The notes below the pieces were generated by a model. It was not told the origin of the DNA. It saw only the letters and a program-made list of their open reading frames with translations, and searched no databases. Both the position numbers and the translations under genes were made by a program. A stretch of 64,000 bases of DNA from Myxococcota bacterium (GTDB lineage: Bacteria > Myxococcota_A > Polyangia > HGW-17), in assembly GCA_018821305.1 (NCBI GenBank), contig JAHJMN010000199.1, positions 1-64,000 on the forward strand, written 5' to 3'. Positions within the stretch are counted from its first letter, which is position 1. Every line of letters starts with the position of its first letter. Shown in pieces: positions 1 to 64,000 of the stretch.

Positions 1-1
1 A

Positions 2-1159
2 TCAAACATTCTCTTTTCAAACACGGTGGATAGTGAAGGAAATCTTATAGTTGTGGGAATTACTCAATGTGGTTTTGATGGTCAGGATAGTTATGGCGAC
101 AACGATGGCGTGGTAGTTAAATTCGATAAATACGGAAATAAGCTCTGGACTAGAGTGCTTGGGACTTCGGGAAGGGATTATTTTTATGGTGTTGCTTCTG
201 ATTCAAGTGGGAATATTTTTGTTACAGGTTGGACAAATAGTGGCTGGTTCAATGATAACAAAGGACATATAGATGCGGTCGTAATAAAACTCGATTCAGA
301 AGGTAATTTTGAGTGGGGAATTCAGGAGGGGACTACTGGCGAAGATGTTGCATCATCAGTGGTAGTAAAAGATAATATTGTTTATGTGGCTGGGTATTCT
401 CAGGGAAATTTTCTTGGACATGTCAGTAATGGTAGTTATGATTATTATATTATTAAAATAAATCAGGAGGGTGAAATCATTGATTCCATGCTCGATGGTG
501 GGCCAAGTGTAGATTCAGTTTATAATATTAAGGCAGATAATCAGGGTAATCTGTACTTGATAGGAAATACTTCTTCAAATCTTTATGGTTTTACCGCTTC
601 CGGTAGTTATGACATTCATATTGAAAAATACAATCTTGATCTGTTGAGACAGAAAACTTTTGTAATTGGAACTCCTCTAGAAGATTGGGGTGTTGATCTT
701 GCTGTCTCCGACGACTTGGAGATATTTGCTGTCGGTTATACACAGGGGGATCTTGGCGGTAATATAAATGCTGGTTCCTATGATCACTTTTTAATAAAAC
801 TCAATTCAGATTTTGAGATGGTCTTTTGTACTTTGACCGGTACATCCGGTGAAGAAGGTAAAGGTCAGTTGGGAAACAGGGCTGCGTTTTCAGGTGATTA
901 TTTCTATACAGTAATGAATGTTTCAGGCGAGATTGAAGGCGGAAATTACTATGGTGGCACAGATCCGGTTATAGCTGTTTATGATACTGAAGGAAATCTT
1001 GTCAGGCTTAGGTATTATGGAAATGAGCATAACAATATTGCAAGAGGAATGTCTGCAGGAGAGGATTTTGTTTTAATTTCAGGATCGACTCTTGGAGATT
1101 TACCCGGCTACACAACCGCTGGTGGAGACGACTTTTTTGTAATAAAAGAGAGCTTTTAA
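2..1159 (+). CDS. SBBP-type beta-propeller repeat protein, 5' end missing
   Basis: The frame is open from base 2, so the gene begins before the window. The GTG at 26 is only the first possible start inside it. The protein is built of about seven repeats of roughly 50 residues, each with the pattern 'D..GN.yv.G.t.g...g....G..D..v.K.d..G....' (for example 'DSSGNIFVTGWT' and 'GSYDYYIIKINQEG'). This is the SBBP or beta-propeller repeat pattern of secreted or surface proteins. Any signal peptide or lipobox would lie outside the window. It converges with the glycosyltransferase gene, and the two 3' ends overlap by 4 nt. The fold is fairly certain; no substrate or partner can be named. Confidence 0.75.
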   Translation, partial: SNILFSNTVDSEGNLIVVGITQCGFDGQDSYGDNDGVVVKFDKYGNKLWTRVLGTSGRDYFYGVASDSSGNIFVTGWTNSGWFNDNKGHIDAVVIKLDSEGNFEWGIQEGTTGEDVASSVVVKDNIVYVAGYSQGNFLGHVSNGSYDYYIIKINQEGEIIDSMLDGGPSVDSVYNIKADNQGNLYLIGNTSSNLYGFTASGSYDIHIEKYNLDLLRQKTFVIGTPLEDWGVDLAVSDDLEIFAVGYTQGDLGGNINAGSYDHFLIKLNSDFEMVFCTLTGTSGEEGKGQLGNRAAFSGDYFYTVMNVSGEIEGGNYYGGTDPVIAVYDTEGNLVRLRYYGNEHNNIARGMSAGEDFVLISGSTLGDLPGYTTAGGDDFFVIKESF

Positions 1160-2085
1160 AAATATGTGATACCTAAAATTTTGTTTTTCATTCTTTTTGC
1201 TTGTTGAAAAATTCTTTCCCCAAATGCTTTTTTAATGACTAATCCAGTGATGTGTAATGAATGGTCTCGAATATTTTTAAAAGCAAAAAGGCCTGCAGAA
1301 AAAGCCCCTAAAAATGGATTACCAACTTGATTAGTAGCAGTGTAAATTTTCTCTTCAACTTCAATCCATGCCTTCAACTTATTAAATTCTTTTGAGTAAT
1401 CCTGATTTTGTATTCTGTAAATGTATCCTTTATCCATATAAAAATAATAGAATATTGGGCCTTCAACATGAATAAATTTTCCTAATATTGATGCACTAAG
1501 CAAAATTGGTTTGTCCGGCCAGATTGCACAGTAATTAAAAGGAATTTTTAAAAGATCATTTAATCTCCAAAGTGCATAAAAATGATAGCATAATATAAAG
1601 GATTCTTTAAAAACCCTGGAGACTACATTTAAATTTTCATTATCAAAATCAAAGTTGATTTTCTTTCCTTTATAGTCATCTATTGTAACTACGTTGACAT
1701 CACAAAAAGCGAGGATGGCATCCTTTTTATTATCCAAACCATTAGCCAGCTTCTCGATAAAGTCATATGAACGATAATCATCGTGGGCCGCCCACATGAA
1801 ATATTCACCCGTAGCTTTTTTTAGAACGAACTCAAAATTGTCAAAAACTATAAGAGGCGGGTCTTGGTAGAAATATTTAACTCTACTATCATTTTTAGCC
1901 AGATTTTGAAGAATCTCACTACTTCCATCCGTTGAACCATTGTCTGAAATAATTAATTCAAAATCTGTGAAAGTCTGATTAATTATTGAATCAAGAGCTC
2001 TTTTAAGGAGATCCCCACCATTTCTTATTGGCATACCTATACTTACTTTGGGAACTTTATTTTCGACGTTGCTATCAATAAACAT
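1156..2085 (-). CDS. family 2 glycosyltransferase
   Basis: This 309-residue protein has a GT-A type N-terminus: 'KVSIGMPIRNGGDLLKRAL' at about residues 13-31, 'LIISDNGSTDGSSEIL' near 44-59, and 'AAHDDY' near 98-103 in the place of the DxD metal and nucleotide-sugar motif. It should transfer a sugar from a nucleotide donor to a lipid-linked glycan at the cytoplasmic membrane. AAGGA stands 8 nt before the ATG. It is the last gene of the minus-strand polysaccharide cluster, 14 nt after the flippase gene, and the only clear glycosyltransferase in it. Other transferases must therefore be encoded elsewhere. Donor and acceptor are unknown. Confidence 0.85.
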   Translation of the reverse strand: MFIDSNVENKVPKVSIGMPIRNGGDLLKRALDSIINQTFTDFELIISDNGSTDGSSEILQNLAKNDSRVKYFYQDPPLIVFDNFEFVLKKATGEYFMWAAHDDYRSYDFIEKLANGLDNKKDAILAFCDVNVVTIDDYKGKKINFDFDNENLNVVSRVFKESFILCYHFYALWRLNDLLKIPFNYCAIWPDKPILLSASILGKFIHVEGPIFYYFYMDKGYIYRIQNQDYSKEFNKLKAWIEVEEKIYTATNQVGNPFLGAFSAGLFAFKNIRDHSLHITGLVIKKAFGERIFQQAKRMKNKILGITYF

Positions 2086-2099
2086 TATAATTATCCTTT

Positions 2100-3620
2100 T
2101 CAGAAATTTAAATATTCTTTAAGTCTTTTTATAAACTTTAAAATATGCCCACGTATAATACTGGATAACGCTATGGTCGATATAAGTGCAAAAAAACCAG
2201 TAATTGACAGAAAAAATAGCCAATTCAAACGACTATCCGAAAGAGCAGGTTTAAAAAAATATGAAATAAATGCAACCAGCAAAGCCCCGGAAGTTGGTAA
2301 TAATACATCAAAAAAATACCACCTCCATTTTTCAGTAATCAGCAATTTCCTATGCATTAATGAAATTGTAATTAAAAAATAGCCTGAATTGATAATAACC
2401 CAGATCCAGACTGCTGCAAGTGCTCCAAATTTGGGTACAGCAATTAAAATAGCTGGCATGAGAAGTGTTACAGCAACTATGTTAACTTTCAAAGTAAGGC
2501 TCGTCCAGCCATGAGCCAATTGACATTGATAGGGCATATACATGAGACCATTTAAAAAATTACCTATAATTAAAATTGAAAGTAATTCTCCGGATTTCTT
2601 TGCAAGTACAGGGTTTCCTGACCAGGCATAAATGGCACCTTCGCTGAAAAAACATAGCATTAATACAACTGGAGCAATAAGTACAGTAATGAGTTGTGCC
2701 CCACTATGGTAAGTAGAAATTAATCCATTATTGTCTTTCAGTGTAACCAATTGTACCATTCTGGGATAAACTGCTTGAGTAATTGGTCCTATAACCATAT
2801 ATGAAAAAGCAGCTACTGATGCTGCAAGGGTATAATATCCGTACTCATCAAGCGGTAAAAGTTTTGACAAAAGTACTTTATCTACTTGCGTCAGTAAAAG
2901 TGCTAAAAAAGTAATACCCATCATACCACCAGCAAATTTCCAGATATCCGCAATTGATTCACGGGAAAATCGTGGGGTAGAAGTTGGTTTAGGTAAAAAA
3001 TAATGAACACCGATACTATATATTAAAATTGAAAATAGGGAGATTATAGCTTGCCAGATAAAAAATGCCTCGATAGTCGGGGAAACCCATTTTAATATTA
3101 TTAAAACACCAGCACCTCGAAGTGTGGCTAGAAAAGCATTTACACTGTTATACCAGATCTGTTTTTGAAGACCCATTAGTGAGCCACGATAAATCCCTTC
3201 GCTGAATCTTAGAGCAACTACAAATGCCATTATAGAAATAGCCTGCGATACTATGGTTGAAGGAAGTTTTTCTGATTTAAGCCAGTCGGTAGCTAAAAAA
3301 TCAGACGAAGCCCATATTCCGGCACCGATGAGCAAGGCAAAAGAAAAGACAACTATTTCGAGAGTACGAAGAAGATTATGAATAGATTGGGGATTGTGCG
3401 CCCCGGCTGAAAATCTGGCCATTTCTCTACTGAGAGTGGGTGTCATTCCCATATCAAGGAGCGAAAGCCATGCCTGCATCAATGTATAAAGCCCAATAAG
3501 TCCATAAGCATCCATTCCCAGGAAATGGATGTAATATGGGACAAAGATCAGCCCCATCAGAGCACTCCACCCTTGACCAAAGTAATTTGCGATGATGTTT
3601 TTCTTCAGTGGAGAGATCAT
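2100..3620 (-). CDS. Wzx-like polysaccharide flippase (MVF/MATE superfamily)
   Basis: The 506-residue protein is very hydrophobic, with about 12-14 predicted membrane helices, and opens with 'NIIANYFGQGWSALMGLIFV', typical of Wzx/RfbX O-unit flippases. It should move undecaprenyl-linked oligosaccharide units across the inner membrane. The length fits the family (430-510). It lies inside the sugar-nucleotide cluster, between the CmcI-like gene and the glycosyltransferase. No convincing Shine-Dalgarno sequence precedes the start. The start at 3620 is kept because the first helix follows directly and the upstream gene ends 23 nt away. Confidence 0.85.
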   Translation of the reverse strand: MISPLKKNIIANYFGQGWSALMGLIFVPYYIHFLGMDAYGLIGLYTLMQAWLSLLDMGMTPTLSREMARFSAGAHNPQSIHNLLRTLEIVVFSFALLIGAGIWASSDFLATDWLKSEKLPSTIVSQAISIMAFVVALRFSEGIYRGSLMGLQKQIWYNSVNAFLATLRGAGVLIILKWVSPTIEAFFIWQAIISLFSILIYSIGVHYFLPKPTSTPRFSRESIADIWKFAGGMMGITFLALLLTQVDKVLLSKLLPLDEYGYYTLAASVAAFSYMVIGPITQAVYPRMVQLVTLKDNNGLISTYHSGAQLITVLIAPVVLMLCFFSEGAIYAWSGNPVLAKKSGELLSILIIGNFLNGLMYMPYQCQLAHGWTSLTLKVNIVAVTLLMPAILIAVPKFGALAAVWIWVIINSGYFLITISLMHRKLLITEKWRWYFFDVLLPTSGALLVAFISYFFKPALSDSRLNWLFFLSITGFFALISTIALSSIIRGHILKFIKRLKEYLNF

Positions 3621-3643
3621 GAAGTGTGAACTTATTAAAAATA

Positions 3644-4456
3644 CTATATTCTTTTTAAGAAACCATCTGGGGCGACAGTTATTAAAAGTTTGTTTTCAAT
3701 GACTTTATCAATTTCAAAATTCAGTGGTGAGCTATCATATGCTTTACGCCCCTCGTTTTTTAATCTTTTCAAATATTCCCATACAGCAGTTTTAGGGTTA
3801 TTTCCTATGTCCCAGGGTCTATCCGGAAATGATTCGGGAGGTAGATCTTCAATAATTGTGTCAAAAACTACGCAATAACTATCAAAGCTGGTCAGTGGGG
3901 CGTATGCTTCCAGTTCTTCCAGCACATGATCATGTGTGTGCAGTGAATCAAGAAATACAATAATTTTCTCATGTTTTTCAGCGATTTCGTAAACTTGCGA
4001 GACAATTTCGGGAGCGATTGATGATCCCTGAAGCATATCAATTTTATGCGAAAGAGGGTGTTTTTTAATGGCTTCGAGGTTATGCTCCCGAATATCAATA
4101 TCAATTCCAAGAACCCGCCTCTTTGACGCCGCGGGATCTAAGACCTTCCCTGATTCTGCAGCTTCACAATAATCAATTAATGCAAGCATGGAAGCACTTA
4201 AAATCAATGAACCACCATGTGCAATTCCTGTTTCAATAATAAGATCAGGTTTTATCGCCCAGATCAGTTCTTGCATTGCAACCATATCTTGAGGGTATTG
4301 AATTATTGGTCTAGATAGCCAATCGAAATTGTAAGAATATTGGGCTCTTATACTTTCAATTTTAAATGTGTTTTTTGCATCAATAAGTTCAATGTCGGAG
4401 GAGTAATTTTCAATTCTAAGTATTCGTTCATCTTTGAATTTATCTATAATATTCAT
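3644..4456 (-). CDS. CmcI/cephalosporin-hydroxylase family SAM-dependent enzyme
   Basis: This 270-residue protein has a Rossmann-type SAM site, 'LIIETGIAHGGSLILSASML' (about residues 70-89), then 'VLGIDIDIREHN' and 'IIVFLDSLHTHDHVLEELEA'. That series is characteristic of the CmcI / rhamnosyl O-methyltransferase family. In polysaccharide clusters these proteins are usually annotated as cephalosporin hydroxylases, but the likely role is O-methylation of a sugar. AAGGTGG stands 9 nt before the ATG. Only 4 nt separate it from the methyltransferase gene upstream, so it is co-transcribed with the CDP-sugar genes. The acceptor sugar is unknown. Confidence 0.8.
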   Translation of the reverse strand: MNIIDKFKDERILRIENYSSDIELIDAKNTFKIESIRAQYSYNFDWLSRPIIQYPQDMVAMQELIWAIKPDLIIETGIAHGGSLILSASMLALIDYCEAAESGKVLDPAASKRRVLGIDIDIREHNLEAIKKHPLSHKIDMLQGSSIAPEIVSQVYEIAEKHEKIIVFLDSLHTHDHVLEELEAYAPLTSFDSYCVVFDTIIEDLPPESFPDRPWDIGNNPKTAVWEYLKRLKNEGRKAYDSSPLNFEIDKVIENKLLITVAPDGFLKRI

Positions 4457-4460
4457 CGTT

Positions 4461-5522
4461 TTATACCACCTTTATCCAGTTAATATCAAAGTTGCCAGCC
4501 ATTTTTTTAATTTCATCAAGGTATACTGGGTTCATGACAAAAATATCGCAACCATCAAACAAATTTTTTGCTTTATCTGGTGAAATAATAGGAGTTGCGG
4601 ACAGTCCAGCAAAGCGATCTTGTTTGGCTGGGTTTATATCGATTATTGCATCAATTTTGATACTTCGAGTTTTAAGAATATTGGCAAATGTGTTCCCTTT
4701 TGCACCAGCTCCCCATATTAATAGTTTCCCGCTTTTTGCCTTTATCTGTGCCACAAGATTTTCAATATTTGTATTTAAATTTAATGGTTTGTAAACTCTA
4801 CCATTGTAATTTGTGGGAGTATTGAATGTGGGTAGAGATGCTACAATATATAAATACTGTCCGCCAAATAATTTTCCTGACTCAATAACATTAGTAAAAG
4901 CATGTTTTAGGACTTCCATATTAAAATAGTTAACATGCTCATAAAAGATATCATAAAATGCTGCTTTCTCAATAATCCAATCAAAACATGGAACTTCAAT
5001 ATAAATTACTGTATCTTTATTACTACACATTGAGAGTTTATACAAAAAATTAAAAGGGTTATTTATATGTTCGAGAACATGCCTTAAAATAATATAATCC
5101 GGTTTGTTGGTAGTTTCATCATTACCAAAGTATTTTTTTATTATGTTTGTTTTTTTTCCTTCATATGCAGGATCATAGCCTGTTATTTTATACCCTGCAT
5201 TTTCGAGAATACTAAGAAAATGGCCTTTTCCACATCCAACTTCAATACCAAGTTGATTGATAGTAACATTTCTTTTAATTATCTCAAGAACATGGTCGAG
5301 ATGAGTCTGGAAAGCGGAAGAAAATGCCTGCTCGTTTTGGTAATTACTATCATAATCTAAAAGAGTATGGTCAAAATCAATATTTTTTACAAGGCCTGTG
5401 AGTGTGTCTTGAGCGAGAGTAACATTTCCGGTAATGGCTTTTTTAGCTTCATCAGCATTTATATAAGTTTTATTTTGAAAAACTGGTAAATCAATTTGCT
5501 TATATATTTCATTATAATCCAT
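4461..5522 (-). CDS. SAM methyltransferase with C-terminal C-methyltransferase-like domain
   Basis: The SAM-binding motif 'GIEVGCGKGHFLSILENAGY' is followed by 'DYIILRHVLEHINNP'. The C-terminal part ('KLLIWGAGAKGNTFANIL', 'IDAIIDINPAKQ') matches the Rossmann-like end domain of sugar C-methyltransferases of the NovU/TylC3 type. The frame extends 27 codons further up, but the start at 5522 (MDYNEIYKQ) is preferred. GGAG lies 10 nt upstream of it, and it gives only an 11-nt overlap with the epimerase gene. The N-terminal zinc-binding region of the paralogue at 6360-7586 is absent. It may methylate a second position or a second sugar of the same polysaccharide. Confidence 0.8.
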   Translation of the reverse strand: MDYNEIYKQIDLPVFQNKTYINADEAKKAITGNVTLAQDTLTGLVKNIDFDHTLLDYDSNYQNEQAFSSAFQTHLDHVLEIIKRNVTINQLGIEVGCGKGHFLSILENAGYKITGYDPAYEGKKTNIIKKYFGNDETTNKPDYIILRHVLEHINNPFNFLYKLSMCSNKDTVIYIEVPCFDWIIEKAAFYDIFYEHVNYFNMEVLKHAFTNVIESGKLFGGQYLYIVASLPTFNTPTNYNGRVYKPLNLNTNIENLVAQIKAKSGKLLIWGAGAKGNTFANILKTRSIKIDAIIDINPAKQDRFAGLSATPIISPDKAKNLFDGCDIFVMNPVYLDEIKKMAGNFDINWIKVV

Positions 5523-6363
5523 TGGTGCATTGCTCCAGATACTTTCTGTTATTACCCCAGAATGCCATGGGCTCAAATTCCGAATATGGATAATAACCCA
5601 CATTTAATTCAATTTTTGTATTTCTTTTTTTTAAATGATTTTCTACGAGATTCCTTATGGAAATTGGTTTTCCACTACAGATATTTGTAATTCCTTGACA
5701 TTCTTTGTGCTCAAACAGATTTGACAATCGAGAAGCAACTTCTTCTACCGGTAGATAATCTCTAAGTTGTTCTCCTTCAGACATATTAAATACTTTATCT
5801 CCTCTTTCAATTGCCGAATCAAGTTGGGATAAAATGCTGTTTGCTCCTTGACCTGAGCCATACATGTAAAATAATCTTGCCCATTGAAATGTAATTTGTT
5901 TTTGTTTGACTAAAAGTTCCAGAAATTTGCGGAGAGTATCTTTTGCCAGTGAATAAGGGTTAGAAGGATTTGAGGGCATATCTTCAGACAAACAACCTTC
6001 ACGCAAACCATATTCAAAACAAGTCCCTGTAACCAGCAGTTGTTTAATACCACCTTCTATGAGTAATTTTAGAAAATTGTAATCAGCAAAAAGATTTCTT
6101 TCGAAGTGGAACAATTTATTGTAGTTAGGAAGACCATGCCATGCAAGATGAATAACTGCTTCTGGATGGTCTAATTTCTTAATAATTTCTGTATTAATAT
6201 CAAAAACATCAAATGGAATAAATTTAACTCTTCCAAACCACTCTAGTTGCGAATTATTTTTATCTTCAAGGGCTGCAACAGTAATTTCGTGACCTGATGA
6301 AAGCAGGTAAGGCACCAGATGACGACCAATAAAGCCTGTTCCTCCTGTAACCAAAATTTTCAT
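5512..6363 (-). CDS. NAD-dependent epimerase/dehydratase (extended SDR)
   Basis: This 283-residue extended short-chain dehydrogenase has the nucleotide-binding motif 'GGTGFIGRHL' at residues 7-16 and the catalytic YxxxK in 'NPYSLAKDTL'. Placed right after the CDP-glucose dehydratase, epimerase and C-methyltransferase genes, it most likely reduces the C4 keto group of the CDP-6-deoxy sugar intermediate. That step is inferred from context. The start overlaps the stop of the gene before it by ATGA, which suggests translational coupling. Confidence 0.85.
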   Translation of the reverse strand: MKILVTGGTGFIGRHLVPYLLSSGHEITVAALEDKNNSQLEWFGRVKFIPFDVFDINTEIIKKLDHPEAVIHLAWHGLPNYNKLFHFERNLFADYNFLKLLIEGGIKQLLVTGTCFEYGLREGCLSEDMPSNPSNPYSLAKDTLRKFLELLVKQKQITFQWARLFYMYGSGQGANSILSQLDSAIERGDKVFNMSEGEQLRDYLPVEEVASRLSNLFEHKECQGITNICSGKPISIRNLVENHLKKRNTKIELNVGYYPYSEFEPMAFWGNNRKYLEQCTNGL

Positions 6364-7586
6364 CCAATCACCCTTAATTCTGGAATTGCTGTTACAAATT
6401 TTCCGCCCCAGTCTCTTATGTAGCTATGCTGGGATATAACTTCATGCGAGATGTTCCAAGGCATTATAATAACAAAATCAGGTTTATATTCAATAAGTTT
6501 TTCTGGTGCAACAATTGGAATGTGAGAGCCAGGTAATAATTTTCCTTGTTTTGATGGGGCCGCGTCACATACCAGTGGTAGAAGATCAGGCTTAATACCT
6601 GCGTAATTTAACAATGTATTGCCCTTGGCCGCAGCTCCGTAAGCAATTATTGATTTTCCATTTCGTTTTAGCTCAATCAGGAACCACGCCAGATCGTTTT
6701 TTATTTGATCGGCTCTGGGTTGAAATTCGATGTATGTCTTTATATTTCTCATACCTCGTTTAAATTCTTCTTCCAGAATTGAATTAACTGTATCTTTTGT
6801 AGGACGAGCATCCTCCGCATGGCACCCATAAACTCGAATACTTCCTCCATGGGTCGACAATTCTTCTACATCAAAAATCCGAAGTCCACATGATTTAAAA
6901 ATTTCATTAACAGTAAATAAAGAGAGATAGGAATAATGCTCGTGATACACAGTGTCAAACTGGTTATTCTCCAAAAGCCGCATTAAATGAGGAAATTCGA
7001 GAGTAATTGTGCCATTTGGCTTAAGTGCGATTTTTAGACCAGCTGTAAAGTCATTAATATCAGGAACATGTGCGTAAACGTTATTACCAGCAATAAGGTC
7101 AGCCGTTTTGCCTTCAATCAGCAATTTTTTTGCAAGTGATTCACCAAAAAACTCTCTAATAACCGGCACACCAACTTTTTCAGCTGCTTGAGCAGTTGAA
7201 TCTGTAGGCTCGATGCCAAGACATGGAATTTGAGAAGAAACAAAGTTTTTAAGCAAATAACCATCATTGGAGGCTATTTCAATTACAAAACTACTTTTAT
7301 CGAGATTTAATCTCTTGGTGATCATTTCACAATAATTAGCAGCATGGGCAAGCCAGCTCTGTGATATTGAAGAAAAATAGGCATAGTCATCTTTGAAGAT
7401 TTCATTGGCTGCAGAATAGTCTTCAGTTTGAACAAGCCAGCAATTATCACAAACAAAAAGTTTAAGAGGAAAATAGACTTCAGGAGCGTTCAAGTCTTCT
7501 GATGTCAAATAGGCATTTGATGGCGGAGCAAAACCTAAATCCAGGAAAACATGGTTAAGGCTTGAATGGCAGTGGCGGCAATTCAT
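6360..7586 (-). CDS. sugar C-methyltransferase (NovU/TylC3-like, zinc-binding N-terminus)
   Basis: The 408-residue protein has all three parts of this family. There is a cysteine-rich zinc-binding N-terminus ('MNCRHCHSSL', 'LFVCDNCWLVQ'), a central SAM domain ('FVIEIASNDGYLL'), and a C-terminal Rossmann-like domain ('SIIAYGAAAKGNTLLNYAG'). The family methylates carbon 3 of 4-keto-6-deoxyhexose nucleotides, making branched sugars. It fits the CDP-4-keto-6-deoxyglucose made by the two upstream enzymes. AGGA precedes the ATG by 8 nt, and both ends overlap the neighbours by 4 nt. The methylated carbon cannot be read from sequence. Confidence 0.88.
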   Translation of the reverse strand: MNCRHCHSSLNHVFLDLGFAPPSNAYLTSEDLNAPEVYFPLKLFVCDNCWLVQTEDYSAANEIFKDDYAYFSSISQSWLAHAANYCEMITKRLNLDKSSFVIEIASNDGYLLKNFVSSQIPCLGIEPTDSTAQAAEKVGVPVIREFFGESLAKKLLIEGKTADLIAGNNVYAHVPDINDFTAGLKIALKPNGTITLEFPHLMRLLENNQFDTVYHEHYSYLSLFTVNEIFKSCGLRIFDVEELSTHGGSIRVYGCHAEDARPTKDTVNSILEEEFKRGMRNIKTYIEFQPRADQIKNDLAWFLIELKRNGKSIIAYGAAAKGNTLLNYAGIKPDLLPLVCDAAPSKQGKLLPGSHIPIVAPEKLIEYKPDFVIIMPWNISHEVISQHSYIRDWGGKFVTAIPELRVIG

Positions 7587-8134
7587 ATCGTTATTCCTGC
7601 AAATTCAACTGATAAGGGTGAATGCTTTTTATCGCGTTCAGAAATATCCTGAACCGGAAGAGGCCAGTTTATAGAAACTAATGGATCATTATAAAGAACA
7701 CCTCCTTCAGAGGAAGGTGTGTAGAATTCAGTGTGAAGATAGAGAAGCTCGCTATCTTCTTTAAGTACTTGAAAGCCATGAGCGCAACCTTCAGGGATAA
7801 CTAACATATTAAAGTTTTCAGGTGTTAGCTCCTGTGCGTGATACCTCAAAAAAGTGGGAGAATCTGCCCGCAAGTCAAGAGCGACATCCCAGACACCTCC
7901 TTTAATGCATCTTATCAATTTCATTTCAGAATGAGGTGGGTATTGAAAGTGCAACCCTCTTATAGCTCCGCTGGAGGAGGTTCGAGAATAATTTATCTGA
8001 ACAATTTGACGAGAACCAATGATTTCAGCCAGCTCATTCTCACAAAACAGTCTGGCAAAGGAACCACGATTATCAGTGATAGTGCGAGTTTCAATAACAT
8101 ATACACCATCAATAGTTGTTGAAATTATGTTCAT
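7583..8134 (-). CDS. rfbC: dTDP-4-dehydrorhamnose 3,5-epimerase-like protein
   Basis: At 183 residues it has the usual RmlC length. It carries the cupin motifs of the family: the catalytic His in 'IRGLHFQYPPHSEMKLIRC', then 'VWDVALDLR', 'VIPEGCAHGFQV' and 'ELLYLHTEFYTP'. It epimerises C3 and/or C5 of a 4-keto-6-deoxyhexose nucleotide. Since the cluster makes CDP-activated and not dTDP-activated intermediates, the true substrate is probably the CDP form. Both ends overlap the neighbouring genes by ATGA. Confidence 0.88.
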   Translation of the reverse strand: MNIISTTIDGVYVIETRTITDNRGSFARLFCENELAEIIGSRQIVQINYSRTSSSGAIRGLHFQYPPHSEMKLIRCIKGGVWDVALDLRADSPTFLRYHAQELTPENFNMLVIPEGCAHGFQVLKEDSELLYLHTEFYTPSSEGGVLYNDPLVSINWPLPVQDISERDKKHSPLSVEFAGITI

Positions 8135-9210
8135 TCTTTACACCAAACTGAATTAATATTTTGTGCGTCACAAATATAGGACAATAGTTGTGAATGGCTT
8201 ATTATCTTCTTATTCTCTAGATATTCTCGATACCAATTTGCTGTAGCTTCAAGGGTTTTTTCGAGATCCCACACAGGTCTCCATTTTAATGTCGACTTTG
8301 CTTTACTCGAATCAAGGTAAAGCAAGTTTGCTTCGTGGAGTAGAGGTTTATCGGAAATTTGCCAATTAAACGAGTCCCAATGCTCTTTAAATCTGGTGAG
8401 TACCTCTGAAACGCTACAATTACTTCCTGCATCAGGTCCAAAGTTCCACGCATCTGCAAATTCACGGTGAGATTTAAGTAAATTCATACCAAGCAGCAGA
8501 TAACCACCAAGAGATTCGAGGACATGCTGCCAGGGTCTTGTTGCAAGTGGAGAGCGAATTGCCAATGGTTTACCAATAGTTATTGATCTCAAAAGGTCTG
8601 GGATAAGTCTGTCTTGAGCCCAGTCTCCTCCTCCTATTACATTTCCTGCTCTTGCAGATGCGACCATTGGAGAATTATCATCACTAAAAAAAGACCTTCT
8701 ATAACTTGCAACGACCAGTTCAACTGAACCTTTTGATGCGCTGTACGGATCATATCCACCTAATGCATCAGTTTCACGGTAACCCCAGTGCCATTCTTTA
8801 TTTTCATAACATTTATCACTAGTTATAATAACTGCCGCACGAACGCTTGGTGTATTTCTACAGGCCTCTAGGATATTAACGCTACCCATTACGTTTGATG
8901 ACCAAGTGTCAATAGGGTTAGAGTAGGAGCGCCGAACAAGAGCTTGAGCTGCCAGGTGAAATACTATTTCAGGGTTTGTATCTTTAAAAATTTTTAAGAT
9001 GGCATCGTAATCACGAATATCAGATCTGTAGTCATTGCATTCAAGACTCAGTAGATCCCAGTGATTAGGAATACTTTCAGGTGAAAGTGCGATGCCGGTA
9101 ACTTCAGCACCGAGTTCTTTCAGCCACATCGCAAGCCAACTGCCTTTGAAACCAGTATGACCAGTAATAAGTACCCGGCGGCCTTTGTAAATATCAGAAA
9201 AAAGTGCCAT
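8131..9210 (-). CDS. rfbG: CDP-glucose 4,6-dehydratase
   Basis: This extended SDR converts CDP-D-glucose to CDP-4-keto-6-deoxy-D-glucose. The NAD-binding loop is 'GHTGFKGSWLAMWL'. 'TSDKCYENKEWHWGY' and the YxxxK in 'YDPYSASKGSVELV' are signature sequences of RfbG. I place the start at 9210 (MALFSDIYKG), where the TAA of the cytidylyltransferase gene and this ATG share one base (TAATG). Upstream in-frame ATGs would overlap that gene more and add 11 residues the family lacks. The predicted length of 359 residues is normal. Confidence 0.92.
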   Translation of the reverse strand: MALFSDIYKGRRVLITGHTGFKGSWLAMWLKELGAEVTGIALSPESIPNHWDLLSLECNDYRSDIRDYDAILKIFKDTNPEIVFHLAAQALVRRSYSNPIDTWSSNVMGSVNILEACRNTPSVRAAVIITSDKCYENKEWHWGYRETDALGGYDPYSASKGSVELVVASYRRSFFSDDNSPMVASARAGNVIGGGDWAQDRLIPDLLRSITIGKPLAIRSPLATRPWQHVLESLGGYLLLGMNLLKSHREFADAWNFGPDAGSNCSVSEVLTRFKEHWDSFNWQISDKPLLHEANLLYLDSSKAKSTLKWRPVWDLEKTLEATANWYREYLENKKIISHSQLLSYICDAQNINSVWCKE

Positions 9211-9974
9211 TACCACAATTTCCATGGGGGCTTTGAAAGCCATAAATCTTCAAGTTGGTTTTTATCTCTCAATGTATCCATGGCCTGCCAGAAGCCAGTA
9301 TGCTTGAAAGCCATAAGTTGCCCGGACTGAGCAAGATGTGTAAGGGGTTCGCTCTCAAAGCTTGTCTTATCGCCTTCCAGCAAATCAAATACGTCGTGCT
9401 CTAGAACAAAAAAACCACCGTTTATCCAGGAACCATCTCCTGCGGGTTTTTCTTGAAAACTATTCACCCTGCTATTTTCAATGTTTAACGCACCATATCT
9501 GCCTGGAGGCTGAATGGCGGTTACTGTTGCATGTTTACCATGATTTTTATGAAACTCTATGAGGTTCCGGATATTTACATTAGAAAGTCCATCTCCATAA
9601 GTAAAGCAGAAGGTACCTTCACCTACATGTTCTTTTACTCTTTTTAACCGACCGCCAGTTAAGGTTTCTGCACCTGTATCAATCAGTGTGACACGCCATG
9701 GCTCAGCTTTTTGCTGGTGAACTTCCATCTGGTTATTTTCCATGTCAAAAGTCACGTCCGACATGTGCAGAAAATAGTTGGCGAAATATTCTTTGATTAC
9801 ATAACCCCGATAACCAAGACATATTACGAAATCATTAATTCCAAAGTGAGAATATACCTTCATAATATGCCATATTATTGGTTTTCCACCTATTTCAATC
9901 ATGGGCTTAGGTTTTAAGTGAGATTCTTCACTGATTCGGGTTCCCAGCCCTCCTGCCAAAATCACGGTTTTCAT
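9210..9974 (-). CDS. rfbF: glucose-1-phosphate cytidylyltransferase
   Basis: This 254-residue nucleotidyltransferase has the loop 'LAGGLGTRISEESHLKPKPM' with the 'PKPM.EIGGKPI' continuation specific to CTP:glucose-1-phosphate transferases, and 'CFTYGDGLSNVNI' at the active site. It makes CDP-glucose, the first committed step of the pathway in this cluster. A strong GGAGG lies 4 nt before the ATG. It is the first gene of the minus-strand run, so the cluster promoter should lie in 9975-10110. Confidence 0.93.
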   Translation of the reverse strand: MKTVILAGGLGTRISEESHLKPKPMIEIGGKPIIWHIMKVYSHFGINDFVICLGYRGYVIKEYFANYFLHMSDVTFDMENNQMEVHQQKAEPWRVTLIDTGAETLTGGRLKRVKEHVGEGTFCFTYGDGLSNVNIRNLIEFHKNHGKHATVTAIQPPGRYGALNIENSRVNSFQEKPAGDGSWINGGFFVLEHDVFDLLEGDKTSFESEPLTHLAQSGQLMAFKHTGFWQAMDTLRDKNQLEDLWLSKPPWKLW

Positions 9975-9989
9975 ATTTCCTCCGGAAAG

Positions 9990-10008
9990 TTCTGAAATGA
10001 TTTCAGAA
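9990..10008. promoter_or_regulatory. 19-bp perfect palindrome in the rfbF leader
   Basis: TTCTGAAAT-G-ATTTCAGAA is a perfect inverted repeat with 9-bp arms, 16 nt before the rfbF start codon. It could be an operator for the polysaccharide cluster or a small hairpin in the mRNA leader. There is no U-run, so it is not a terminator. Its role is inferred from position only. Confidence 0.4.
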
Positions 10009-10110
10009 GCATCGAATTTTTAGATTCTTCCTTATGTAATATATTGCATTTTAATTCATAAAATGTGTGAAAGAAACTCAAAATTAATTTGGAGCCGGTT
10101 ATTAGAATCC

Positions 10111-10908
10111 TCATTTGGTTTTCTCGAAAAATAGGATGTTGCCCAGGCTTGGTTTTGGGGATTTAATGTACTTGAACCATGTGTTGTTAAATAAGTGTAT
10201 GAATTTATTCAGAAGGGGTGTTGAAAAACGGCTGGTGTAGAGTTCGGTGAACTGTCCAGCTACCCTGTCTGAGAGAGTAAAATTTAAATCTGACATTTTG
10301 CCAATTAGCCAGTTCATGTCAGTTTGACGGACTAAAAGCTGGCCTGAGGGTGTTGTGATGTAGGTTTCCACACCTTCAGTTTTGTATATTTGTTTGAATC
10401 CGGGTCTGAGTAACGATCGGAGATTTCTGAAGACAATGGAGTGTAGAGAATGCATGTTTGATTCTCCGATGACGAGAATACCACCGGGTCTGACAACTCT
10501 TGAAAGCTCTGAGATGGCTTTATGGATGTCAGGGATGTGCATTAGAACTCCCCAGCAGATGACGGCATCGAAAGCGTTGTCGCTGAAGGAAATTGCGGTC
10601 AAATCTTCTTTCTGAAGTTCGATTTCAGGGTAGGGCGAATCAGATACTGCCTTACGGGCCATATCGAGGGCATCTTCAGAAAAATCACAGCCGGTAACCT
10701 TAAAACCATGTGAAGCAAGACGCAGCGTCTTTGATGCACTACCGCAACCGGCATCAAGAACCGTTTGAAGACTGCGGTTTTTCAGGTGTCCGGATATATA
10801 ATTGAAAGCGAGGTCGTAAAACTGGCTTGCTTCGGAGCCGCGGAAGGATTTTACCCAGGAATCGTGTAACGACTTGGATTTAATTGTATTTAAAGTTTCG
10901 TCAGACAT
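10111..10908 (-). CDS. class I SAM-dependent methyltransferase
   Basis: This 265-residue methyltransferase has motif I 'VLDAGCGSASKTLRLASHGF', motif II 'VTGCDFSEDALDMARKAV', and 'FDAVICWGVLMHIPD' followed by 'ISELSRVVRPGGILVIGESN', the usual Methyltransf_11 series. I choose the start at 10908 (MSDETLN) over one 25 codons upstream because AAGGA stands 5 nt before it. It is 136 nt upstream of rfbF on the same strand and may belong to the polysaccharide region. The substrate is unknown. Confidence 0.8.
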   Translation of the reverse strand: MSDETLNTIKSKSLHDSWVKSFRGSEASQFYDLAFNYISGHLKNRSLQTVLDAGCGSASKTLRLASHGFKVTGCDFSEDALDMARKAVSDSPYPEIELQKEDLTAISFSDNAFDAVICWGVLMHIPDIHKAISELSRVVRPGGILVIGESNMHSLHSIVFRNLRSLLRPGFKQIYKTEGVETYITTPSGQLLVRQTDMNWLIGKMSDLNFTLSDRVAGQFTELYTSRFSTPLLNKFIHLFNNTWFKYIKSPKPSLGNILFFEKTK

Positions 10909-11114
10909 TGAGATCCTTTGGTTTTTGAAAATAGCACTGGCGAAAGTAAAGTTCAAGTCCTGAGTTATGCGTTTTTGGTTCATGCATAACGGGGTTTGAA
11001 TTTGCGATAGTTTCGAAAAAACCAGACAGTATTGTACAAACGCGAAACCTGTTTTTCAAACCAATCAAAGTTCGGACATTCAAAGGTTGTAATAGTTGCA
11101 CAATTCATTGTTCG

Positions 11115-11203
11115 GTTATTAACAGGAACAGGGAATCAGTAACAGGTCAGGAAAACAGGGAATCAGGAACAGGAACAGGGAACAGGGAATCAGGAACAGG
11201 TTT
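11115..11203. repeat. low-complexity 'CAGGGAATCAGGAACAGG' repeat tract
   Basis: The gap between the methyltransferase and the hydrolase genes ends in a tract of short related words (AACAGG, CAGGGAATCAGG, GGAACAGGGAACAGGG). Related tracts, in either orientation, recur near 15480, 15780, 16170, 19010 and 19225. The tract ends where the hydrolase stop codon lies. No coding potential or clear terminator was seen in 10909-11203. Confidence 0.6.
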
Positions 11204-12979
11204 TTATTTTCTGAAGGTTTTTTTGAGGAGGCGGGAGAGGGTTGGGCGGATTGCGGGATTTATGAGGGGGCGGGTTGGGATATTGATTTTCTTTGTCATT
11301 AAGCCGCCTTCGTACATGTCTGTGGTGCCGAGGAGCATGTAACTTACAACCTGATTGAATTGTGAAGTTGTGGAGAATTCAAGGGGGTTAAGGTCGTCGA
11401 TGCAGGCTTCGGATATCGCCGCTGCGGGATCATTTATGAAATCTTCCATCATCAGGAATCCGCAATTGTTGGTAAGGTATTCAGGATCGCCGTTTGTGTA
11501 GGAATCAACTGAATCGGAAGTGAAAGCTGAGTAAACTACGCCGTGAACGGAGTAGGGCATGGTAATGAAAGTCTGAGATGCGCCTGTGTAGTAGTCTCCC
11601 GTGGGCTGGGCCATTGCGAGAGTTGTCTGAGGATCATGGGTTCCGTTGAACATGAGAAGGGGCATGGATGTGTTGCCGAAGCGGTTCATGTAGCCGTCAT
11701 CGGGATACAGGGGCCATTCTTCGTTTTCTGCAGCCTGAACCATTCCCGTGGAAGCATCGGGAGAAACCAGGGCATCTGCTACTATCTGACTGACTTCTTC
11801 GAAGGTCCAGTCACCGAGAAGTTCTGAGAATATAATGTTGGCACCCAAAGTGGCGGAAGCGTCGAGGTCTTCTGGATTCTGAATGATATCAAAGGCTCCA
11901 CCGGATTTTTTGCCTCCCATCATTGTTACAAGATGCTCAATTACTTCGCGATCACCGGCATCACAGCGGTTCAGACGATAGAGCAGGGCGGGGATAATCA
12001 CGCGTGCCCCCTGATCCATGGAAAGCATAGAGAGAACATTACGCATCAAGGTTCGGTCGAGGAACGGGTAGTAACCGTCACAGGCGGTTCCGGCGTCGAT
12101 TTTGTCGAAAACGGACTCGGCGAATTCCCATGCGGACGTGGACTGGGCGGAGACTTTCTCTGCGCAGGTGTCGTCATCATCACAGCCTGTAAAAATCGAC
12201 TGGCCGTTGAGATTGAAATTGTTGTCATACTGGTCGAGGCGACAGTGGCCCGGAGAGCATATTGAATCTAAAATGACGCCGGCGGCATGCTCCGGATAGA
12301 GCTGCATGTAACGCAGGGCCCAGTAAGTTCCGTAGGATACACCGTAAACGAAAACGGGAATATCCTGCACTTTTGTGAGGTCGATGGCTTTTGCTACGTC
12401 ATGGGCCGCGTGGGTTGTATTGAATTTACCGAGGCCGTCGACTCCCCACTGTTCCACGAGATCTTCGGCACAGGCGGCGTAAGTGAAAGCCTGCATGTTC
12501 TCTTCAACGGCGCAACTGAGGCGCGTGGAGTTACCGACGCCACGGTGATCGATGCTGTACATTTCCCATTCCGGGTGGGTCTCGGCATAAATCTCAAACA
12601 CTGATGCGAAATCGGCGCCGGAGCCACCGGGACCGCCCTGGAGGAACCAAATCTGCTTTTTGCCCGTCTGGACTGTTGCAAGTTTGCGGTAAATGAAAAC
12701 CTCGATGGGAGTAGAATCAGCGGTGTTGTGATCCAGCGGCATCATTACCTGAGCGCATTCGTAGCCTGCAGAGCCGATGTAGGACGGGCAACTTCCCCAG
12801 TTCACAACCTGATTGGTGTTGTTGGAGTTATTGGTGTTGTTTGTATTATTAGTGTTATTAGTGTTGTTCGAATTATTAGTGTTATTAATATTGTTAGAGT
12901 TGTTCGAATCGTCATCATCGCAGGCAATTGCGGAAAAAAGAAGGAAAGACAATAAAATAAGCTGTAGGTAAACTTTCAT
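11204..12979 (-). CDS. exported alpha/beta-hydrolase lipoprotein (TAP/prolyl aminopeptidase-like)
   Basis: The 591-residue precursor starts with a lipoprotein signal ending 'LLFSAIAC' and a linker of about 40 residues made almost only of Asn, Thr and Ser. The body is an alpha/beta-hydrolase of the tripeptidyl-aminopeptidase type: oxyanion region 'IWFLQGGPGGSGADF', nucleophile elbow 'VYGVSYGTYWALRYMQLYPE', acid region 'LLMFNGTHDPQTTL', and a His in 'MPYSVHGVVYS'. The family includes secreted peptidases that remove N-terminal residues. It should be a lipid-anchored enzyme of the envelope. AGGAGG lies 6 nt before the ATG. The substrate is unproven, and a lipase or esterase activity is possible. 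Confidence 0.85.
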   Translation of the reverse strand: MKVYLQLILLSFLLFSAIACDDDDSNNSNNINNTNNSNNTNNTNNTNNTNNSNNTNQVVNWGSCPSYIGSAGYECAQVMMPLDHNTADSTPIEVFIYRKLATVQTGKKQIWFLQGGPGGSGADFASVFEIYAETHPEWEMYSIDHRGVGNSTRLSCAVEENMQAFTYAACAEDLVEQWGVDGLGKFNTTHAAHDVAKAIDLTKVQDIPVFVYGVSYGTYWALRYMQLYPEHAAGVILDSICSPGHCRLDQYDNNFNLNGQSIFTGCDDDDTCAEKVSAQSTSAWEFAESVFDKIDAGTACDGYYPFLDRTLMRNVLSMLSMDQGARVIIPALLYRLNRCDAGDREVIEHLVTMMGGKKSGGAFDIIQNPEDLDASATLGANIIFSELLGDWTFEEVSQIVADALVSPDASTGMVQAAENEEWPLYPDDGYMNRFGNTSMPLLMFNGTHDPQTTLAMAQPTGDYYTGASQTFITMPYSVHGVVYSAFTSDSVDSYTNGDPEYLTNNCGFLMMEDFINDPAAAISEACIDDLNPLEFSTTSQFNQVVSYMLLGTTDMYEGGLMTKKINIPTRPLINPAIRPTLSRLLKKTFRK

Positions 12980-13001
12980 AAAAGGCCTCCTATGGTTAAA
13001 G

Positions 13002-13016
13002 TGGGCATAATGCCCA
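13002..13016. promoter_or_regulatory. 15-bp palindrome upstream of the hydrolase gene
   Basis: TGGGCAT-A-ATGCCCA is a perfect inverted repeat about 25 nt before the start of the minus-strand hydrolase gene, in the divergent gap to the cysteine-rich lipoprotein gene. It is a candidate operator or a small leader hairpin. There is no supporting evidence beyond symmetry and position. Confidence 0.3.
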
Positions 13017-13180
13017 TCAGAAAAAGTTCTGGAAATTGTTTTATTGGAAGTATATGAACCTGTCCATTTGAAAAAAAATATACACCTGAGAATAAATAGT
13101 CACATTGTGATCCATGACACGGATCTGGAGGCAATGAAAAAGTAATTCAATGAATATCAAAGAAACTAATGTGTGGTGTG

Positions 13181-13208
13181 TTGACAAAAGGACTTTTCCG
13201 GGTATCCT
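13181..13208 (+). promoter_or_regulatory. candidate sigma-70-type promoter of the cysteine-rich lipoprotein gene
   Basis: TTGACA at 13181-13186 and TATCCT at 13203-13208 are separated by 16 bp. They place a transcript start about 35 nt before the ATG at 13252. The -35 box is perfect and the -10 box keeps four of six consensus bases. Confidence 0.5.
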
Positions 13209-13251
13209 TTACGTCCACGGCGAAGGCCGATTTCACACATATGGAGGATAT

Positions 13252-15255
13252 ATGAAAACATTACTCAAATCAATGCTGATAGTTGCTTCCCTGTCACTAA
13301 CGATGGCAGCTTGCGATGACGACGACGATTCCAACAACACCAATAATAACAACGTAACTTGCGTTGACGTTGATGGCGACGGCTACGGTACAAACTGTGC
13401 ACTTGGCCCCGACTGCGACGATAACGACAATACGATTCACGAAAACTGCCCGAACTGCGTAGATAACGACGGTGACGGCTACGGTGAAGGCTGTGCAAAC
13501 GGCCCCGACTGCGACGACAACGACGATACGATTCACGAAAACTGCCCGAACTGCGTAGATAACGACGGTGACGGCTATGGTGCAGGCTGTGCAAACGGCC
13601 CCGACTGCGACGACAACGACGATACAATTCACGAAAACTGCCCGAACTGCGTAGATAACGACGGTGACGGCTATGGTGCAGGCTGTGCACTTGGCCCCGA
13701 CTGCGACGACAACGACGACACAATTCACGAAAACTGCACAACATGCGTAGATAACGACGGTGACGGCTACGGTGAAGGCTGTGCACTCGGCCCCGACTGC
13801 GACGACAACGACGATACAATTCACGAAAACTGCAATGCAAACTGTGGTGATAATGTTATTGACACTGGCGAAACCTGTGACGGAACAGCAACTTTTACCA
13901 GAACATGCTTAGATGAAGGTTTTGATGATGGTGTTCTCGCCTGTAATGCCACCTGTGACGGATATGACACCACTGGTTGTTTCAATAACACTACCGGTTG
14001 TGGGAACAATACAATAGATGGAACTGAAGTATGTGATGGCGATGATTTAGATGGTTCCACATGTGCTGATTACGGGTATAACAACGGTGTTCTGTATTGT
14101 GACACTGATTGTGGCAATTTTAATATTCAAGGTTGTTATAATTCAATTACAACTTGCGGTAATAATCTTACTGAACCAGGTGAAGGTTGCGATGGAACAG
14201 ATGTTCCTTCCTGTGGCAGTTATGGAATGGGTACTGGTCTTGTTACATGTAACGCCGATTGCACAATTGATGTCAGCAATTGTAGCGGCGACCTTTGTAC
14301 AAATGAGGATTGGTATCAAGATGGCTGGTGTGACCCCTGTTCTGCTTACGGTGGTGTAGAAGACTCCGTAGATTGTTCAAGTGTTTGTTATGCAGCTGAT
14401 GGGATTTGCCGCAGTTATTATGATGGTCTTTTAGGTATGACTACCTGTATGTACTATGAAGGTGTAGAAGATCCTGACTGTGTTGGAACTTGCGGAGACG
14501 GGATCATAACTGTCCTTGAACAATGCGACGGAACGGAATTGAATGGTGTAACATGCGAAAGTAATGGTTTTGCAAGTGGAACAATAGGCTGTTCTGATAA
14601 CTGCACACTTGACTTCACAAACTGCGTTCCTTTCCAGTGCGGCGATGGACTGTTAAATGGTTTTGAGTCCTGTGACGGAACGGAATTGAATGGTGCAACA
14701 TGTACTTCAATTAATCTTGGGTTTGTTGGTGGCACTCTTGCTTGCAATGGTGACTGTTCATGGGATTTAGGTGGATGTCAGGCTCCAGTTTGTGGTGATG
14801 CCGTTATCGAAGGGCTGGAAACCTGTGACGGTACAAACCTTAACAGTAATGATTGTACAACATTAGGTATGGGCTTTGTTGGTGGTACCCTGTCATGCGG
14901 TACAAATTGTCGCATGGATACAAGTGCTTGTATAGCTCCAGTATGTGGTGATGGAAACGTCGAAGGTAATGAACAATGTGACGGTACTGATATGGGTGGT
15001 CTCGACTGTACTACTGTTGGTGGAAGCTATACGGGTGGAACGCTGGGATGTGATGCAGACTGTACTTATGACTATTCTGCATGTACCGGTGCTACTTGGA
15101 CATGCAGTGCGAGCTGGTTGGGCGACACTGAGTGCGACTGTGGGTGTGGTATCATTGATACTGACTGTGTAGATGGAACAACCAACAGTTGTATTTACAA
15201 CAACTGTACCACCGGAACGCCAGACCCGGATTACAACTGGATTTGTATCGACTGA
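13252..15255 (+). CDS. cysteine-rich repeat lipoprotein (DGDGYG repeats plus myxo-type Cys repeats)
   Basis: I choose the start at 13252 because GGAGG lies 4 nt upstream and the sequence then opens with a lipoprotein signal ending 'LSLTMAAC'. Next come a short Asp/Asn linker and five near-identical 32-residue units with 'CVDNDGDGYG' and 'DCDDNDDTIHENC', a thrombospondin type 3/MopE-like calcium-binding pattern. About seven modules of the type 'CGDG...E.CDGT.L....C...G...G.L.C...C..D...C' follow, as in the myxobacterial disulfide repeat. A unique stretch sits at about residues 345-405 and a unique Cys-rich end closes the protein. It should be anchored on the cell surface, rigid, disulfide-bonded and calcium-loaded. 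No catalytic domain is visible. Confidence 0.85.
   Translation: MKTLLKSMLIVASLSLTMAACDDDDDSNNTNNNNVTCVDVDGDGYGTNCALGPDCDDNDNTIHENCPNCVDNDGDGYGEGCANGPDCDDNDDTIHENCPNCVDNDGDGYGAGCANGPDCDDNDDTIHENCPNCVDNDGDGYGAGCALGPDCDDNDDTIHENCTTCVDNDGDGYGEGCALGPDCDDNDDTIHENCNANCGDNVIDTGETCDGTATFTRTCLDEGFDDGVLACNATCDGYDTTGCFNNTTGCGNNTIDGTEVCDGDDLDGSTCADYGYNNGVLYCDTDCGNFNIQGCYNSITTCGNNLTEPGEGCDGTDVPSCGSYGMGTGLVTCNADCTIDVSNCSGDLCTNEDWYQDGWCDPCSAYGGVEDSVDCSSVCYAADGICRSYYDGLLGMTTCMYYEGVEDPDCVGTCGDGIITVLEQCDGTELNGVTCESNGFASGTIGCSDNCTLDFTNCVPFQCGDGLLNGFESCDGTELNGATCTSINLGFVGGTLACNGDCSWDLGGCQAPVCGDAVIEGLETCDGTNLNSNDCTTLGMGFVGGTLSCGTNCRMDTSACIAPVCGDGNVEGNEQCDGTDMGGLDCTTVGGSYTGGTLGCDADCTYDYSACTGATWTCSASWLGDTECDCGCGIIDTDCVDGTTNSCIYNNCTTGTPDPDYNWICID
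13360..13839 (+). repeat. five tandem 96-bp coding repeats
   Basis: Five units of exactly 96 bp begin at 13360, 13456, 13552, 13648 and 13744, each coding 32 residues that start 'CVDNDGDGYG'. They are nearly identical in DNA as well as protein, so the array was recently expanded or homogenised and may vary in copy number between strains. The long antisense open frames over this array follow from its skewed codon pattern. Confidence 0.9.
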
Positions 15256-15324
15256 TTTCCTCTTATTTTTCTTCATAAATTTCCTAATAAAAATTAATCT
15301 AAAAGGGACCTATCCTGGATCTCT

Positions 15325-15400
15325 ATGTAGATCGTGTCCTGAAATTCAATTTTTATCCAAATTGAAAATTGAGCATGTTTACGAAAACATGCTATTCAGA
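15325..15400 (+). repeat. palindromic intergenic element (second subtype)
   Basis: The block starts 'TAGATCGTGTCCTGAAATTC' and holds AATTCAATTTTTATCC followed by AATTGAAAATTGAGCATG. Its middle closely matches the reverse complement of 25072-25118 in the dapF upstream region. The head, TCGTGTCCTG, is also the head of the elements at 18.62 and 40.63 kb. An inner hairpin AGCATGTTT-ACG-AAAACATGCT closes its right half. Confidence 0.65.
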
Positions 15401-15595
15401 ACACTACAATAATTTCAAGGTCTTCATTTTTAATGTCCTGTGATAGAAATAGTCGTTAGCTTGAAAAGTTGGTATTACAGGAAGTCAGGAAAACAGGGAC
15501 AGGAGCAGGGCGTTTACTTTTTACTTTGAAGGTTGGGCTAAATTTATTGATTGAATGAGCCGCCATTACATGGCTTGTGGGTTCGCTGCAGTTTT

Positions 15596-15631
15596 CCAGG
15601 GGTTCGGATGCGGTGCATCCCTCACCCCTGG
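15596..15631. repeat. two-level (stem on stem) palindrome
   Basis: Outer arms CCAGGGGT and ACCCCTGG enclose inner arms GGATGC and GCATCC around GGT. A second structure of the same plan lies 33 nt on (15664-15692), with the same outer GGGTTC...TCACCC scaffold. This resembles REP-type elements, although no REP-associated transposase gene is in the window. Confidence 0.6.
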
Positions 15632-15663
15632 CTATTCCAAGATGGTGTCATTTCATGACGTGC

Positions 15664-15692
15664 GGGTTCCGGGCCTTGCCGGCCCATCACCC
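15664..15692. repeat. two-level palindrome, second copy of the scaffold
   Basis: Outer GGGT/ACCC arms enclose inner GGGCC/GGCCC arms around TTGCC. It shares the scaffold GGGTTC...TCACCC with 15596-15631 while the inner arms differ completely. The pairing, and not the bases, is conserved. Confidence 0.55.
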
Positions 15693-15989
15693 ATCACCCT
15701 TGACTAAAAAGCCAGCGTTTATTCGTGATGATCATGAGTATGCAATTCTTTATAAATTAATGAATTACTGAATATAAATGACCCCTGATTCCCTGTTCCT
15801 GCTACTGTTTACCTGAATACCTGAAATTTTTTAACAGGGACTCAGATAGTCAGGGGCTTTCTCCTGAAGAATTTCTTTAAATCAAGTTAGTTTCGTTTTA
15901 CTCCGTAAGCGGACTAATTCTATTATTATTATTAAATTTGTTGCTGTTCGACCCATACAGGGTCGCATGGGGGCGGGGTTCATACACCA

Positions 15990-16022
15990 GGGATTTTCGA
16001 TTCTTTCAGAATCTTTAATCCC
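15990..16022. repeat. two-level palindrome, AT-rich variant
   Basis: Outer arms GGGATT/AATCCC enclose inner arms GATTCT/AGAATC around TTC. The plan is the same as in the structures at 15596 and 15664, but the inner arms are again different. Confidence 0.5.
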
Positions 16023-16036
16023 TTCGCTAATATGTT

Positions 16037-16061
16037 GAAACCGCGTTGCGGTTTCTTTTTT
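16037..16061 (+). terminator. rho-independent terminator-like hairpin
   Basis: GAAACCGC-GTT-GCGGTTTC is a perfect 8-bp stem with a 3-nt loop, followed at once by six T. On the plus strand it has the form of an intrinsic terminator. It lies 780 nt after the cysteine-rich lipoprotein gene, so it would end a long 3' leader or an unrecognised RNA of the island. Confidence 0.55.
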
Positions 16062-16210
16062 CGTCATCTTATTTCAATCCGGCTTTGGTGGCGGTGTCTA
16101 TTCACTTGTTTCTATTGCTTATTTCTTTCTACAATTCCTTAACCTAGCAGCATTGGGTCTAATCTCAATGCCCTGTTCCTGCCCCTGATTTCCTGAATTT
16201 CTGTCTGCCT

Positions 16211-16283
16211 GTAATTATTATATAAGGTTGTATTTATTGACTAATTTACTCGGAAGTTCACTATCCGAGCAGCATTGGGTCTA
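16211..16283. repeat. dispersed direct repeat, copy 1 (abuts the RCC1 gene stop)
   Basis: The core AATTATTATATAAGGTTGTA, then TTTATTGACTAATTTACTCG and GAAGTTCACTATCCGA, recurs at 18531-18583 and 19271-19344. Copies 1 and 3 both end in a CTA triplet that is the reverse-strand TAG stop of the neighbouring gene (the RCC1 lipoprotein here, ubiX at copy 3). The tail word 'AGCAGCATTGGGTCTAATCT' also occurs alone near 16145. Confidence 0.8.
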
Positions 16284-18314
16284 ATCTGCTATTTTTACCG
16301 GGGATGTACGCTGTATTGGGCTGGAGTTTCCCAATTGGCCGGATGAGCCGCGGCCCCAACAGTAGACGTAGCCGAGATCCGTGAGGGCGCAGGCGTGGCC
16401 GTTTCCGGCGGAAATCTGCGTTACACCGGAGAGGGTTGATATCAGATAAGGTGCTTCCTGCCGGGTTGTGGAACCGATTCCGAGTTGTCCTGATGAGTTT
16501 TTGCCCCAGCAGTAAGCCTCCTGAGTGACGGAAACGGCACAGGTGAAATTTTCACCGGAGGAAATATCATAAAATGAGCCTGAGGAAACTGCCGTTGAAA
16601 GATGGGAAACCGTATCAATGACGCCGATTCCCAATTGCCCATCAGCGTTGGAACCCATGCAGTAAGCCTGTCCGCATGCTTCTACCCAGCAGGAATGATT
16701 AAATCCCGTGGAAATGGACACTGCATTGTAGGTCGCACCGGAGATAATGTCTGTTGGAGAAGTAACATGGGTGTCGGTATCAAGTTGTCCACCGCGGGAA
16801 AGAGTGTTGGAACCCCAGCAGGCCACGGAACCGGAAGTTGAAAGTCCGCAGGTTGCGATGTTGCCAGCGGAAAATGAAATCAATCCGCTACTGTAAATGA
16901 CTTCAATGGGAGTTGCGCTCTGGGTGGGGTCATTGAGTCCTGTGCCCAGTTCGTAGTTGGTATTTGAACCCCAGCAGTAAGTTGATGTTGCGGTGTCGGC
17001 GCAGCAATGCGACGTGCCACAGGAAACGGACTCAAAAGTCGCACCACTTACGGAAGTGATTTGTTCTGGAGCTGTTGCCCCCGTTGCGCTGCCGTCAAGC
17101 CTCTGTCCCCAGCACCAGAGCTCTCCTGCTGTGTTTATGCTGCAGGTTGTAGCAGCACCGCAGGAAATGGATGCGAAACTACCGGAAAGGGTTTGAACAA
17201 CTGTCGCAGGGGATAATGAGCTGCTTGTATTGCCGATGCCGAGCTGGCCGATGTAGTTTAGACCCCAGCACCTGACCTGACCAAGTGAATCAAGGGCGCA
17301 GGTGTAGTCGTTCCCCGCATCAACCTGAACATAAATACGGTCGGAACAATTGCTGGTAATTAAATCTGAACAGTCTGGGCGACACGTAAGATTACCAGAT
17401 GAAAAACCGAAGTCAGCACATGTGAGGCCTTTCAGATCGGTTCCATCGCATGTTTCAACGGCCTGAGCAATATCATCCCCGCATCTTCCAGCAGTTTCAC
17501 ACTCGGTATAATCGGCATGACAACTATCACTGCAGAGAATTGAACCGCCGTAATATCCGAGTGATTCACAGGTGTCAGTGCCCTGATAAGTTGTGTCACA
17601 TTCTTCACCTTCGGCATTATCAACATTTCCGTCACCGCAAAACCCGCTGCAGCTTGTCGTGTTTACTGTGCATTGATCGGTGCAAAGTAGATCGCCGTGA
17701 TAAAATCCTTCAGTCTGACAAGTATACTCCCCGATTTGGAGTCCGTCGCATTCTTCGTGGGGGGCTTGGACAATGCCATCGCCGCAGGATGTCGTACACT
17801 CGGAATAATCGAAATCGCAACTTCCCGGGAGGCATCCCAGGGTTCCCTCGTAGAAGTTGAAATCGGTGCAACTGTGGCCTCCAAGGTTTGTACCGTCGCA
17901 CATTTCTCCCGTGTCGATAATGCCGTTTCCGCAATTTTCACGAAGACAGGCTGTTTTATCCAGCATACAGTCGGAGCCACAACTCAGCATGCCCCCGGTA
18001 TAATGGGAATCTTCGAGATCACTGCAGGAATGCACCGGCATAAGATCTCCATCACATTCTTCAAATAAATTCTGAATTGCACCATCACCGCAGGAGCCAC
18101 CACATTCGGAAGTATCCAGTTTGCAACTCGTATTGCAGCTAAGGGTGCCCTGGTGCAGCCCGAGAGATTGACAGGTTGCCCCGGCGAGGTTTGTCGAATC
18201 ACATTCCTCGGAAAGGTCAACTATACCGTCGCCGCAGGTGTCCAGTTCGCTGCCGGTATCGTCGCATGAACTTAAAATAAAAATAATTGAAATGAAAAAA
18301 GCCAGTGTTTTCAT
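16281..18314 (-). CDS. lipoprotein with myxo-type Cys repeats and a seven-blade RCC1 propeller
   Basis: The precursor has a lipoprotein signal ending 'FILSSC'. Six cysteine modules follow (about residues 25-315, 'CGDGIVDLSEECD', 'CGDGAIQNLFEECD' and so on), then seven RCC1-type repeats of about 50 residues ('AGNDYTCALDSLGQVRCWG', 'SGENFTCAVSVTQEAYCWG'). Seven repeats make a complete RCC1 beta-propeller, which normally binds proteins. It should stand on the cell surface as a stalk carrying a propeller. I use the ATG at 18314; a GTG at 18326 would add four residues, and neither has a well-spaced Shine-Dalgarno sequence. The ligand is unknown. Confidence 0.85.
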   Translation of the reverse strand: MKTLAFFISIIFILSSCDDTGSELDTCGDGIVDLSEECDSTNLAGATCQSLGLHQGTLSCNTSCKLDTSECGGSCGDGAIQNLFEECDGDLMPVHSCSDLEDSHYTGGMLSCGSDCMLDKTACLRENCGNGIIDTGEMCDGTNLGGHSCTDFNFYEGTLGCLPGSCDFDYSECTTSCGDGIVQAPHEECDGLQIGEYTCQTEGFYHGDLLCTDQCTVNTTSCSGFCGDGNVDNAEGEECDTTYQGTDTCESLGYYGGSILCSDSCHADYTECETAGRCGDDIAQAVETCDGTDLKGLTCADFGFSSGNLTCRPDCSDLITSNCSDRIYVQVDAGNDYTCALDSLGQVRCWGLNYIGQLGIGNTSSSLSPATVVQTLSGSFASISCGAATTCSINTAGELWCWGQRLDGSATGATAPEQITSVSGATFESVSCGTSHCCADTATSTYCWGSNTNYELGTGLNDPTQSATPIEVIYSSGLISFSAGNIATCGLSTSGSVACWGSNTLSRGGQLDTDTHVTSPTDIISGATYNAVSISTGFNHSCWVEACGQAYCMGSNADGQLGIGVIDTVSHLSTAVSSGSFYDISSGENFTCAVSVTQEAYCWGKNSSGQLGIGSTTRQEAPYLISTLSGVTQISAGNGHACALTDLGYVYCWGRGSSGQLGNSSPIQRTSPVKIAD

Positions 18315-18479
18315 GATTTTGATCACGCCTTGTTATAAGTCTTAGTATAATATTACAAAAATCGAAAAAATCACGGTTTTTTTTAAAAAATTTCCATGTG
18401 CACCGCTGTATTTGACTGCTACTAAAATAAATGATCGCAATAAAGCGGGATTATACCGCTCACGGAGTAATCCGATAGT

Positions 18480-18521
18480 GAGTCGTTTTAAAGAAATGCT
18501 ACAGGAAAGAGTCCATGATTT
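18480..18521 (+). repeat. about 42-bp direct repeat, copy 1
   Basis: GAGTCGTTTTAAAGAAATGC continuing TACAGGAAAGAGTCCATGAT is repeated at 18973-19014 with about five differences. Copy 1 is followed closely by the 18531 repeat and copy 2 by a 'CTGCTACTG...TTTTTTAACAGGGAC' block also found at 15800, so the repeats occur as shuffled composites. Confidence 0.7.
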
Positions 18522-18530
18522 TCCTGTTTG

Positions 18531-18583
18531 CCTGAAATTATTATACAAGATTGTATTTATTGACTAATTTACTCGGAAGTTGA
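18531..18583. repeat. dispersed direct repeat, copy 2
   Basis: This is the second copy of the repeat at 16211-16283. It is truncated after GGAAGTTGACT and lacks the terminal part with the CTA triplet. The word ATACAA-GA-TTGTAT inside it is a perfect small palindrome. Confidence 0.8.
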
Positions 18584-18621
18584 CTAAAAAGAAGCGTCAT
18601 GCGTTCGCAAGAACGCCTGTA

Positions 18622-18689
18622 ATTAGTTCGTGTCCGGAAATTCGCTTCGCGAAGAATTTTATTAAAAATTCTATCCGGCCACTAGTAAT
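18622..18689 (+). repeat. palindromic element, first subtype
   Basis: The block opens 'ATTAGTTCGTGTCCGG' and closes 'CCGGCCACTAGTAAT'. Inside are two hairpins, TTCGC-TTC-GCGAA and AGAATTTT-ATTA-AAAATTCT. The second corresponds to AGGATTTT-ATTA-AAAATCCT of the element at 40626, with changes that keep the pairing. Confidence 0.75.
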
Positions 18690-18707
18690 ATTTTCAACAC
18701 CTTGCGG

Positions 18708-18766
18708 TTACTGTCCTGAGCAAAAAATCGGCGAAAAATTTGATTTCCCGTATTTCAGGACAGTAA
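18708..18766. repeat. palindromic element with 12-bp perfect arms
   Basis: TTACTGTCCTGA at 18708-18719 and TCAGGACAGTAA at 18755-18766 are exact reverse complements, enclosing 35 nt. The GTCCTGA core is shared with the other elements of the family. It lies 18 nt after the element at 18622. Confidence 0.7.
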
Positions 18767-18774
18767 TTAATTAG

Positions 18775-18908
18775 CCCGGAGCTTCAGCTCCGGGACAAGG
18801 CGCTATAATCCCTACCCTTTGCCCCTTTTACTGCGCCGCCGACGGCGGCGCAGTAAAAGGGGCAAAGGGTGTCGAGCGTTTTCTCGCAATCCCAGGGTTG
18901 AAACCCTG
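18775..18908. repeat. cluster of REP-like hairpins including a 57-bp perfect palindrome
   Basis: Three perfect structures lie in series. CCCGGAGCT-TC-AGCTCCGGG is at 18775-18794. A palindrome at 18814-18870 has 28-bp arms around a single A, arms beginning ACCCTTTGCCCC and ending ACTGCGCCGCCG. CAGGGTT-GA-AACCCTG is at 18893-18908. The word GCGCTAT occurs in the segments that join them. Such closely spaced hairpins are usual for REP/BIME-type sequences. None has a T-run. Confidence 0.75.
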
Positions 18909-18972
18909 CGCTATCCAAAGGCGTTCTACGAACGCGGAGGTTCCGATGTTTTGTAATTACACATTACACAAA

Positions 18973-19014
18973 TGAGTCGTTTATAAGAAATGCCACAGGA
19001 AAGAGTCCCTGATT
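18973..19014 (+). repeat. about 42-bp direct repeat, copy 2
   Basis: GAGTCGTTTATAAGAAATGC continuing CACAGGAAAGAGTCCCTGAT is the second copy of 18480-18521. The block after it (about 19024-19067) matches 15800-15842, sharing 'CCTGAAATTTTTTAACAGGG'. Confidence 0.7.
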
Positions 19015-19270
19015 GTCCTGTTGCTGCTACTGATTTCCTGATTTCCTGAAATTTTTTAACAGGGACACGGGGAGTCAGAAACAGGGCAGAATCAGGATGC
19101 AGGGTCTTGTTGCAGAAAGCTTATTTGCAAATCCCGAATTGAAAGCAATCCTGATCGCATACGAAAGCGATCTTGATCGCATACGAAAGCGATCTTGATG
19201 CCACAAAAACATTTACCTTCAAAGTAAACGCCCTGCTCCTGACCCCTGTTTTTCTGAATTCCTGACTGAC

Positions 19271-19344
19271 TGTAATTATTATACAAGATTGTATTTATTG
19301 ACTAATTTACTCGGAAGTTCACTATCCGATCAGCAAACGGTCTA
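19271..19344. repeat. dispersed direct repeat, copy 3 (abuts the ubiX stop)
   Basis: The copy runs from TGTAATTATTATACAAGATT to GTTCACTATCCGATCAG and then AAACGGTCTA. Its last three bases are the reverse-strand TAG stop of ubiX, the same arrangement as copy 1 at the RCC1 gene. Confidence 0.8.
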
Positions 19345-19902
19345 GCCCCAGTGGAATAGATCGGGAACTTCAATTCCGAGGTATTTTAATGCTCTACCGG
19401 CGGTTTCCGAGGCAAGATCGTCAATGGATGATGGTTTTGAGTAAAACTGTGGAGATGCGGGCATGATTACTGCTCCGCTGCGGGATAGAAGAGCAAGATT
19501 TTCCAGATGAATAGCGTCGAGAGGTGTTTCCCGGATCAATAAAACGAGGGGGAGTTTTTCTTTCAGGGCCACCTGTGCGACCCTCAATGACAGGTTGTTT
19601 GCCAATCCGGCGGCAATGCTCATAGCTGATGAAAGGCTGCACGGAATTATGGCGGCCCCTGCCAGCGGGAAACTCCCGGAAGCAACCGAAGACGCCATGT
19701 CATCGTAATCATGCAGATATTCAACATCAGAAAGCATTTCGTCCAGAGCCGCCTGTCCCAGTTCGTGAAGGAAAATCTTTCTACCGGCTGGGGAAATTGT
19801 TATGTGCAGTTTTACGTCGCTGCAGGATTTCAAAAAAGCTGCAGCTTTGGAGGCGTAGATGCTCCCGCTTGCACCGGAAACGGCTAAAAATATGTGTTTC
19901 AT
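19342..19902 (-). CDS. ubiX: flavin prenyltransferase UbiX
   Basis: This 186-residue protein has the UbiX/Pad1 pattern throughout: N-terminal FMN site 'LAVSGASGSIYASKAAAFL', 'AAIIPCSLSSAMSIAAGLAN', 'LVLLIRETPLDAIHLENL', and 'AVIMPASPQFYSKP'. The enzyme prenylates FMN to the cofactor used by UbiD-family decarboxylases. No ubiD gene is in the window, so the partner is elsewhere. The ATG is 2 nt from the end of the disordered-protein gene. Its TAG stop lies in a dispersed repeat. Confidence 0.92.
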   Translation of the reverse strand: MKHIFLAVSGASGSIYASKAAAFLKSCSDVKLHITISPAGRKIFLHELGQAALDEMLSDVEYLHDYDDMASSVASGSFPLAGAAIIPCSLSSAMSIAAGLANNLSLRVAQVALKEKLPLVLLIRETPLDAIHLENLALLSRSGAVIMPASPQFYSKPSSIDDLASETAGRALKYLGIEVPDLFHWG

Positions 19903-19903
19903 T

Positions 19904-21571
19904 TTATCTCCGGCGGCGACGACCGGACTGACCGGATGTCCCGGATGGTGCAGGAGTGCGTGGTTTGGGGGGATCTGTTTTCCCGTTGGAGATGAAAATC
20001 TTTTTCAGGGAGTCAAAGAAACCGGCTTTTTTAGGATTTTCCGTTTCAATCTGGCTGATAATTTCTTCAAGACCGGAGTAATCAGTGTCACCGGCAAGAT
20101 CTGCGTCGAAAAAGTCTTCTTCTATTTTTGAGAAATCCTTCGCCGGTAAATCATGTGTATTTTTAATTGGTGATACTGTATTGAAATTGGAAGATACAAG
20201 ACGCTGTTCAAGGGGGGTAGCAGCTACGGATGAGTTGTCAGACCCTGTTTCCCTTTCGGAAGAGGACAGGGTGGATTGTTCTTCGGGGATTTTTGCTTCT
20301 ACAGTACCGGCCGCTGGCTCTTTTTGTGTTGCAGCTGCAACTGCAGTGCTTTTTTCCGGTTCAGAAGCGGGTTTTGCAGAGACGACAGCAGTGCTTTTTT
20401 CCGGTTCGGAAGCGGGTTTAACCGCAGGTTCCGTCGCCGATTTGATAACTTCAGATGCCGGTTTTATATCTGATACAGCTTGATGCTGGCGGTTTTTGCG
20501 ATTTCTACGACTTCGTTTTTCAGCTCTTTTAGACCCAGACATATCTTTTTCAGTTTCTTCGGATTGGGTATTTTCTGCAACTGAAGGTGCAGGTTCAGAT
20601 TTTTCAGGAACTGGAGCAGGAAGCACTTCAATGTCAGGTTCCACAATTATTGAACCGGTAGTAACTTCGATTTCAATTTTATCAGGAACCGCTTTTACTT
20701 TTGGCTCATCGACTTTATCAGGAACCGCTTGTGCTTTTGGCTCATCGTTTGACCATTTTGCGCTCTGTGTATTTTCGTCGGTTTTGTCCGGTAGAGGGTG
20801 ATCTGTGAGCACAAATGGAGACGGATGGCTGTTGATAAGTTGTTTGAGGGAATCCTTCAGTTTGCGACGTTTTTCTTCATCAGACCGAAGTTGATTCTGA
20901 ATGTTGTTGTCTGGAGGAATGTCTGTTTCATCCGCAATAATCGCCATGGGCGTAGTCGTTTTAATAGGTTCCTTTTTTTCAGATTCGGCATCGGGATCAA
21001 AGCATTTATCAGTACTTATGACGATTTCACCGGATTTCATGCGTTGTTCCGGAGGCGCATCGTCGACGATGATACCCGAAACCCCGGAGTTTTCCGGTTT
21101 CTTGGTGTGTCGCTTTTTAGGGGCTTCCTGTTTTTTAGCGTTTTCGATTTCCTTGAGGATTGCATCACCAATTACTGCTGGACTTGAAGCCCGGGGCTCA
21201 GAACGAAGATGCCCGGGAACGGGGGTTGCATCCTCACTGCCGATTTTGGGTTTGGCTACGGGAGGTTGCGTGAGGGGTTTGGATTCATCGATGACATCGT
21301 CACCGGAAATCTCTATTTTTGCCGTGGTGTTAAACGACACCATAAGGGGCGATTTGGGATCAATATTTATTTCGCCACTGGTGATTCCAATGGCACTGCC
21401 GCTGAGTTCAGTGTTTTCTTCTTCGGAGAATTTTTTATCGGGGATTGAATTCATTTCGCCAGAAATTTCGCCGGATGTAAATGACACTTCCAGAGCAGAA
21501 ACTTCAGTTATGTTTTCAGTAGATATTTCTTCTGACCTTGTTGTCCTTTTTTTTCTGCGTTTTCTGGCCAA
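19904..21571 (-). CDS. large disordered, low-complexity protein of unknown function
   Basis: The protein (about 555 residues) has no recognisable folded domain. It is basic at both ends ('ARKRRKKRTTR' and a final Arg run) and otherwise rich in Glu, Pro, Ser and Lys. A duplicated 'VKPASEPEKSTAV' and the short motif [ST]SGEI ('FTSGEISGEMN', 'ITSGEINID', 'MKSGEIVIS') recur. The last folded-looking segment is 'DYSGLEEIISQIE...FFDSLKKIFISNGK' near the end. I start at TTG 21571, since GGAGG lies 8 nt before it and only 2 nt before the TTG at 21577. There is no signal peptide, so it is probably cytoplasmic and may bind nucleic acid or act as a scaffold. The role is unknown. Confidence 0.6.
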   Translation of the reverse strand: MARKRRKKRTTRSEEISTENITEVSALEVSFTSGEISGEMNSIPDKKFSEEENTELSGSAIGITSGEINIDPKSPLMVSFNTTAKIEISGDDVIDESKPLTQPPVAKPKIGSEDATPVPGHLRSEPRASSPAVIGDAILKEIENAKKQEAPKKRHTKKPENSGVSGIIVDDAPPEQRMKSGEIVISTDKCFDPDAESEKKEPIKTTTPMAIIADETDIPPDNNIQNQLRSDEEKRRKLKDSLKQLINSHPSPFVLTDHPLPDKTDENTQSAKWSNDEPKAQAVPDKVDEPKVKAVPDKIEIEVTTGSIIVEPDIEVLPAPVPEKSEPAPSVAENTQSEETEKDMSGSKRAEKRSRRNRKNRQHQAVSDIKPASEVIKSATEPAVKPASEPEKSTAVVSAKPASEPEKSTAVAAATQKEPAAGTVEAKIPEEQSTLSSSERETGSDNSSVAATPLEQRLVSSNFNTVSPIKNTHDLPAKDFSKIEEDFFDADLAGDTDYSGLEEIISQIETENPKKAGFFDSLKKIFISNGKTDPPKPRTPAPSGTSGQSGRRRRR

Positions 21572-21577
21572 AAACAA

Positions 21578-21812
21578 TCCCTCCCGTGGGGCTGATAATT
21601 TAGAGCGAGTTCGGTTTAAAAAAGCGAAAAGGAATTACGTATGCTTAAAATCAATTTTTTTCAAAATTCGACGCAACAATAAAAACCGAAAACGGTCTAG
21701 AAGTTTATACTATAATTTGTGAACTGAAAAAAGCACTGTTTTTCTTTATTTACCTTGAGTTTTTTCAATGATTGTTAAGTTTATGTTTATAATATGAAAA
21801 AAGCGTTGTTTT
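21578..21812. other. AT-rich gap with a duplicated poly-A/poly-T word
   Basis: GAAAAAAGCACTGTTTTTCT (near 21726) and GAAAAAAGCGTTGTTTTTTA (near 21795) are near-repeats between the aminotransferase and disordered-protein genes. Read on the minus strand, the second could form a very AT-rich hairpin after the aminotransferase gene, but it lacks the GC stem of an intrinsic terminator. No gene was seen. Confidence 0.35.
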
Positions 21813-22997
21813 TTATTGTTTGAAAGAGTTTATTGCCCGATCAAAGCCTTCAAGGGATCTTAAAATTGTATCTTTTTCAACACAATACGAAATGCGGAAG
21901 TAGCCTCCAAGACCAAATCCCTGACCGGGAACCGCAAGAATTCTCTCTTTCATGAGGGTCTGGATGAATTCAACATCGTCTCCCCCGGGGGCTTTGGGGA
22001 AAAGATAGAAGGCACCATCGGGTTTGACGACTTCGTAGCCGGATTTACATAGTCCATCGCAGAAAATATTACGTTTTTCCTCGTAAGAAGCAATGTTGAC
22101 TGATTCATTTTGAAGTTTGCCCACGACTCTCTGCATTACCGCCGGAGCATTTACATAGCCCAAAGTTCGATTACAAAAAACCATGGCATCGAAAAGTTCC
22201 CGGGCATTTTGAGTTCGCGGAGAAATGATAGCGTAACCTATGCGTTCCCCCGGAAGTCCAAGGTCTTTTGAGTGACTTGTGCAGAAAATAACATCATCAA
22301 AAATATCGAGGGTTTTGGGGGCGGTTTTTCCATCATAGAGGATTTTGCGATAGGGCTCATCGCTGATTACGTATACGGTATTTCCTGTGCGCTTTTTAAA
22401 TGACTGAAGAATCTCGTTGATATTGCGCAATATTTCTGCAGAATAAATAACCCCTGTGGGATTATTAGGCGTATTAATTATAATAGCTTTTGTATTTTTG
22501 CTAAGTGCACCAGCTATAACTTCCGGAATCGGGGCGAAGTTAGCGTCGGTAGGAATATTGATGAACTTACCACCATGATTTTCGATGTAAAATCTGTATT
22601 CAGGGAAGTACGGGGTAAGGCACAGAACCTCGCTGCCGGGATCCAGAATTGATTTCAAAGTAATATTGAGACCTCCGGCGGCACCGACGGTCATGATAAC
22701 ATTTTCCAGGGAGATTTCGAAACTGAGACCATCTGATGCGGACTTAGCGATGAGATCCCTTGTTTCAGGATAACCGGCATTACTCATATATCTGTGAGCT
22801 GCAGGATTTCGTTCCGCAACGGTATTTCGAAGGGTTTCAAAAAACAATGCTGGAGGCGGTTCTGATGGATTTCCCAGTGTGAAATCAAAAACATTTTCCC
22901 GGCCATGTACTTTCGCCAATTCGTTTCCGGCTTCAAACATTCGCCGGATCCAGGATGAGTTTTTCATTGCCTGTTCAATATATTTGCTTATGGTCAT
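21813..22997 (-). CDS. PLP-dependent class I aminotransferase
   Basis: This 394-residue fold-type I aminotransferase has 'FDFTLGNPSEPPP', the 'INTPNNPTGVIYS' substrate and PLP region, 'VYVISDEPYRKILYDG', and the PLP lysine in 'CTSHSKDLGLPGERIGYAI'. Arg in 'GYFRISYCVE' near the end should bind the substrate carboxylate. The start at 22997 (MTISKYIEQ) is chosen because AAGGA stands 5 nt before it. A start 44 codons upstream would code an atypical extension. An aspartate or similar aminotransferase is the safest call. dapF lies two genes upstream, so a role in diaminopimelate synthesis is possible but not shown. Confidence 0.85.
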   Translation of the reverse strand: MTISKYIEQAMKNSSWIRRMFEAGNELAKVHGRENVFDFTLGNPSEPPPALFFETLRNTVAERNPAAHRYMSNAGYPETRDLIAKSASDGLSFEISLENVIMTVGAAGGLNITLKSILDPGSEVLCLTPYFPEYRFYIENHGGKFINIPTDANFAPIPEVIAGALSKNTKAIIINTPNNPTGVIYSAEILRNINEILQSFKKRTGNTVYVISDEPYRKILYDGKTAPKTLDIFDDVIFCTSHSKDLGLPGERIGYAIISPRTQNARELFDAMVFCNRTLGYVNAPAVMQRVVGKLQNESVNIASYEEKRNIFCDGLCKSGYEVVKPDGAFYLFPKAPGGDDVEFIQTLMKERILAVPGQGFGLGGYFRISYCVEKDTILRSLEGFDRAINSFKQ

Positions 22998-23065
22998 GAC
23001 AATCCTTCTCCTGTTCAAGATCACTATCGGAAGTCCAGAATCGAAAACAATCCCAAATATAACAC

Positions 23066-23093
23066 TCCGAAACCACTCTGGACCGCTTTCGGA
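23066..23093. promoter_or_regulatory. inverted repeat in the aminotransferase leader
   Basis: TCCGAAA (23066-23072) and TTTCGGA (23087-23093) are 7-bp reverse complements separated by 14 nt, about 70 nt upstream of the aminotransferase start. It could be an operator or a leader hairpin. The related word ACTCCGAAAGAGGTCTGGA occurs at 23165. The rest of 22998-23274 shows nothing I can name. Confidence 0.3.
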
Positions 23094-23274
23094 ATAAAAG
23101 GATCGAAACAAAATTATGGTGAGTGTCAAATTGAACGATATTTCAGAAATTCAACACAATCGTATTACTCCGAAAGAGGTCTGGATCGTGCATAACACAA
23201 AGCGAGTCGACAATTCCAGTGAAAAAATGCTCGAATATTAGACTGCTTTCAGAAACGAAGAATTTACAGAGTTG

Positions 23275-24225
23275 TTAAAACAGAGTGGATTTTACTTCCA
23301 TTGCGAAATTGAACTGATCCTTGCAGCGAGCGAGATTATGATGGCCGCGGGTAGGGAATGAATTTTCATCCCAGCCGAAATAGCTTTCGTTCAGAGAATC
23401 AGCGCAGAAACGGCTGGCCAGTTCAAGGGTTATTCTCATTATTGAAAATGGCGCATTCAGGTCGAGCACAGGGAAATTTGGTGTTCTTGCACTGTTGTAC
23501 CCGGAAATAAACCGACCGAAGGCTGCGACATCAAACTTCCCATTGGAGTTACTAAAAGCCCTGAGAGCATCACCGCATTCGCCATCAAAGTCATGATGTC
23601 CGCAGGTATCAAGGTCAATCAGCGTGATGCCGGCATCGGATACAAGAAAGTTTTCCGGTTTGGGATCGCCATGCAGGACATACTTTGTATCATCTGTGGG
23701 CATAAAGGGAAGAATTTCCTGCTTAATAAGCTCTGCCATTTCCCGGGCCTCCGGGTACAACTTGTGGTCTTTATGGGTTTCCACGGCGAGATGCATATTT
23801 TCAAGATGACGGTAAGTATCATGGATTACGCGAATATTTTCAAAATTGTGTGGGAAATCCACGAGGGCTCCATGAAAACGTGCCAGATGCTCACCACATT
23901 CAAATGCCATTTTCTCCGTAGGAAAAGAACCGTCCAGAAACTCGATGACCCGAAACGAGTGACCGTCCAGCATGCAGTAAGAATTTCCGCCTTTTTCAGG
24001 AATTACCTTGAAGCAGCGAAGTCCTTTAGAGGCCAGATGGGAGGTGATGCGCATGACGTCATTTGACACCTGCGGTTTAAAAATTGGGCTTACCAGTTGA
24101 ATAACGTATTTAGTGCCGTCGTTTTCCGCAAGCCATGTGGAGTTTATGAGCCCTCCCGTGAGTTTACGGCATTCAGAGCCCTGAAGAAACGGATAAAATT
24201 TACTAAGACTTTCAATGTATTTCAT
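23275..24225 (-). CDS. APH-fold phosphotransferase (aminoglycoside phosphotransferase/ThrB-II/NahK-like)
   Basis: This 316-residue protein has an APH-type kinase fold. A nucleotide loop comes first ('KLTGGLINSTWLAENDGTKY'), then the catalytic loop 'YVLHGDPKPENFLV' with HGDxxxxN, and the metal-binding 'ITLIDLDTCGHHDFDGECGD'. The order and length match small-molecule kinases of the homoserine kinase II / N-acetylhexosamine kinase branch better than resistance enzymes. It is 30 nt downstream of dapF on the same strand and 277 nt upstream of the aminotransferase gene. The substrate is unknown. Confidence 0.75.
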   Translation of the reverse strand: MKYIESLSKFYPFLQGSECRKLTGGLINSTWLAENDGTKYVIQLVSPIFKPQVSNDVMRITSHLASKGLRCFKVIPEKGGNSYCMLDGHSFRVIEFLDGSFPTEKMAFECGEHLARFHGALVDFPHNFENIRVIHDTYRHLENMHLAVETHKDHKLYPEAREMAELIKQEILPFMPTDDTKYVLHGDPKPENFLVSDAGITLIDLDTCGHHDFDGECGDALRAFSNSNGKFDVAAFGRFISGYNSARTPNFPVLDLNAPFSIMRITLELASRFCADSLNESYFGWDENSFPTRGHHNLARCKDQFNFAMEVKSTLF

Positions 24226-24254
24226 AAATCACAGAACACGAAATTTCTTCGGTT

Positions 24255-25025
24255 TCAGAGTTTGATGGTGCCTTCAAAAACACAATGAGCTGAACCTTCT
24301 AAAAGGGTTATATTGCCGTGGGTCACGATGGCGCTCCCTCCGGCTTGAACCACCTTTATTCGATCCACAAAAATCAGTTCCTTTGAGCGTGCAGCAAATG
24401 ATGTAGCTACGGCTCCGGTTCCGCAGGCCATTGTGAAACCAGCCCCTCGTTCCCACACCGCAAGATGAATCTCGTCCCCGGAAACGCGGGCGAATGAGAC
24501 GTTAATTCCGCCTTCTACAGATGTTTCAATATCTGGCCCGAGGGCAAGAGCAAGTTCCTTAATGTCTTCATTTTCCTCAACAAATGTTATACAGTGAGGG
24601 TTTCCTGTGTTTACGATAGTAAAATCCCGGTTATGGCGCGTGATTGAGCCTGATAAAATCGGTTTTTCCAGGTAACCTTCAACAACGGCGGAATTTTCAT
24701 CGATTTCGGAAATTATACGCCCGCCTCTCACGCCGGAAGCAGTCATTAAATCAATGGTTTTATTCAAGGGCATGATATTTCGGCGAAACAGGTGGTAAAT
24801 TGTACAGCGCAGACCATTTCCGCACATTAAAGCTTCGCTGCCATCGGAGTTATAAATGCGCATATCAAGGCCTGAAGTAGTGGTGACACCTAAAATGCCA
24901 TCAGCTCCAATGCCGCTTCGCCGGTTGCAGAGAGTTTTAATTAACTCCGGATTAAGCATTTCGGGATTTTCAATGAGAATGTAGTCGTTGAGCAGGGCCT
25001 GATATTTATAAAAATGAAGTTCCAT
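24255..25025 (-). CDS. dapF: diaminopimelate epimerase
   Basis: The enzyme interconverts LL- and meso-diaminopimelate for peptidoglycan and lysine. Both active-site cysteines are present, in 'EALMCGNGLRCTIYHLF' and 'GFTMACGTGAVATSFAA', and 'RSGIGADGIL' and 'NTGNPHCITFV' are family signatures. I place the start at 25025 (MELHFYKYQALLNDYI) because family members begin with this strand. However, no Shine-Dalgarno sequence precedes that ATG. A GTG at 25061, inside the palindromic repeat, has AAGG 7 nt before it and would add 12 residues. The start is therefore open. Confidence 0.9.
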   Translation of the reverse strand: MELHFYKYQALLNDYILIENPEMLNPELIKTLCNRRSGIGADGILGVTTTSGLDMRIYNSDGSEALMCGNGLRCTIYHLFRRNIMPLNKTIDLMTASGVRGGRIISEIDENSAVVEGYLEKPILSGSITRHNRDFTIVNTGNPHCITFVEENEDIKELALALGPDIETSVEGGINVSFARVSGDEIHLAVWERGAGFTMACGTGAVATSFAARSKELIFVDRIKVVQAGGSAIVTHGNITLLEGSAHCVFEGTIKL

Positions 25026-25055
25026 GGTGGTGCAACTTTCGTCAGGAAGAATTAC

Positions 25056-25160
25056 GGACACGAACTACCTTGTTATCCTGAACATGCTCAATTTTGACAA
25101 AAATTGAATTTCAGGCAAGCAATTTCGCGAAGCGGAATGCAAGAGGACACGAACTACCTT
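25056..25160 (-). repeat. palindromic element between the RNA methyltransferase gene and dapF
   Basis: A 16-bp perfect direct repeat, GGACACGAACTACCTT, bounds the block (25056-25071 and 25145-25160). On the minus strand it reads 'AGTTCGTGTCCTCTTGCATT' with TTCGCGAA next, as in the elements at 18622 and 40626. The subtype found at 15325 follows (CCTGAAATTCAATTTTT...TTGAGCATGTTCAGG). The TAG in its first copy is the stop codon of the upstream RNA methyltransferase gene. Confidence 0.75.
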
Positions 25161-25726
25161 ACACCGAAGAGACGATCAAGTACAATGGATACAGCACTGC
25201 GGACGCTCAGATGATTATACTCCGATGGTCCCTTTATTGGAGGCAGAACAGCCCGCGCCATGTTCATCAGTTCCGGTGCCATTCCCCAGCCCGTTCCGAA
25301 CATGAGGACCAGGGGTCTTTTGTCAAGCACAGCTTCCTCGTATGTCATCATTGGCGCATTACTCAAAGACCGGGCACTGGTGGCGACGATGAGTGGTTCG
25401 TCATTTTCAATTTCCCGGATTTTAGCCAGACAGTCCGCTATGTTTGGTGCAACGGCGGTAGTGTCAAACGCCTGGGCCCTTCTCTCATTGTATGACGCTC
25501 CCCACCCGCGAGTCCAGTGCTCAATGACATTCTCAACCAATTCCCGCTGGAGTTTGATGGGTGTTACAATGAAGTAATTTCCAATACCGTACGTTCTGCA
25601 GGCTCTGGATATGTCGTGAATATCCAGATTCGTAACGGCGGTAGTTACAGTTTCGCCGTTGCGGTTGAGAACGGGGTAGTGCATTAAAAGCACATGAGTA
25701 TGCGATGCTTTCTCCTTGAGGTCCAT
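25154..25726 (-). CDS. TrmD-neighbour SAM-dependent RNA methyltransferase-like protein (PF09936 type)
   Basis: This 190-residue protein matches the SPOUT-like family often encoded beside trmD in deltaproteobacteria and thermophiles: 'VLLMHYPVLNRNGETVTTAV', 'TNLDIHDISRACRTYG', 'GASYNERRAQAFDTT', and 'PLVLMFGTGWGMAPELM', the last resembling a knot and SAM loop. The RNA target of this family is not established. Its ATG overlaps the trmD stop by one base (TAATG), so it is translated with trmD. Its own TAG stop lies inside a palindromic repeat, so the last codons may have been altered by insertion of the element. Confidence 0.8.
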   Translation of the reverse strand: MDLKEKASHTHVLLMHYPVLNRNGETVTTAVTNLDIHDISRACRTYGIGNYFIVTPIKLQRELVENVIEHWTRGWGASYNERRAQAFDTTAVAPNIADCLAKIREIENDEPLIVATSARSLSNAPMMTYEEAVLDKRPLVLMFGTGWGMAPELMNMARAVLPPIKGPSEYNHLSVRSAVSIVLDRLFGVR

Positions 25727-26451
25727 TATTCCAGGCCTTTCAGCAGTTTTCGATCTTCATCCGTGAGAGAAAACTGTTCAAATAAATCAGGGCGTCGTTC
25801 CCTGGTTCGGAGAAGTGACATTTTTCTTCTCCATTTTCTAATATTTTCGTGATGTCCCGACAGTAGAATTTCGGGAACTTTCAAACCGTTGAATTCAGCA
25901 GGTCTTGTGTAGTGCGGATATTCCAGAAGACCAGCAGTGTGCGATTCATCGGAAATACTTTCGTTGTTTCCCATAAAGTTTGGAAGAAGACGACAGACTC
26001 CTTCCATAAGAACCATTGAAGCTACTTCACCACCATTTAAAACATAATCTCCGATGGAGATTTCGCGATGAACATAAAGTTCACGGATTCGTTCATCAAT
26101 GCCTTCATACCTTCCGTTGAGAAGAATGAGCGGCTTGTCCATGGTGGCAAACTCGCGAAGTGTTTTTTGAGTGAGCAATTCCCCCTGTGGTGTCAGGTGA
26201 ATTACATATCCGCCTCCACTGGCCTCCGTTGCAGCCTTTATGGCAGCTTCAACGGGCTGTGGAGTCATAACCATTCCGGCACCTCCACCGTATGGAACAT
26301 CATCAACTTTAAAGTGCTTGTCCGCAGTATAGTTACGGATATCAACAAGTTGAATGTCCAGCAATCCATCCTGTACGGCTTTGCCCATCAGGGATGTGGA
26401 TATAAATCCATCAAAAATTTCCGGAAAGATGGTAAGAACGGCAATTTTCAT
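25726..26451 (-). CDS. trmD: tRNA (guanine-N1-)-methyltransferase
   Basis: The enzyme methylates G37 of tRNAs reading CNN and some other codons, preventing frameshifts. The deep-knot SPOUT motifs are clear: 'KIAVLTIFPEIFDGFI', 'DDVPYGGGAGMVM', 'LLNGRYEGIDERIRE', 'SIGDYVLNGGE' and 'HYTRPAEFNGLKVPEILLSG'. The start at 26451 gives 241 residues, as usual for the family; a start 9 codons earlier is possible. It lies downstream of rimM in the conserved rpsP-rimM-trmD order. Confidence 0.95.
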   Translation of the reverse strand: MKIAVLTIFPEIFDGFISTSLMGKAVQDGLLDIQLVDIRNYTADKHFKVDDVPYGGGAGMVMTPQPVEAAIKAATEASGGGYVIHLTPQGELLTQKTLREFATMDKPLILLNGRYEGIDERIRELYVHREISIGDYVLNGGEVASMVLMEGVCRLLPNFMGNNESISDESHTAGLLEYPHYTRPAEFNGLKVPEILLSGHHENIRKWRRKMSLLRTRERRPDLFEQFSLTDEDRKLLKGLE

Positions 26452-26525
26452 AGGAATATAAACTACATCCATGATCACATAATTGCCATTTTTTGTAATA
26501 AAATATATTTAAATAAATGATTTTA

Positions 26526-27071
26526 TTATGAAAAATGAAGATCGTGGATTGATGTAAAGAAGTCTTCTGAAATGATTGCTTTTTTATTGCTGTAATCAAA
26601 GTCAATAAAATGTTGAGGGGGAAGAGGGCAGATGATCTCTCCTGATTCCTGTTTAATCACTGCCATGGGGTAGGGCGCAGGAGAATGCATGAAGGATGTA
26701 ATTTTTCCCAGAGAACGCCCGGAAGGGGAGCAGATCTCCATGCCAATCATATCATCGAGAAAAAGCTCTTTTTCCGTAAGCTCACCGAGGTATTTCTTGT
26801 CAAACCAGAACTCAGTTCCCCGGAGAGTTTCAATTTTGTTACGATCTTTTATTTCTTCGCACTCAATGATGATGTTTCCATCAGTGTTGACGGCAGTTCG
26901 GGTGATATTTATCTCAAGAACAAAATCTTCTTCATCGGTTTTCCCCTTGAGAATTGCATTTTTGACAGGAGTCCAATCAACGGAAAGATCCGTATACACA
27001 ACAAAACCACCACGGACACCGTGAGGTTTAATGATCTTTCCTGCTTGAATCAATTCAGAATCTCTTGACAA
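26526..27071 (-). CDS. rimM: 16S rRNA processing protein RimM
   Basis: This 181-residue RimM has the N-terminal barrel ('IQAGKIIKPHGVRGGFVVYT') and a PRC-barrel C-terminal half with 'LFLDDMIGMEICSPSGRSLG' and 'EIICPLPPQHFIDFDYSNK'. It binds S19 and helps mature the head of the 30S subunit. It sits 14 nt after rpsP and 74 nt before trmD, as in most bacterial rpsP operons. The KH-domain gene often found between rpsP and rimM is absent. Confidence 0.93.
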   Translation of the reverse strand: MSRDSELIQAGKIIKPHGVRGGFVVYTDLSVDWTPVKNAILKGKTDEEDFVLEINITRTAVNTDGNIIIECEEIKDRNKIETLRGTEFWFDKKYLGELTEKELFLDDMIGMEICSPSGRSLGKITSFMHSPAPYPMAVIKQESGEIICPLPPQHFIDFDYSNKKAIISEDFFTSIHDLHFS

Positions 27072-27085
27072 TTTGAGGACAAAAT

Positions 27086-27340
27086 TTATTTGCCGGCAGT
27101 CTTGGCTTTGTAAGCGGTAATAAGTTTTTTAACCGTTACAGTGGGGATGGTTCCCTTGGAAAGCCAATGTTCAACTCTGTCCATTTTGAGTTCGATCTGT
27201 GGAACATCGCTGACGGGATTATAATAGCCGACCTGATCGGTTACTCTACCGTCACGACGGGATTCGGATTCCGTTACAACTATTCTATAGAAAGGGTTAC
27301 CTTTTGATCCACCGCGGGATAAGCGCATTTTCAATGCCAT
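27086..27340 (-). CDS. rpsP: 30S ribosomal protein S16
   Basis: This 84-residue S16 has 'MALKMRLSRGGSKGNPFYRI' at the N-terminus and 'GRVTDQVGYYNPV' in the body. The start is at 27340 because GGAGG stands 8 nt before it and S16 always begins here. The upstream 34 in-frame codons belong to the leader. It is first in the rpsP-rimM-trmD operon. rplS, which commonly follows trmD, is not in this operon. Confidence 0.97.
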   Translation of the reverse strand: MALKMRLSRGGSKGNPFYRIVVTESESRRDGRVTDQVGYYNPVSDVPQIELKMDRVEHWLSKGTIPTVTVKKLITAYKAKTAGK

Positions 27341-27358
27341 TATAAAAACCTCCAGATT

Positions 27359-27381
27359 ACTTCCCGTAAGGTCAGGGAAGT
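27359..27381 (-). promoter_or_regulatory. hairpin in the rpsP leader
   Basis: On the minus strand ACTTCCC-TGACCTTAC-GGGAAGT forms a perfect 7-bp stem with a 9-nt loop, ending about 5 nt before the GGAGG of rpsP. It may act on translation initiation. Regulation by S16 or another factor is only a guess. Confidence 0.45.
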
Positions 27382-27389
27382 GGAACGCA

Positions 27390-27418
27390 TATATAGATGA
27401 ACTTATTCCAAAGATCAA
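27390..27418 (-). promoter_or_regulatory. candidate promoter of the rpsP operon
   Basis: On the minus strand TTGATC (27418-27413) and TATATA (27395-27390) are separated by 17 bp. A transcript would start near 27383, so the hairpin at 27359-27381 would be almost at the 5' end of the mRNA. Confidence 0.5.
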
Positions 27419-27560
27419 GTACAAAGAAACAAATAAAAACAATAATTCGTTGAAATAAAGTGGATAAAACTCTAAGTTTACCAGCAGGAAAACTTCATTT
27501 TCAGTGTTGTATTTCCAGTTCGTAACTAAAATTCATTATGATTTTTTTCAGGAATATTAA

Positions 27561-29039
27561 ATGATATCAGTATTTTTAGTATTTTTTGCTATGACAGGGA
27601 ATGTGGACGTAATGACCATGAACGCCTTTGATCGGGCCAAGTGGTGTAATTCGATGCAGAATACTCTGGACATGTCCGAAGCACAAAAGCGGATCCTTGC
27701 ACCTGTTCCAACTTACAGGGTGGATGAAATTCGGAACTGGCTTCAGGTTAAAGGGGCTGTTTTGCCACCTCCATCAGGGTTTTTTGCTGTGCCTTCAGTT
27801 AAAATAAACATAAATCAGATTCGTAGGGAGAAAAAGAAGACTCCTGAACCACTGGATCTCTTCCTTGCGGCACCAGCTTTAACAGATCCTGCGAAAAATG
27901 CTGTAATGCTTGATATACTTACTCGGGGGTGTTTGATTAAAGCGCTGCTCAATCGAAAGACGGAAGTAAGTGTCCCGATGTTGCTTCTCAATGCGTCATT
28001 TCATCCACCTACTATGATTTTCCGGAACATGATTGCTACCGGTCTTCAGAAAATGGGGCCGATCACTGTGCTTTCTCTATATGAGTACAGCAGGCAGAGC
28101 GTAAACCGTCAGCGGAATAAAGAGCTGTTTTATAAAGTAAGGTTTGCAGAATATGTAATTAATTCATCCGCATCCGGTAATCCACGGTTTGCTCTTCAGT
28201 CAGAGAAGTCTCTGCGTTTGAAACTTATTGCTCTGTATGGGGAAAACCTGTCATCTCAGGCAATTGAACCCCTTCTCGAAATTGCAAACAGTGAAGATAT
28301 CGAGTATCGAAAGGCCGGACGGGACGCTATTTTAAAGTACTTTGACAGTAAAAAGAAATCCGCAACAGTAGGAACAATCAAACTTCCCGGTGGCGAAGAA
28401 AAGAAAGCAGTTTTGTATATCAGTCCGAAAGCGAGAGCTTTTCATGCGGTAAAACAGAAGTTGGAAGAACTGACGAAGGGTGACTATGACCGCACTGCTT
28501 CCGGCCGGGGTCTGGCGATCAATCTGTTTTCCGAGTGGGATAAAAGGCGGAATTCAAAATGGAAATACGCTTTTGCGGATGCCTGGGAACTGGATAAAAA
28601 CGGGCAAAAAGAGCAGGCTGTTGAAAAATACCGTGAGATTCTTGCCAATGCCCCGGATCTTCCTCAAAGAAAACTCATGGTTGGTGCTTTTCTGGAACTT
28701 GCCCGACAACATCTTGGAAAAGGATCTATTGCAAAGGCCTTGAATCTTTTCAGGATCGTTATACAGATAGACCCAAAACCGATATATGAGGCCGACCTTT
28801 TCTATCTTCTCGGGCTGATGGAGGAAAGTTCCGGTGATACAGAACAGGCCCGGTTCTGGTATCGTATGTCCTTGCGCAGAAATCCGGAACATATCTGGTC
28901 TGCAGGGGCTCTCAGTTCTTTGAGTCCAGTCCCAATTCTTCCCATCGGGGATTGGGAGAGAAGTGCATTTTTCTTCAGTGCTTTTCTGGCCTTTGCCCTG
29001 TTTTTCATCTGGTCTCTCAGGAGGCTTTTATCATGGTAA
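27561..29039 (+). CDS. TPR/HEAT-like envelope protein with a C-terminal membrane helix
   Basis: I do not recognise a named family for this 492-residue protein. Residues 120-260 look like HEAT-type helical pairs ('SQAIEPLLEIANSEDIEYRKAGRDAI' pattern). Residues 330-460 are tetratricopeptide-like ('AFADAWELDKNGQKEQAVEK', 'LGKGSIAKALNLFRIV'). One hydrophobic helix closes the protein at 468-487 ('AFFFSAFLAFALFFIWSL'), and the N-terminus may be a signal sequence. AGGAA lies 6 nt before the ATG. The next gene starts inside its last codons, so the two are co-translated. It is probably a membrane-anchored scaffold. Confidence 0.65.
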   Translation: MISVFLVFFAMTGNVDVMTMNAFDRAKWCNSMQNTLDMSEAQKRILAPVPTYRVDEIRNWLQVKGAVLPPPSGFFAVPSVKININQIRREKKKTPEPLDLFLAAPALTDPAKNAVMLDILTRGCLIKALLNRKTEVSVPMLLLNASFHPPTMIFRNMIATGLQKMGPITVLSLYEYSRQSVNRQRNKELFYKVRFAEYVINSSASGNPRFALQSEKSLRLKLIALYGENLSSQAIEPLLEIANSEDIEYRKAGRDAILKYFDSKKKSATVGTIKLPGGEEKKAVLYISPKARAFHAVKQKLEELTKGDYDRTASGRGLAINLFSEWDKRRNSKWKYAFADAWELDKNGQKEQAVEKYREILANAPDLPQRKLMVGAFLELARQHLGKGSIAKALNLFRIVIQIDPKPIYEADLFYLLGLMEESSGDTEQARFWYRMSLRRNPEHIWSAGALSSLSPVPILPIGDWERSAFFFSAFLAFALFFIWSLRRLLSW

Positions 29040-29593
29040 TACTCCTGATTCTCGGAATCATTTTATTTCCTGCCGTTTCAAATGGTCAAACCATTACAGT
29101 TTCGCTGGATGCTGATGCTTTAGGTCGACTTATTGAAAACAATACTCCCGATTCAATTCCACTTTATGGGCCTTTTTATCTGAGTAATATTAAGGTTGAT
29201 TCAATTGAAAGTGATGTGGTGAAAGGTAAAGTCCAGCTTGATTTCCGTGGAAGCATGAAGATTCCATTGCCTTTTTTTAAAACCAGAACAATTGATGTGG
29301 ATACGGGAATTCCCCTCGGAATAACGTTCAAGGTGCGAGCTAACCGAACGGAGATTTTTATTCCCGTCGATTCCTTAACTTTCAAGACCGGACCGCTGGG
29401 TGTTAGTCTTAAAAACCGCCTTATGACTCTGTTTCGAAGCTGGATGTCTTCTTCTTCGGGGAGATCTTCTCTGCAAAGTAGTCTGACGTGGGATATGGGA
29501 AAGACTCTTCGAACGATTTTCGGAAAAGGTAAGTGGAAGTTACAAATATCCCAGAAAAAGGATCTGATTACTCTGCTGGCTAAATTGCCCTGA
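29033..29593 (+). CDS. small exported protein of unknown function
   Basis: The 186-residue protein has an N-terminal signal ('VILLILGIILFPAVSNG') and a mature part that starts 'QTITVSLDADALGRLIENN'. Beta-rich segments and a basic, serine-rich stretch follow ('RSWMSSSSGRSSLQSSL'). The start at 29033 is set by GGAGG 8 nt upstream and overlaps the TPR gene by 7 nt. No family was recognised. It resembles periplasmic lipid-binding or DUF-type beta proteins only in a general way. Confidence 0.6.
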   Translation: MVILLILGIILFPAVSNGQTITVSLDADALGRLIENNTPDSIPLYGPFYLSNIKVDSIESDVVKGKVQLDFRGSMKIPLPFFKTRTIDVDTGIPLGITFKVRANRTEIFIPVDSLTFKTGPLGVSLKNRLMTLFRSWMSSSSGRSSLQSSLTWDMGKTLRTIFGKGKWKLQISQKKDLITLLAKLP

Positions 29594-29604
29594 ACGGGTG
29601 TTTC

Positions 29605-30483
29605 TTGAATAATAAAACAAAATCATATATATATGCTATTTCCGCAGTGATGATGTGGTCCACAGTGGCTACAGCATTTAAAATTACACTGCGACACACT
29701 TCCGTATCAGGTCTTGTTTTTCTGTCATCTTTCTTTTCCTTGCTTTGTTTCGCAGTAATTCTTTTTGGTTTCCGGCGGACTTCCCCTGTATCGGTGTTTA
29801 GTCTGAACAGGTTGAAGACTGGATTTTTTCGCGGGCTTCTGAACCCTGTAATTTATTATTTTGTTCTTTTTCATGCCTATTCTCTGCTTTTAGCTCAGCA
29901 TGCCCAGGCAATTAATTATACCTGGGGGATCACTCTTGGAATTGCCGCAGCACTTTATTTAAAGCAAAAATTCACAGTTTTCGATGTAATCGGTTCCATT
30001 ATTTCCTGGGGTGGTGTTGCATTCATTATATATACTAACGCAGGTCCTTCGGGATCCATAAACCTGATAGGGGTTTTTCTTGCGCTCTTTTCAACGGTAT
30101 TGTGGAGTTTTTACTGGATCTGGAATGCTGACAGTGCTGAAGATGAAGTGATTTCTTTTTTCTTTAATTTTTTATGGGGAACCATTATCAGTGGGTTGAT
30201 TTTAATTTTTACCGGTTTTCCAGGTTTTTCCCTTGAAGCGCTTGCGGGGGGAGCCTGGATAGGTATTTTTGAAATGGGCATTACATTTTTACTCTGGCTT
30301 CGAGCAATGAAATTATCGGAAAATGCCAGCGATGTGACGACTCTGATATTTCTTTCACCCTTTATAAGTCTTGTATTTATAGGAAAATTTGCCGGGGAAT
30401 CTGTCAGTTTACTGTCGATTATTGGTCTTACTATAATCGTAGGTGGTCTTATTTTTCGGCAAAAAATGAAAAAGAAGGAATAA
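29605..30483 (+). CDS. EamA/DMT-family transporter
   Basis: The 292-residue protein has ten hydrophobic helices in two EamA halves. Typical sequence is 'SAVMMWSTVATAFKITL' at the first helix, 'AQAINYTWGITLGIAA', and 'TTLIFLSPFISLVF' near the last pair. Members export amino acids or other metabolites. The start is a TTG at 29605, needed to include the first helix and with a weak GGGTG before it. It is 11 nt after the preceding gene, in a plus-strand group running to 33293. The substrate is unknown. Confidence 0.85.
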   Translation: MNNKTKSYIYAISAVMMWSTVATAFKITLRHTSVSGLVFLSSFFSLLCFAVILFGFRRTSPVSVFSLNRLKTGFFRGLLNPVIYYFVLFHAYSLLLAQHAQAINYTWGITLGIAAALYLKQKFTVFDVIGSIISWGGVAFIIYTNAGPSGSINLIGVFLALFSTVLWSFYWIWNADSAEDEVISFFFNFLWGTIISGLILIFTGFPGFSLEALAGGAWIGIFEMGITFLLWLRAMKLSENASDVTTLIFLSPFISLVFIGKFAGESVSLLSIIGLTIIVGGLIFRQKMKKKE

Positions 30484-30563
30484 AATCTTTAAGTTTGGAT
30501 TTTTAAGCATGAAAGTCACCCTCAGTTCTTTTGGGGAAGAAATCGGATTCGTGGAAACTACGT

Positions 30564-33293
30564 ATGACAGATAATCAAGAAAAAAAAATACAATCCTGGT
30601 ATTACCGGAACAGAAAAAAATTGTATTTCAGCATAATTTTGCTGGTTCTATTTATCGGAATATCTGTTGCCTTATTTTTATATTATCGCAATGATTCTGG
30701 AACTTCGGAAATAGTTTTTAAAAATCGTGAAATCAGAATCCTTGGAATTGCAAGGGTACTTCCCGCCGCTGATTATGTAAAACCTGCAGTTTTATTGACG
30801 GATATGGCTGGAAATCCCGTTCCTTTATTGTCTTTTAAAGATAATGAATTTTATTATTTTCTTGATATTAATGGGAAATATCGAATCACTGTTACATCTC
30901 CTTTGGCGGAGAGTCGAACCGTAATATGGTCAAAACCCTGGGAAAATCTTGATATTGAACTGGTAGTTAAGCCTTTTGCAGCGGGTATAGTAGTTGATTC
31001 CGAAGACATGCCCGTTTCCGGGGCAAAAGTTATGGTAAAAGATAAGGATTCAAAAGAAAAATACGCTCAAACGGGGAAAAACGGGGAGTTCTTTATTGGA
31101 CTTGATTCCGATACTCTTAATCGTCTGTCGGTTTTTAATGAAGGATATACGGAGATTAAGGATTTTGTTCTGGATAAGGATTCAAAAGCCCTCGTACTGC
31201 GGATCACAAAAACAAACAGTCTTGGCATCAGAACACTTGATGCTGAAGGAAATCCCGTTCCCGGCTGTTCCATAGTTTTTGGGGGAGAGGGAATCTGGCC
31301 CCCGGTTCATCTCGTTTCCGGACCAGATGGGAAAGTTGCAGTGAGAGGCGTTTCTGAAGGTTACTACTCCGTATCCGCCTGGAATGAAAAGTTGACCGGA
31401 GATATGGACGGTTTTTATGTAGAAAAAAACACTGAAACGGAAATCCACCTGCATATGGATCCCGGAACAAAACTGAAATTTCTCGTGAGGGACAGGAAAT
31501 CCGGTGTGGGAATTGAGGGGGCATCGGTAACTGTTGCCCTGGAAGATCCCGGAATCATATCTCATACTATGGAAACGGATAAAAATGGCTTTATTACGAC
31601 AGCGCCATTGAAAAAGGGGAAGATCCGGTTCAATATTACAGCACCGGGGTATATTAATTTATCTGGACGTCGATACTGGGTTTCCGATACTGATAAATTT
31701 GCTGTATTTGAAATGGACCGGGGACTTACATTGCGCGGTCAGGTTGTTGATGAGCGGGATCTGCCAGTGGAAAACGCCATCGTGGAGATCCACGGAACTG
31801 ACTCCGCTGGACACATGGTAACTCCTGTTTCCCTTGGTTCATCAGAACTTAAACCATCAAAAGAACTCGGCGTAACTGCAAAAAAAACGACTATCGGCCT
31901 TCTCACGGATGGCGCCGTTACTACAGATTCCGAAGGAAAATTTATACTTACTGGTATTCCTTCAGGTATTTTGGGTTTGAGGGTCAAGCATCAGGATTAT
32001 TCCAGCGGATTTATGCATCTGGGGTATGTGGAAAAAACCCGGGACGATATATTGTTAAAATTAAAAAAAGGGCGGGATCTTACAGGGTATATTGTTGATA
32101 AAGCTGGTATTCCCCTTGGTGGAACGGAAATTCGTGTTGAATCAGATTTTGCACCGGACTTCAGTTTTACGACCTATGCGGATAACTCCGGGAATTTTAA
32201 AATCAGCGGTTGTCCCGAAGTGGTTACCCTTACTTATCGCCTTCTGGGTTTTTCTCCGGTTACGGAAACAATCAAACCTGCTGGAGATCACAAAGTGATT
32301 CTGGATCGTGCGGAGACTTACTTTTCGATTTTTGTCAGGGACAATAGAAGTATTCCTCTTTCCGGAGCTCTTGTAACTATTGAAAGTACCAATCGGCCGG
32401 AAGTTTTTTCAACTATTTCGGGGCCCAGTGGCAAAACTGACTTTAAAAATACTGGAAAATGCCCCTTCCGGGTTACTGTGAATCATCAGGAATATCCAGA
32501 GTACAGTTTTATGCTGGAAAAATGCGAAGATAAGAATGTGGAACTTCCTGCGGGTGGCGGATTTGAACTTTTCATTAGAGATAAGAGAACATCAAATCCT
32601 TTAAGCGGCACATTAAAAATGTATCATTCCTCCGGATCAGAGGAAGAATTTGCTTTTTCAAAGGGAAAGGTTCGTCGTAGCGGGGTATCTGAAGGGGCAT
32701 ATACTGCGGTTATAGCTTCGTTTGGTTATGCTGATGTGATTATTTCATTGAAAATTCCAAAGGGTAATTCCCCGGGAGAAATAACTCTAAAAGAACGCAT
32801 TATTGAGATGGAAATGGGGGGGACAGTTACGGGAAATGTCGTGGACTACTATGGTTATCCAGTGAAATATGCTCGCGTTATTGCTGGAAATGAAACGACT
32901 TTTACCGATGCTGTGGGCAATTTCACTGTGAAATCCCTGGAAAGTGGAACTGTTACTTTTCACATCTGGCATCAGTTGAAGGGTTACGCAAAAAAAGATG
33001 TGACTGTTGAAAGCAACTCCACTACGAGCGGAGTAAATATTCGCATGGGGCAGATAGGTGAAAAGCACCGGAAAAAGCTTACTTTTATTAAAAAGAATGG
33101 GAGGCTTTATGCGGATCCGATTCCCAGAGACCTTGCGGAAGTATTAACTTCTAATGATGAAATTCTTTCGGTGAATGGTCTAGGGGCAACAGTTCCATTA
33201 GAGTTGATTAATCGTCGAATTGCAATGGGGGGCGGGGTTATCTACTTGACACTAAAAGTAAAAGGTAGAGGAATTGAATCAGTTTTCTACTGA
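30564..33293 (+). CDS. membrane-anchored protein of repeated carboxypeptidase regulatory-like domains with a PDZ-like end
   Basis: The protein has about 909 residues from the ATG at 30564. It has a short cytoplasmic N-terminus, one membrane helix ('FSIILLVLFIGISVALFLYY', about 27-46), then a long outer part of eight or more beta-sandwich repeats. These have the pattern 'G.V.D..g.Pv.gA.V.......TD..G.F...gl..G' ('GQVVDERDLPVENAIVEIHG', 'GYIVDKAGIPLGGTEIRVE', 'GNVVDYYGYPVKYARVI'). The last 60 residues ('DLAEVLTSNDEILSVNGLGA') resemble a PDZ domain. It probably projects into the periplasm as a ruler or binding protein. The partner is unknown. Confidence 0.78.
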   Translation: MTDNQEKKIQSWYYRNRKKLYFSIILLVLFIGISVALFLYYRNDSGTSEIVFKNREIRILGIARVLPAADYVKPAVLLTDMAGNPVPLLSFKDNEFYYFLDINGKYRITVTSPLAESRTVIWSKPWENLDIELVVKPFAAGIVVDSEDMPVSGAKVMVKDKDSKEKYAQTGKNGEFFIGLDSDTLNRLSVFNEGYTEIKDFVLDKDSKALVLRITKTNSLGIRTLDAEGNPVPGCSIVFGGEGIWPPVHLVSGPDGKVAVRGVSEGYYSVSAWNEKLTGDMDGFYVEKNTETEIHLHMDPGTKLKFLVRDRKSGVGIEGASVTVALEDPGIISHTMETDKNGFITTAPLKKGKIRFNITAPGYINLSGRRYWVSDTDKFAVFEMDRGLTLRGQVVDERDLPVENAIVEIHGTDSAGHMVTPVSLGSSELKPSKELGVTAKKTTIGLLTDGAVTTDSEGKFILTGIPSGILGLRVKHQDYSSGFMHLGYVEKTRDDILLKLKKGRDLTGYIVDKAGIPLGGTEIRVESDFAPDFSFTTYADNSGNFKISGCPEVVTLTYRLLGFSPVTETIKPAGDHKVILDRAETYFSIFVRDNRSIPLSGALVTIESTNRPEVFSTISGPSGKTDFKNTGKCPFRVTVNHQEYPEYSFMLEKCEDKNVELPAGGGFELFIRDKRTSNPLSGTLKMYHSSGSEEEFAFSKGKVRRSGVSEGAYTAVIASFGYADVIISLKIPKGNSPGEITLKERIIEMEMGGTVTGNVVDYYGYPVKYARVIAGNETTFTDAVGNFTVKSLESGTVTFHIWHQLKGYAKKDVTVESNSTTSGVNIRMGQIGEKHRKKLTFIKKNGRLYADPIPRDLAEVLTSNDEILSVNGLGATVPLELINRRIAMGGGVIYLTLKVKGRGIESVFY

Positions 33294-33366
33294 TTTTTGT
33301 TTTAATTTCCAAAATCTACATTGGTTTTCTCGTGCTGCTGCGTATAATTTTTATGTTTATTCTGTA

Positions 33367-33396
33367 TTGCGTTTATGAAATACGCTATTTTATGAT
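33367..33396 (+). promoter_or_regulatory. candidate promoter of the Thg1-like/GltJ-like operon
   Basis: TTGCGT (33367-33372) and TATGAT (33391-33396) are separated by 18 bp in the 150-nt gap before the operon. Transcription would start about 40 nt before the first ATG at 33444. No other gap inside the operon is long enough to hold a promoter of its own. Confidence 0.45.
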
Positions 33397-33443
33397 AGCA
33401 TCGGGTAGAAGTTCACAGGTTACTTTTGCAGGAGATAGCCGAA

Positions 33444-34178
33444 ATGACACAGCAGACGGATCCGGAAATTCTTTTTTCGTCATTCAATGTCTATAATCAG
33501 ATAAGACCAATGCTTGGTACATACCATGTAATTGATATCCAGATCGATAACTCAGCTCAGGTGCTGGAGAATATCCAACTAAAGGATGTCAATCATTTCC
33601 ACGATTCTGTATGGCTAAAAACCATGGGGCTTTGTCTCGCGTATACCTGCAATCAGACTCAGGCTCTTTTCGGTCTCGCTGGAAGTTATAATATGCTTCT
33701 CGTTTATTCTCTTCCGGCGACCCAGCGGGAAGGAACGGGCCTTCTTGCAACTTGCGCTTCCGCTGCAACTTCGTTTTTATCGTCTCATACGGGTACGCCT
33801 GCTCGTTTTTCCGGTAAAGTCATGGAATTTCCGGAACCTAAAATTATGGCAGCATATTTTTTATGGAAGCAGAATGAAAACCGTAATGTTATTATTCAGA
33901 GCATTGTTCTTGAGGCATTGATGAGTCGCGGAAATACTTTTGAGCAGGCTCGCGAGATGCTCATGGCTCTTTCGGATCTCAAATCAAAACTCAGTTTAGT
34001 CAGCGATTTTCTACAAGTAGAAAAAATACCTCAGTGGCTTCTGAATGGTATATGTACCTACTGGAAAATTGACAACAACGAATTAAAACTGTCACTGAAC
34101 CAGACTGTTCCCGATGGACCGGATTTTCTGTCATACATGGTGGAAATTTTTGAACAAAATACAGGAACTGATAAATGA
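33444..34178 (+). CDS. degenerate Thg1-like (tRNA-His guanylyltransferase fold) protein
   Basis: By eye this 244-residue protein follows the Thg1-like order from end to end. It has an N-terminal 'FSSFNVYNQIRPMLGTYHVI' like 'F..YE......L....P.ivRLDG', a strand 'IDIQID' (30-35), and 'LFGLAGSYNMLLVY' (75-88) where active enzymes have 'Y.QSDE.S'. Next are 'QREGTGLLATCASAATSFLS' (94-113), and 'ARFSGKVMEFP' then 'YFLWKQNENRN' (138-148) where they have 'FDCRVF..P' and 'LWRQ.D...N'. One Asp of the metal site (D35) may remain, but the SDE Asp and Glu are Gly80 and Ser81. A nucleotide-binding but non-catalytic protein is likely. AGGAG lies 9 nt before the ATG. Its stop overlaps the next start (ATGA). 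Confidence 0.55.
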   Translation: MTQQTDPEILFSSFNVYNQIRPMLGTYHVIDIQIDNSAQVLENIQLKDVNHFHDSVWLKTMGLCLAYTCNQTQALFGLAGSYNMLLVYSLPATQREGTGLLATCASAATSFLSSHTGTPARFSGKVMEFPEPKIMAAYFLWKQNENRNVIIQSIVLEALMSRGNTFEQAREMLMALSDLKSKLSLVSDFLQVEKIPQWLLNGICTYWKIDNNELKLSLNQTVPDGPDFLSYMVEIFEQNTGTDK

Positions 34179-35533
34179 ATTTTGTTTGTGATAAATGTAC
34201 AACCAGATATTCAATTCCCGATGAGAAAGTTGCCGGAAAGATTCTAAAACTCCGGTGTAAAAAGTGCGGAAACACAATAATTCTTAAAGACCCGAAAGCG
34301 GACCCTGAAGAAAAGCAACACACAGGGACTGATGAAGGTCGAGTACTGTTGCAAAATGCTTTCAAGCAATCTCTTTCTCAAAAAGTCAGTACTTCCGAAC
34401 GAAAGATGATTTCTCCTGAACCGGAGAGGTCATCGGGCGATAAGACGCAACTTGTTAAAATTCCAGGATTTCAGGAACAGGTTCCCGATGAAGAATGGTA
34501 CCTGTCTGATTCTCGAGGCCAGGTTGGGCCAATGCCTTTCAACGAACTCGTTGCTCGAATCAAGCGAGGAGAGCCGGATCCTGATGCCGTTGTCTGGCGT
34601 GACGGATTCCGTGACTGGCTAACCATCGATATGGTTCCCGAGTTGAGATCTTATTATAAACACGTTCCGCCCCCCCGGCGACCTACTCGTGAAGTTGCTC
34701 GAGCTGAGGCACCACCACAGCAATCCTCTTCACAGATTGTAGCTCAACCTCCGGTGACAGCACCACAACCGGCCGCGGTACAGGCTCCTTCGATTAACGT
34801 TGCATCATCCCGGGAATTTAATCAACAGTCTGCACCAGCTCAGATAATTATTCCCGCCGAGGCATTGAGTCCATTTAAAGGAAAAACAATTCCCATTGTT
34901 GTTATTTCAGCTATCGCCGTGATCGCAGCATTCTTCCTGGGGGCAAAATTTATGGGTGGAGGTAAATCATCCGACAAGCCGGCTCCCGTTCAAAAGGAAA
35001 ATAATCAAGTTGTTGTAAAAGATAAAGTAAAAGAAAATATACCTGTGTCTGACATGACTCCGCAAATGAGTGAAGTGGTATATATTGTGGCAAATGACAC
35101 AGATAAAGATAAAGACAAAACTCCGGAAGATTCGGATATGAACGAATCACCGATGGGAAAACGAAATAACGGGAAAAAGAAGATTCCGGATATTATGGTT
35201 CCCGATATTGATCCCAGCAAACTGGAAATTAACGAAACACCAAAACCTGCAGTAAGCAGAGGTACTGGCGGTCTCAATCAATTTATGACACTTAATCAAA
35301 GCCAGATTACCCGTTGTTATGCCAGAGCCGTCCGGATGGGGCAGAAGGAACTTGTGGACCAGTCTATCAAAATTCACATCCGGGTTAATGCTGCTGGAAA
35401 ACTTTCTTCCATCAGTTTCACGGGAAAGATGCCACCGGTAATGAAAAACTGTATGATCAGTACAATTACAGGTTTTAAATTTCCTAAAGGAAACCAGACA
35501 GATAGTCTGACTTACACTATACACTTCAACTGA
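34175..35533 (+). CDS. GltJ/AgmX-like protein: zinc ribbon, GYF_2 domain, one membrane helix, AgmX/PglI C-terminal domain
   Basis: Residues 1-37 are an MJ0042-type zinc ribbon (Cys5, Cys8, Cys28, Cys31). Residues 105-155 are a GYF_2 domain ('EWYLSDSRGQVGPMPFNELV', then 'WRDGFRDWLTI'). A Pro/Gln-rich linker follows, a single membrane helix lies at about 238-258 ('IPIVVISAIAVIAAFFLGAK'), and the last 85 residues ('LNQSQITRCYARAVRMGQKE', 'FKFPKG') form the AgmX/PglI-type TonB-like end domain. This is the order of Myxococcus GltJ, whose zinc ribbon and GYF domains work on the cytoplasmic side of the gliding machine. The protein is shorter here and no other glt gene is in the window, so a different trans-envelope role is possible. 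Confidence 0.85.
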   Translation: MNFVCDKCTTRYSIPDEKVAGKILKLRCKKCGNTIILKDPKADPEEKQHTGTDEGRVLLQNAFKQSLSQKVSTSERKMISPEPERSSGDKTQLVKIPGFQEQVPDEEWYLSDSRGQVGPMPFNELVARIKRGEPDPDAVVWRDGFRDWLTIDMVPELRSYYKHVPPPRRPTREVARAEAPPQQSSSQIVAQPPVTAPQPAAVQAPSINVASSREFNQQSAPAQIIIPAEALSPFKGKTIPIVVISAIAVIAAFFLGAKFMGGGKSSDKPAPVQKENNQVVVKDKVKENIPVSDMTPQMSEVVYIVANDTDKDKDKTPEDSDMNESPMGKRNNGKKKIPDIMVPDIDPSKLEINETPKPAVSRGTGGLNQFMTLNQSQITRCYARAVRMGQKELVDQSIKIHIRVNAAGKLSSISFTGKMPPVMKNCMISTITGFKFPKGNQTDSLTYTIHFN

Positions 35534-35543
35534 GGTATTTGTT

Positions 35544-36491
35544 ATGCAATTGTATGTCAGAACAGGGAAATCCGATAAGCGACACTTTTTAGTTTCTTTT
35601 AAAACACTATGCTCACTGATGTTTATAAGTGTTTTCGGTTTTACCGGGTGCAGAAATTCTTCGGATGGCTGTAAGAAAGATACTGATTGCCGTGAGGGAA
35701 GAGTCTGCAGCAAGGGCGAATGTATTGATACTGGAGTTAAGGTTTTAAACGGCGACAAAACTAAAAAGCCTGATAAGAAATCTGTTAAAACTCCTGACAA
35801 GATACCACCATCTAATCATATTGTTACGCCGATCCAGCCACCAATAAAATCAGATCCTTTAGGGCCAATTCTTAAAAATTTAAATCTGAATCTTGATTTA
35901 GATGCTCCAGGAGGAAAGATATCTTTTCGAATGAAAGGAATGAAAAACGGGGTTCCGGCTATTGAAATGTGTCAGAAGGGTAAGTGCTCTGAGGTTGATA
36001 TGAGTGATCCCGATTCCATGGTAGACATAATGACAAAATTAATGGGAAGTGGAAATCCTACGGATCTTATGTCGCAGTTTCTTAAAAATTTCAATAATTT
36101 AGGCCCAATGATTCCTGGAAACCGAAATCCCGGGTTTCCCCGCCCTGTTATTCCCAATGTAAATCCACGGAATCCTGTAATTTCTCCATCAAATCCTTTG
36201 CCCGGAGGTCCCTATCGCTCGGTTAAAGATATTCTCAAAGATAAAAACCGTGCGGCAGGTAGAGAGGCCATACTTGGTGGAATGAAGCCCGTGAACATCA
36301 GTTTACCGGATCGTGTGGATTTTAAAACTACCGGTGGTGTTAAGATTGAAACAACCGTCAATGCCTCTGTAAGAACACATCTGCGCAAACTGGCTAAAAT
36401 ATCCGGTACTGTAATAATCCGCATAAAGATTCAGAGAGTGTCTGGAACCCTTATTCGTGGTGAACTTACTGAACTTGATTTCAACAACTAA
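35544..36491 (+). CDS. proline-rich lipoprotein of the GltJ-like operon
   Basis: The 315-residue precursor has a long signal with the lipobox 'VFGFTGC' (Cys36), then a small Cys-rich segment ('CKKDTDCREGRVCSKGEC') and a Lys/Pro linker. The middle is rich in Pro, Asn and Gly ('PNVNPRNPVISPSNPLPGG'), and the end is a possible folded domain of about 100 residues rich in beta segments. GAGG lies 8 nt before the ATG, 10 nt after the GltJ-like gene. No family was recognised. It could be the outer-envelope partner of the TonB-like end of the preceding protein. Confidence 0.7.
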   Translation: MQLYVRTGKSDKRHFLVSFKTLCSLMFISVFGFTGCRNSSDGCKKDTDCREGRVCSKGECIDTGVKVLNGDKTKKPDKKSVKTPDKIPPSNHIVTPIQPPIKSDPLGPILKNLNLNLDLDAPGGKISFRMKGMKNGVPAIEMCQKGKCSEVDMSDPDSMVDIMTKLMGSGNPTDLMSQFLKNFNNLGPMIPGNRNPGFPRPVIPNVNPRNPVISPSNPLPGGPYRSVKDILKDKNRAAGREAILGGMKPVNISLPDRVDFKTTGGVKIETTVNASVRTHLRKLAKISGTVIIRIKIQRVSGTLIRGELTELDFNN

Positions 36492-36502
36492 ACCGGTGCC
36501 GT

Positions 36503-38365
36503 ATGAACCTGATATTTTTATTCACTGCCTTATTCAGTTCGCCATCTCCTGACATTGTTATCACTGGCCATTTTGTTGATGTAAAAGTCTCAAAAACGGG
36601 TGCTTCAACAACTGTTGAGAGAAAAACCTGGCAAATTCTTTCGGACGAAGGGGTTAAACATCTCATAACTCATCGTTTTGATTATGATCCTTCCACAAAC
36701 AGGATAAAGATTCTATCGATATCCCGCATTCGACCTGGAGGAAAAAAAACGGCACTCAAATGCAATGAAGTAGATCTTCCGCAAAGTGCCGGTTGGATTT
36801 TATGGCGTTTTTGGATGAAAATTATTACTTGTCCAGCTCTTGAAACGGGAGACTCACTTGAAATAGTAACTGAAAAGAAAGGGTTTATGATTGCTTATCT
36901 GAGAGGAGGAGAGGAATTTATACCTCCCATGAAGGGGCATTTTTATGATCAGGTTCTTTTCGGGGACGAGCCATGGCAGGTGAATTTTAAAAAATACACA
37001 GTGATGGTTCCGGATAATATGAGGCTTAGAGCATCTGTGTACAACGGCTCAATTAATTCTTCTGTTAATTACAAGGGAAAGAACACAATTTACAGTTGGT
37101 GGCGTGGTGGTCTTAAAGCCCACAAGCGGGAAATGGGGAGCCCATCGGAAAGTGATTATCTTCCAAAAGTCGTTATGGCGACAGTACATAACTGGGAGGA
37201 AAAAAGCCGCTGGTTTTATGAAGTTAATAAAAATCAATTTGAGCCAACCCCGGAAATAAAAGCCATGGTTGCAAAGATTATTAAGGGAGTCGCAGACAAA
37301 AAACGGCAGATGACGCTCCTCAACCGTTGGGTGGCAGGTAATATCCGGTACCGGGGCTGGTCCAATGGAAAACAAGAAGGTTATACACTTCACAGCGGCG
37401 ATCAGGTGTTTACTCAGCGTGCTGGTGTTTGCAAAGATATTGCTTCAATGTTGATTACAATGCTTAAAGCTGCCGGGTTTGAAGTATATCCTGCCATGAC
37501 GATGGCCGGTGCCAGAGTCGAAAATATTCCCGCTGATCAGTTCAATCACAGCGTTGTTGCGGTTAAAATGCCCGATGGTTCCTTTCATATGCTTGATCCC
37601 ACCTGGGCTCCCTTTTCACGACATGACTGGTCTTACGCGGAACGTGAACAGTATTATGTGGTTGGGACTCCACGTGGGGAAACTTTAATGAAAATACCCG
37701 CTTCTCGACCGGAAGAAAATACAATTTCATTAAAAGCAGTGTCGAAAATAGGGGCAACCTATTCCAGTATATGGACCCTTCGGGGCAGTGGCTATGCCGA
37801 TGATTCTCTGCGTCGTATGATTGCTTTCACATCCATTCCTGAGCGTGCTATGATTCCTGAGCTTTTTGTCAGGAAGTTAGCAGGGGCAACTGTTTCCACT
37901 ACCGGTTATCTGGATCCTGGCAATCTCGATCGTGAGATGAGCATGAATCTACGCTGGTCTTCGAAAAATCTTATAATCCAGACACCGGGAGGATTGATTT
38001 TTACTCCCTCCAGTCTGAGTGCTATTCCCGACCGGGTTGCATTGTTGTCATGGTTAAATATCAAAAACAAAAAGCGTAGTTCCCCGATTTTATTAAGGGC
38101 AAATCATGTTCTGGAAATTGATGAAGATATTGTATTTCCAAGTGCATTTGATTTAAAAGTTGAAAAATTTTCCGGTTCTTATGAAAGTAACCATTTCAAG
38201 ATGAACTGGTCATATACTGTTCAAGGCAAGGTTCTGAAAATAAAAGTCAAAGTTGTGGTGCCTCATAGAACCATTCCTTCATCTTCTTTTTCGGATTTTA
38301 TGAAGGGTGTCTCAATATTACGTAAACTTTCCAGTGAAAAACTGGTGGTAAAATTTAAAAAATAA
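36503..38365 (+). CDS. DUF3857/transglutaminase-like exported protein, triad intact
   Basis: The 620-residue protein begins with a short signal ('NLIFLFTALFSS'). A DUF3857-like N-terminal beta domain follows ('ERKTWQILSDEGVKHLITHR', 'ISRIRPGGKKT'), then a transglutaminase core with Cys310 in 'QRAGVCKDIASMLITMLKAA', His349 in 'QFNHSVVAVKM' and Asp365 in 'HMLDPTWAPF'. All three catalytic residues are present, so it may be a periplasmic transglutaminase or protease. The C-terminal 200 residues are beta-rich. It lies 11 nt before a paralogue that lacks these residues. Confidence 0.82.
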   Translation: MNLIFLFTALFSSPSPDIVITGHFVDVKVSKTGASTTVERKTWQILSDEGVKHLITHRFDYDPSTNRIKILSISRIRPGGKKTALKCNEVDLPQSAGWILWRFWMKIITCPALETGDSLEIVTEKKGFMIAYLRGGEEFIPPMKGHFYDQVLFGDEPWQVNFKKYTVMVPDNMRLRASVYNGSINSSVNYKGKNTIYSWWRGGLKAHKREMGSPSESDYLPKVVMATVHNWEEKSRWFYEVNKNQFEPTPEIKAMVAKIIKGVADKKRQMTLLNRWVAGNIRYRGWSNGKQEGYTLHSGDQVFTQRAGVCKDIASMLITMLKAAGFEVYPAMTMAGARVENIPADQFNHSVVAVKMPDGSFHMLDPTWAPFSRHDWSYAEREQYYVVGTPRGETLMKIPASRPEENTISLKAVSKIGATYSSIWTLRGSGYADDSLRRMIAFTSIPERAMIPELFVRKLAGATVSTTGYLDPGNLDREMSMNLRWSSKNLIIQTPGGLIFTPSSLSAIPDRVALLSWLNIKNKKRSSPILLRANHVLEIDEDIVFPSAFDLKVEKFSGSYESNHFKMNWSYTVQGKVLKIKVKVVVPHRTIPSSSFSDFMKGVSILRKLSSEKLVVKFKK

Positions 38366-38376
38366 ACTGGTGATCA

Positions 38377-40137
38377 ATGTTTTTACCTGCTCTTATTATT
38401 TTATTGTCCGCTCCAGGGACGGATGACTCCACAATTCTTGAACGCAACTGGAGCTTCACACTGGATTCGGGTCTCATTTCAATAAAATACAGTTCTTCTG
38501 AAACGCTCAATACCCCCCTTGCCAGAGATATGTTTTCCGATTTGCGGATACCCTGGGACAAATCATGTCAGAAACTCTCAACTTCAGCTTACACACTGAC
38601 TGGAAATAAAAAACTCAGCACTCCTTCTCAGGGAATTAATGAAGTGGTTCCATTTGGTTTTGAGAAAATTCCCGGCGGAACTACAAAGCGTGAGACCGTT
38701 GTCAGTGCCGCAGGAGCAACGGATCAGAGCAAAGTTTTTTATGAATATACTATAAATCCGAAAGGGAAGTGCCCCGGTGTTTTTGAATATACTATTCCTC
38801 TTGTGGAAGGAAGACCTGTCGAAAAATTGATTGTCCGAATTGATACTGCTCTTAACTGGAAGGTTTTATGGAAACCGGCCGGGTGCAAAGTATCCCGGGA
38901 GGGTCGTTATAATGTTATTACTTGCCTGAAAATAAAAGGGGCAGGATATCGAAATATTGCCGGACGCCGCTCATCTTCTTCCCGGGTTTTGTCAAGACTC
39001 CCAAGAGTTATGATTTCTGCATGGGACGAAAAATCCCTTAAACAGCATCTGAGCAATCTCGATACGCAGGCTTTACTTAATCTTAAAAATTTGATTCCAT
39101 CGGCACTTAAAGAAATAACTGATGGGGAATTTACTCTATGGGGGAAAATTGAAAAACTTACTCAATGGCTTGGACGAAATATCAAAAAACTCCCGGAAGG
39201 AACAGTTTCTTCGCTGAAGGATACAATAAAATACAGGGCTGCAGATGGTACTTTTCGTGCGGTATTAGCTGCTGCCCTTATAAATAATTTTATAAGCAAA
39301 GCAAAGGGCGTACATTTAGTTCATGTTTCAGATTTAAGTACAGAAATGAAAGATTTTGTTACACTCAGCCATTATGATAATAAATTTGTCGTATTTAAAA
39401 TTACTGGGAAAACATACATTTACAATCCAATCACTGGAGAACTAAAAAGTAATTTTAAAATGCTGGGAGGAAAACCATTCATTGCCGCCGATTCTGTGGT
39501 TCCCCGTCGAGTACAGGATGGGGAGAAGCGTACTTTACGGCTCCGGGGAATACTTAAACAAGATACTATTTCGTTTGAAGGTCAGTTATACACAGAAAAA
39601 CCCGTATTGAAAATCTGTGCAGATAATTTAAAATCATTAGGTCTGAAAATAACTTCATGCAATTTCGATGAAAAAACATTGGATTACACTGTTATTCGTT
39701 TTTCCGGAGATTTGATTCTGTCCCACGGCTACACAGTTATTCCTCTTTTAGGACGGTTTGCACCGGATACTAAACCCCGTGTGTCAAGACAGTACAATCT
39801 TGCTTTACCTCTAAAAAAACGATTTGTTTCAGTAGATCTGGTTCTTGATACCGGTGGACGAAACCTGTTTTCCATGAATTTTCCTGCGGGTGTTTTCAAA
39901 CCCATAAATGGCAAACTGAATGGTGCAATCATTGATTTTTTTACGAATTACACCTATTCCTACGGAAATGGAATTATTAAAATAAAAACAGAACACAGTA
40001 CAGAAGCCGTAGATATTCTTCCGTTATATTACGGATTAAAGACAAAAATAAACATCACCGGTTTATACCGTGATACTTTGAACTTCGGAGACACAGGCAT
40101 AGTATTTCATGAAAAAACTTCAGATTCAGGACAGTAA
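38377..40137 (+). CDS. transglutaminase-like paralogue that seems to lack the catalytic triad
   Basis: This 586-residue protein has the same order and length of segments as its upstream neighbour: short signal ('FLPALIILLSA'), beta-rich half, a helical pair ('FTLWGKIEKLTQWLGRNIKK'), a core, and a beta-rich end. In the core, 'YRAADGTFRAVLAAALI' (286-302) stands where the neighbour has 'QRAGVCKDIASMLITML', putting Gly291 in place of Cys. 'KTYIYNPITG' replaces 'FHMLDPTW', putting Asn in place of Asp. It looks like a non-catalytic partner that may pair with the active enzyme. The alignment was made by eye. Confidence 0.6.
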   Translation: MFLPALIILLSAPGTDDSTILERNWSFTLDSGLISIKYSSSETLNTPLARDMFSDLRIPWDKSCQKLSTSAYTLTGNKKLSTPSQGINEVVPFGFEKIPGGTTKRETVVSAAGATDQSKVFYEYTINPKGKCPGVFEYTIPLVEGRPVEKLIVRIDTALNWKVLWKPAGCKVSREGRYNVITCLKIKGAGYRNIAGRRSSSSRVLSRLPRVMISAWDEKSLKQHLSNLDTQALLNLKNLIPSALKEITDGEFTLWGKIEKLTQWLGRNIKKLPEGTVSSLKDTIKYRAADGTFRAVLAAALINNFISKAKGVHLVHVSDLSTEMKDFVTLSHYDNKFVVFKITGKTYIYNPITGELKSNFKMLGGKPFIAADSVVPRRVQDGEKRTLRLRGILKQDTISFEGQLYTEKPVLKICADNLKSLGLKITSCNFDEKTLDYTVIRFSGDLILSHGYTVIPLLGRFAPDTKPRVSRQYNLALPLKKRFVSVDLVLDTGGRNLFSMNFPAGVFKPINGKLNGAIIDFFTNYTYSYGNGIIKIKTEHSTEAVDILPLYYGLKTKINITGLYRDTLNFGDTGIVFHEKTSDSGQ

Positions 40138-40642
40138 TACTATCGAAATCACAGCTCTTTTAGGCGTTGGTCATATCGGTATCAATCTGGCTGGTGTGAG
40201 AAGAAGGCTTGGGGCCTTTATTGTGGACTTAATTGTATCATCTCCCCTTGTCTTCATATCTGTAGTTGCAACTCTTCGAAGTTTTGCTCAGGTACAGACA
40301 ATTCGGGGGGATTTTGCTGTCCACGACCGCATATCAATGCTTTTTGCTTCCTCTCCGGGGCCATTTATTGCTGCCTGGATTGCAGCTATTACAACTTTTA
40401 TTCTTTTAAATTATTTACTCTCTATCACTTTTGGTCGAACTGTGGGAATGGCCTTACTCGGTCTTGGATATACTGCGGGGAAAGGCTCGCAACCCTCCCC
40501 GTTAAGGTTTTTTCTTCGTTCAATTATCGGCCTTTTTACGGGAGTTTTTTTCTTCAGTTGTTGGTTGTGGGTGTTTTTTGATGAAGCTTCAAGGCCCCTG
40601 CATGACAGAATTTGCGGAATCTATATAGTTCGTGTCCTGTAA
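40109..40642 (+). CDS. RDD-family membrane protein
   Basis: The 177-residue protein has the RDD pattern: 'RRRLGAFIVDLIVSSPLVFI' at the first helix, a second helix after a loop ('AWIAAITTFILLNYLLSITF'), 'GRTVGMALLGLGYT', a third helix ('LFTGVFFFSCWLWVFF'), and 'RPLHDRICGIYIV' at the end. The start at 40109 overlaps the previous gene by 29 nt. No later ATG would keep the first helix. Its last four codons and TAA stop lie inside a palindromic element, so the C-terminal 'VRVL' comes from the repeat. The function of RDD proteins is mostly unknown; some act in transport. Confidence 0.82.
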   Translation: MKKLQIQDSNTIEITALLGVGHIGINLAGVRRRLGAFIVDLIVSSPLVFISVVATLRSFAQVQTIRGDFAVHDRISMLFASSPGPFIAAWIAAITTFILLNYLLSITFGRTVGMALLGLGYTAGKGSQPSPLRFFLRSIIGLFTGVFFFSCWLWVFFDEASRPLHDRICGIYIVRVL

Positions 40643-40690
40643 TTCGCTTCGCGAAGGATTTTATTAAAAATCCTTACAGGACACGAACTA
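40626..40690. repeat. palindromic element with 17-bp perfect arms and two inner hairpins
   Basis: TAGTTCGTGTCCTGTAA (40626-40642) and its exact complement TTACAGGACACGAACTA (40674-40690) enclose two hairpins, TTCGC-TTC-GCGAA and AAGGATTTT-ATTA-AAAATCCTT. Folded, it would be a three-way junction. It fills the gap between the convergent RDD and mnmA genes and holds the stop codons of both, TAA of RDD in the left arm and TAG of mnmA in the right arm. No T-run follows either arm. Confidence 0.9.
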
Positions 40691-41713
40691 AACATTTTCA
40701 TGGGAAAAGACTTCATCTATCCAGGCTCCTCCAACTACTGTATCCCCCAAGTAAAATACCGCGGCTTGCCCCGGTGGTACCGCAGATACGCTTTCCTTGA
40801 AAATAATCTGCACTTTTCCGTTGGGAAGGGCAATTACTTCCGCCGGATAGGGTGGCGTCCGATATCGTACAGAAACCATATAGTGTCCCGAAACTGGTTT
40901 ATTCTGGGCCCAGACTGCTTCGACCCCGTAAATCATTTTTGCTTCCAGATATGATTGAGGCCCAACGATAAGTACGTTTGAATTCAGGTCTTTGCCGATA
41001 ACGTAAAGCGGTTCTTTTGCTGCGATACCGATTCCTTTTCTTTGTCCGGTGGTGTAATGCTCAAGACCGTGATGTCTGCCGAGAACTGTTCCATCGGGGG
41101 AAATAATATTACCTTCTTCACCGTGGATTTCCAGTTCCGCCAGAAGATCCTCATAAGACCCGGTGGCAAAACAGATGTCCTGACTTCCGGAGGGTTTAAA
41201 CTTAAAACCCATGGATTGCGCTGTCGCAACGGCAAATTCCCGATTTTTAGTCCCCATGGGAAAAAGTATCTGATCTCTCACCTGAGGATTTACTCTCCAT
41301 AAAAAATAGCTCTGATCCTTTTTGCGATCAAGCCCTCTTGTGATATGAAGTTCTTCGTTAATTTGAGCATAATGGCCCGTTGCCATGAAATCCATTCCCC
41401 GGCTTTTAATTGCATCAAAAAGGAGTCCAAATTTGATTTCCCGGTTGCAAAATGCACAGGGATTTGGTGTACGTCCTTTGAGAATTTCACTTCGAAATGA
41501 TTTAATGACAGTATTTCTGAATTCTGTATGAAGATCAATGATTTCTAGTGGAACATCAGCAAGATCAGCACCCTGAATAACCGAATCTGGTACCGTATCA
41601 GTGGCTAAAAGAGCATGAAAAGCAATAACTTCATAGCCGGATGATTTCAACAGAGAACAAGATGTAAGGGAGTCAATGCCTCCACTGAATGCAACTCCAA
41701 CTTTTTTATGCAT
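40688..41713 (-). CDS. mnmA: tRNA-specific 2-thiouridylase MnmA
   Basis: The enzyme adds sulfur to U34 of tRNAs for Lys, Glu and Gln. It has the PP-loop 'VAFSGGIDSLTSC' (7-19), the catalytic cysteine in 'TPNPCAFCNREIKF', the second in 'SGSQDICFATG', and 'ATGHYAQI' and 'DQSYFLWRV' as family marks. The start is at 41713 (MHKKVGVAFSGG), with AAGGT 6 nt before it. The in-frame codons further up are not part of MnmA proteins. The C-terminus is set by a TAG in the palindromic element it shares with the RDD gene. Confidence 0.93.
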   Translation of the reverse strand: MHKKVGVAFSGGIDSLTSCSLLKSSGYEVIAFHALLATDTVPDSVIQGADLADVPLEIIDLHTEFRNTVIKSFRSEILKGRTPNPCAFCNREIKFGLLFDAIKSRGMDFMATGHYAQINEELHITRGLDRKKDQSYFLWRVNPQVRDQILFPMGTKNREFAVATAQSMGFKFKPSGSQDICFATGSYEDLLAELEIHGEEGNIISPDGTVLGRHHGLEHYTTGQRKGIGIAAKEPLYVIGKDLNSNVLIVGPQSYLEAKMIYGVEAVWAQNKPVSGHYMVSVRYRTPPYPAEVIALPNGKVQIIFKESVSAVPPGQAAVFYLGDTVVGGAWIDEVFSHENV

Positions 41714-41877
41714 TGAATTACCTTTTTTCTGGGAAAATCGGAAATAGTTTCCGAAAACCGATCGGAAAAGATTTCCGAAAAAACTCATATCCATACCAGA
41801 AGTAAAATAAAATGGAAATTCCCGGTTTTAAGTCTTTGATATTAAATTCAAATAAAAGTCCATAAAATCTTCAATCA

Positions 41878-41893
41878 AGGCAAGAGTCTTGCA
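41878..41893 (+). promoter_or_regulatory. sigma-54-type promoter of the pilin/PilY1 operon
   Basis: AGGCAAGAGTCTTGCA matches the sigma-54 consensus TGGCACGNNNNTTGCW in all but two positions, with GG and GC exactly 10 bp apart. Transcription would begin near 41905 and the first ATG is at 41923. Type IV pilus genes in Myxococcus and Geobacter are often under sigma-54 with PilR-type activators. No activator gene is in the window. Confidence 0.65.
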
Positions 41894-41922
41894 TAAGCCC
41901 GGGTTAGAGATGGAGTAATAAG

Positions 41923-42564
41923 ATGCAATTGATTAAAACTTTTATTATCCGGGTTGCCCATAAAGTGTTTCGTAACCCCTCGGGCCAAAAAGGCTTCAGT
42001 ATGATTGCAGTATTTCTCATCATGATTGCCATGGTTGGAGCGGCGACAACTCTTCTTATCAGTACAAAAGGAAATCTCAGTGGTGCAGGACAGGTGAGGG
42101 AAAAAGCTGTTTCAAAGTACACAGCTGAAGCGGGTGTAGCTTATGCCAAAGCTATTATTCTTCAACGCTGGAATTCAACCACAAAATGGACGGATGTTCT
42201 TACAACACCGCCTTCGGAAGCCAATACATATCGAGATTTTTCCTATGGTGGAAGTAGCGGTCTGCCCCTGGTAAAAGCCAGATATTTTTTTACTGTAACC
42301 AATAACATAGATGACCCCAGCCAGAATGCTACAAGCGATATGGATGGCAAACTCCTTCTTCGCGTCTGGGGAGAAATGCTCGATCCCGCCTCGTCAACAC
42401 CGATTGTCATGGCCTCTTCATACATTGAAGTCCTTGTATTTCGCGAAGACGGCGGTTTCAAAACCCTTGGGTATACTGCTCAGGCCCATGGTGGAAGCAG
42501 TCAGACATCAAACAATTCTTTTGATGCCAATGCCGTTAATTTTTCCAACTCAACGAGTTTTTAG
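41923..42564 (+). CDS. PilX-like minor pilin / pilus assembly protein
   Basis: The 213-residue protein has a prepilin-type start: a basic leader ending G24, then the hydrophobic 'FSMIAVFLIMIAMVGAATTL' and 'YTAEAGVAYAKAIIL', which matches PilX N-terminal regions. Position 5 of the mature form is not Glu, as in several PilX proteins. It should sit near the pilus tip with PilV, PilW and FimT-like partners. GGAG lies 7 nt before the ATG. It is the first gene after the sigma-54-type promoter. Confidence 0.78.
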   Translation: MQLIKTFIIRVAHKVFRNPSGQKGFSMIAVFLIMIAMVGAATTLLISTKGNLSGAGQVREKAVSKYTAEAGVAYAKAIILQRWNSTTKWTDVLTTPPSEANTYRDFSYGGSSGLPLVKARYFFTVTNNIDDPSQNATSDMDGKLLLRVWGEMLDPASSTPIVMASSYIEVLVFREDGGFKTLGYTAQAHGGSSQTSNNSFDANAVNFSNSTSF

Positions 42565-42571
42565 GTGAACC

Positions 42572-43060
42572 ATGAAAAAACTGATGATTGTTATTGTACC
42601 CCTGCTCCTCTTTATCGAAATGCCACAGGCAAACGGTACTCCACGGGGTCGTTACCTTCGGGGACAGCGTGTTTACAAAGAAAAACTCTGGAGATGTGCC
42701 ATGTGGTGGAGGCGTCTCGGGGATATTACCAAATCCTCTGGCAAGCGCCTTACAAACGGCACGGATTTAGTTGACGAACTTGGTGCCAAATCTGAACCGT
42801 ATATCCGGCGATGGCTCACTGCTCCATCAAAACTTCATCCCAGGACAAACTGCGATATAGGAACCATTACAACGGAGAGGGAAGTAATGGACCTTGTATA
42901 TTATATTAAAACCAGAGCTACGAATCCTCCCCGAAAGCCAGTTATCGAAAGAAAAATTATGAAGAGATCACGCATCAGGTTACTAAAGACTCATGAAATT
43001 TTGCGTAAAAGACTGAAAACCCTGAACGATATTAAAAAACTTAAGTTAAACCGCAGATAG
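42572..43060 (+). CDS. small exported basic protein resembling a haem-less cytochrome c
   Basis: This 162-residue protein has a signal peptide (about 1-20). Residues 26-117 run like a small class I cytochrome c: 'GQRVYKEKLWRCAMWWRRLG', 'GKRLTNGTDLVDELGAKSEP', 'YIRRWLTAPSKLHPRTN', 'REVMDLVYYIKTR'. The haem motif CxxCH appears as LWRCA (39-43). The axial Met expected after 'HP.TN' is Cys94. It therefore should not bind haem in the normal way; Cys42 and Cys94 might form a disulfide. The last 45 residues are very basic and helical. AGGTGA precedes the ATG. It lies between the PilX-like and PilY1 genes. The resemblance was judged by eye. Confidence 0.5.
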   Translation: MKKLMIVIVPLLLFIEMPQANGTPRGRYLRGQRVYKEKLWRCAMWWRRLGDITKSSGKRLTNGTDLVDELGAKSEPYIRRWLTAPSKLHPRTNCDIGTITTEREVMDLVYYIKTRATNPPRKPVIERKIMKRSRIRLLKTHEILRKRLKTLNDIKKLKLNRR

Positions 43061-43079
43061 CACGGAAGTGAGGATGACG

Positions 43080-46000
43080 ATGAAAAAGAATCTTTCAGTA
43101 ATATTTTCAACTCTTGTCATTTTATCCCTTCCGGTCAGCGCTTCTGCCGGAAGTCGATTTTATGCAGCTTTAGATCAGTTTGTATTTGGAACAAGCGCAT
43201 ACTGCTACAGTCAACTGGATCGCACGACTTACAACACAGGGTTTTCCTCATCGGATTTTAATTCTACAATGAGTGTCGATGTTGTAAGTGGCAAGATTGT
43301 TCTTAATACGGATCAGCGGGCGTTAGGTGATACAAACCGCATCATGATTCGTACAAGGCAGAATCTTACGGTAAAATACGTGTACGAGAGTGCTGACCAG
43401 TCCCAGACTCTCGGGTGGTTTTTATGGGATAACCGTGCTTCACAATTCACAACCCAAAGTGGATACAGTTACACGGATCGCCCCTGCAGTTCCGATGCAA
43501 ACTGCGACATGGGTGAATCATGCCAGACATGCTCCTCCGGTTGTGTGGCCACCAAGGTTTGCGCATATCCAAGACTAGTACTTCGCGACAATACGGGATA
43601 TCCAGGTACAGGAAGCTCAAACGGTGTTTATGACTGGTTTGAAGCCCTTTACTCCAAACCCTCCGGTTCCACTAACGTTTACACTTTTCCCTCTTTAGTC
43701 AGGCCTTTTCCCACTACAAAACCGTATCCCGGGTATAGTTGGCCCTGGCAACAGCAACTCTGGAACTACGATTATTACAACCTTACTACTACCTCTCTTA
43801 GGGATGAAGGAACCTGGCCTCGAATTTCTAATTTTCTGGAATACCTTGTTGATACGGGAGGTGGTTGGCTGTTCATGCTCGCCGATGACGATACCGACTA
43901 TGAAACTACGGTAACCTGCCGCAGTTGGGATTACGCTGAACCCGGTTGTTATTATGCTGTGCAGCACTGGCAGTGGGGCTCCTTTTATCTTCCCCCCTAC
44001 AAAGACAATTACGGTTCCTTTAATGGTGTTCCGGACTACGATGTAAACGGCGACGGTTCTGTCACATCGGCAGATCGCACCGTTGATATGGGTACATTTG
44101 ATGCGGGAAGTGAATTGATTTTCTTTCTCAATTCATATTATCGAAACGTTGCTGCCAGATATGAAAGTATCGGTATGAAAAAATCCTCCAGTTGGTACTT
44201 CCCAACGGTTCGTGTCGGTTCCATGCCATATTTCAGTAAATCAATTTTAAATCCGGACTATAAAACTACCGGGACAAATACTCGAGCTCTGGATATCGGT
44301 TGCAGTTTTACTTTCTCAAATGGTTATCCAGGGCACACCTGTTCCGGCATAATGGGTTGGCTTGATCAGGCTGCTATTAACCGGCTTAATACCGCGGATT
44401 ATAATTATCTTGTCCTGCCCCACGAAATTAAAAACTACAAAACCATTGAAAATGGCATAAGAACCCATGTTGTGCTTGGTGCTCCATCCACGGATCCCAC
44501 CCGATGGCTTTTAGGCTTTGAGCAGTTATATGATGGCGGTCCAGGTGGTGAAGATAACTCCGGTAACGACTACAACGATGTTGTTATCCTTATAGAAAGA
44601 CAGAATGGTGGCGAGGCGGTCAGTGACCTTGTGGCAACGGAAATTCCGGCTTCACAACTCGGAAATACTACTGTTACAAAAGTAAAAATAACTAAAAACG
44701 ACTATATCCCAATTCCGCCGTGCACGCCGGAACCGGAGACCAGAATCGACTATTACATCAGTATTTCTGAAGACAGCGGCGGCAACCCAATCTGGATTCT
44801 TATCGACTTCCCCACAGGGAGCAACACGGCAACTCTGGATCTCGCTTCTTTAGGCTATACCGGTGCAAAACTTCGCTGGAAGGTTGAAATTATTTCCCCC
44901 AATGAAAGTTGCAGACCCGAAGTTCGCGACGTGGATATCGGCTATGAAGCACTGGTAGGTGGTGACTATACTTTCTCAACCCCTCTTCCCATTGCAAACG
45001 TAATGTTTAAAGGAACCCTTGAGACTGCATCCTCATCCTGGACTGTTACAGGTAGCGATCTGCGCAACCGCGGGCATTTTTACATGTACGAACTTTACGA
45101 TGCTTCAAATCCCAATGCCACAAATGTTACTACAATCTGGGATGCGGGTCAGAAACTCGCTACCCGGGATCCTTCCACCAGGACTATTTACACAAACAGC
45201 GGTCTTACACGTAAAACTTTTACTGCTGGAACGGATACCTGGCTTCTCTCAAATATCCTTTCGACACCTGAACGGAATCTTAAACATAACGGTAAACCCG
45301 TCTACGACGTAAACGGTGACGGTTATGCCAACGATAATGACGCCCGACAGATGATCAACTGGACCCGGGGAAAAGAACATCCCATTGGGACGCAGCCCGC
45401 TTCCATTCCGAATCGCGCCTGGCCTCTTGGATCAATTCATCGTTCCACGGCTGCAGTTGTTACACCACCGGGAGTTCCCGCCTGGATGCAGGGAACCGCT
45501 ATTCCTCCGGCGCTGAAAAGTGCTTATAATACCTGGGCAACAACTCCGGCTCAAGCTGAGCGAGATACCATCGTGGTTGTAGGTGCCCAGGATGGAATGC
45601 TCCATGCTTTCAATGCCGGTAAATATCGACAGGGAGATGATCCTGCAACAACTTCAATTGTTGAACAGCGTGGATATTTCAAGAAAAACGGTTCATTGCG
45701 CGAATATGGCGATGGAAGCGAATTATGGGCATGGATTCCCCCATCCCAGCTTTCAAACCTTAAAAACAACTATGTTAAAACCTATTACCCCGAAACGCAC
45801 CCCTGGGCTCAGATAAACGGCAGTGTTACTCTGGATGACATACTTTACCAGAATAACTGGTCCACAGCGATTTTCTATACTCACGGTCCGATACATCCGT
45901 ATATCAGTGCTTTGAACGTCACGGACCCTGGCGATCCTCAGATAATGTGGGCAAATGACTGGACGGACAATAACTATCACGGGACTTATCAGCCTCCCGC

Positions 46001-46886
46001 GGTAGCCTGGTTTAACTCCGATCGATATGGTGGAAAGGGTAAAACCTGGGCTGTTGCCACCACAAGTGGAATGAGCGATGACTATGAGGATGTTTATTTG
46101 TTCCTTATCGACGCCGATGACGGTTCAACTCTGCCCTACGGCAAGACAAAACTCAATATCGGTAGTGGAAACGCAGGTCAGAAGTCCCTTGGTGTATGGG
46201 GAAGTCCTGTAGCAATTGATTTTGATGGTGATGGCTATACTGATCGCTTCTATGTTGCCGATGCCAACGGCCGAGTCTGGAAACACTACATGAACGGCAC
46301 AAATAATAACAGATGCCTTGTGGCGGATGTTGGCCCTGAACCGATTTATGTAACGCCGGCTTTCAAAGTTGCAAAAGATCTTTCCACAGGCCAGAACGTG
46401 GTAGCTTTCTATTTTGGAACCGCAGACCATCCGGACCTCAACGATGCTGTAAGTTCGCCATATTCTTTCTATGCTTTTGTGGATCGTGACGCAGATCTGG
46501 CATGTTCCAGCTCCGAGATGATTTATCGATTTACTCTGCCTGCAGATGAAAAAGTCTGGGCTGATGCGTTTATTTCCGGTGATGAAGTATATCTTGGTAC
46601 CTCCACGGGAAATAAAGCTGACATCTGTGACGAAGATCCCTCAAATCCCGGGACAATTTACTCACTGGCTTTAGATGCCAACTCATCTGGTCTTCCTGTG
46701 CAGAATACTGCGCCGGTAAGTGCAGGTGGTAACGTTGTTTCAGGACTTATGGTTTACGACGAACACTTGTTTATTAACTCTCTGGGCGGTAAGACAAAAA
46801 TTATCGGCGGAGATAAATGGAATAACACTGCGGGTTCAAGCAGCGCATTTGCGGGAGTTGAAGATGTATACTGGAAAGAACAATAA
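43080..46886 (+). CDS. PilY1-like pilus tip adhesin
   Basis: The 1268-residue exported protein has a signal peptide ending 'PVSASAG'. A Cys-rich patch lies near 138-165 ('CSSDANCDMGESC'). Next are two dockerin-like calcium loops ('DVNGDGSVTSADRT' near 322, 'DVNGDGYANDNDAR' near 742), a DUF4114-like segment ('GGEDNSGNDYNDVVILIE') and a C-terminal PilY1 propeller from about 830 ('VVVGAQDGMLHAFNAG', 'LWAWIPPSQL'). The conserved calcium loop 'DFDGDGYTDRFYVADANGRV' is present. PilY1 controls pilus extension and adhesion. I use the ATG at 43080, with AGG 6 nt before it. The following gene starts inside its end. Confidence 0.88.
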   Translation: MKKNLSVIFSTLVILSLPVSASAGSRFYAALDQFVFGTSAYCYSQLDRTTYNTGFSSSDFNSTMSVDVVSGKIVLNTDQRALGDTNRIMIRTRQNLTVKYVYESADQSQTLGWFLWDNRASQFTTQSGYSYTDRPCSSDANCDMGESCQTCSSGCVATKVCAYPRLVLRDNTGYPGTGSSNGVYDWFEALYSKPSGSTNVYTFPSLVRPFPTTKPYPGYSWPWQQQLWNYDYYNLTTTSLRDEGTWPRISNFLEYLVDTGGGWLFMLADDDTDYETTVTCRSWDYAEPGCYYAVQHWQWGSFYLPPYKDNYGSFNGVPDYDVNGDGSVTSADRTVDMGTFDAGSELIFFLNSYYRNVAARYESIGMKKSSSWYFPTVRVGSMPYFSKSILNPDYKTTGTNTRALDIGCSFTFSNGYPGHTCSGIMGWLDQAAINRLNTADYNYLVLPHEIKNYKTIENGIRTHVVLGAPSTDPTRWLLGFEQLYDGGPGGEDNSGNDYNDVVILIERQNGGEAVSDLVATEIPASQLGNTTVTKVKITKNDYIPIPPCTPEPETRIDYYISISEDSGGNPIWILIDFPTGSNTATLDLASLGYTGAKLRWKVEIISPNESCRPEVRDVDIGYEALVGGDYTFSTPLPIANVMFKGTLETASSSWTVTGSDLRNRGHFYMYELYDASNPNATNVTTIWDAGQKLATRDPSTRTIYTNSGLTRKTFTAGTDTWLLSNILSTPERNLKHNGKPVYDVNGDGYANDNDARQMINWTRGKEHPIGTQPASIPNRAWPLGSIHRSTAAVVTPPGVPAWMQGTAIPPALKSAYNTWATTPAQAERDTIVVVGAQDGMLHAFNAGKYRQGDDPATTSIVEQRGYFKKNGSLREYGDGSELWAWIPPSQLSNLKNNYVKTYYPETHPWAQINGSVTLDDILYQNNWSTAIFYTHGPIHPYISALNVTDPGDPQIMWANDWTDNNYHGTYQPPAVAWFNSDRYGGKGKTWAVATTSGMSDDYEDVYLFLIDADDGSTLPYGKTKLNIGSGNAGQKSLGVWGSPVAIDFDGDGYTDRFYVADANGRVWKHYMNGTNNNRCLVADVGPEPIYVTPAFKVAKDLSTGQNVVAFYFGTADHPDLNDAVSSPYSFYAFVDRDADLACSSSEMIYRFTLPADEKVWADAFISGDEVYLGTSTGNKADICDEDPSNPGTIYSLALDANSSGLPVQNTAPVSAGGNVVSGLMVYDEHLFINSLGGKTKIIGGDKWNNTAGSSSAFAGVEDVYWKEQ

Positions 46887-47355
46887 AAAATTGTCCCGCC
46901 AGCGAGGAATGACTCTGATGGAAATTCTGATTTCCTTCACGGTGCTTTTTATTGGGATGCTAACTTTATTTAAAGTCGCAACAGTGGCAACCCGGACAAA
47001 CCTTACCAGCAGGAACATTCATTCGGGCATAACAAAAGCTCAGGATCACCTTGAAGCGCTCAAGGATGTTCCGGTTCAGACCCTCGCATGTCTGGCATCG
47101 GGTTCAGCACCCGCTGCCTGTCTTTCTTCATGTGTTTCAAACGGGGCCGACGTGAATCACTGTAATATGGCCCTTGGTATGGATGCAGCACATAATTCCG
47201 ATGGTCACGGCGTTACTTACACGCCTTCATTCGGTGTTCGACCCGGTCCATGGCCAGATACGTATGAAATTGAAATTCTTTCGCAGTGGCAGGGAGAGGA
47301 AACTCCCCCGCGCACTCATAAAATTTACTTTAAAACCGTGGTGTACAAGCAATGA
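46864..47355 (+). CDS. PilV-like minor prepilin
   Basis: This 163-residue prepilin has the cleavage site 'RQRG|MTLMEILISFTVLFIGML', with Gly15 at -1 and Glu20 at +5. The body has paired cysteines ('LACLASGSAPAACLSSC'), as PilV-type minor pilins do. The start at 46864 has GGGAG 6 nt upstream and overlaps the PilY1 gene by 23 nt, so translation is probably coupled. Its stop overlaps the next start as ATGA. Confidence 0.85.
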   Translation: MYTGKNNKKLSRQRGMTLMEILISFTVLFIGMLTLFKVATVATRTNLTSRNIHSGITKAQDHLEALKDVPVQTLACLASGSAPAACLSSCVSNGADVNHCNMALGMDAAHNSDGHGVTYTPSFGVRPGPWPDTYEIEILSQWQGEETPPRTHKIYFKTVVYKQ

Positions 47356-48407
47356 AACATCTGACACTCAAATCCGGATTTACATTGATTGAACTGATGA
47401 TTGCGATTTTTATAAGCTCACTCGTGATTGCGGGGGCTTTTAATGTCCAACTTGTCTTTACTCAAACTGCCAGAAATCAGGAGGAAGTCAGCGATCTCCA
47501 GAATTCTCTTGATGGTTTGAAAAACTATATGCATAGAGCCCTGAAAGGATCAGGAGCAGGGCTCGCTGCTAATATAGAAATACGCGCCTGCGATGGTTCC
47601 ACTCAGGTCGTACCCGCAATCAATATTCATAATAATAATTCATACCCTGTTGTCAGTGATTTTACCGATGGTGGAATTGATAATGATCCCGACTGGATTG
47701 AATTTATTTATACTGGCAATGTTGAAGTTACTTCAGTTTTTGAATCTTTTGATGCAAGTTATGCCAAAGTTTACTCATCTTTGAATTTTGCTCCTCGGGA
47801 TGTGGTAGCTGTTAACGTCGGGGCCTACAGTTGCATCCGTCGGATAAACACAGTTATCAATACTATTCCCAATTATCTGGGGTGGTACAGCCGGGGAGGC
47901 GTATATTGTCTTAATCCGTCTAACAATTCGCACCCCTCCTGTGGATATGCCGGTGGAAGCATCACTCCATCAAAAACAGTTACAATAACCAAACTTGGTG
48001 AGTTCCCCTTCCAGGCCCTGAGAGTTGATACCACAACATATGCTCGCCCGGTCTTAATGCATGGCACTCGCAGGGAACAAAGCGGAGGCAGTACTTATAC
48101 CTGGACTCCTCTGGTAGAAAACGTTGAGGACATGCAGATTGCGTGGCTCATGGATACATCTGACCCAATGGATAAATCAGGAGATCTCTGGATTAATTCA
48201 AGAGACCCTCAGCCATTGGAATACGGTAGAATTCGAAGCCTCAGAATCAGTATAATTACCCGCTCCAACGCAGCAGACAATAAAATTAAGACAGCACGTC
48301 CTGCATATGAAGACCGTCAAGCGGGAGCTCTTGACAATTACTATCGCCGGAAAATAACATTTATCGTTAATATTCCAAATAGACCCATAACGGGAGGTAC
48401 ATTATGA
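47352..48407 (+). CDS. PilW-like minor prepilin
   Basis: The 351-residue prepilin has the site 'KSG|FTLIELMIAIFISSLVIA' with Gly9 at -1 and Glu14 at +5. The C-terminal half shows the pattern of PilW-type proteins ('YTWTPLVENVEDMQIAW', 'GRIRSLRISIITRS'). It should be part of the initiating complex at the pilus tip together with its operon neighbours. Both ends overlap the flanking genes by 4 nt. Confidence 0.85.
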   Translation: MKHLTLKSGFTLIELMIAIFISSLVIAGAFNVQLVFTQTARNQEEVSDLQNSLDGLKNYMHRALKGSGAGLAANIEIRACDGSTQVVPAINIHNNNSYPVVSDFTDGGIDNDPDWIEFIYTGNVEVTSVFESFDASYAKVYSSLNFAPRDVVAVNVGAYSCIRRINTVINTIPNYLGWYSRGGVYCLNPSNNSHPSCGYAGGSITPSKTVTITKLGEFPFQALRVDTTTYARPVLMHGTRREQSGGSTYTWTPLVENVEDMQIAWLMDTSDPMDKSGDLWINSRDPQPLEYGRIRSLRISIITRSNAADNKIKTARPAYEDRQAGALDNYYRRKITFIVNIPNRPITGGTL

Positions 48408-48943
48408 AATCCCGAAACTTTTATGGTCTTACTTTAGTTGAACTTGTGGTCGTTTTAACCATTGTCAGTATTCTTGCAACAATTGCACTTGTGAACGTAA
48501 ATGCACGAAAAAAGGAAGACGAAGTGCGTGACGGTGCCTATAAATTCAGTGCTCTTCTGGCGGAAGCTCGAAATCAGGCAATAAATTCAAGAAGTAGAGT
48601 AATGTTCCGCTTCAACAACACGACCATCCAATGGTGTGTGACGTCCTGTTATATTTCAGGAACCCTGCCCAAAAGTATCGAGCATAAATTTACCTGGACT
48701 AAAATATTAAGGTATGCACGCGAGTCGGTTCTTCCCGGTATGATACCTTCCGTTACGTATACAGCAGGTTCCGGTTGGAATCATTTTTACATCGAGCCCG
48801 ATGGTACTCTTATTGGTTATACTACAGATACGACTCCCAGAGGAATTACAGTTTATTTACAGCATGACAAAGATGCCAATCGGAAATATCGTACTACAGT
48901 ACTACCTATTCTCGGAAAAGCGCGTATTTATCCTAAATGGTAA
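48404..48943 (+). CDS. FimT/GspH-like minor prepilin
   Basis: This 179-residue prepilin has the site 'FYG|LTLVELVVVLTIVSILATI' with Gly8 at -1 and Glu13 at +5. The region 'FSALLAEARNQAINSRSRVM' and the following strands match the GspH/FimT pattern. It is the last gene of the sigma-54 pilin operon. FimT-type proteins of some bacteria bind DNA for uptake; whether this one does is unknown. Confidence 0.85.
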   Translation: MKSRNFYGLTLVELVVVLTIVSILATIALVNVNARKKEDEVRDGAYKFSALLAEARNQAINSRSRVMFRFNNTTIQWCVTSCYISGTLPKSIEHKFTWTKILRYARESVLPGMIPSVTYTAGSGWNHFYIEPDGTLIGYTTDTTPRGITVYLQHDKDANRKYRTTVLPILGKARIYPKW

Positions 48944-48960
48944 AAAAAGAAGATGGAAAA

Positions 48961-49119
48961 TTAGCGACGGCGATGTGTATGATGATGGGTTGTACAAACT
49001 GTTCTTCCACGGGCGTTTTTATAGCAGCGCCTGGAACTTCGAGTTCTGTAAAAACAACTTGATAAAAGCATTGCTGCGGCGAAAGAAATGATCATAACAA
49101 TTGCGGTTTTCTTATTCAT
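48961..49119 (-). CDS. 52-residue lipoprotein with a basic, His-rich tail
   Basis: This very short gene has strong signals. GGAGG lies 5 nt before the ATG at 49119, the N-terminus 'MNKKTAIVMIISFAAAMLL' is a signal sequence, and 'LLSSC' is a lipobox. The mature part is only about 30 residues, with a Cys pair ('RRCYKNARGRTVCTTHHHTH') and a basic end. The His run suggests metal binding, but that is a guess. It converges with the pilin operon, 17 nt from its end. Confidence 0.7.
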   Translation of the reverse strand: MNKKTAIVMIISFAAAMLLSSCFYRTRSSRRCYKNARGRTVCTTHHHTHRRR

Positions 49120-49473
49120 AACGACCTCCACTTGGTTTCTATCCGGAAAAACTAAAGTTATTTTCAATAATTAAACCCGGATAGTAAAAATAAATTACTG
49201 AAAATACTAACTGAATCCCGTCCGAAAAAGCATTGGTTCTACCCAAAAGTGGATAATGCAAAACGAGGTGGACTACAGGACTCAAACTTATTTCAAATAA
49301 ACTTAGCACAAAATAACTTTTATGACCACCCCTCTTTCAAACATTACAACTTCTGGTTTTCTTGATATAATTGAGCGGCAGTTTTGTGGAAATAAAAAAC
49401 AGGTTTAATATTTCACCAGCTCATTGAAAATAGTGTTTTATAGTGTAAACTATTTACAACTCAGGAGATATCC
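49120..49473. other. 354-nt divergent gap between two lipoprotein genes
   Basis: It holds a 7-bp inverted repeat, TATCCGG (49140-49146) and CCGGATA (49177-49183), in the leader of the small lipoprotein gene. A TGATATAAT word (49363-49371) and a better-spaced promoter at 49424 face the plus strand. No further gene was seen. Confidence 0.5.
49424..49451 (+). promoter_or_regulatory. candidate promoter of the Cys-repeat lipoprotein gene
   Basis: TTGAAA (49424-49429) and TAAACT (49446-49451) are separated by 16 bp, and the start codon is 23 nt further on. The short palindrome ATAGT-GTAA-ACTAT overlaps the -10 box and could be an operator. Confidence 0.4.
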
Positions 49474-50196
49474 ATGAAAAATTTTAAAATTAATCCCGTT
49501 AAAAAAAATAATCCCGTTTATCCACAAAAAAAAGTTTTAATTGCAGGTATCGTTGTTTCCGCTTCAGTTTTTACAGGCTGTTTTGGTCCGGGTTTTGGAA
49601 CCATTGATGGCGATGTGGTGGAATGTCAGCCTGGAGATATGTACTGTCCTGACGAAAATACAATACAGATTTGTACTGAGAATTCATATTTTGATACAAT
49701 GACTTGCAATGATTATTGCATTCAGGAATTCGGTCCTGAGTATTATGCAGCGGGCTTTTGCAATGAAGACAATCCCTGTGGCTGCGAATATTCAATTACT
49801 CCCGGGGTAATTGCTGAATGTACTCCTGGCGAGTTTTACTGTAGTGATGCCGCTACACTGGAACTTTGTCAAACGGATGAAAACGGTCTGAATAACTGGA
49901 CTACAAATATTTGTGACGATTATTGTCTCGATGTTTTTGGTGATAATTTCTATCCTGAAGATGATTGCGATTCCTTGAATACGGAAAATCCCTGTGGCTG
50001 CATAGAAATGCTGGCAGGGATAAATGCTGAGTGTACTTTAGAAGATCTTATCTGTGGTGAAGATGGTACTCTTGGTGTTTTAGATTTGAACACATGTGAA
50101 TACTTATATGAGCCATGTACTGATATCTGCGGGTCTGACCAAATTCCCGGGGAATGCGATCCGGAAAATACGGATAATCCCTGTAACTGTCATTGA
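49474..50196 (+). CDS. lipoprotein with three related Cys-rich units
   Basis: The 240-residue precursor has an N-terminal signal with the lipobox 'SVFTGC' and AGGAG 6 nt before the ATG. The mature part has about three units of 60 residues with the pattern 'ECxPGdxYCxDxxTlxxC...CxdyCxxxFGxxy...xxNPCGC'. The third unit is diverged. It is very acidic and cysteine-rich, so probably disulfide-bonded and outside the inner membrane. No family name was recognised. It shares the Cys-rich style of the other surface lipoproteins in the window but not their motif. Confidence 0.75.
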   Translation: MKNFKINPVKKNNPVYPQKKVLIAGIVVSASVFTGCFGPGFGTIDGDVVECQPGDMYCPDENTIQICTENSYFDTMTCNDYCIQEFGPEYYAAGFCNEDNPCGCEYSITPGVIAECTPGEFYCSDAATLELCQTDENGLNNWTTNICDDYCLDVFGDNFYPEDDCDSLNTENPCGCIEMLAGINAECTLEDLICGEDGTLGVLDLNTCEYLYEPCTDICGSDQIPGECDPENTDNPCNCH

Positions 50197-50292
50197 TGAT
50201 TACGGTAGACAACTTTGAAATTTGTTTGAAAAGATAGTTCAGAATTGAAACCCTTGAAGGGTACAATAAACACTGTTATTTTTAACTTTTGC

Positions 50293-50332
50293 TGGTATAA
50301 TTATTTTCGGAATATTTCCTGAAATCAGGAAA
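50293..50332 (+). promoter_or_regulatory. extended -10 promoter and leader hairpin before the MopE/CARDB gene
   Basis: TGGTATAAT at 50293-50301 is an extended -10 element; the -35 region is weak. Just after the expected start point, TTTCCTGA-AA-TCAGGAAA (50315-50332) is a perfect 8-bp hairpin in the leader. The ATG is at 50376 with AAGGAAGG before it. Confidence 0.45.
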
Positions 50333-50375
50333 AGTTGAATTTAAATCTGAAATCCCGTTGTAAGGAAGGTTCAGT

Positions 50376-53300
50376 ATGAAGAAAATCTTAAGTCTATTCA
50401 TAGTAATTGCAGGGCTGTTCTATTCAGGAAATGTTTTGGCTCAGGATCTTTATATCTCCAATTGTAAGGCCCATGCTTTTCTGAATCCAAATACAAATAA
50501 AATTGATATTGAATTCAAAGCTCAGGTTTGTTCTACAAATGGAACTCCCTGGTATGGTCAAACTTCGACTGTTTGGTTTTACCCTCACCTTGAATCCTCT
50601 CCGGGATATCCACCAACAGCTACACCGCTTCACTACAGTGCATCGGTTGATTTCAGCAATTTTTTGGGATGGTGGTATTGGTCCAGCGATTGCGTGCAGG
50701 CCAAGACAACTGTTACCGGTACTGATTGGGCTCAGGGCGTTTACAAACTCTGGTGCGTTGTAGACCCAGGAAATGCCCTCCCATCGGGTGATGATCCTAA
50801 AAATAATAATGTTTATGGCCCTCAGACCTGGCGAGTTGGCCCGGATCTCTGGGTTCAGACTTTCTACGCCGAGATTAAGGGCACTGAGCTTAAGTATAAA
50901 TTTAAAGTTTGTAACTCAGGAACCCATAAAGCCACAAATTTCCGTGTAGGTCTTTATTATCATAGGTATACACCTCCAGGACGTGATGAATACTCCGATA
51001 CTTTCAAGTCTTTTACAGAACTTGCTCCTCCCAAATGCTACCAGAAATGGCATTGGGGTGGGTATGAGTGGCAATGCGATCCTGTATGTACCGAAGAGGA
51101 CATGGATGGAGATAAAAAGCCAGATCCTATTGAAATTATCAGAAATCCTACTCCAAATGGTTATTTTGTAAGTTGGCTTAAAGCGGACTCCGGCGAGTTT
51201 GTTGAAGAAGCTGATGATACTAATAACGTAAGTTGGCCGCTTTATATCAATATGGCCAACCCGGATCTCATCATTGATAAATTTACTGCGACAGTTTCTA
51301 AAAACTCACCGTATTCCGTGGACTATTATGTCAAGGTTTGCAACATAGGTGCTGCCACGGCAAAACGATTCTGGGTTGATCTCTACTATCACCGTGAGCG
51401 CGATGATCCGCCCAGTCAGGGTCAGCCCGGTGATCAGCACATTAAAAGAGAATATTTGAAGTTTGCTCCCACTCCGGGGCCGACTAACTGCAGTTCGCAT
51501 ACATTCACCAGATTTCAAACTCCGGTTGGTGAATATCAGAGTTATGTTCAAGCGGATGCTGACGACTACGTAATTGATGCGGACCGGGTCACAAATCAGG
51601 AAGGTCCAATCATCGTAAATGTTCCAGGCGGATCTCTTCCTCCCGGTTGTGAAGATCATGACGGTGACGGCTACGGCTATGGTAGTGACTGTGGTCTTGA
51701 TCCCGCCTGTATGCTCTCATGCAATGGTGATGTAGCCTGTGAGGCACAATGCCCTAAAGATACTTCAGTAGTTGATTGTGACGACGATGATGCCGATGTA
51801 CATCCCGGTGCCGAAGAAATCTGTGATGACGACATTGACCAGAATTGCAATGGAACAGCCAATGACGGATGCGCCGGTGTTGACTGCAACGATAATGATG
51901 GTGACGGTGTTCCTTCAGGTCCGGATTGCAACCCCTCGGCAAATGATTGCGACGACAACGATCCCGATCGCGCCCCCGGTTTTGAAGAAACCTGTGGTGA
52001 CAATGTTGATAATGACTGCGATGGCTATGCCGATGACTGCTGCCCCGGCGTAGAATTCTGCGATTCTGATAATGATGGCGCATGTACGGGTTCCGATTGT
52101 CCGGGGCCGAGAGATCCCGAATGTGTAGCAGCTTGTGATGGTGATATTTCTTGTATCGAAGCTTGTCCTCCGGCTAAAGATCCTGCTTGTGTAGCCGCTT
52201 GCGATGGCAATCAGGCATGTATTGATGCATGTCCCGACTTTAAAGATCCTAACTGTGTTCAAGCCTGTGCCGGCAATCAGACTTGTATTGATGCATGTCC
52301 TCCTCCTCAGGATGGTGACGACAACGATCCCAACTGCGGCTGGCTCGGTGGTGCAGAAGTCTGTGGCGATCATATAGATAATGATTGTGACGGTCATGTA
52401 GATGACGGTTGTGGTACAACTTTCTGTGAAGATGCTGATAATGATGGTTATGGAGTGGGTGTTGGCTGTACTGGACCTCAGGATTGTGATGACACAAATC
52501 CCAATGTTTCCCCTGCAGCACAGGAAGTTTGCGGCGATGGTGTAGACGATAACTGTGATTACGTTCCTGATGGAATGTGCGATACCTGCGTAGACACAGA
52601 TGGTGACGGTTATTACGTTGGAAACGGCGATGATCCCAATTGTCAGGATCGGCCTAAAGATTGCGACGATCAGAATTCCTACATCAGACCTGGTGGAATT
52701 GAAATTTGCGGCAATGATATTGATGAAAACTGCAACCTTTCAACCATTGATACACCATGCGTTGATCCCGCTGACGCAGAAGAATGTCTTGCGCTACTGC
52801 CTGATGATGATGCCGTTTGGGCTTGTCTACAGGACAAACCCACAGTGGAACCGCCTCAGTGTATTGCTTATGATACAAATGAAACCGAACCCTGCCATGA
52901 TCCTGCTTGTATTATGGCTTGTGTTGCAGCCTGTGGTGGTCCAGTAACCTGCCCGGGACTTGACGATTGCATCAATGCCTGTCCTCTGTGGCCTGAGTGC
53001 AACGATGCAGATGGCGATGGCTGGCCTTCCGGTGAAGGTTGCGAATCCACTATTGTTGACTGTAATGAATCAATTCCTGGTGGAGCCAATGTAAACCCTG
53101 CCTCTAATGAAACATGTGATGGTTTGGACAACGATTGTGATGGGTCCATTGACGAGTGGAACGCAAACGGTGAACCCTGTAAGGATTGGGAATGTGTTCA
53201 GAACTGCGTTGGTGATCCTATCTGCATTGAAGGTTGTCCTAATGTCGACTGTGTTGATCATGACGGTGACGGCTGGGGTGTTGGAAGTGATTGTCAGGGC

Positions 53301-53687
53301 GAACAGGATCCTGATGATAACAATCCATCAATTTACCCCGGGGCCCGCGAAATCTGCGGTGACAATATTGACCAAAGTGGCGATGGCGTTGCTGACAACG
53401 GTTGTATTCTGTGTGTAGATCACGATGGCGACGGCTTTGGTGTAGGTCCGGGATGTGCGATCCTTGACTGTGATGACACCAATTCAGGTGTTAACCCCGG
53501 TATTGATGAGCGCTGTGGTGAAAAAGACACGGACTGCGACGGCAAAGTTCCTGTGGCAACCCTGTGTCAGGATGAAATTTCATCCTGCAACTGCCGAGCT
53601 GGTGGTAAGACCCGGTCCGATGTATTTCTGCCTGTTTTCGGTTTGATTCTGGGTATTGGACTTTTCCGAATCCGTCGTAGAAAATAA
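50376..53687 (+). CDS. surface protein with CARDB domains, MopE-type metal-binding repeats and a MYXO-CTERM-like tail
   Basis: The 1103-residue protein has a signal peptide ('MKKILSLFIVIAGLFYSGNVLAQ'-like, cleaved near 22). Two CARDB-type beta domains lie at about 150-300 and 305-415 ('DLWVQTFYAEIKGTELKYKF', 'DLIIDKFTATVSKNSPYSVD'). About ten MopE putative metal-binding repeats follow ('DGDGYGYGSDC', 'DCDDDDADVHPGAEEICDDD'). Several inserted units have the form 'DPxCVxACDGNxxCIxACP'. The tail, 'CNCRAGGKT', a hydrophobic helix and 'RIRRRK', matches MYXO-CTERM sorting signals, which direct proteins to the surface after cleavage. The repeats suggest heavy Ca or Cu loading. Confidence 0.85.
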   Translation: MKKILSLFIVIAGLFYSGNVLAQDLYISNCKAHAFLNPNTNKIDIEFKAQVCSTNGTPWYGQTSTVWFYPHLESSPGYPPTATPLHYSASVDFSNFLGWWYWSSDCVQAKTTVTGTDWAQGVYKLWCVVDPGNALPSGDDPKNNNVYGPQTWRVGPDLWVQTFYAEIKGTELKYKFKVCNSGTHKATNFRVGLYYHRYTPPGRDEYSDTFKSFTELAPPKCYQKWHWGGYEWQCDPVCTEEDMDGDKKPDPIEIIRNPTPNGYFVSWLKADSGEFVEEADDTNNVSWPLYINMANPDLIIDKFTATVSKNSPYSVDYYVKVCNIGAATAKRFWVDLYYHRERDDPPSQGQPGDQHIKREYLKFAPTPGPTNCSSHTFTRFQTPVGEYQSYVQADADDYVIDADRVTNQEGPIIVNVPGGSLPPGCEDHDGDGYGYGSDCGLDPACMLSCNGDVACEAQCPKDTSVVDCDDDDADVHPGAEEICDDDIDQNCNGTANDGCAGVDCNDNDGDGVPSGPDCNPSANDCDDNDPDRAPGFEETCGDNVDNDCDGYADDCCPGVEFCDSDNDGACTGSDCPGPRDPECVAACDGDISCIEACPPAKDPACVAACDGNQACIDACPDFKDPNCVQACAGNQTCIDACPPPQDGDDNDPNCGWLGGAEVCGDHIDNDCDGHVDDGCGTTFCEDADNDGYGVGVGCTGPQDCDDTNPNVSPAAQEVCGDGVDDNCDYVPDGMCDTCVDTDGDGYYVGNGDDPNCQDRPKDCDDQNSYIRPGGIEICGNDIDENCNLSTIDTPCVDPADAEECLALLPDDDAVWACLQDKPTVEPPQCIAYDTNETEPCHDPACIMACVAACGGPVTCPGLDDCINACPLWPECNDADGDGWPSGEGCESTIVDCNESIPGGANVNPASNETCDGLDNDCDGSIDEWNANGEPCKDWECVQNCVGDPICIEGCPNVDCVDHDGDGWGVGSDCQGEQDPDDNNPSIYPGAREICGDNIDQSGDGVADNGCILCVDHDGDGFGVGPGCAILDCDDTNSGVNPGIDERCGEKDTDCDGKVPVATLCQDEISSCNCRAGGKTRSDVFLPVFGLILGIGLFRIRRRK

Positions 53688-53827
53688 CCACCGGTTAAAT
53701 TTAAGTCAGAAATATTCCTCTTTTTCATAATTTTCTTTACAAAAATCAAATGATTAGGTATCTGGGTAAAGACGTCTTCATGATGTCGTAGTTGTTTTTT
53801 TTATTTTGAGTCGATGATCTGGTAACG

Positions 53828-53876
53828 GTCCTGAGACGCAGGAATCAAGAAATTCGTCTATTTTTTTGCTCAGGAC
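53828..53876. repeat. GTCCTGAG palindromic element
   Basis: GTCCTGAG (53828-53835) and CTCAGGAC (53869-53876) are perfect 8-bp arms around 33 nt. The GTCCTGA arm sequence is shared with the element at 18708. It lies 23 nt before the element at 53899. Confidence 0.55.
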
Positions 53877-53898
53877 TCTGCGAAGTTATAGTTGAATT

Positions 53899-53965
53899 AA
53901 CTGGTGGTGGCCTGCCAGGGTTTTTAATAAAATCCTTCGTTAAGCGAATTAAAGGCCACGAACTG
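53899..53965 (-). repeat. palindromic element, first subtype, upstream of ftsY
   Basis: On the minus strand it reads AGTTCGTGGCCTTTAATTCG, then an inner hairpin and AAGGATTTTATTAAAAACCC, then the closing arm GGCCACCACCAGTT. This is the same plan as the element at 40626, with diverged outer arms. It ends 17 nt before the ftsY start codon, so it must be part of the ftsY leader or contain its promoter. Confidence 0.75.
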
Positions 53966-53982
53966 AATACTAAGGAGTTTTC

Positions 53983-55254
53983 ATGAACGATATACTTCCG
54001 ATTGTCATATTTATAGCAGTACTTGGTGGCTTTTCTTTCCTCATTTTACGCTATTTGATGGTTTCAAAAGCAAAGAAAAAAGAAGCCGAAACTGAAAAGC
54101 GTTTAGAAAAAGAAGAATATTCAAAAATAGATAAATCTTCAAGAGTTGTAACAATACCTGAAGAGGAAAAATCCCCAGTTCCTCAAGTTAATAAGCAAAA
54201 AAAGAGTGTTGCCACAGCCCCGCCGGTTTCAAAACGTGAAATTGTTTCTGAAGAAAAAGCTCCAATTGAAGTTGAGGAATCTGTTAAGAAAGAACAGACC
54301 CCGGTACCTGCCATTGAAGAAAAACCGCGGGGAAAAACCTTAAAAGAAGGTCTTAAAAAAACCAGGGGTGGGTTTATTTCAAAAATAGGGAGCCTTTTTT
54401 CGAGGAAAAAGGAAATTGATGAGGAGTTTTTAGAGGAGCTTGAGGAAGTTTTATTTACAGCAGATATTGGCCCTTTTACTTCTGAAAACCTGCTGAGTCA
54501 CGTTAAAGAAAAACTCGATAAAAAATCTCTGGATAATCCTGATGCAGTCTGGTCGGCGTTGAGAGAAAAATCAAAAGAAATACTTGATCTTCCCGTGAAC
54601 GATTATGATTTTAATGCGAAAAAACCATATGTGATTCTTGTCGTTGGAGTAAATGGGGTTGGGAAAACTACTTCCATTGGAAAACTCGCCAGTAGGTTTA
54701 AAAGTGAGGGTAAGAAGGTGATGCTTGCCGCTGGTGATACTTTCCGGGCTGCAGCGATAGAACAACTTGAAGTTTGGGCAACTACTCGAGTTGGTTGTGA
54801 TATCGCAAAAGGAAAAGAAGGTGCTGATCCTTCAAGTGTTATTTTTGACGCAATTAAAAAGGCTCAGGCAGAGGACGTGGACGTACTTATTGCTGATACC
54901 GCAGGAAGGCTTCACACTTCGGTTAATTTGATGGATGAACTGGCAAAAGTACGGAGAACCTGTGATAAGGCGATGTCAGGTGCTCCCCACGACACTTTTC
55001 TGGTTTTAGATGCTACTACCGGCCAAAATGCTTTGCACCAGGCAGATATGTTCATGAAAGTAATGGACTTCAGTGGTATAATTATTACAAAACTTGATGG
55101 TACAGCAAAAGGTGGTGTTATTCTTGGAATCTGTGATAAAATGAAGGTCCCTGTAAAATACATCGGTATCGGTGAGCAGGTGGAAGACCTCAGGGATTTC
55201 AATGCCGCTGATTTTGTTGAAGCTCTCTATGAAAAAGAGAGTGACCAGGAGTAG
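53983..55254 (+). CDS. ftsY: signal recognition particle receptor FtsY
   Basis: The 423-residue SRP receptor GTPase has an N-terminal membrane helix (about 5-25) and a long charged Lys/Glu/Pro linker to about 110. The N domain carries '[14 protein letters not shown]', and the G domain has P-loop '[15 protein letters not shown]' (222-236), '[15 protein letters not shown]', 'DTAGRLHT', '[10 protein letters not shown]' and '[14 protein letters not shown]'. The membrane helix is uncommon in FtsY of enteric bacteria but normal in other phyla. AAGGAG stands 5 nt before the ATG. Confidence 0.95.
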
Positions 55255-55258
55255 GAAA

Positions 55259-55924
55259 GTGGAAAATCCTCAGACTGTAGAACCTCTGGATCAGGAAACT
55301 GAAAGTCATCTCAAATTGAGTTACATGTGGCCTGGGATAATAATGCTCATTGGCACTGCCATGGCCTCATTTCAAGGATTCGAACCATATAATGACTATA
55401 TGGATAAAAACTACAATTACATTAAGGTTCCCGCTGTACTGCAGAAGGTTCTTGTTGTTTCCGGTGATGGCGAAAAATCCATAGTGACCAAGCAGACAAA
55501 TACAGTTTTTCGTCTAAAACTTATTTTTCAATATTCTCCTCGGGATCTTTTCGGAACTAATGCATCATTACCAGATTATCCAGCATGGTTGAAAATCCCC
55601 ACAAAAGCATATTTGTGGGAAGTCACAAATGAGACCTGGTCTACTTTTAAAAAAGTTAAAGAAGCACAGAGAACTTATATATACAAGACAGATTATCATA
55701 TATACATGAATCCGGAAAATCCAACGAAAGCCCGTTGGCAATTTTTCGTAGACTACACCTGGGCAAAAATAGGGTTATCTTTAATTGGGCTTGGCGTTTT
55801 ATTTATATTATTTATTCTTGTTGTAAATAATCGGGCCGAGAAAAAATATGTCAGCGAGCGTGAAGAGCTAATGAGAATGCGGGAACGGCGGCTCGCAAGA
55901 TACAATAAATCCGACAATTCCTGA
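55259..55924 (+). CDS. DUF3592-like membrane protein
   Basis: The protein, about 221 residues, has two membrane helices ('YMWPGIIMLIGTAMASF' near 23-39 and 'LSLIGLGVLFILFILVV' near 180-197). They enclose a beta-rich outer part with 'YIKVPAVLQKVLVV' and 'TDYHIYMNPENPTKARWQFF', the pattern of DUF3592-type proteins. The start is a GTG at 55259, with AGGAG 7 nt upstream, 4 nt after the ftsY stop. Earlier in-frame starts would lie inside ftsY. The cytoplasmic tail is basic. No function is known. Confidence 0.65.
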   Translation: MENPQTVEPLDQETESHLKLSYMWPGIIMLIGTAMASFQGFEPYNDYMDKNYNYIKVPAVLQKVLVVSGDGEKSIVTKQTNTVFRLKLIFQYSPRDLFGTNASLPDYPAWLKIPTKAYLWEVTNETWSTFKKVKEAQRTYIYKTDYHIYMNPENPTKARWQFFVDYTWAKIGLSLIGLGVLFILFILVVNNRAEKKYVSEREELMRMRERRLARYNKSDNS

Positions 55925-56027
55925 ACCATGGTTAATTGCAACTCTATATATTATAAATAGTTTCCGAGTTGCAGGTGTAATTGGGGTTTTCCGTTTTCAC
56001 TACAAATATTTCAGAACCTTTTTGACT

Positions 56028-56080
56028 TTGTCCTGCAGAGGTATCTGAATTCAAATATTTGAGTTGCAGGACATGAACTG
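56028..56080. repeat. GTCCTGCA palindromic element before the TPR gene
   Basis: GTCCTGCA (56030-56037) and TGCAGGAC (56065-56072) are perfect 8-bp arms. The right side continues ATGAACTG, close to the ACGAACT end of the other elements. It ends 6 nt before the ATG at 56087, so the translation start of the next gene is fused to the element. Confidence 0.6.
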
Positions 56081-56086
56081 AAGAAA

Positions 56087-58417
56087 ATGAAACCTCGTAT
56101 CGAACCAGTTCTGCTTTCTTTAAATTCCGTTAATAAAAAAACCGGAATAAAAAAAATATCCCACTTGAGTACTTTACCAATTATCGCACTCATAATTGCA
56201 TCAAGCACAGGAGCTGCATGGGTCACGGCAATCCTTATATATCGACAAGCTGTAAACCGGGAAAGAAACAGACAGTTTAATAATATTATAATGGAAACCC
56301 TAAAAGATGACCCTTCATCTTACGCAAGGGCAATAAAAGCTCTTGAACGTCCTGGAGTGGGAAGCACGGGCGCATATCTCCGTAATAAATTTATTCTTTT
56401 TCAGGTTTTTATACATAAAAAGACTGAATATATAAAGTTTCTTGATTCAAGAAGTCATAAAAAAGGTAGAGGGAAAATATTTAAACAAGTATATGATATT
56501 GCACACTATCTGCAGTCTGAGAAGTATCCAGAAGCAGCCCTGGAATGCGAAAAGGCTCTTGCTTCATTTCCCAGAGAGCCTCTATTCCATTTCCTTAATG
56601 CTATTGCACGAATTGAAACATATAATTACGATGCCGCTTACCTGAGCCTTAAAATTGTTCAAGAACTAGATAAAAGGTATAAAATTCCATATCTTTTTGA
56701 GATGGCTAGACTTGAAAGAAGGCGGGCTCAATACCGGAAATCAACGGAGTTTTTAAATCAGGTACTAAAAATTAACAAAAATCACAAGGCTGCAATTCTC
56801 GCTAGAAAATTAAATCTTGTAATGGATGGACAAGACCACGTTTTAAAAAAGGTTGAATCTGATCCTGAATTGAAACATTTGAGTGATTTGGTAAATGGCC
56901 TAGGTAATTTAAAGAAGGTTAACTATCTAAAAGCATATAACTATTGTGCAAGTAGTTGGGATTCAGTAAAGGATCCACTTGCCCTTGAGTGTACAATTAA
57001 AGCAATGTTGTTTGGTAGTATTAAGCCGGAAAAATTTGAAGGTTACTTTCAAATATTGAAAGATACTCCTACTCCTGACAGGCAACTTATTTATGCAATT
57101 AATTTGTTGAGAACCGGCAAGCCTCTAGAAGCGTTTAATATTCTAGAAAAAATAGAAAGAAACTCTAAAGATAAGAAAAACATAATTAATCGGTTGCTGA
57201 TTAAATCCGCCGCAGATTTAGATAAGACCGAATGGATCAAGCAGCGATGCCATGCTGGAATCTCGGATGAGCGGTCTATATGTATGTGGGCTCTTTGGCG
57301 CACGGGGAACTGGCAGGATTTAAAGAAAATGTTGAGAAAAAACTCATGCAACCAATCCAAAGGCTTTTTTATAGATCATGAACGTGCAACAATAAAACAT
57401 GAAAAATGTAAGTCTGACGATATACTTTGCCTCACAGTTTCTTTTTATTCAGCATGTCAACAATGGCAGTGGAGTAAAGCTGAACTCATTATTTCTATGA
57501 TTAAAGATCCTGTATTTGAGATAGAACGAAAAATTATGGAAGCTTATTTATATGAAAAATCAGGAAAGTTTTCAAAAGCTTTCAAGTCTCTCGATAAATT
57601 AATAAGTATGGATATACGCAGTCCTGTTCAATTGTATCAGTATGCACATGTTCTTTTAAAAATGGAACAGATGGACTCTGTGAACTTAATTGCTCATCAA
57701 TTAAGGAAACAATATCCACTTACTTATTATGGGAGCGTACTATCTTCATTTTATTATAGTAAGAGGCGTAACTATACGGAATTGAAAAAATCTCTTGATG
57801 AAGCTGCAGTTTTTCAAGGCAGGATTCAGGAAATGAATATTCTCAAATCCGCGGTTCTTCTCCATCGAGGCGAATATCCTGAAATGATAAGACTTCTGGA
57901 TGAATCTATCAGGATGACTGAAGACTATCCAAAATATTATTACAAAGCTATTGAAATGCTGCATAAAGCTCGGCAGTTCAAATTGGTAATCGATTATGCA
58001 AATAAAATTGCGGAACAAGCCTCAACTAAAAAAGACACATCTCTATATACTTATTACCTCGCCAAAGTGTTTGAGTTGTGCACAGAGGATGAATTTAAAG
58101 ATTTTCGAAGGCAAATTGTTGAAAAAATAGAAAAATTACCGGTAAAACATCCTCTGGCTTATGCTTTGCTTTCTAACTACTACCGTGGTATTGATGATAA
58201 AAATCAAAAAGTAAGAGAATACCTGCATAAAGCAGTGCAGTTGGCTCCAGGAGAGGTGATACTTCGATTAAAATTGGCAGAATTATTAAAGATGACTGCT
58301 CCTTTGGAAGCTGAAAAACATCTGAGGATAATTCTGAGAGAATTTGCGTATCACAGTGCTGCTCTTAAGGCTCGCAAACTCTTGAGGGAGACTAATAAAA
58401 TGAGCAAGAAGGACTGA
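56087..58417 (+). CDS. membrane-anchored TPR-like repeat protein
   Basis: The 776-residue protein has a basic N-terminus, one membrane helix near 30-52 ('LPIIALIIASSTGAAWVTAI'), and then only helical hairpins of the TPR/Sel1 kind to the end ('AKYRKSTEFLNQVLKINKNH'-like, 'YLHKAVQLAPGEVILRLKLA'). It should be a periplasmic scaffold. It is 4 nt before the next gene and 162 nt after the DUF3592-like gene. No specific family was recognised. Its start region is formed partly by a palindromic element. Confidence 0.7.
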   Translation: MKPRIEPVLLSLNSVNKKTGIKKISHLSTLPIIALIIASSTGAAWVTAILIYRQAVNRERNRQFNNIIMETLKDDPSSYARAIKALERPGVGSTGAYLRNKFILFQVFIHKKTEYIKFLDSRSHKKGRGKIFKQVYDIAHYLQSEKYPEAALECEKALASFPREPLFHFLNAIARIETYNYDAAYLSLKIVQELDKRYKIPYLFEMARLERRRAQYRKSTEFLNQVLKINKNHKAAILARKLNLVMDGQDHVLKKVESDPELKHLSDLVNGLGNLKKVNYLKAYNYCASSWDSVKDPLALECTIKAMLFGSIKPEKFEGYFQILKDTPTPDRQLIYAINLLRTGKPLEAFNILEKIERNSKDKKNIINRLLIKSAADLDKTEWIKQRCHAGISDERSICMWALWRTGNWQDLKKMLRKNSCNQSKGFFIDHERATIKHEKCKSDDILCLTVSFYSACQQWQWSKAELIISMIKDPVFEIERKIMEAYLYEKSGKFSKAFKSLDKLISMDIRSPVQLYQYAHVLLKMEQMDSVNLIAHQLRKQYPLTYYGSVLSSFYYSKRRNYTELKKSLDEAAVFQGRIQEMNILKSAVLLHRGEYPEMIRLLDESIRMTEDYPKYYYKAIEMLHKARQFKLVIDYANKIAEQASTKKDTSLYTYYLAKVFELCTEDEFKDFRRQIVEKIEKLPVKHPLAYALLSNYYRGIDDKNQKVREYLHKAVQLAPGEVILRLKLAELLKMTAPLEAEKHLRIILREFAYHSAALKARKLLRETNKMSKKD

Positions 58418-58420
58418 ATT

Positions 58421-59764
58421 ATGGAAAAGAAACAAAAAGTCCACTTTCTACAGAATGCGCCTGTGCTTTTGACATGGTCAATAATTGGTTCTGCAGGTGC
58501 ATATACTTATAATAGTATTATTTTTAAATATATAAGAGAAGCTTCTACTTCAACTTCCAGAGATTTTTTCCTTCGCATGGGGTTTTATATCGGGGTATTT
58601 CTGGTCTCCATCCCCCTCACTTTATTGTTTGATCGCTTTTTCAATAACAATCGTTATGTAAATAAATTGTATGGAAAAGATATAGATAACAAAGATATAC
58701 TGACTAAAGCGCAAATGATAAAAAGTGGACAGGCTCAATTTTATATAGCTTTACTTTTATTTACAACTATTTCCTGGTGGTCCTTTGATACTCTCGGTGG
58801 AAATTTTAACTCATGGTACAGAAAATACGGGCAACACTTGACTTCCCTCAGGTCCTCATCGGAAAAGGCCCGCGTAAAATCACTTCATTCTCTAGCGTCT
58901 TCAGGGAACTCAAAGCCCTGGCTTATGAAAATATTTGCGGACAGACTCAAAAAAGGCACAAAAAATGAGAAACTGACCATCATCTGGCTGGCGGGGAGTA
59001 ATTCGCTTAAACATCCTGATATTATAAAAGAAATACAAAATGGTATTAAAAGTAATGATGCCAGTATTAAAAACAATTCAATCCTTGCCCTTACCAGAAT
59101 AATGGAAGTTCCAGGAATAGAAACTGTCAGATTTATAGAAGAGGAATTAAAAAAATACCTTACTGCAGGAAAAAAACCTCCTGTTCAACTGGTTTTTGCC
59201 GCTGCATTTTTAAGAACCACAGAATTTATAAATCTTTTTATCGATATGTTTAAGATTAACGATGAAACACTAAGCGTGATACTTTCTTACGCACTTGTGT
59301 GGGTTTCCGGGCCTACACCTATTCAGATATCCCGGATTATCAGGCAGTTAAAACACAATATTTCAAAAGGTTCAGAGCGTCTTAAATGTATGACTACTAT
59401 TGCTCTTACTTTTATGGCGCAGAGCCTTGATGATGAGTCACTTGCAATCTTGCGTCGTGAATTTGAAGCGAAAAGTAGTGACTTCCGTTGTAATCCTGAA
59501 GTGTTTTCTTTACATTTTAACGAAAAAAAGAGGGATACGATAAATATAACGAAGTTGACAATCCGCGGCTTTACTTATCCCGCTCACGGCAAGGTTCACT
59601 ATCGGGAGCGAATACTCAGAATTCTTGCCCTGAACAGGGATGACAGTATGCTTCCATGGTTCGAGAGGATGGCAAATAATGAAAATATTAATGAATATCT
59701 GAGAGGTCTTGCAAAGCAGGCTGCAAAAAGGAATAAAAATGAGAACCAAATCGCGGACTGGTAA
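58421..59764 (+). CDS. membrane protein with HEAT-like C-terminal half
   Basis: The 447-residue protein has three hydrophobic helices in the first 125 residues ('LLTWSIIGSAGAYTYNSIIF', 'GFYIGVFLVSIPLTLLF', 'FYIALLLFTTISWWSF'), then a soluble helical part. That part carries HEAT-type repeats ('VKSLHSLASSGNSKPWLMKI', 'SIKNNSILALTRIMEVPG', 'RILALNRDDSMLPWFERMA'). It overlaps the next gene by 26 nt and follows the TPR gene by 4 nt. The combination suggests a scaffold for the glycosyltransferase-like proteins encoded next, but nothing in the sequence proves this. Confidence 0.65.
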   Translation: MEKKQKVHFLQNAPVLLTWSIIGSAGAYTYNSIIFKYIREASTSTSRDFFLRMGFYIGVFLVSIPLTLLFDRFFNNNRYVNKLYGKDIDNKDILTKAQMIKSGQAQFYIALLLFTTISWWSFDTLGGNFNSWYRKYGQHLTSLRSSSEKARVKSLHSLASSGNSKPWLMKIFADRLKKGTKNEKLTIIWLAGSNSLKHPDIIKEIQNGIKSNDASIKNNSILALTRIMEVPGIETVRFIEEELKKYLTAGKKPPVQLVFAAAFLRTTEFINLFIDMFKINDETLSVILSYALVWVSGPTPIQISRIIRQLKHNISKGSERLKCMTTIALTFMAQSLDDESLAILRREFEAKSSDFRCNPEVFSLHFNEKKRDTINITKLTIRGFTYPAHGKVHYRERILRILALNRDDSMLPWFERMANNENINEYLRGLAKQAAKRNKNENQIADW

Positions 59765-61706
59765 GAGGGCCGTTCCATCCAATAGTTCCAAAGCAACAGA
59801 GAAAAAACAGTCGGAAATTTTACAAAGGTTGACTTCCAAAATTTCAAATTTTTTGATTCAAGAGAAGGAACGAATATTTTTATATTCCAGTTTTGTTATT
59901 CCCTTTATTGCTTACTGGTTTACGTTGCCGCCGGGAGTTACTTGGGGCGATTCCCCTGAATTTGCAAACGCCGCTGTTTCGATGGGCGTGAGTCATCCAT
60001 CTGGATATCCACTTTTTACTCTTATTTGTAAAATCTTTTCATTCCTGCCTTTTTCCGAGAAGGCTTATGGAATGAATCTCAGTAGTGCCCTTTTTCAGGC
60101 ATTGGCTGTGTTTATGGTTTATCGAACCACGACATTTATTACAAAGAATGCACTGATCTCTTTTTTAAGTGCGATGGTTCTAGCGTTCTCTTATACGTGG
60201 TGGTATCATGGCAGAATTATTGAAGTTTATGCTCTTCAAAACTTTCTTGTTTCACTTATAATTTATTTTGTTGTGAGATACCTGAGTGATGAAAATATTC
60301 GCTGGATTTACTTCTCCTGTATTGCTTTTGGACTTGCTTTCACTAATCATTTAACAATTGTTCTATTTGCTCCGGCCATGCTTTTTGTTCTGGGGTCGAA
60401 AAACTGGAAAGAAAATTTCCATTTTCGTCATCTTATAAAATTTACATTGATAATAGGTGTGTTCCAAATTCTGTATGTTTATATTTATTGGCGTGCGACT
60501 GTCGCTGGTTCAGACACAATAATATGGAATCAACCAGATTCGTGGACGCAGTTTTTATATCATGTAACAGGTAAAGAATATTCAGTTTTCAGGAAAAGTG
60601 CATCCATTTCAACAGGGGTTACGCGCTTTATCAATGTTCTTGTAAAGCAATTTGGGCCAATTGTTCTGGGGTTTGCTGTACTTGGGGCTTTGGAATTATT
60701 TGCTCGAAGTTGGAGAACAGCTATATTTATAATTGCAGTTTTTCTGAGTTACCTTATTTATAACTCGTCTTATAACGTTATGGATATTGAATCTTATTAC
60801 CTGATTCAATACATGCTACTTACAATTGCCCTTGGTGTTGGAATTGACTGGCTCTGGAAAGTCCGGGAAGTCCCTATCCCTGCGTTGAGTTATGCAATTC
60901 CTTTGCTTGTTGCTTTCACTGCGTTATCGCAGATTGGTTCGAACTGGGATCTAAAATACCGTGATGCCATTGCGCACTATTTCGGTCATCAATCATGGAA
61001 GGCACTTCCAGAAAATTCAATTATGATTACAGACATTGATGGCCCAGCCTTCACCATGTGGTATCAAGCATATTCTCTTCATCCTAAGGATAAAAGCAGG
61101 GTTGTTATTACTCGTGCCATGTATATGGAGAAACAAAAAAAATGGTACCGGGACTTTCTCAGAAAAAAATATCCTGATGTTTCATGGCCTTCCGAAGGGG
61201 TTGCCTATGGGAACAAATTGTATGAACAATTGATTGACCTGAATTATAATAAATATAAGTTTTTTGCTGCAACTTATTACAGGGTGCCTTTTAAAAATCA
61301 CGTTTATTTAAACCAAGGCTGGATAAGCAGTATTGTAAAACCAAAGGTAGTTTTTTCAGGGGGAATTCAACCCAATAAGACTTTAAGATGGTCGTATTTA
61401 ACAAAAATTGTCCGGGCAAACCGTAAGGAATGGTACTCGGGATCATTCCGTAAATTTAAAGTAAATCAGGAAGTTGGGTGTGTTGCCGAGTATATAAATA
61501 ATCACGGTGGAGCTACTCTTACTTGGATAATAAAATCCCCTGATGGCAAAACTTATTCTAAACAAACCAGAAAGATTTCAACTTCCGAACCAATAAGTGC
61601 CCATAAGTTTAAAGTTAAAGATCACGCATCAGAAGGAAACTGGCAGTGCGAAATATATGAAAATGGCCGAAAAATCTCAGTACTTCCGTTTACGGTGGGC
61701 AAATGA
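59739..61706 (+). CDS. DUF2723 (GT-C fold) membrane protein
   Basis: This 655-residue protein has the DUF2723 signature 'WGDSPEFANAAVSMGVSHPS' followed by 'GYPLFTLICKIFSFLP' in its first periplasmic loop, then about ten membrane helices. A soluble C-terminal part of some 250 residues begins 'ALPENSIMITDIDGPAFTMW'. The family has a GT-C fold like protein O-mannosyltransferases and may transfer sugars from a lipid donor outside the membrane. I use the ATG at 59739, with AAGGA 6 nt upstream. The stop overlaps the next start as ATGA. Donor and acceptor are unknown. Confidence 0.82.
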   Translation: MRTKSRTGKRAVPSNSSKATEKKQSEILQRLTSKISNFLIQEKERIFLYSSFVIPFIAYWFTLPPGVTWGDSPEFANAAVSMGVSHPSGYPLFTLICKIFSFLPFSEKAYGMNLSSALFQALAVFMVYRTTTFITKNALISFLSAMVLAFSYTWWYHGRIIEVYALQNFLVSLIIYFVVRYLSDENIRWIYFSCIAFGLAFTNHLTIVLFAPAMLFVLGSKNWKENFHFRHLIKFTLIIGVFQILYVYIYWRATVAGSDTIIWNQPDSWTQFLYHVTGKEYSVFRKSASISTGVTRFINVLVKQFGPIVLGFAVLGALELFARSWRTAIFIIAVFLSYLIYNSSYNVMDIESYYLIQYMLLTIALGVGIDWLWKVREVPIPALSYAIPLLVAFTALSQIGSNWDLKYRDAIAHYFGHQSWKALPENSIMITDIDGPAFTMWYQAYSLHPKDKSRVVITRAMYMEKQKKWYRDFLRKKYPDVSWPSEGVAYGNKLYEQLIDLNYNKYKFFAATYYRVPFKNHVYLNQGWISSIVKPKVVFSGGIQPNKTLRWSYLTKIVRANRKEWYSGSFRKFKVNQEVGCVAEYINNHGGATLTWIIKSPDGKTYSKQTRKISTSEPISAHKFKVKDHASEGNWQCEIYENGRKISVLPFTVGK

Positions 61707-64000
61707 ATCTGGAAAGAAAAGATCTTTTAAAAACAGGATTTATCGGATTATCATTTGTTTTATCTGCAATTTTAATACAGGGCGCTCTTGCTGCACAAAT
61801 TATTTCTATCTTAATTTTTATTTCAGTTACGTACATTATATATAGTAGGATTTCAATAGTAATATGCAAAGAAAATAAAGAGCGTATTTTAGATTTACTG
61901 CTTCCTGTTCTTTTTCTTGCACTGATTTTATACATTTATTTCCCTCTCCTACAGGGAAAGATGCCATGGATTGCAGATCACAGCGTTCATCAGATGAAAG
62001 CATGGATTTTTACTGAAAAAATACTTTCAGGGTGGCAATTAACAGGCTGGACAAATTTTGCATCTGCAGGATATCCCGCTGAGGTACTATATCCACCTCT
62101 GGCAGACTACTTTATTGGTTTTTTCCGGATAGCAAGTTTTGGACTTCTGAGTTGGGAGCAGGTTTATGCCTATTCTTTTCTCAGTTTTCTCCTGTTTTAT
62201 TATTTTTCCTTCTTTTATCTTGGAAAAAAATTTGGGGGAAATGCCGGTGCAGTAGCTGCTGGAATATTTTCATTAATTGATATGGGGGCTTTCAGGCAAG
62301 GTGGATGGATATTCATGGTTCGCTGGGGAGTATGGCCCTTAAGTTTTTCCCTCGTACTTACTTTGTGGGCTTTGTACTTTTTCAGTAAATACCTTGAAGA
62401 AGACGTTGGAATGCGAAGAGCAATTATAATGAGCAGCAGCGCTCTGTTATGTCATCCCATGGCACTTCTGGTTTTAATACCAGGTGGTATTTCGATTGTC
62501 TGGTTTAAATTTTTCTCAACTGAAAATCGTTTTAATGTAGCCCTTAAATTTTTCTGGTGGTCTTTTGTCACCCTGGGCGTCACAGCCTGGTGGCTTTTTC
62601 CATTTCTGAAATACGCACCGGATTACAGTGCTCATGTAAGCGCAATCAATGGTACTATTAATAATATGGCCGGCAGTTTCATGAATATGGACATATGGGC
62701 CGGGGCGCTTCCGTGGGTAATTGCGCTGGCTTTGGCAGGTGCTGTAAAGATATTCATCGACCAGACGCCGGTTTTTTTACTTGGATTAGTTTCTGTAAGT
62801 TCTCTCTTTGTTGTATTTACAACAACGACACTGGTGGCGGGATTGGGTTTAATGGAATACTTGCCATCCCTGAAACACGTTCAGTTTCCCCGTTTTCTTC
62901 TTTTTATTAAGGGTGTTGGAATTCTAAGCGCTGCTTATTTTGTAAGCTATATCATTCGGAAAATCAGAAACGCTCCACCACTTAAATGGCATATAAAAAT
63001 TGTATTTCTGGTTTTTATTTCGGTTTTAATAGTTCCACTATTTCAGTATTTTGCCGATAAGTCAATTCAACCTCTAAAAAAATATCCAGTTAATCCTTCA
63101 TTTGAAAAAGGGATGGTGGAAATTGCTCAAGAGTTAAAAAAGATTAAATCAAATCGAACAGATTTCTTTCGAATAGCCATTGATGGTGGGTTTGGTGAAC
63201 ATCGACATGCGTCATTTCCTCTGTATGCGGATATTCCTTTTGTCAAACTCAGTTTTCTACCGGCGGAGACATTTCGGTTTCGGTCAAAGACTAGATGGAG
63301 CGAAATTCCAAGGACTTCACCTGAACTGACTCGACTTAATGTAGCCTATGTCGTATCAATGGGACCATCAAATCTAAAAGATATCGTCCTTATTAAAAAA
63401 GTAGAAAACATATATCTTTATGAATTTAAAAAGTATTCTCCTGAAAGAGTGTACTCTGAAACTGCTAAAACAGAAGTAATTCATTTCCGGGATGACTCAA
63501 TTTCCGTAAAAGTAGGTGATGGCTCTGACAACAATGAAATCCGGTTTGCAGTTCATCCATTTGTACGCTGGAAAGCACTTGTAAATGGAAAACAGGTTCC
63601 AATTTCAAGATGGAAGGAAGGAAACCTTGTATTCATGAGTGTTCAGGCTCCTGCAGGTAGTACGGTAAAATTACTGTATTCATTAAATATTTTTGATATA
63701 GCGAGTATTTTTATATCAGTTTTTTTCATAGTTATCCTGTTTGCTCCCCATCGATTCCATAATAAATTTTTTGTTACGGCGGAAATTTTGTATTTTAAAT
63801 TATGGCGTTTTGTTTCAAGGCTTTTTTCTGATTGGTGGAAAAACAGATTTTTCCGAATTGGGACTATTATCTTGGCAATATTGTTACTTTTTGCAATATC
63901 CTTTTTAGTCTATTCATGGAGTCCTACATCAAAAACGGGTTTTGATTTAAATAAAGCTACAGTCTTTAAAATAAAGCATGATAAAAAGGAGAAATGTCAT
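61703..64000 (+). CDS. PTPS-related / 6-pyruvoyl-tetrahydropterin-synthase-related membrane protein, 3' end missing
   Basis: The frame opens with ATG at 61703, overlapping the previous stop by 4 nt, and stays open for 766 codons to the last base of the window. The protein has about twelve membrane helices. The first large loop ('GKMPWIADHSVHQMKAWIF', 'NFASAGYPAEVLYPPLADYF') resembles the PTPS_related membrane family, which is close to YfhO-type and GT-C proteins. A periplasmic domain after about residue 460 ('FFRIAIDGGFGEHRHASFPL') and a late membrane helix ('TIILAILLLFAISFLVYSW') follow. It probably works with the DUF2723 protein in envelope glycosylation or lipid modification. Confidence 0.75.
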   Translation, partial: MNLERKDLLKTGFIGLSFVLSAILIQGALAAQIISILIFISVTYIIYSRISIVICKENKERILDLLLPVLFLALILYIYFPLLQGKMPWIADHSVHQMKAWIFTEKILSGWQLTGWTNFASAGYPAEVLYPPLADYFIGFFRIASFGLLSWEQVYAYSFLSFLLFYYFSFFYLGKKFGGNAGAVAAGIFSLIDMGAFRQGGWIFMVRWGVWPLSFSLVLTLWALYFFSKYLEEDVGMRRAIIMSSSALLCHPMALLVLIPGGISIVWFKFFSTENRFNVALKFFWWSFVTLGVTAWWLFPFLKYAPDYSAHVSAINGTINNMAGSFMNMDIWAGALPWVIALALAGAVKIFIDQTPVFLLGLVSVSSLFVVFTTTTLVAGLGLMEYLPSLKHVQFPRFLLFIKGVGILSAAYFVSYIIRKIRNAPPLKWHIKIVFLVFISVLIVPLFQYFADKSIQPLKKYPVNPSFEKGMVEIAQELKKIKSNRTDFFRIAIDGGFGEHRHASFPLYADIPFVKLSFLPAETFRFRSKTRWSEIPRTSPELTRLNVAYVVSMGPSNLKDIVLIKKVENIYLYEFKKYSPERVYSETAKTEVIHFRDDSISVKVGDGSDNNEIRFAVHPFVRWKALVNGKQVPISRWKEGNLVFMSVQAPAGSTVKLLYSLNIFDIASIFISVFFIVILFAPHRFHNKFFVTAEILYFKLWRFVSRLFSDWWKNRFFRIGTIILAILLLFAISFLVYSWSPTSKTGFDLNKATVFKIKHDKKEKCH

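Follow-up and report, generated by a model that had tools for sequence, protein, structure and literature searches.

The window, that is, the whole 64,000-nt stretch of DNA that was analysed, carries the gene of a pseudo-Thg1-like protein (pTLP) within a row of genes on the forward strand (table 1). Its ORF begins with an ATG and ends with a TGA overlapping the start codon of the following gene (ATG at 34175), as the initial annotation had reported for this GltJ/AgmX-like neighbor. The same annotation had placed pTLP as the first gene of an envelope operon, a position which is not established: relatives possess a same-strand gene approximately 50 bp upstream, and a promoter search gave no match. 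The third gene follows the pTLP–AgmX pair in three further genomes of the family too. Next to it, two DUF3857-type genes stand in tandem (36503–40137), the first with the transglutaminase core, an arrangement of this genome only. Further downstream (43068–46883), a protein of 1272 aa shows weak matches to PilY1 and dockerin. Tblastn searches with pTLP against phages and plasmids gave no match, and thus pTLP is not an obvious mobile gene.

Table 1. Features of the pTLP locus, with positions in the window
Feature	Position	Strand	Remarks
CarboxypepD_reg repeat protein, upstream of pTLP	30531..33293	+	Upstream position kept in two relatives
Ribosome-binding site AGGAGA	33430..33435	+	From sequence; 8 nt upstream of the pTLP ATG
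Pseudo-Thg1-like protein (pTLP) gene	33444..34178	+	244 aa; predicted cytoplasmic, no TM segment
Gln33 codon	33540..33542	+	Aligned with human Thg1 Asp29, a metal ligand
Ser81-Tyr82-Asn83 codons	33684..33692	+	Place of Ser75-Asp76-Glu77 (SDE), from alignments
GltJ/AgmX-like bitopic protein gene	34175..35533	+	4-nt overlap (ATGA) of its start with the pTLP stop
Third gene	35544..36491	+	315 aa; putative secreted protein or lipoprotein
DUF3857 + transglutaminase-like envelope protein	36503..38365	+	Linkage to pTLP in this genome only
Weak DUF3857-like protein	38377..40137	+	Linkage to pTLP in this genome only

When searched alone, the window protein had no match in Pfam even at an E value of 10, and therefore none to the Thg1 domain PF04446; NCBIfam and PDB gave no meaningful match either. 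Relatives were retrieved from the window's family, order and class by a six-frame search. A scan of genome contigs with P0001 as the query returned no relative, and the named organisms mentioned below came from the scan which used the Nannocystaceae subset. Of 17 family members, 11 matched PF04446 at E<1 (best E value 1.6e-10), and several of the more conserved relatives exceeded its curated cut-off. The profile of all 17 found the Thg1-like protein (TLP) of Methanosarcina acetivorans (5axk, 2.4e-20) in the PDB, as well as human Thg1 (1.5e-14). As a guard against circularity, a second profile was made from the window clade only (five sequences of family f1 and one of f3). Its top three PDB matches were all Thg1/TLP, at 2e-5 to 2.6e-5, including human Thg1 (3otb) at 2e-5 and the M. 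acetivorans TLP at 2.6e-5. In hhalign comparisons with five canonical proteins, the wider family reached a probability of 99.4%, above the 95% which the initial annotation had named as supportive, and the window clade alone 88.5% (E=2.7e-6).

The predicted structures point to the same superfamily. AlphaFold2 models were obtained from the 17-member alignment (pLDDT 88, pTM 0.86) and from the window-clade sequences only (pLDDT 85, pTM 0.84). For both models, all 32 Foldseek matches in the PDB below 1e-3 were Thg1/TLP chains with a probability of 1.00 and TM scores of 0.55–0.78, and no different fold appeared below this threshold. In the predicted models from these two alignments of different depth, the Thg1 fold spans the whole length of the protein. 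The best matches were the eukaryotic Thg1 structures (tRNA-His guanylyltransferase; 3otb and 7cv1), with a TM of about 0.7, from which pTLP differs in having neither the metal ligands nor a HINN-like segment. GGDEF, adenylyl cyclase and CRISPR Cas10 palm domains have a distant palm core in common with pTLP; the CRISPR polymerase and cyclase palms were far weaker matches than Thg1/TLP, with Foldseek E values of 3e-3 or worse and a TM of about 0.3. GGDEF or class III cyclases, whose E values lay above 1e-2, are thereby ruled out as the closest fold. The resemblance to Thg1, which had initially been seen by eye, is hence real, since clade and family profiles agree with the predicted structures, and the window protein is confirmed as a member of the Thg1/TLP superfamily.

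The TLPs of Myxococcus xanthus, Bacillus thuringiensis (4kgk/4kgm) and M. acetivorans (5axk) agree with pTLP over the whole length in their fold and in the order of their elements; a WRQ-like segment and a P-x-W...G segment near the C-terminus are likewise shared. The differences lie in the three catalytic carboxylates and K95, which pTLP has lost, in its linkage to kinase and envelope genes, and in its position in a clade of its own. In the TLP of B. thuringiensis, D30 is the counterpart of human D29, D75 of D76, and E76 of E77; D30 and D75 hold the two metals, and the replacement of D75 by Ala dramatically lowers activity (PMC3701042). In the alignments of the window protein, all three carboxylates are gone: D29 is replaced by Gln33, D76 by Tyr82 and E77 by Asn83. 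The loss of the SDE pair that had been proposed from the sequence is therefore upheld, but its placement at Gly80-Ser81 was one residue off, and Ser75 is in fact retained as Ser81. The reading of the RQ.D motif as KQNE was correct (K142-Q143-N144-E145). Among the activation and transfer residues, the equivalents of K95 and N158 are not conserved and R130 is replaced by Lys in the clade-profile alignment.

This pattern extends to the relatives. Every one of the 28 catalytic-clade proteins keeps D29, D76 and E77, and the catalytic xRxDG motif is found in none of the 50 pTLP rows. At the places of D76 and E77, members of the window family mostly carry Tyr-Asn, Tyr-His or Asn-Ser, with no acid. 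Judged from these alignments, the carboxylates are lost completely in the window clade, and this is a firm result; the claim is a little less secure for Nannocystaceae, where two extra residues render the D29 column uncertain. Throughout the pTLP family, W198 and G202 are the only invariant residues; those of the pocket differ from one of its families to another, and most nucleotide-contacting residues are gone. An active 3′-5′ polymerase with relocated metal ligands would draw on D31 and D35, acids which flank the lost D29 at a distance of two positions and are conserved in the window family, and on two Enhygromyxa proteins (L105 and L129) which have PDE in place of SDE, with the Asp-Glu kept and the D29 motif lost. 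Such an enzyme is nevertheless highly improbable, as D76/E77 are not replaced by an acid in most of the window family and the activation and transfer residues are altered too. The two Enhygromyxa pTLPs may represent stages on the way to an active site that is lost altogether.

The window pTLP belongs to a lineage of the class Polyangia (Myxococcota), with named bearers in Nannocystis (six named or numbered isolates), Plesiocystis pacifica, Enhygromyxa salina and Paraliomyxa. In a tree of 78 proteins, 50 pTLPs were separated from 28 intact Thg1/TLPs on one branch with a support of 100/100; the tree is unrooted, and long branches make the relations among the pTLP families uncertain. Five close pairs of pTLP relatives gave Ka/Ks values of 0.02–0.12, which indicates that the family is not decaying. 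These values refer to the relatives because Ks between the window gene and its nearest relative is saturated; constraint on the window gene itself rests on a full-length identity of 57% to that relative and on synteny. A decaying pseudogene or a chance resemblance would be suggested by a single sequence with no Pfam or PDB match, and the probability of this explanation is practically negligible. For the family, decay is refuted by Ka/Ks and by an open frame conserved across families, and chance similarity by the profile and fold matches to Thg1.

The window genome also encodes a second Thg1 on another contig (G000:C107; L116:7388-8221, minus strand), which is of the catalytic type with the motifs ARIDGK and TQSDE. 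It adjoins an AAA_33 (polynucleotide-kinase-like) gene and a pair formed by an AAA ATPase and a DUF4435 gene, surroundings that look like an RNA-repair or defence island. Most other pTLP genomes have no catalytic Thg1, and for this reason pTLP as a helper subunit of the catalytic enzyme was rejected.

The product of the gene coupled to pTLP has the layout of the GltJ/AgmX gliding-motility proteins, i.e., a zinc ribbon (aa 1–35, MJ0042), a GYF_2 domain (aa 108–157), a single TM segment (aa 234–252) and an AgmX/PglI-type C-terminal domain. This last domain is common to all AgmX/PglI-type proteins. It scored 24 bits against its own cut-off of 40 and aligns in 15 linked proteins. The product resembles GltJ but remains under the equivalog cut-off of the NCBIfam GltJ model NF033761 (85.3 bits against 450). 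A same-strand AgmX-like gene lies downstream of pTLP in 17 out of 17 loci of families f1, f3, f13, f16, f18 and f21, directly adjoining it in the window family and f3 and separated from it by one or two genes in the remaining families. In some f13/f16 loci (L088:10071-11621), the intervening gene encodes an MshEN-response regulator (REC)-TPR protein; in f21 (L089, L095, L098 and L101) it encodes the tRNA 2-thiocytidine synthetase TtcA, with ThiI on the opposite strand. GYF_2 genes number one to seven per genome in the 22 genomes checked, and the sole copy of G009 is the one linked to pTLP. The linked copies group together with a support of 100/100, and the GYF_2 paralogues which these genomes carry without linkage to pTLP fall outside the group.

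Upstream of pTLP lies a Ser/Thr kinase gene, whose end is no more than about 110 nt away from the pTLP start; this holds for all 20 informative loci (those of f10, f13, f16, f18 and f21 with enough upstream DNA, L090 being left out). The kinase is usually tail-anchored by a single C-terminal TM segment. In the window clade there is no kinase near pTLP; in Nannocystaceae the kinase is present but an AgmX-like gene is not linked, and neither partner occurs in families f2, f4 and f6. Large Myxococcota genomes encode 118 or more kinases each, so a single linkage could be due to chance, but not the whole pattern. Intervening genes such as those for TtcA, IlvA and HemW are housekeeping genes, and part of the linkage could thus reflect ordinary operon co-expression. 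Neighboring genes in GC-rich loci were called with a codon model. In Nannocystaceae, pTLP is followed by HemW, HrcA, GrpE, DnaK, DnaJ and an MglA-like GTPase, of which HemW and the GTPase were scanned and several others named by eye from their sequences. For instance, the stretch from pTLP to DnaJ is followed at L105:16914-17597 by the gene of an MglA/Arf-like small GTPase.

The neighborhood bears on a further explanation, namely that pTLP is a non-catalytic tRNA-binding protein (a chaperone of the tRNA 5′ end, or a decoy or regulator) and its envelope linkage incidental. tRNA is the ancestral substrate, the next gene in some sister loci is that of the tRNA thiolase TtcA, and ThiI and HemW are near. 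In the window family, however, no TtcA gene adjoins pTLP; most pTLP genomes have no catalytic Thg1 that could be assisted, and the clade of linked AgmX-like proteins is specific. This explanation is accordingly regarded as quite unlikely.

A sensor of nucleotides or cyclic dinucleotides, whose palm pocket would bind a ligand without metal-dependent chemistry and signal to the GltJ/AgmX-like protein, is a better candidate, although still an unlikely one. The palm fold appears intact in the predicted models, the serine of the SDE motif and the W-K/R-Q segment are kept, R130 is replaced by Lys, and signalling proteins are close by, such as the MshEN-REC-TPR protein mentioned above. Against it, the equivalents of D29, D76, E77 and K95 are lost and the pocket varies between families. 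The disappearance of most nucleotide-contacting residues favors an adaptor over a sensor.

The simplest reading of a cytoplasmic pTLP, a partner with a cytoplasmic end and a membrane kinase nearby is a non-catalytic adaptor or regulatory subunit. We consider it probable on balance that a catalytically dead Thg1 domain has been reused in this way within a signalling or envelope complex of the inner membrane. In the window family, pTLP, having lost two-metal catalysis, would act together with the GltJ/AgmX-like bitopic protein, to which it is translationally coupled, and may contact the cytoplasmic domains of that protein; the zinc ribbon and the GYF domain are expected in the cytoplasm and the C-terminal domain in the periplasm. 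In the sister families, the module would comprise a kinase, the dead Thg1 adaptor and the GltJ/AgmX-like envelope effector, with the kinase presumably supplying a phosphorylation input and the output directed to the envelope or to motility. GltJ acts in M. xanthus gliding as an effector of the polarity GTPase MglA (review PMC12288465), which makes such an output plausible. The more general proposal, that the whole Polyangia lineage of dead Thg1s serves as the cytoplasmic adaptor which connects a membrane Ser/Thr kinase to a dedicated trans-envelope protein of the GltJ/AgmX-like type, is put forward tentatively, at somewhat short of an even chance. The conserved GltJ/AgmX-like and kinase neighbors, from which the function is inferred, agree with the initial suggestion of a polymerase fold reused for a structural or sensing subunit.

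According to a review (PMC6471195), 3′-5′ nucleotide addition is common to all members of the Thg1 superfamily, and the TLP of M. xanthus is itself active. No description of an inactive or pseudoenzyme bacterial Thg1 was found in the open-access literature searched. The fold of pTLP is already known; pTLP represents a branch of the superfamily that consists of pseudoenzymes and has a new gene context. A class-wide lineage that is under selection and has no metal site would be the first Thg1 pseudoenzyme family in that literature, and suggests that bacterial "Thg1" annotations need a check of the active site. The lineage also offers a handle on a kinase/GltJ-like module in bacteria that include the culturable Nannocystis, Plesiocystis and Enhygromyxa. 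If the proposed role is true, the fold of a reverse polymerase would have been turned into a part of a signalling or envelope/motility machine.
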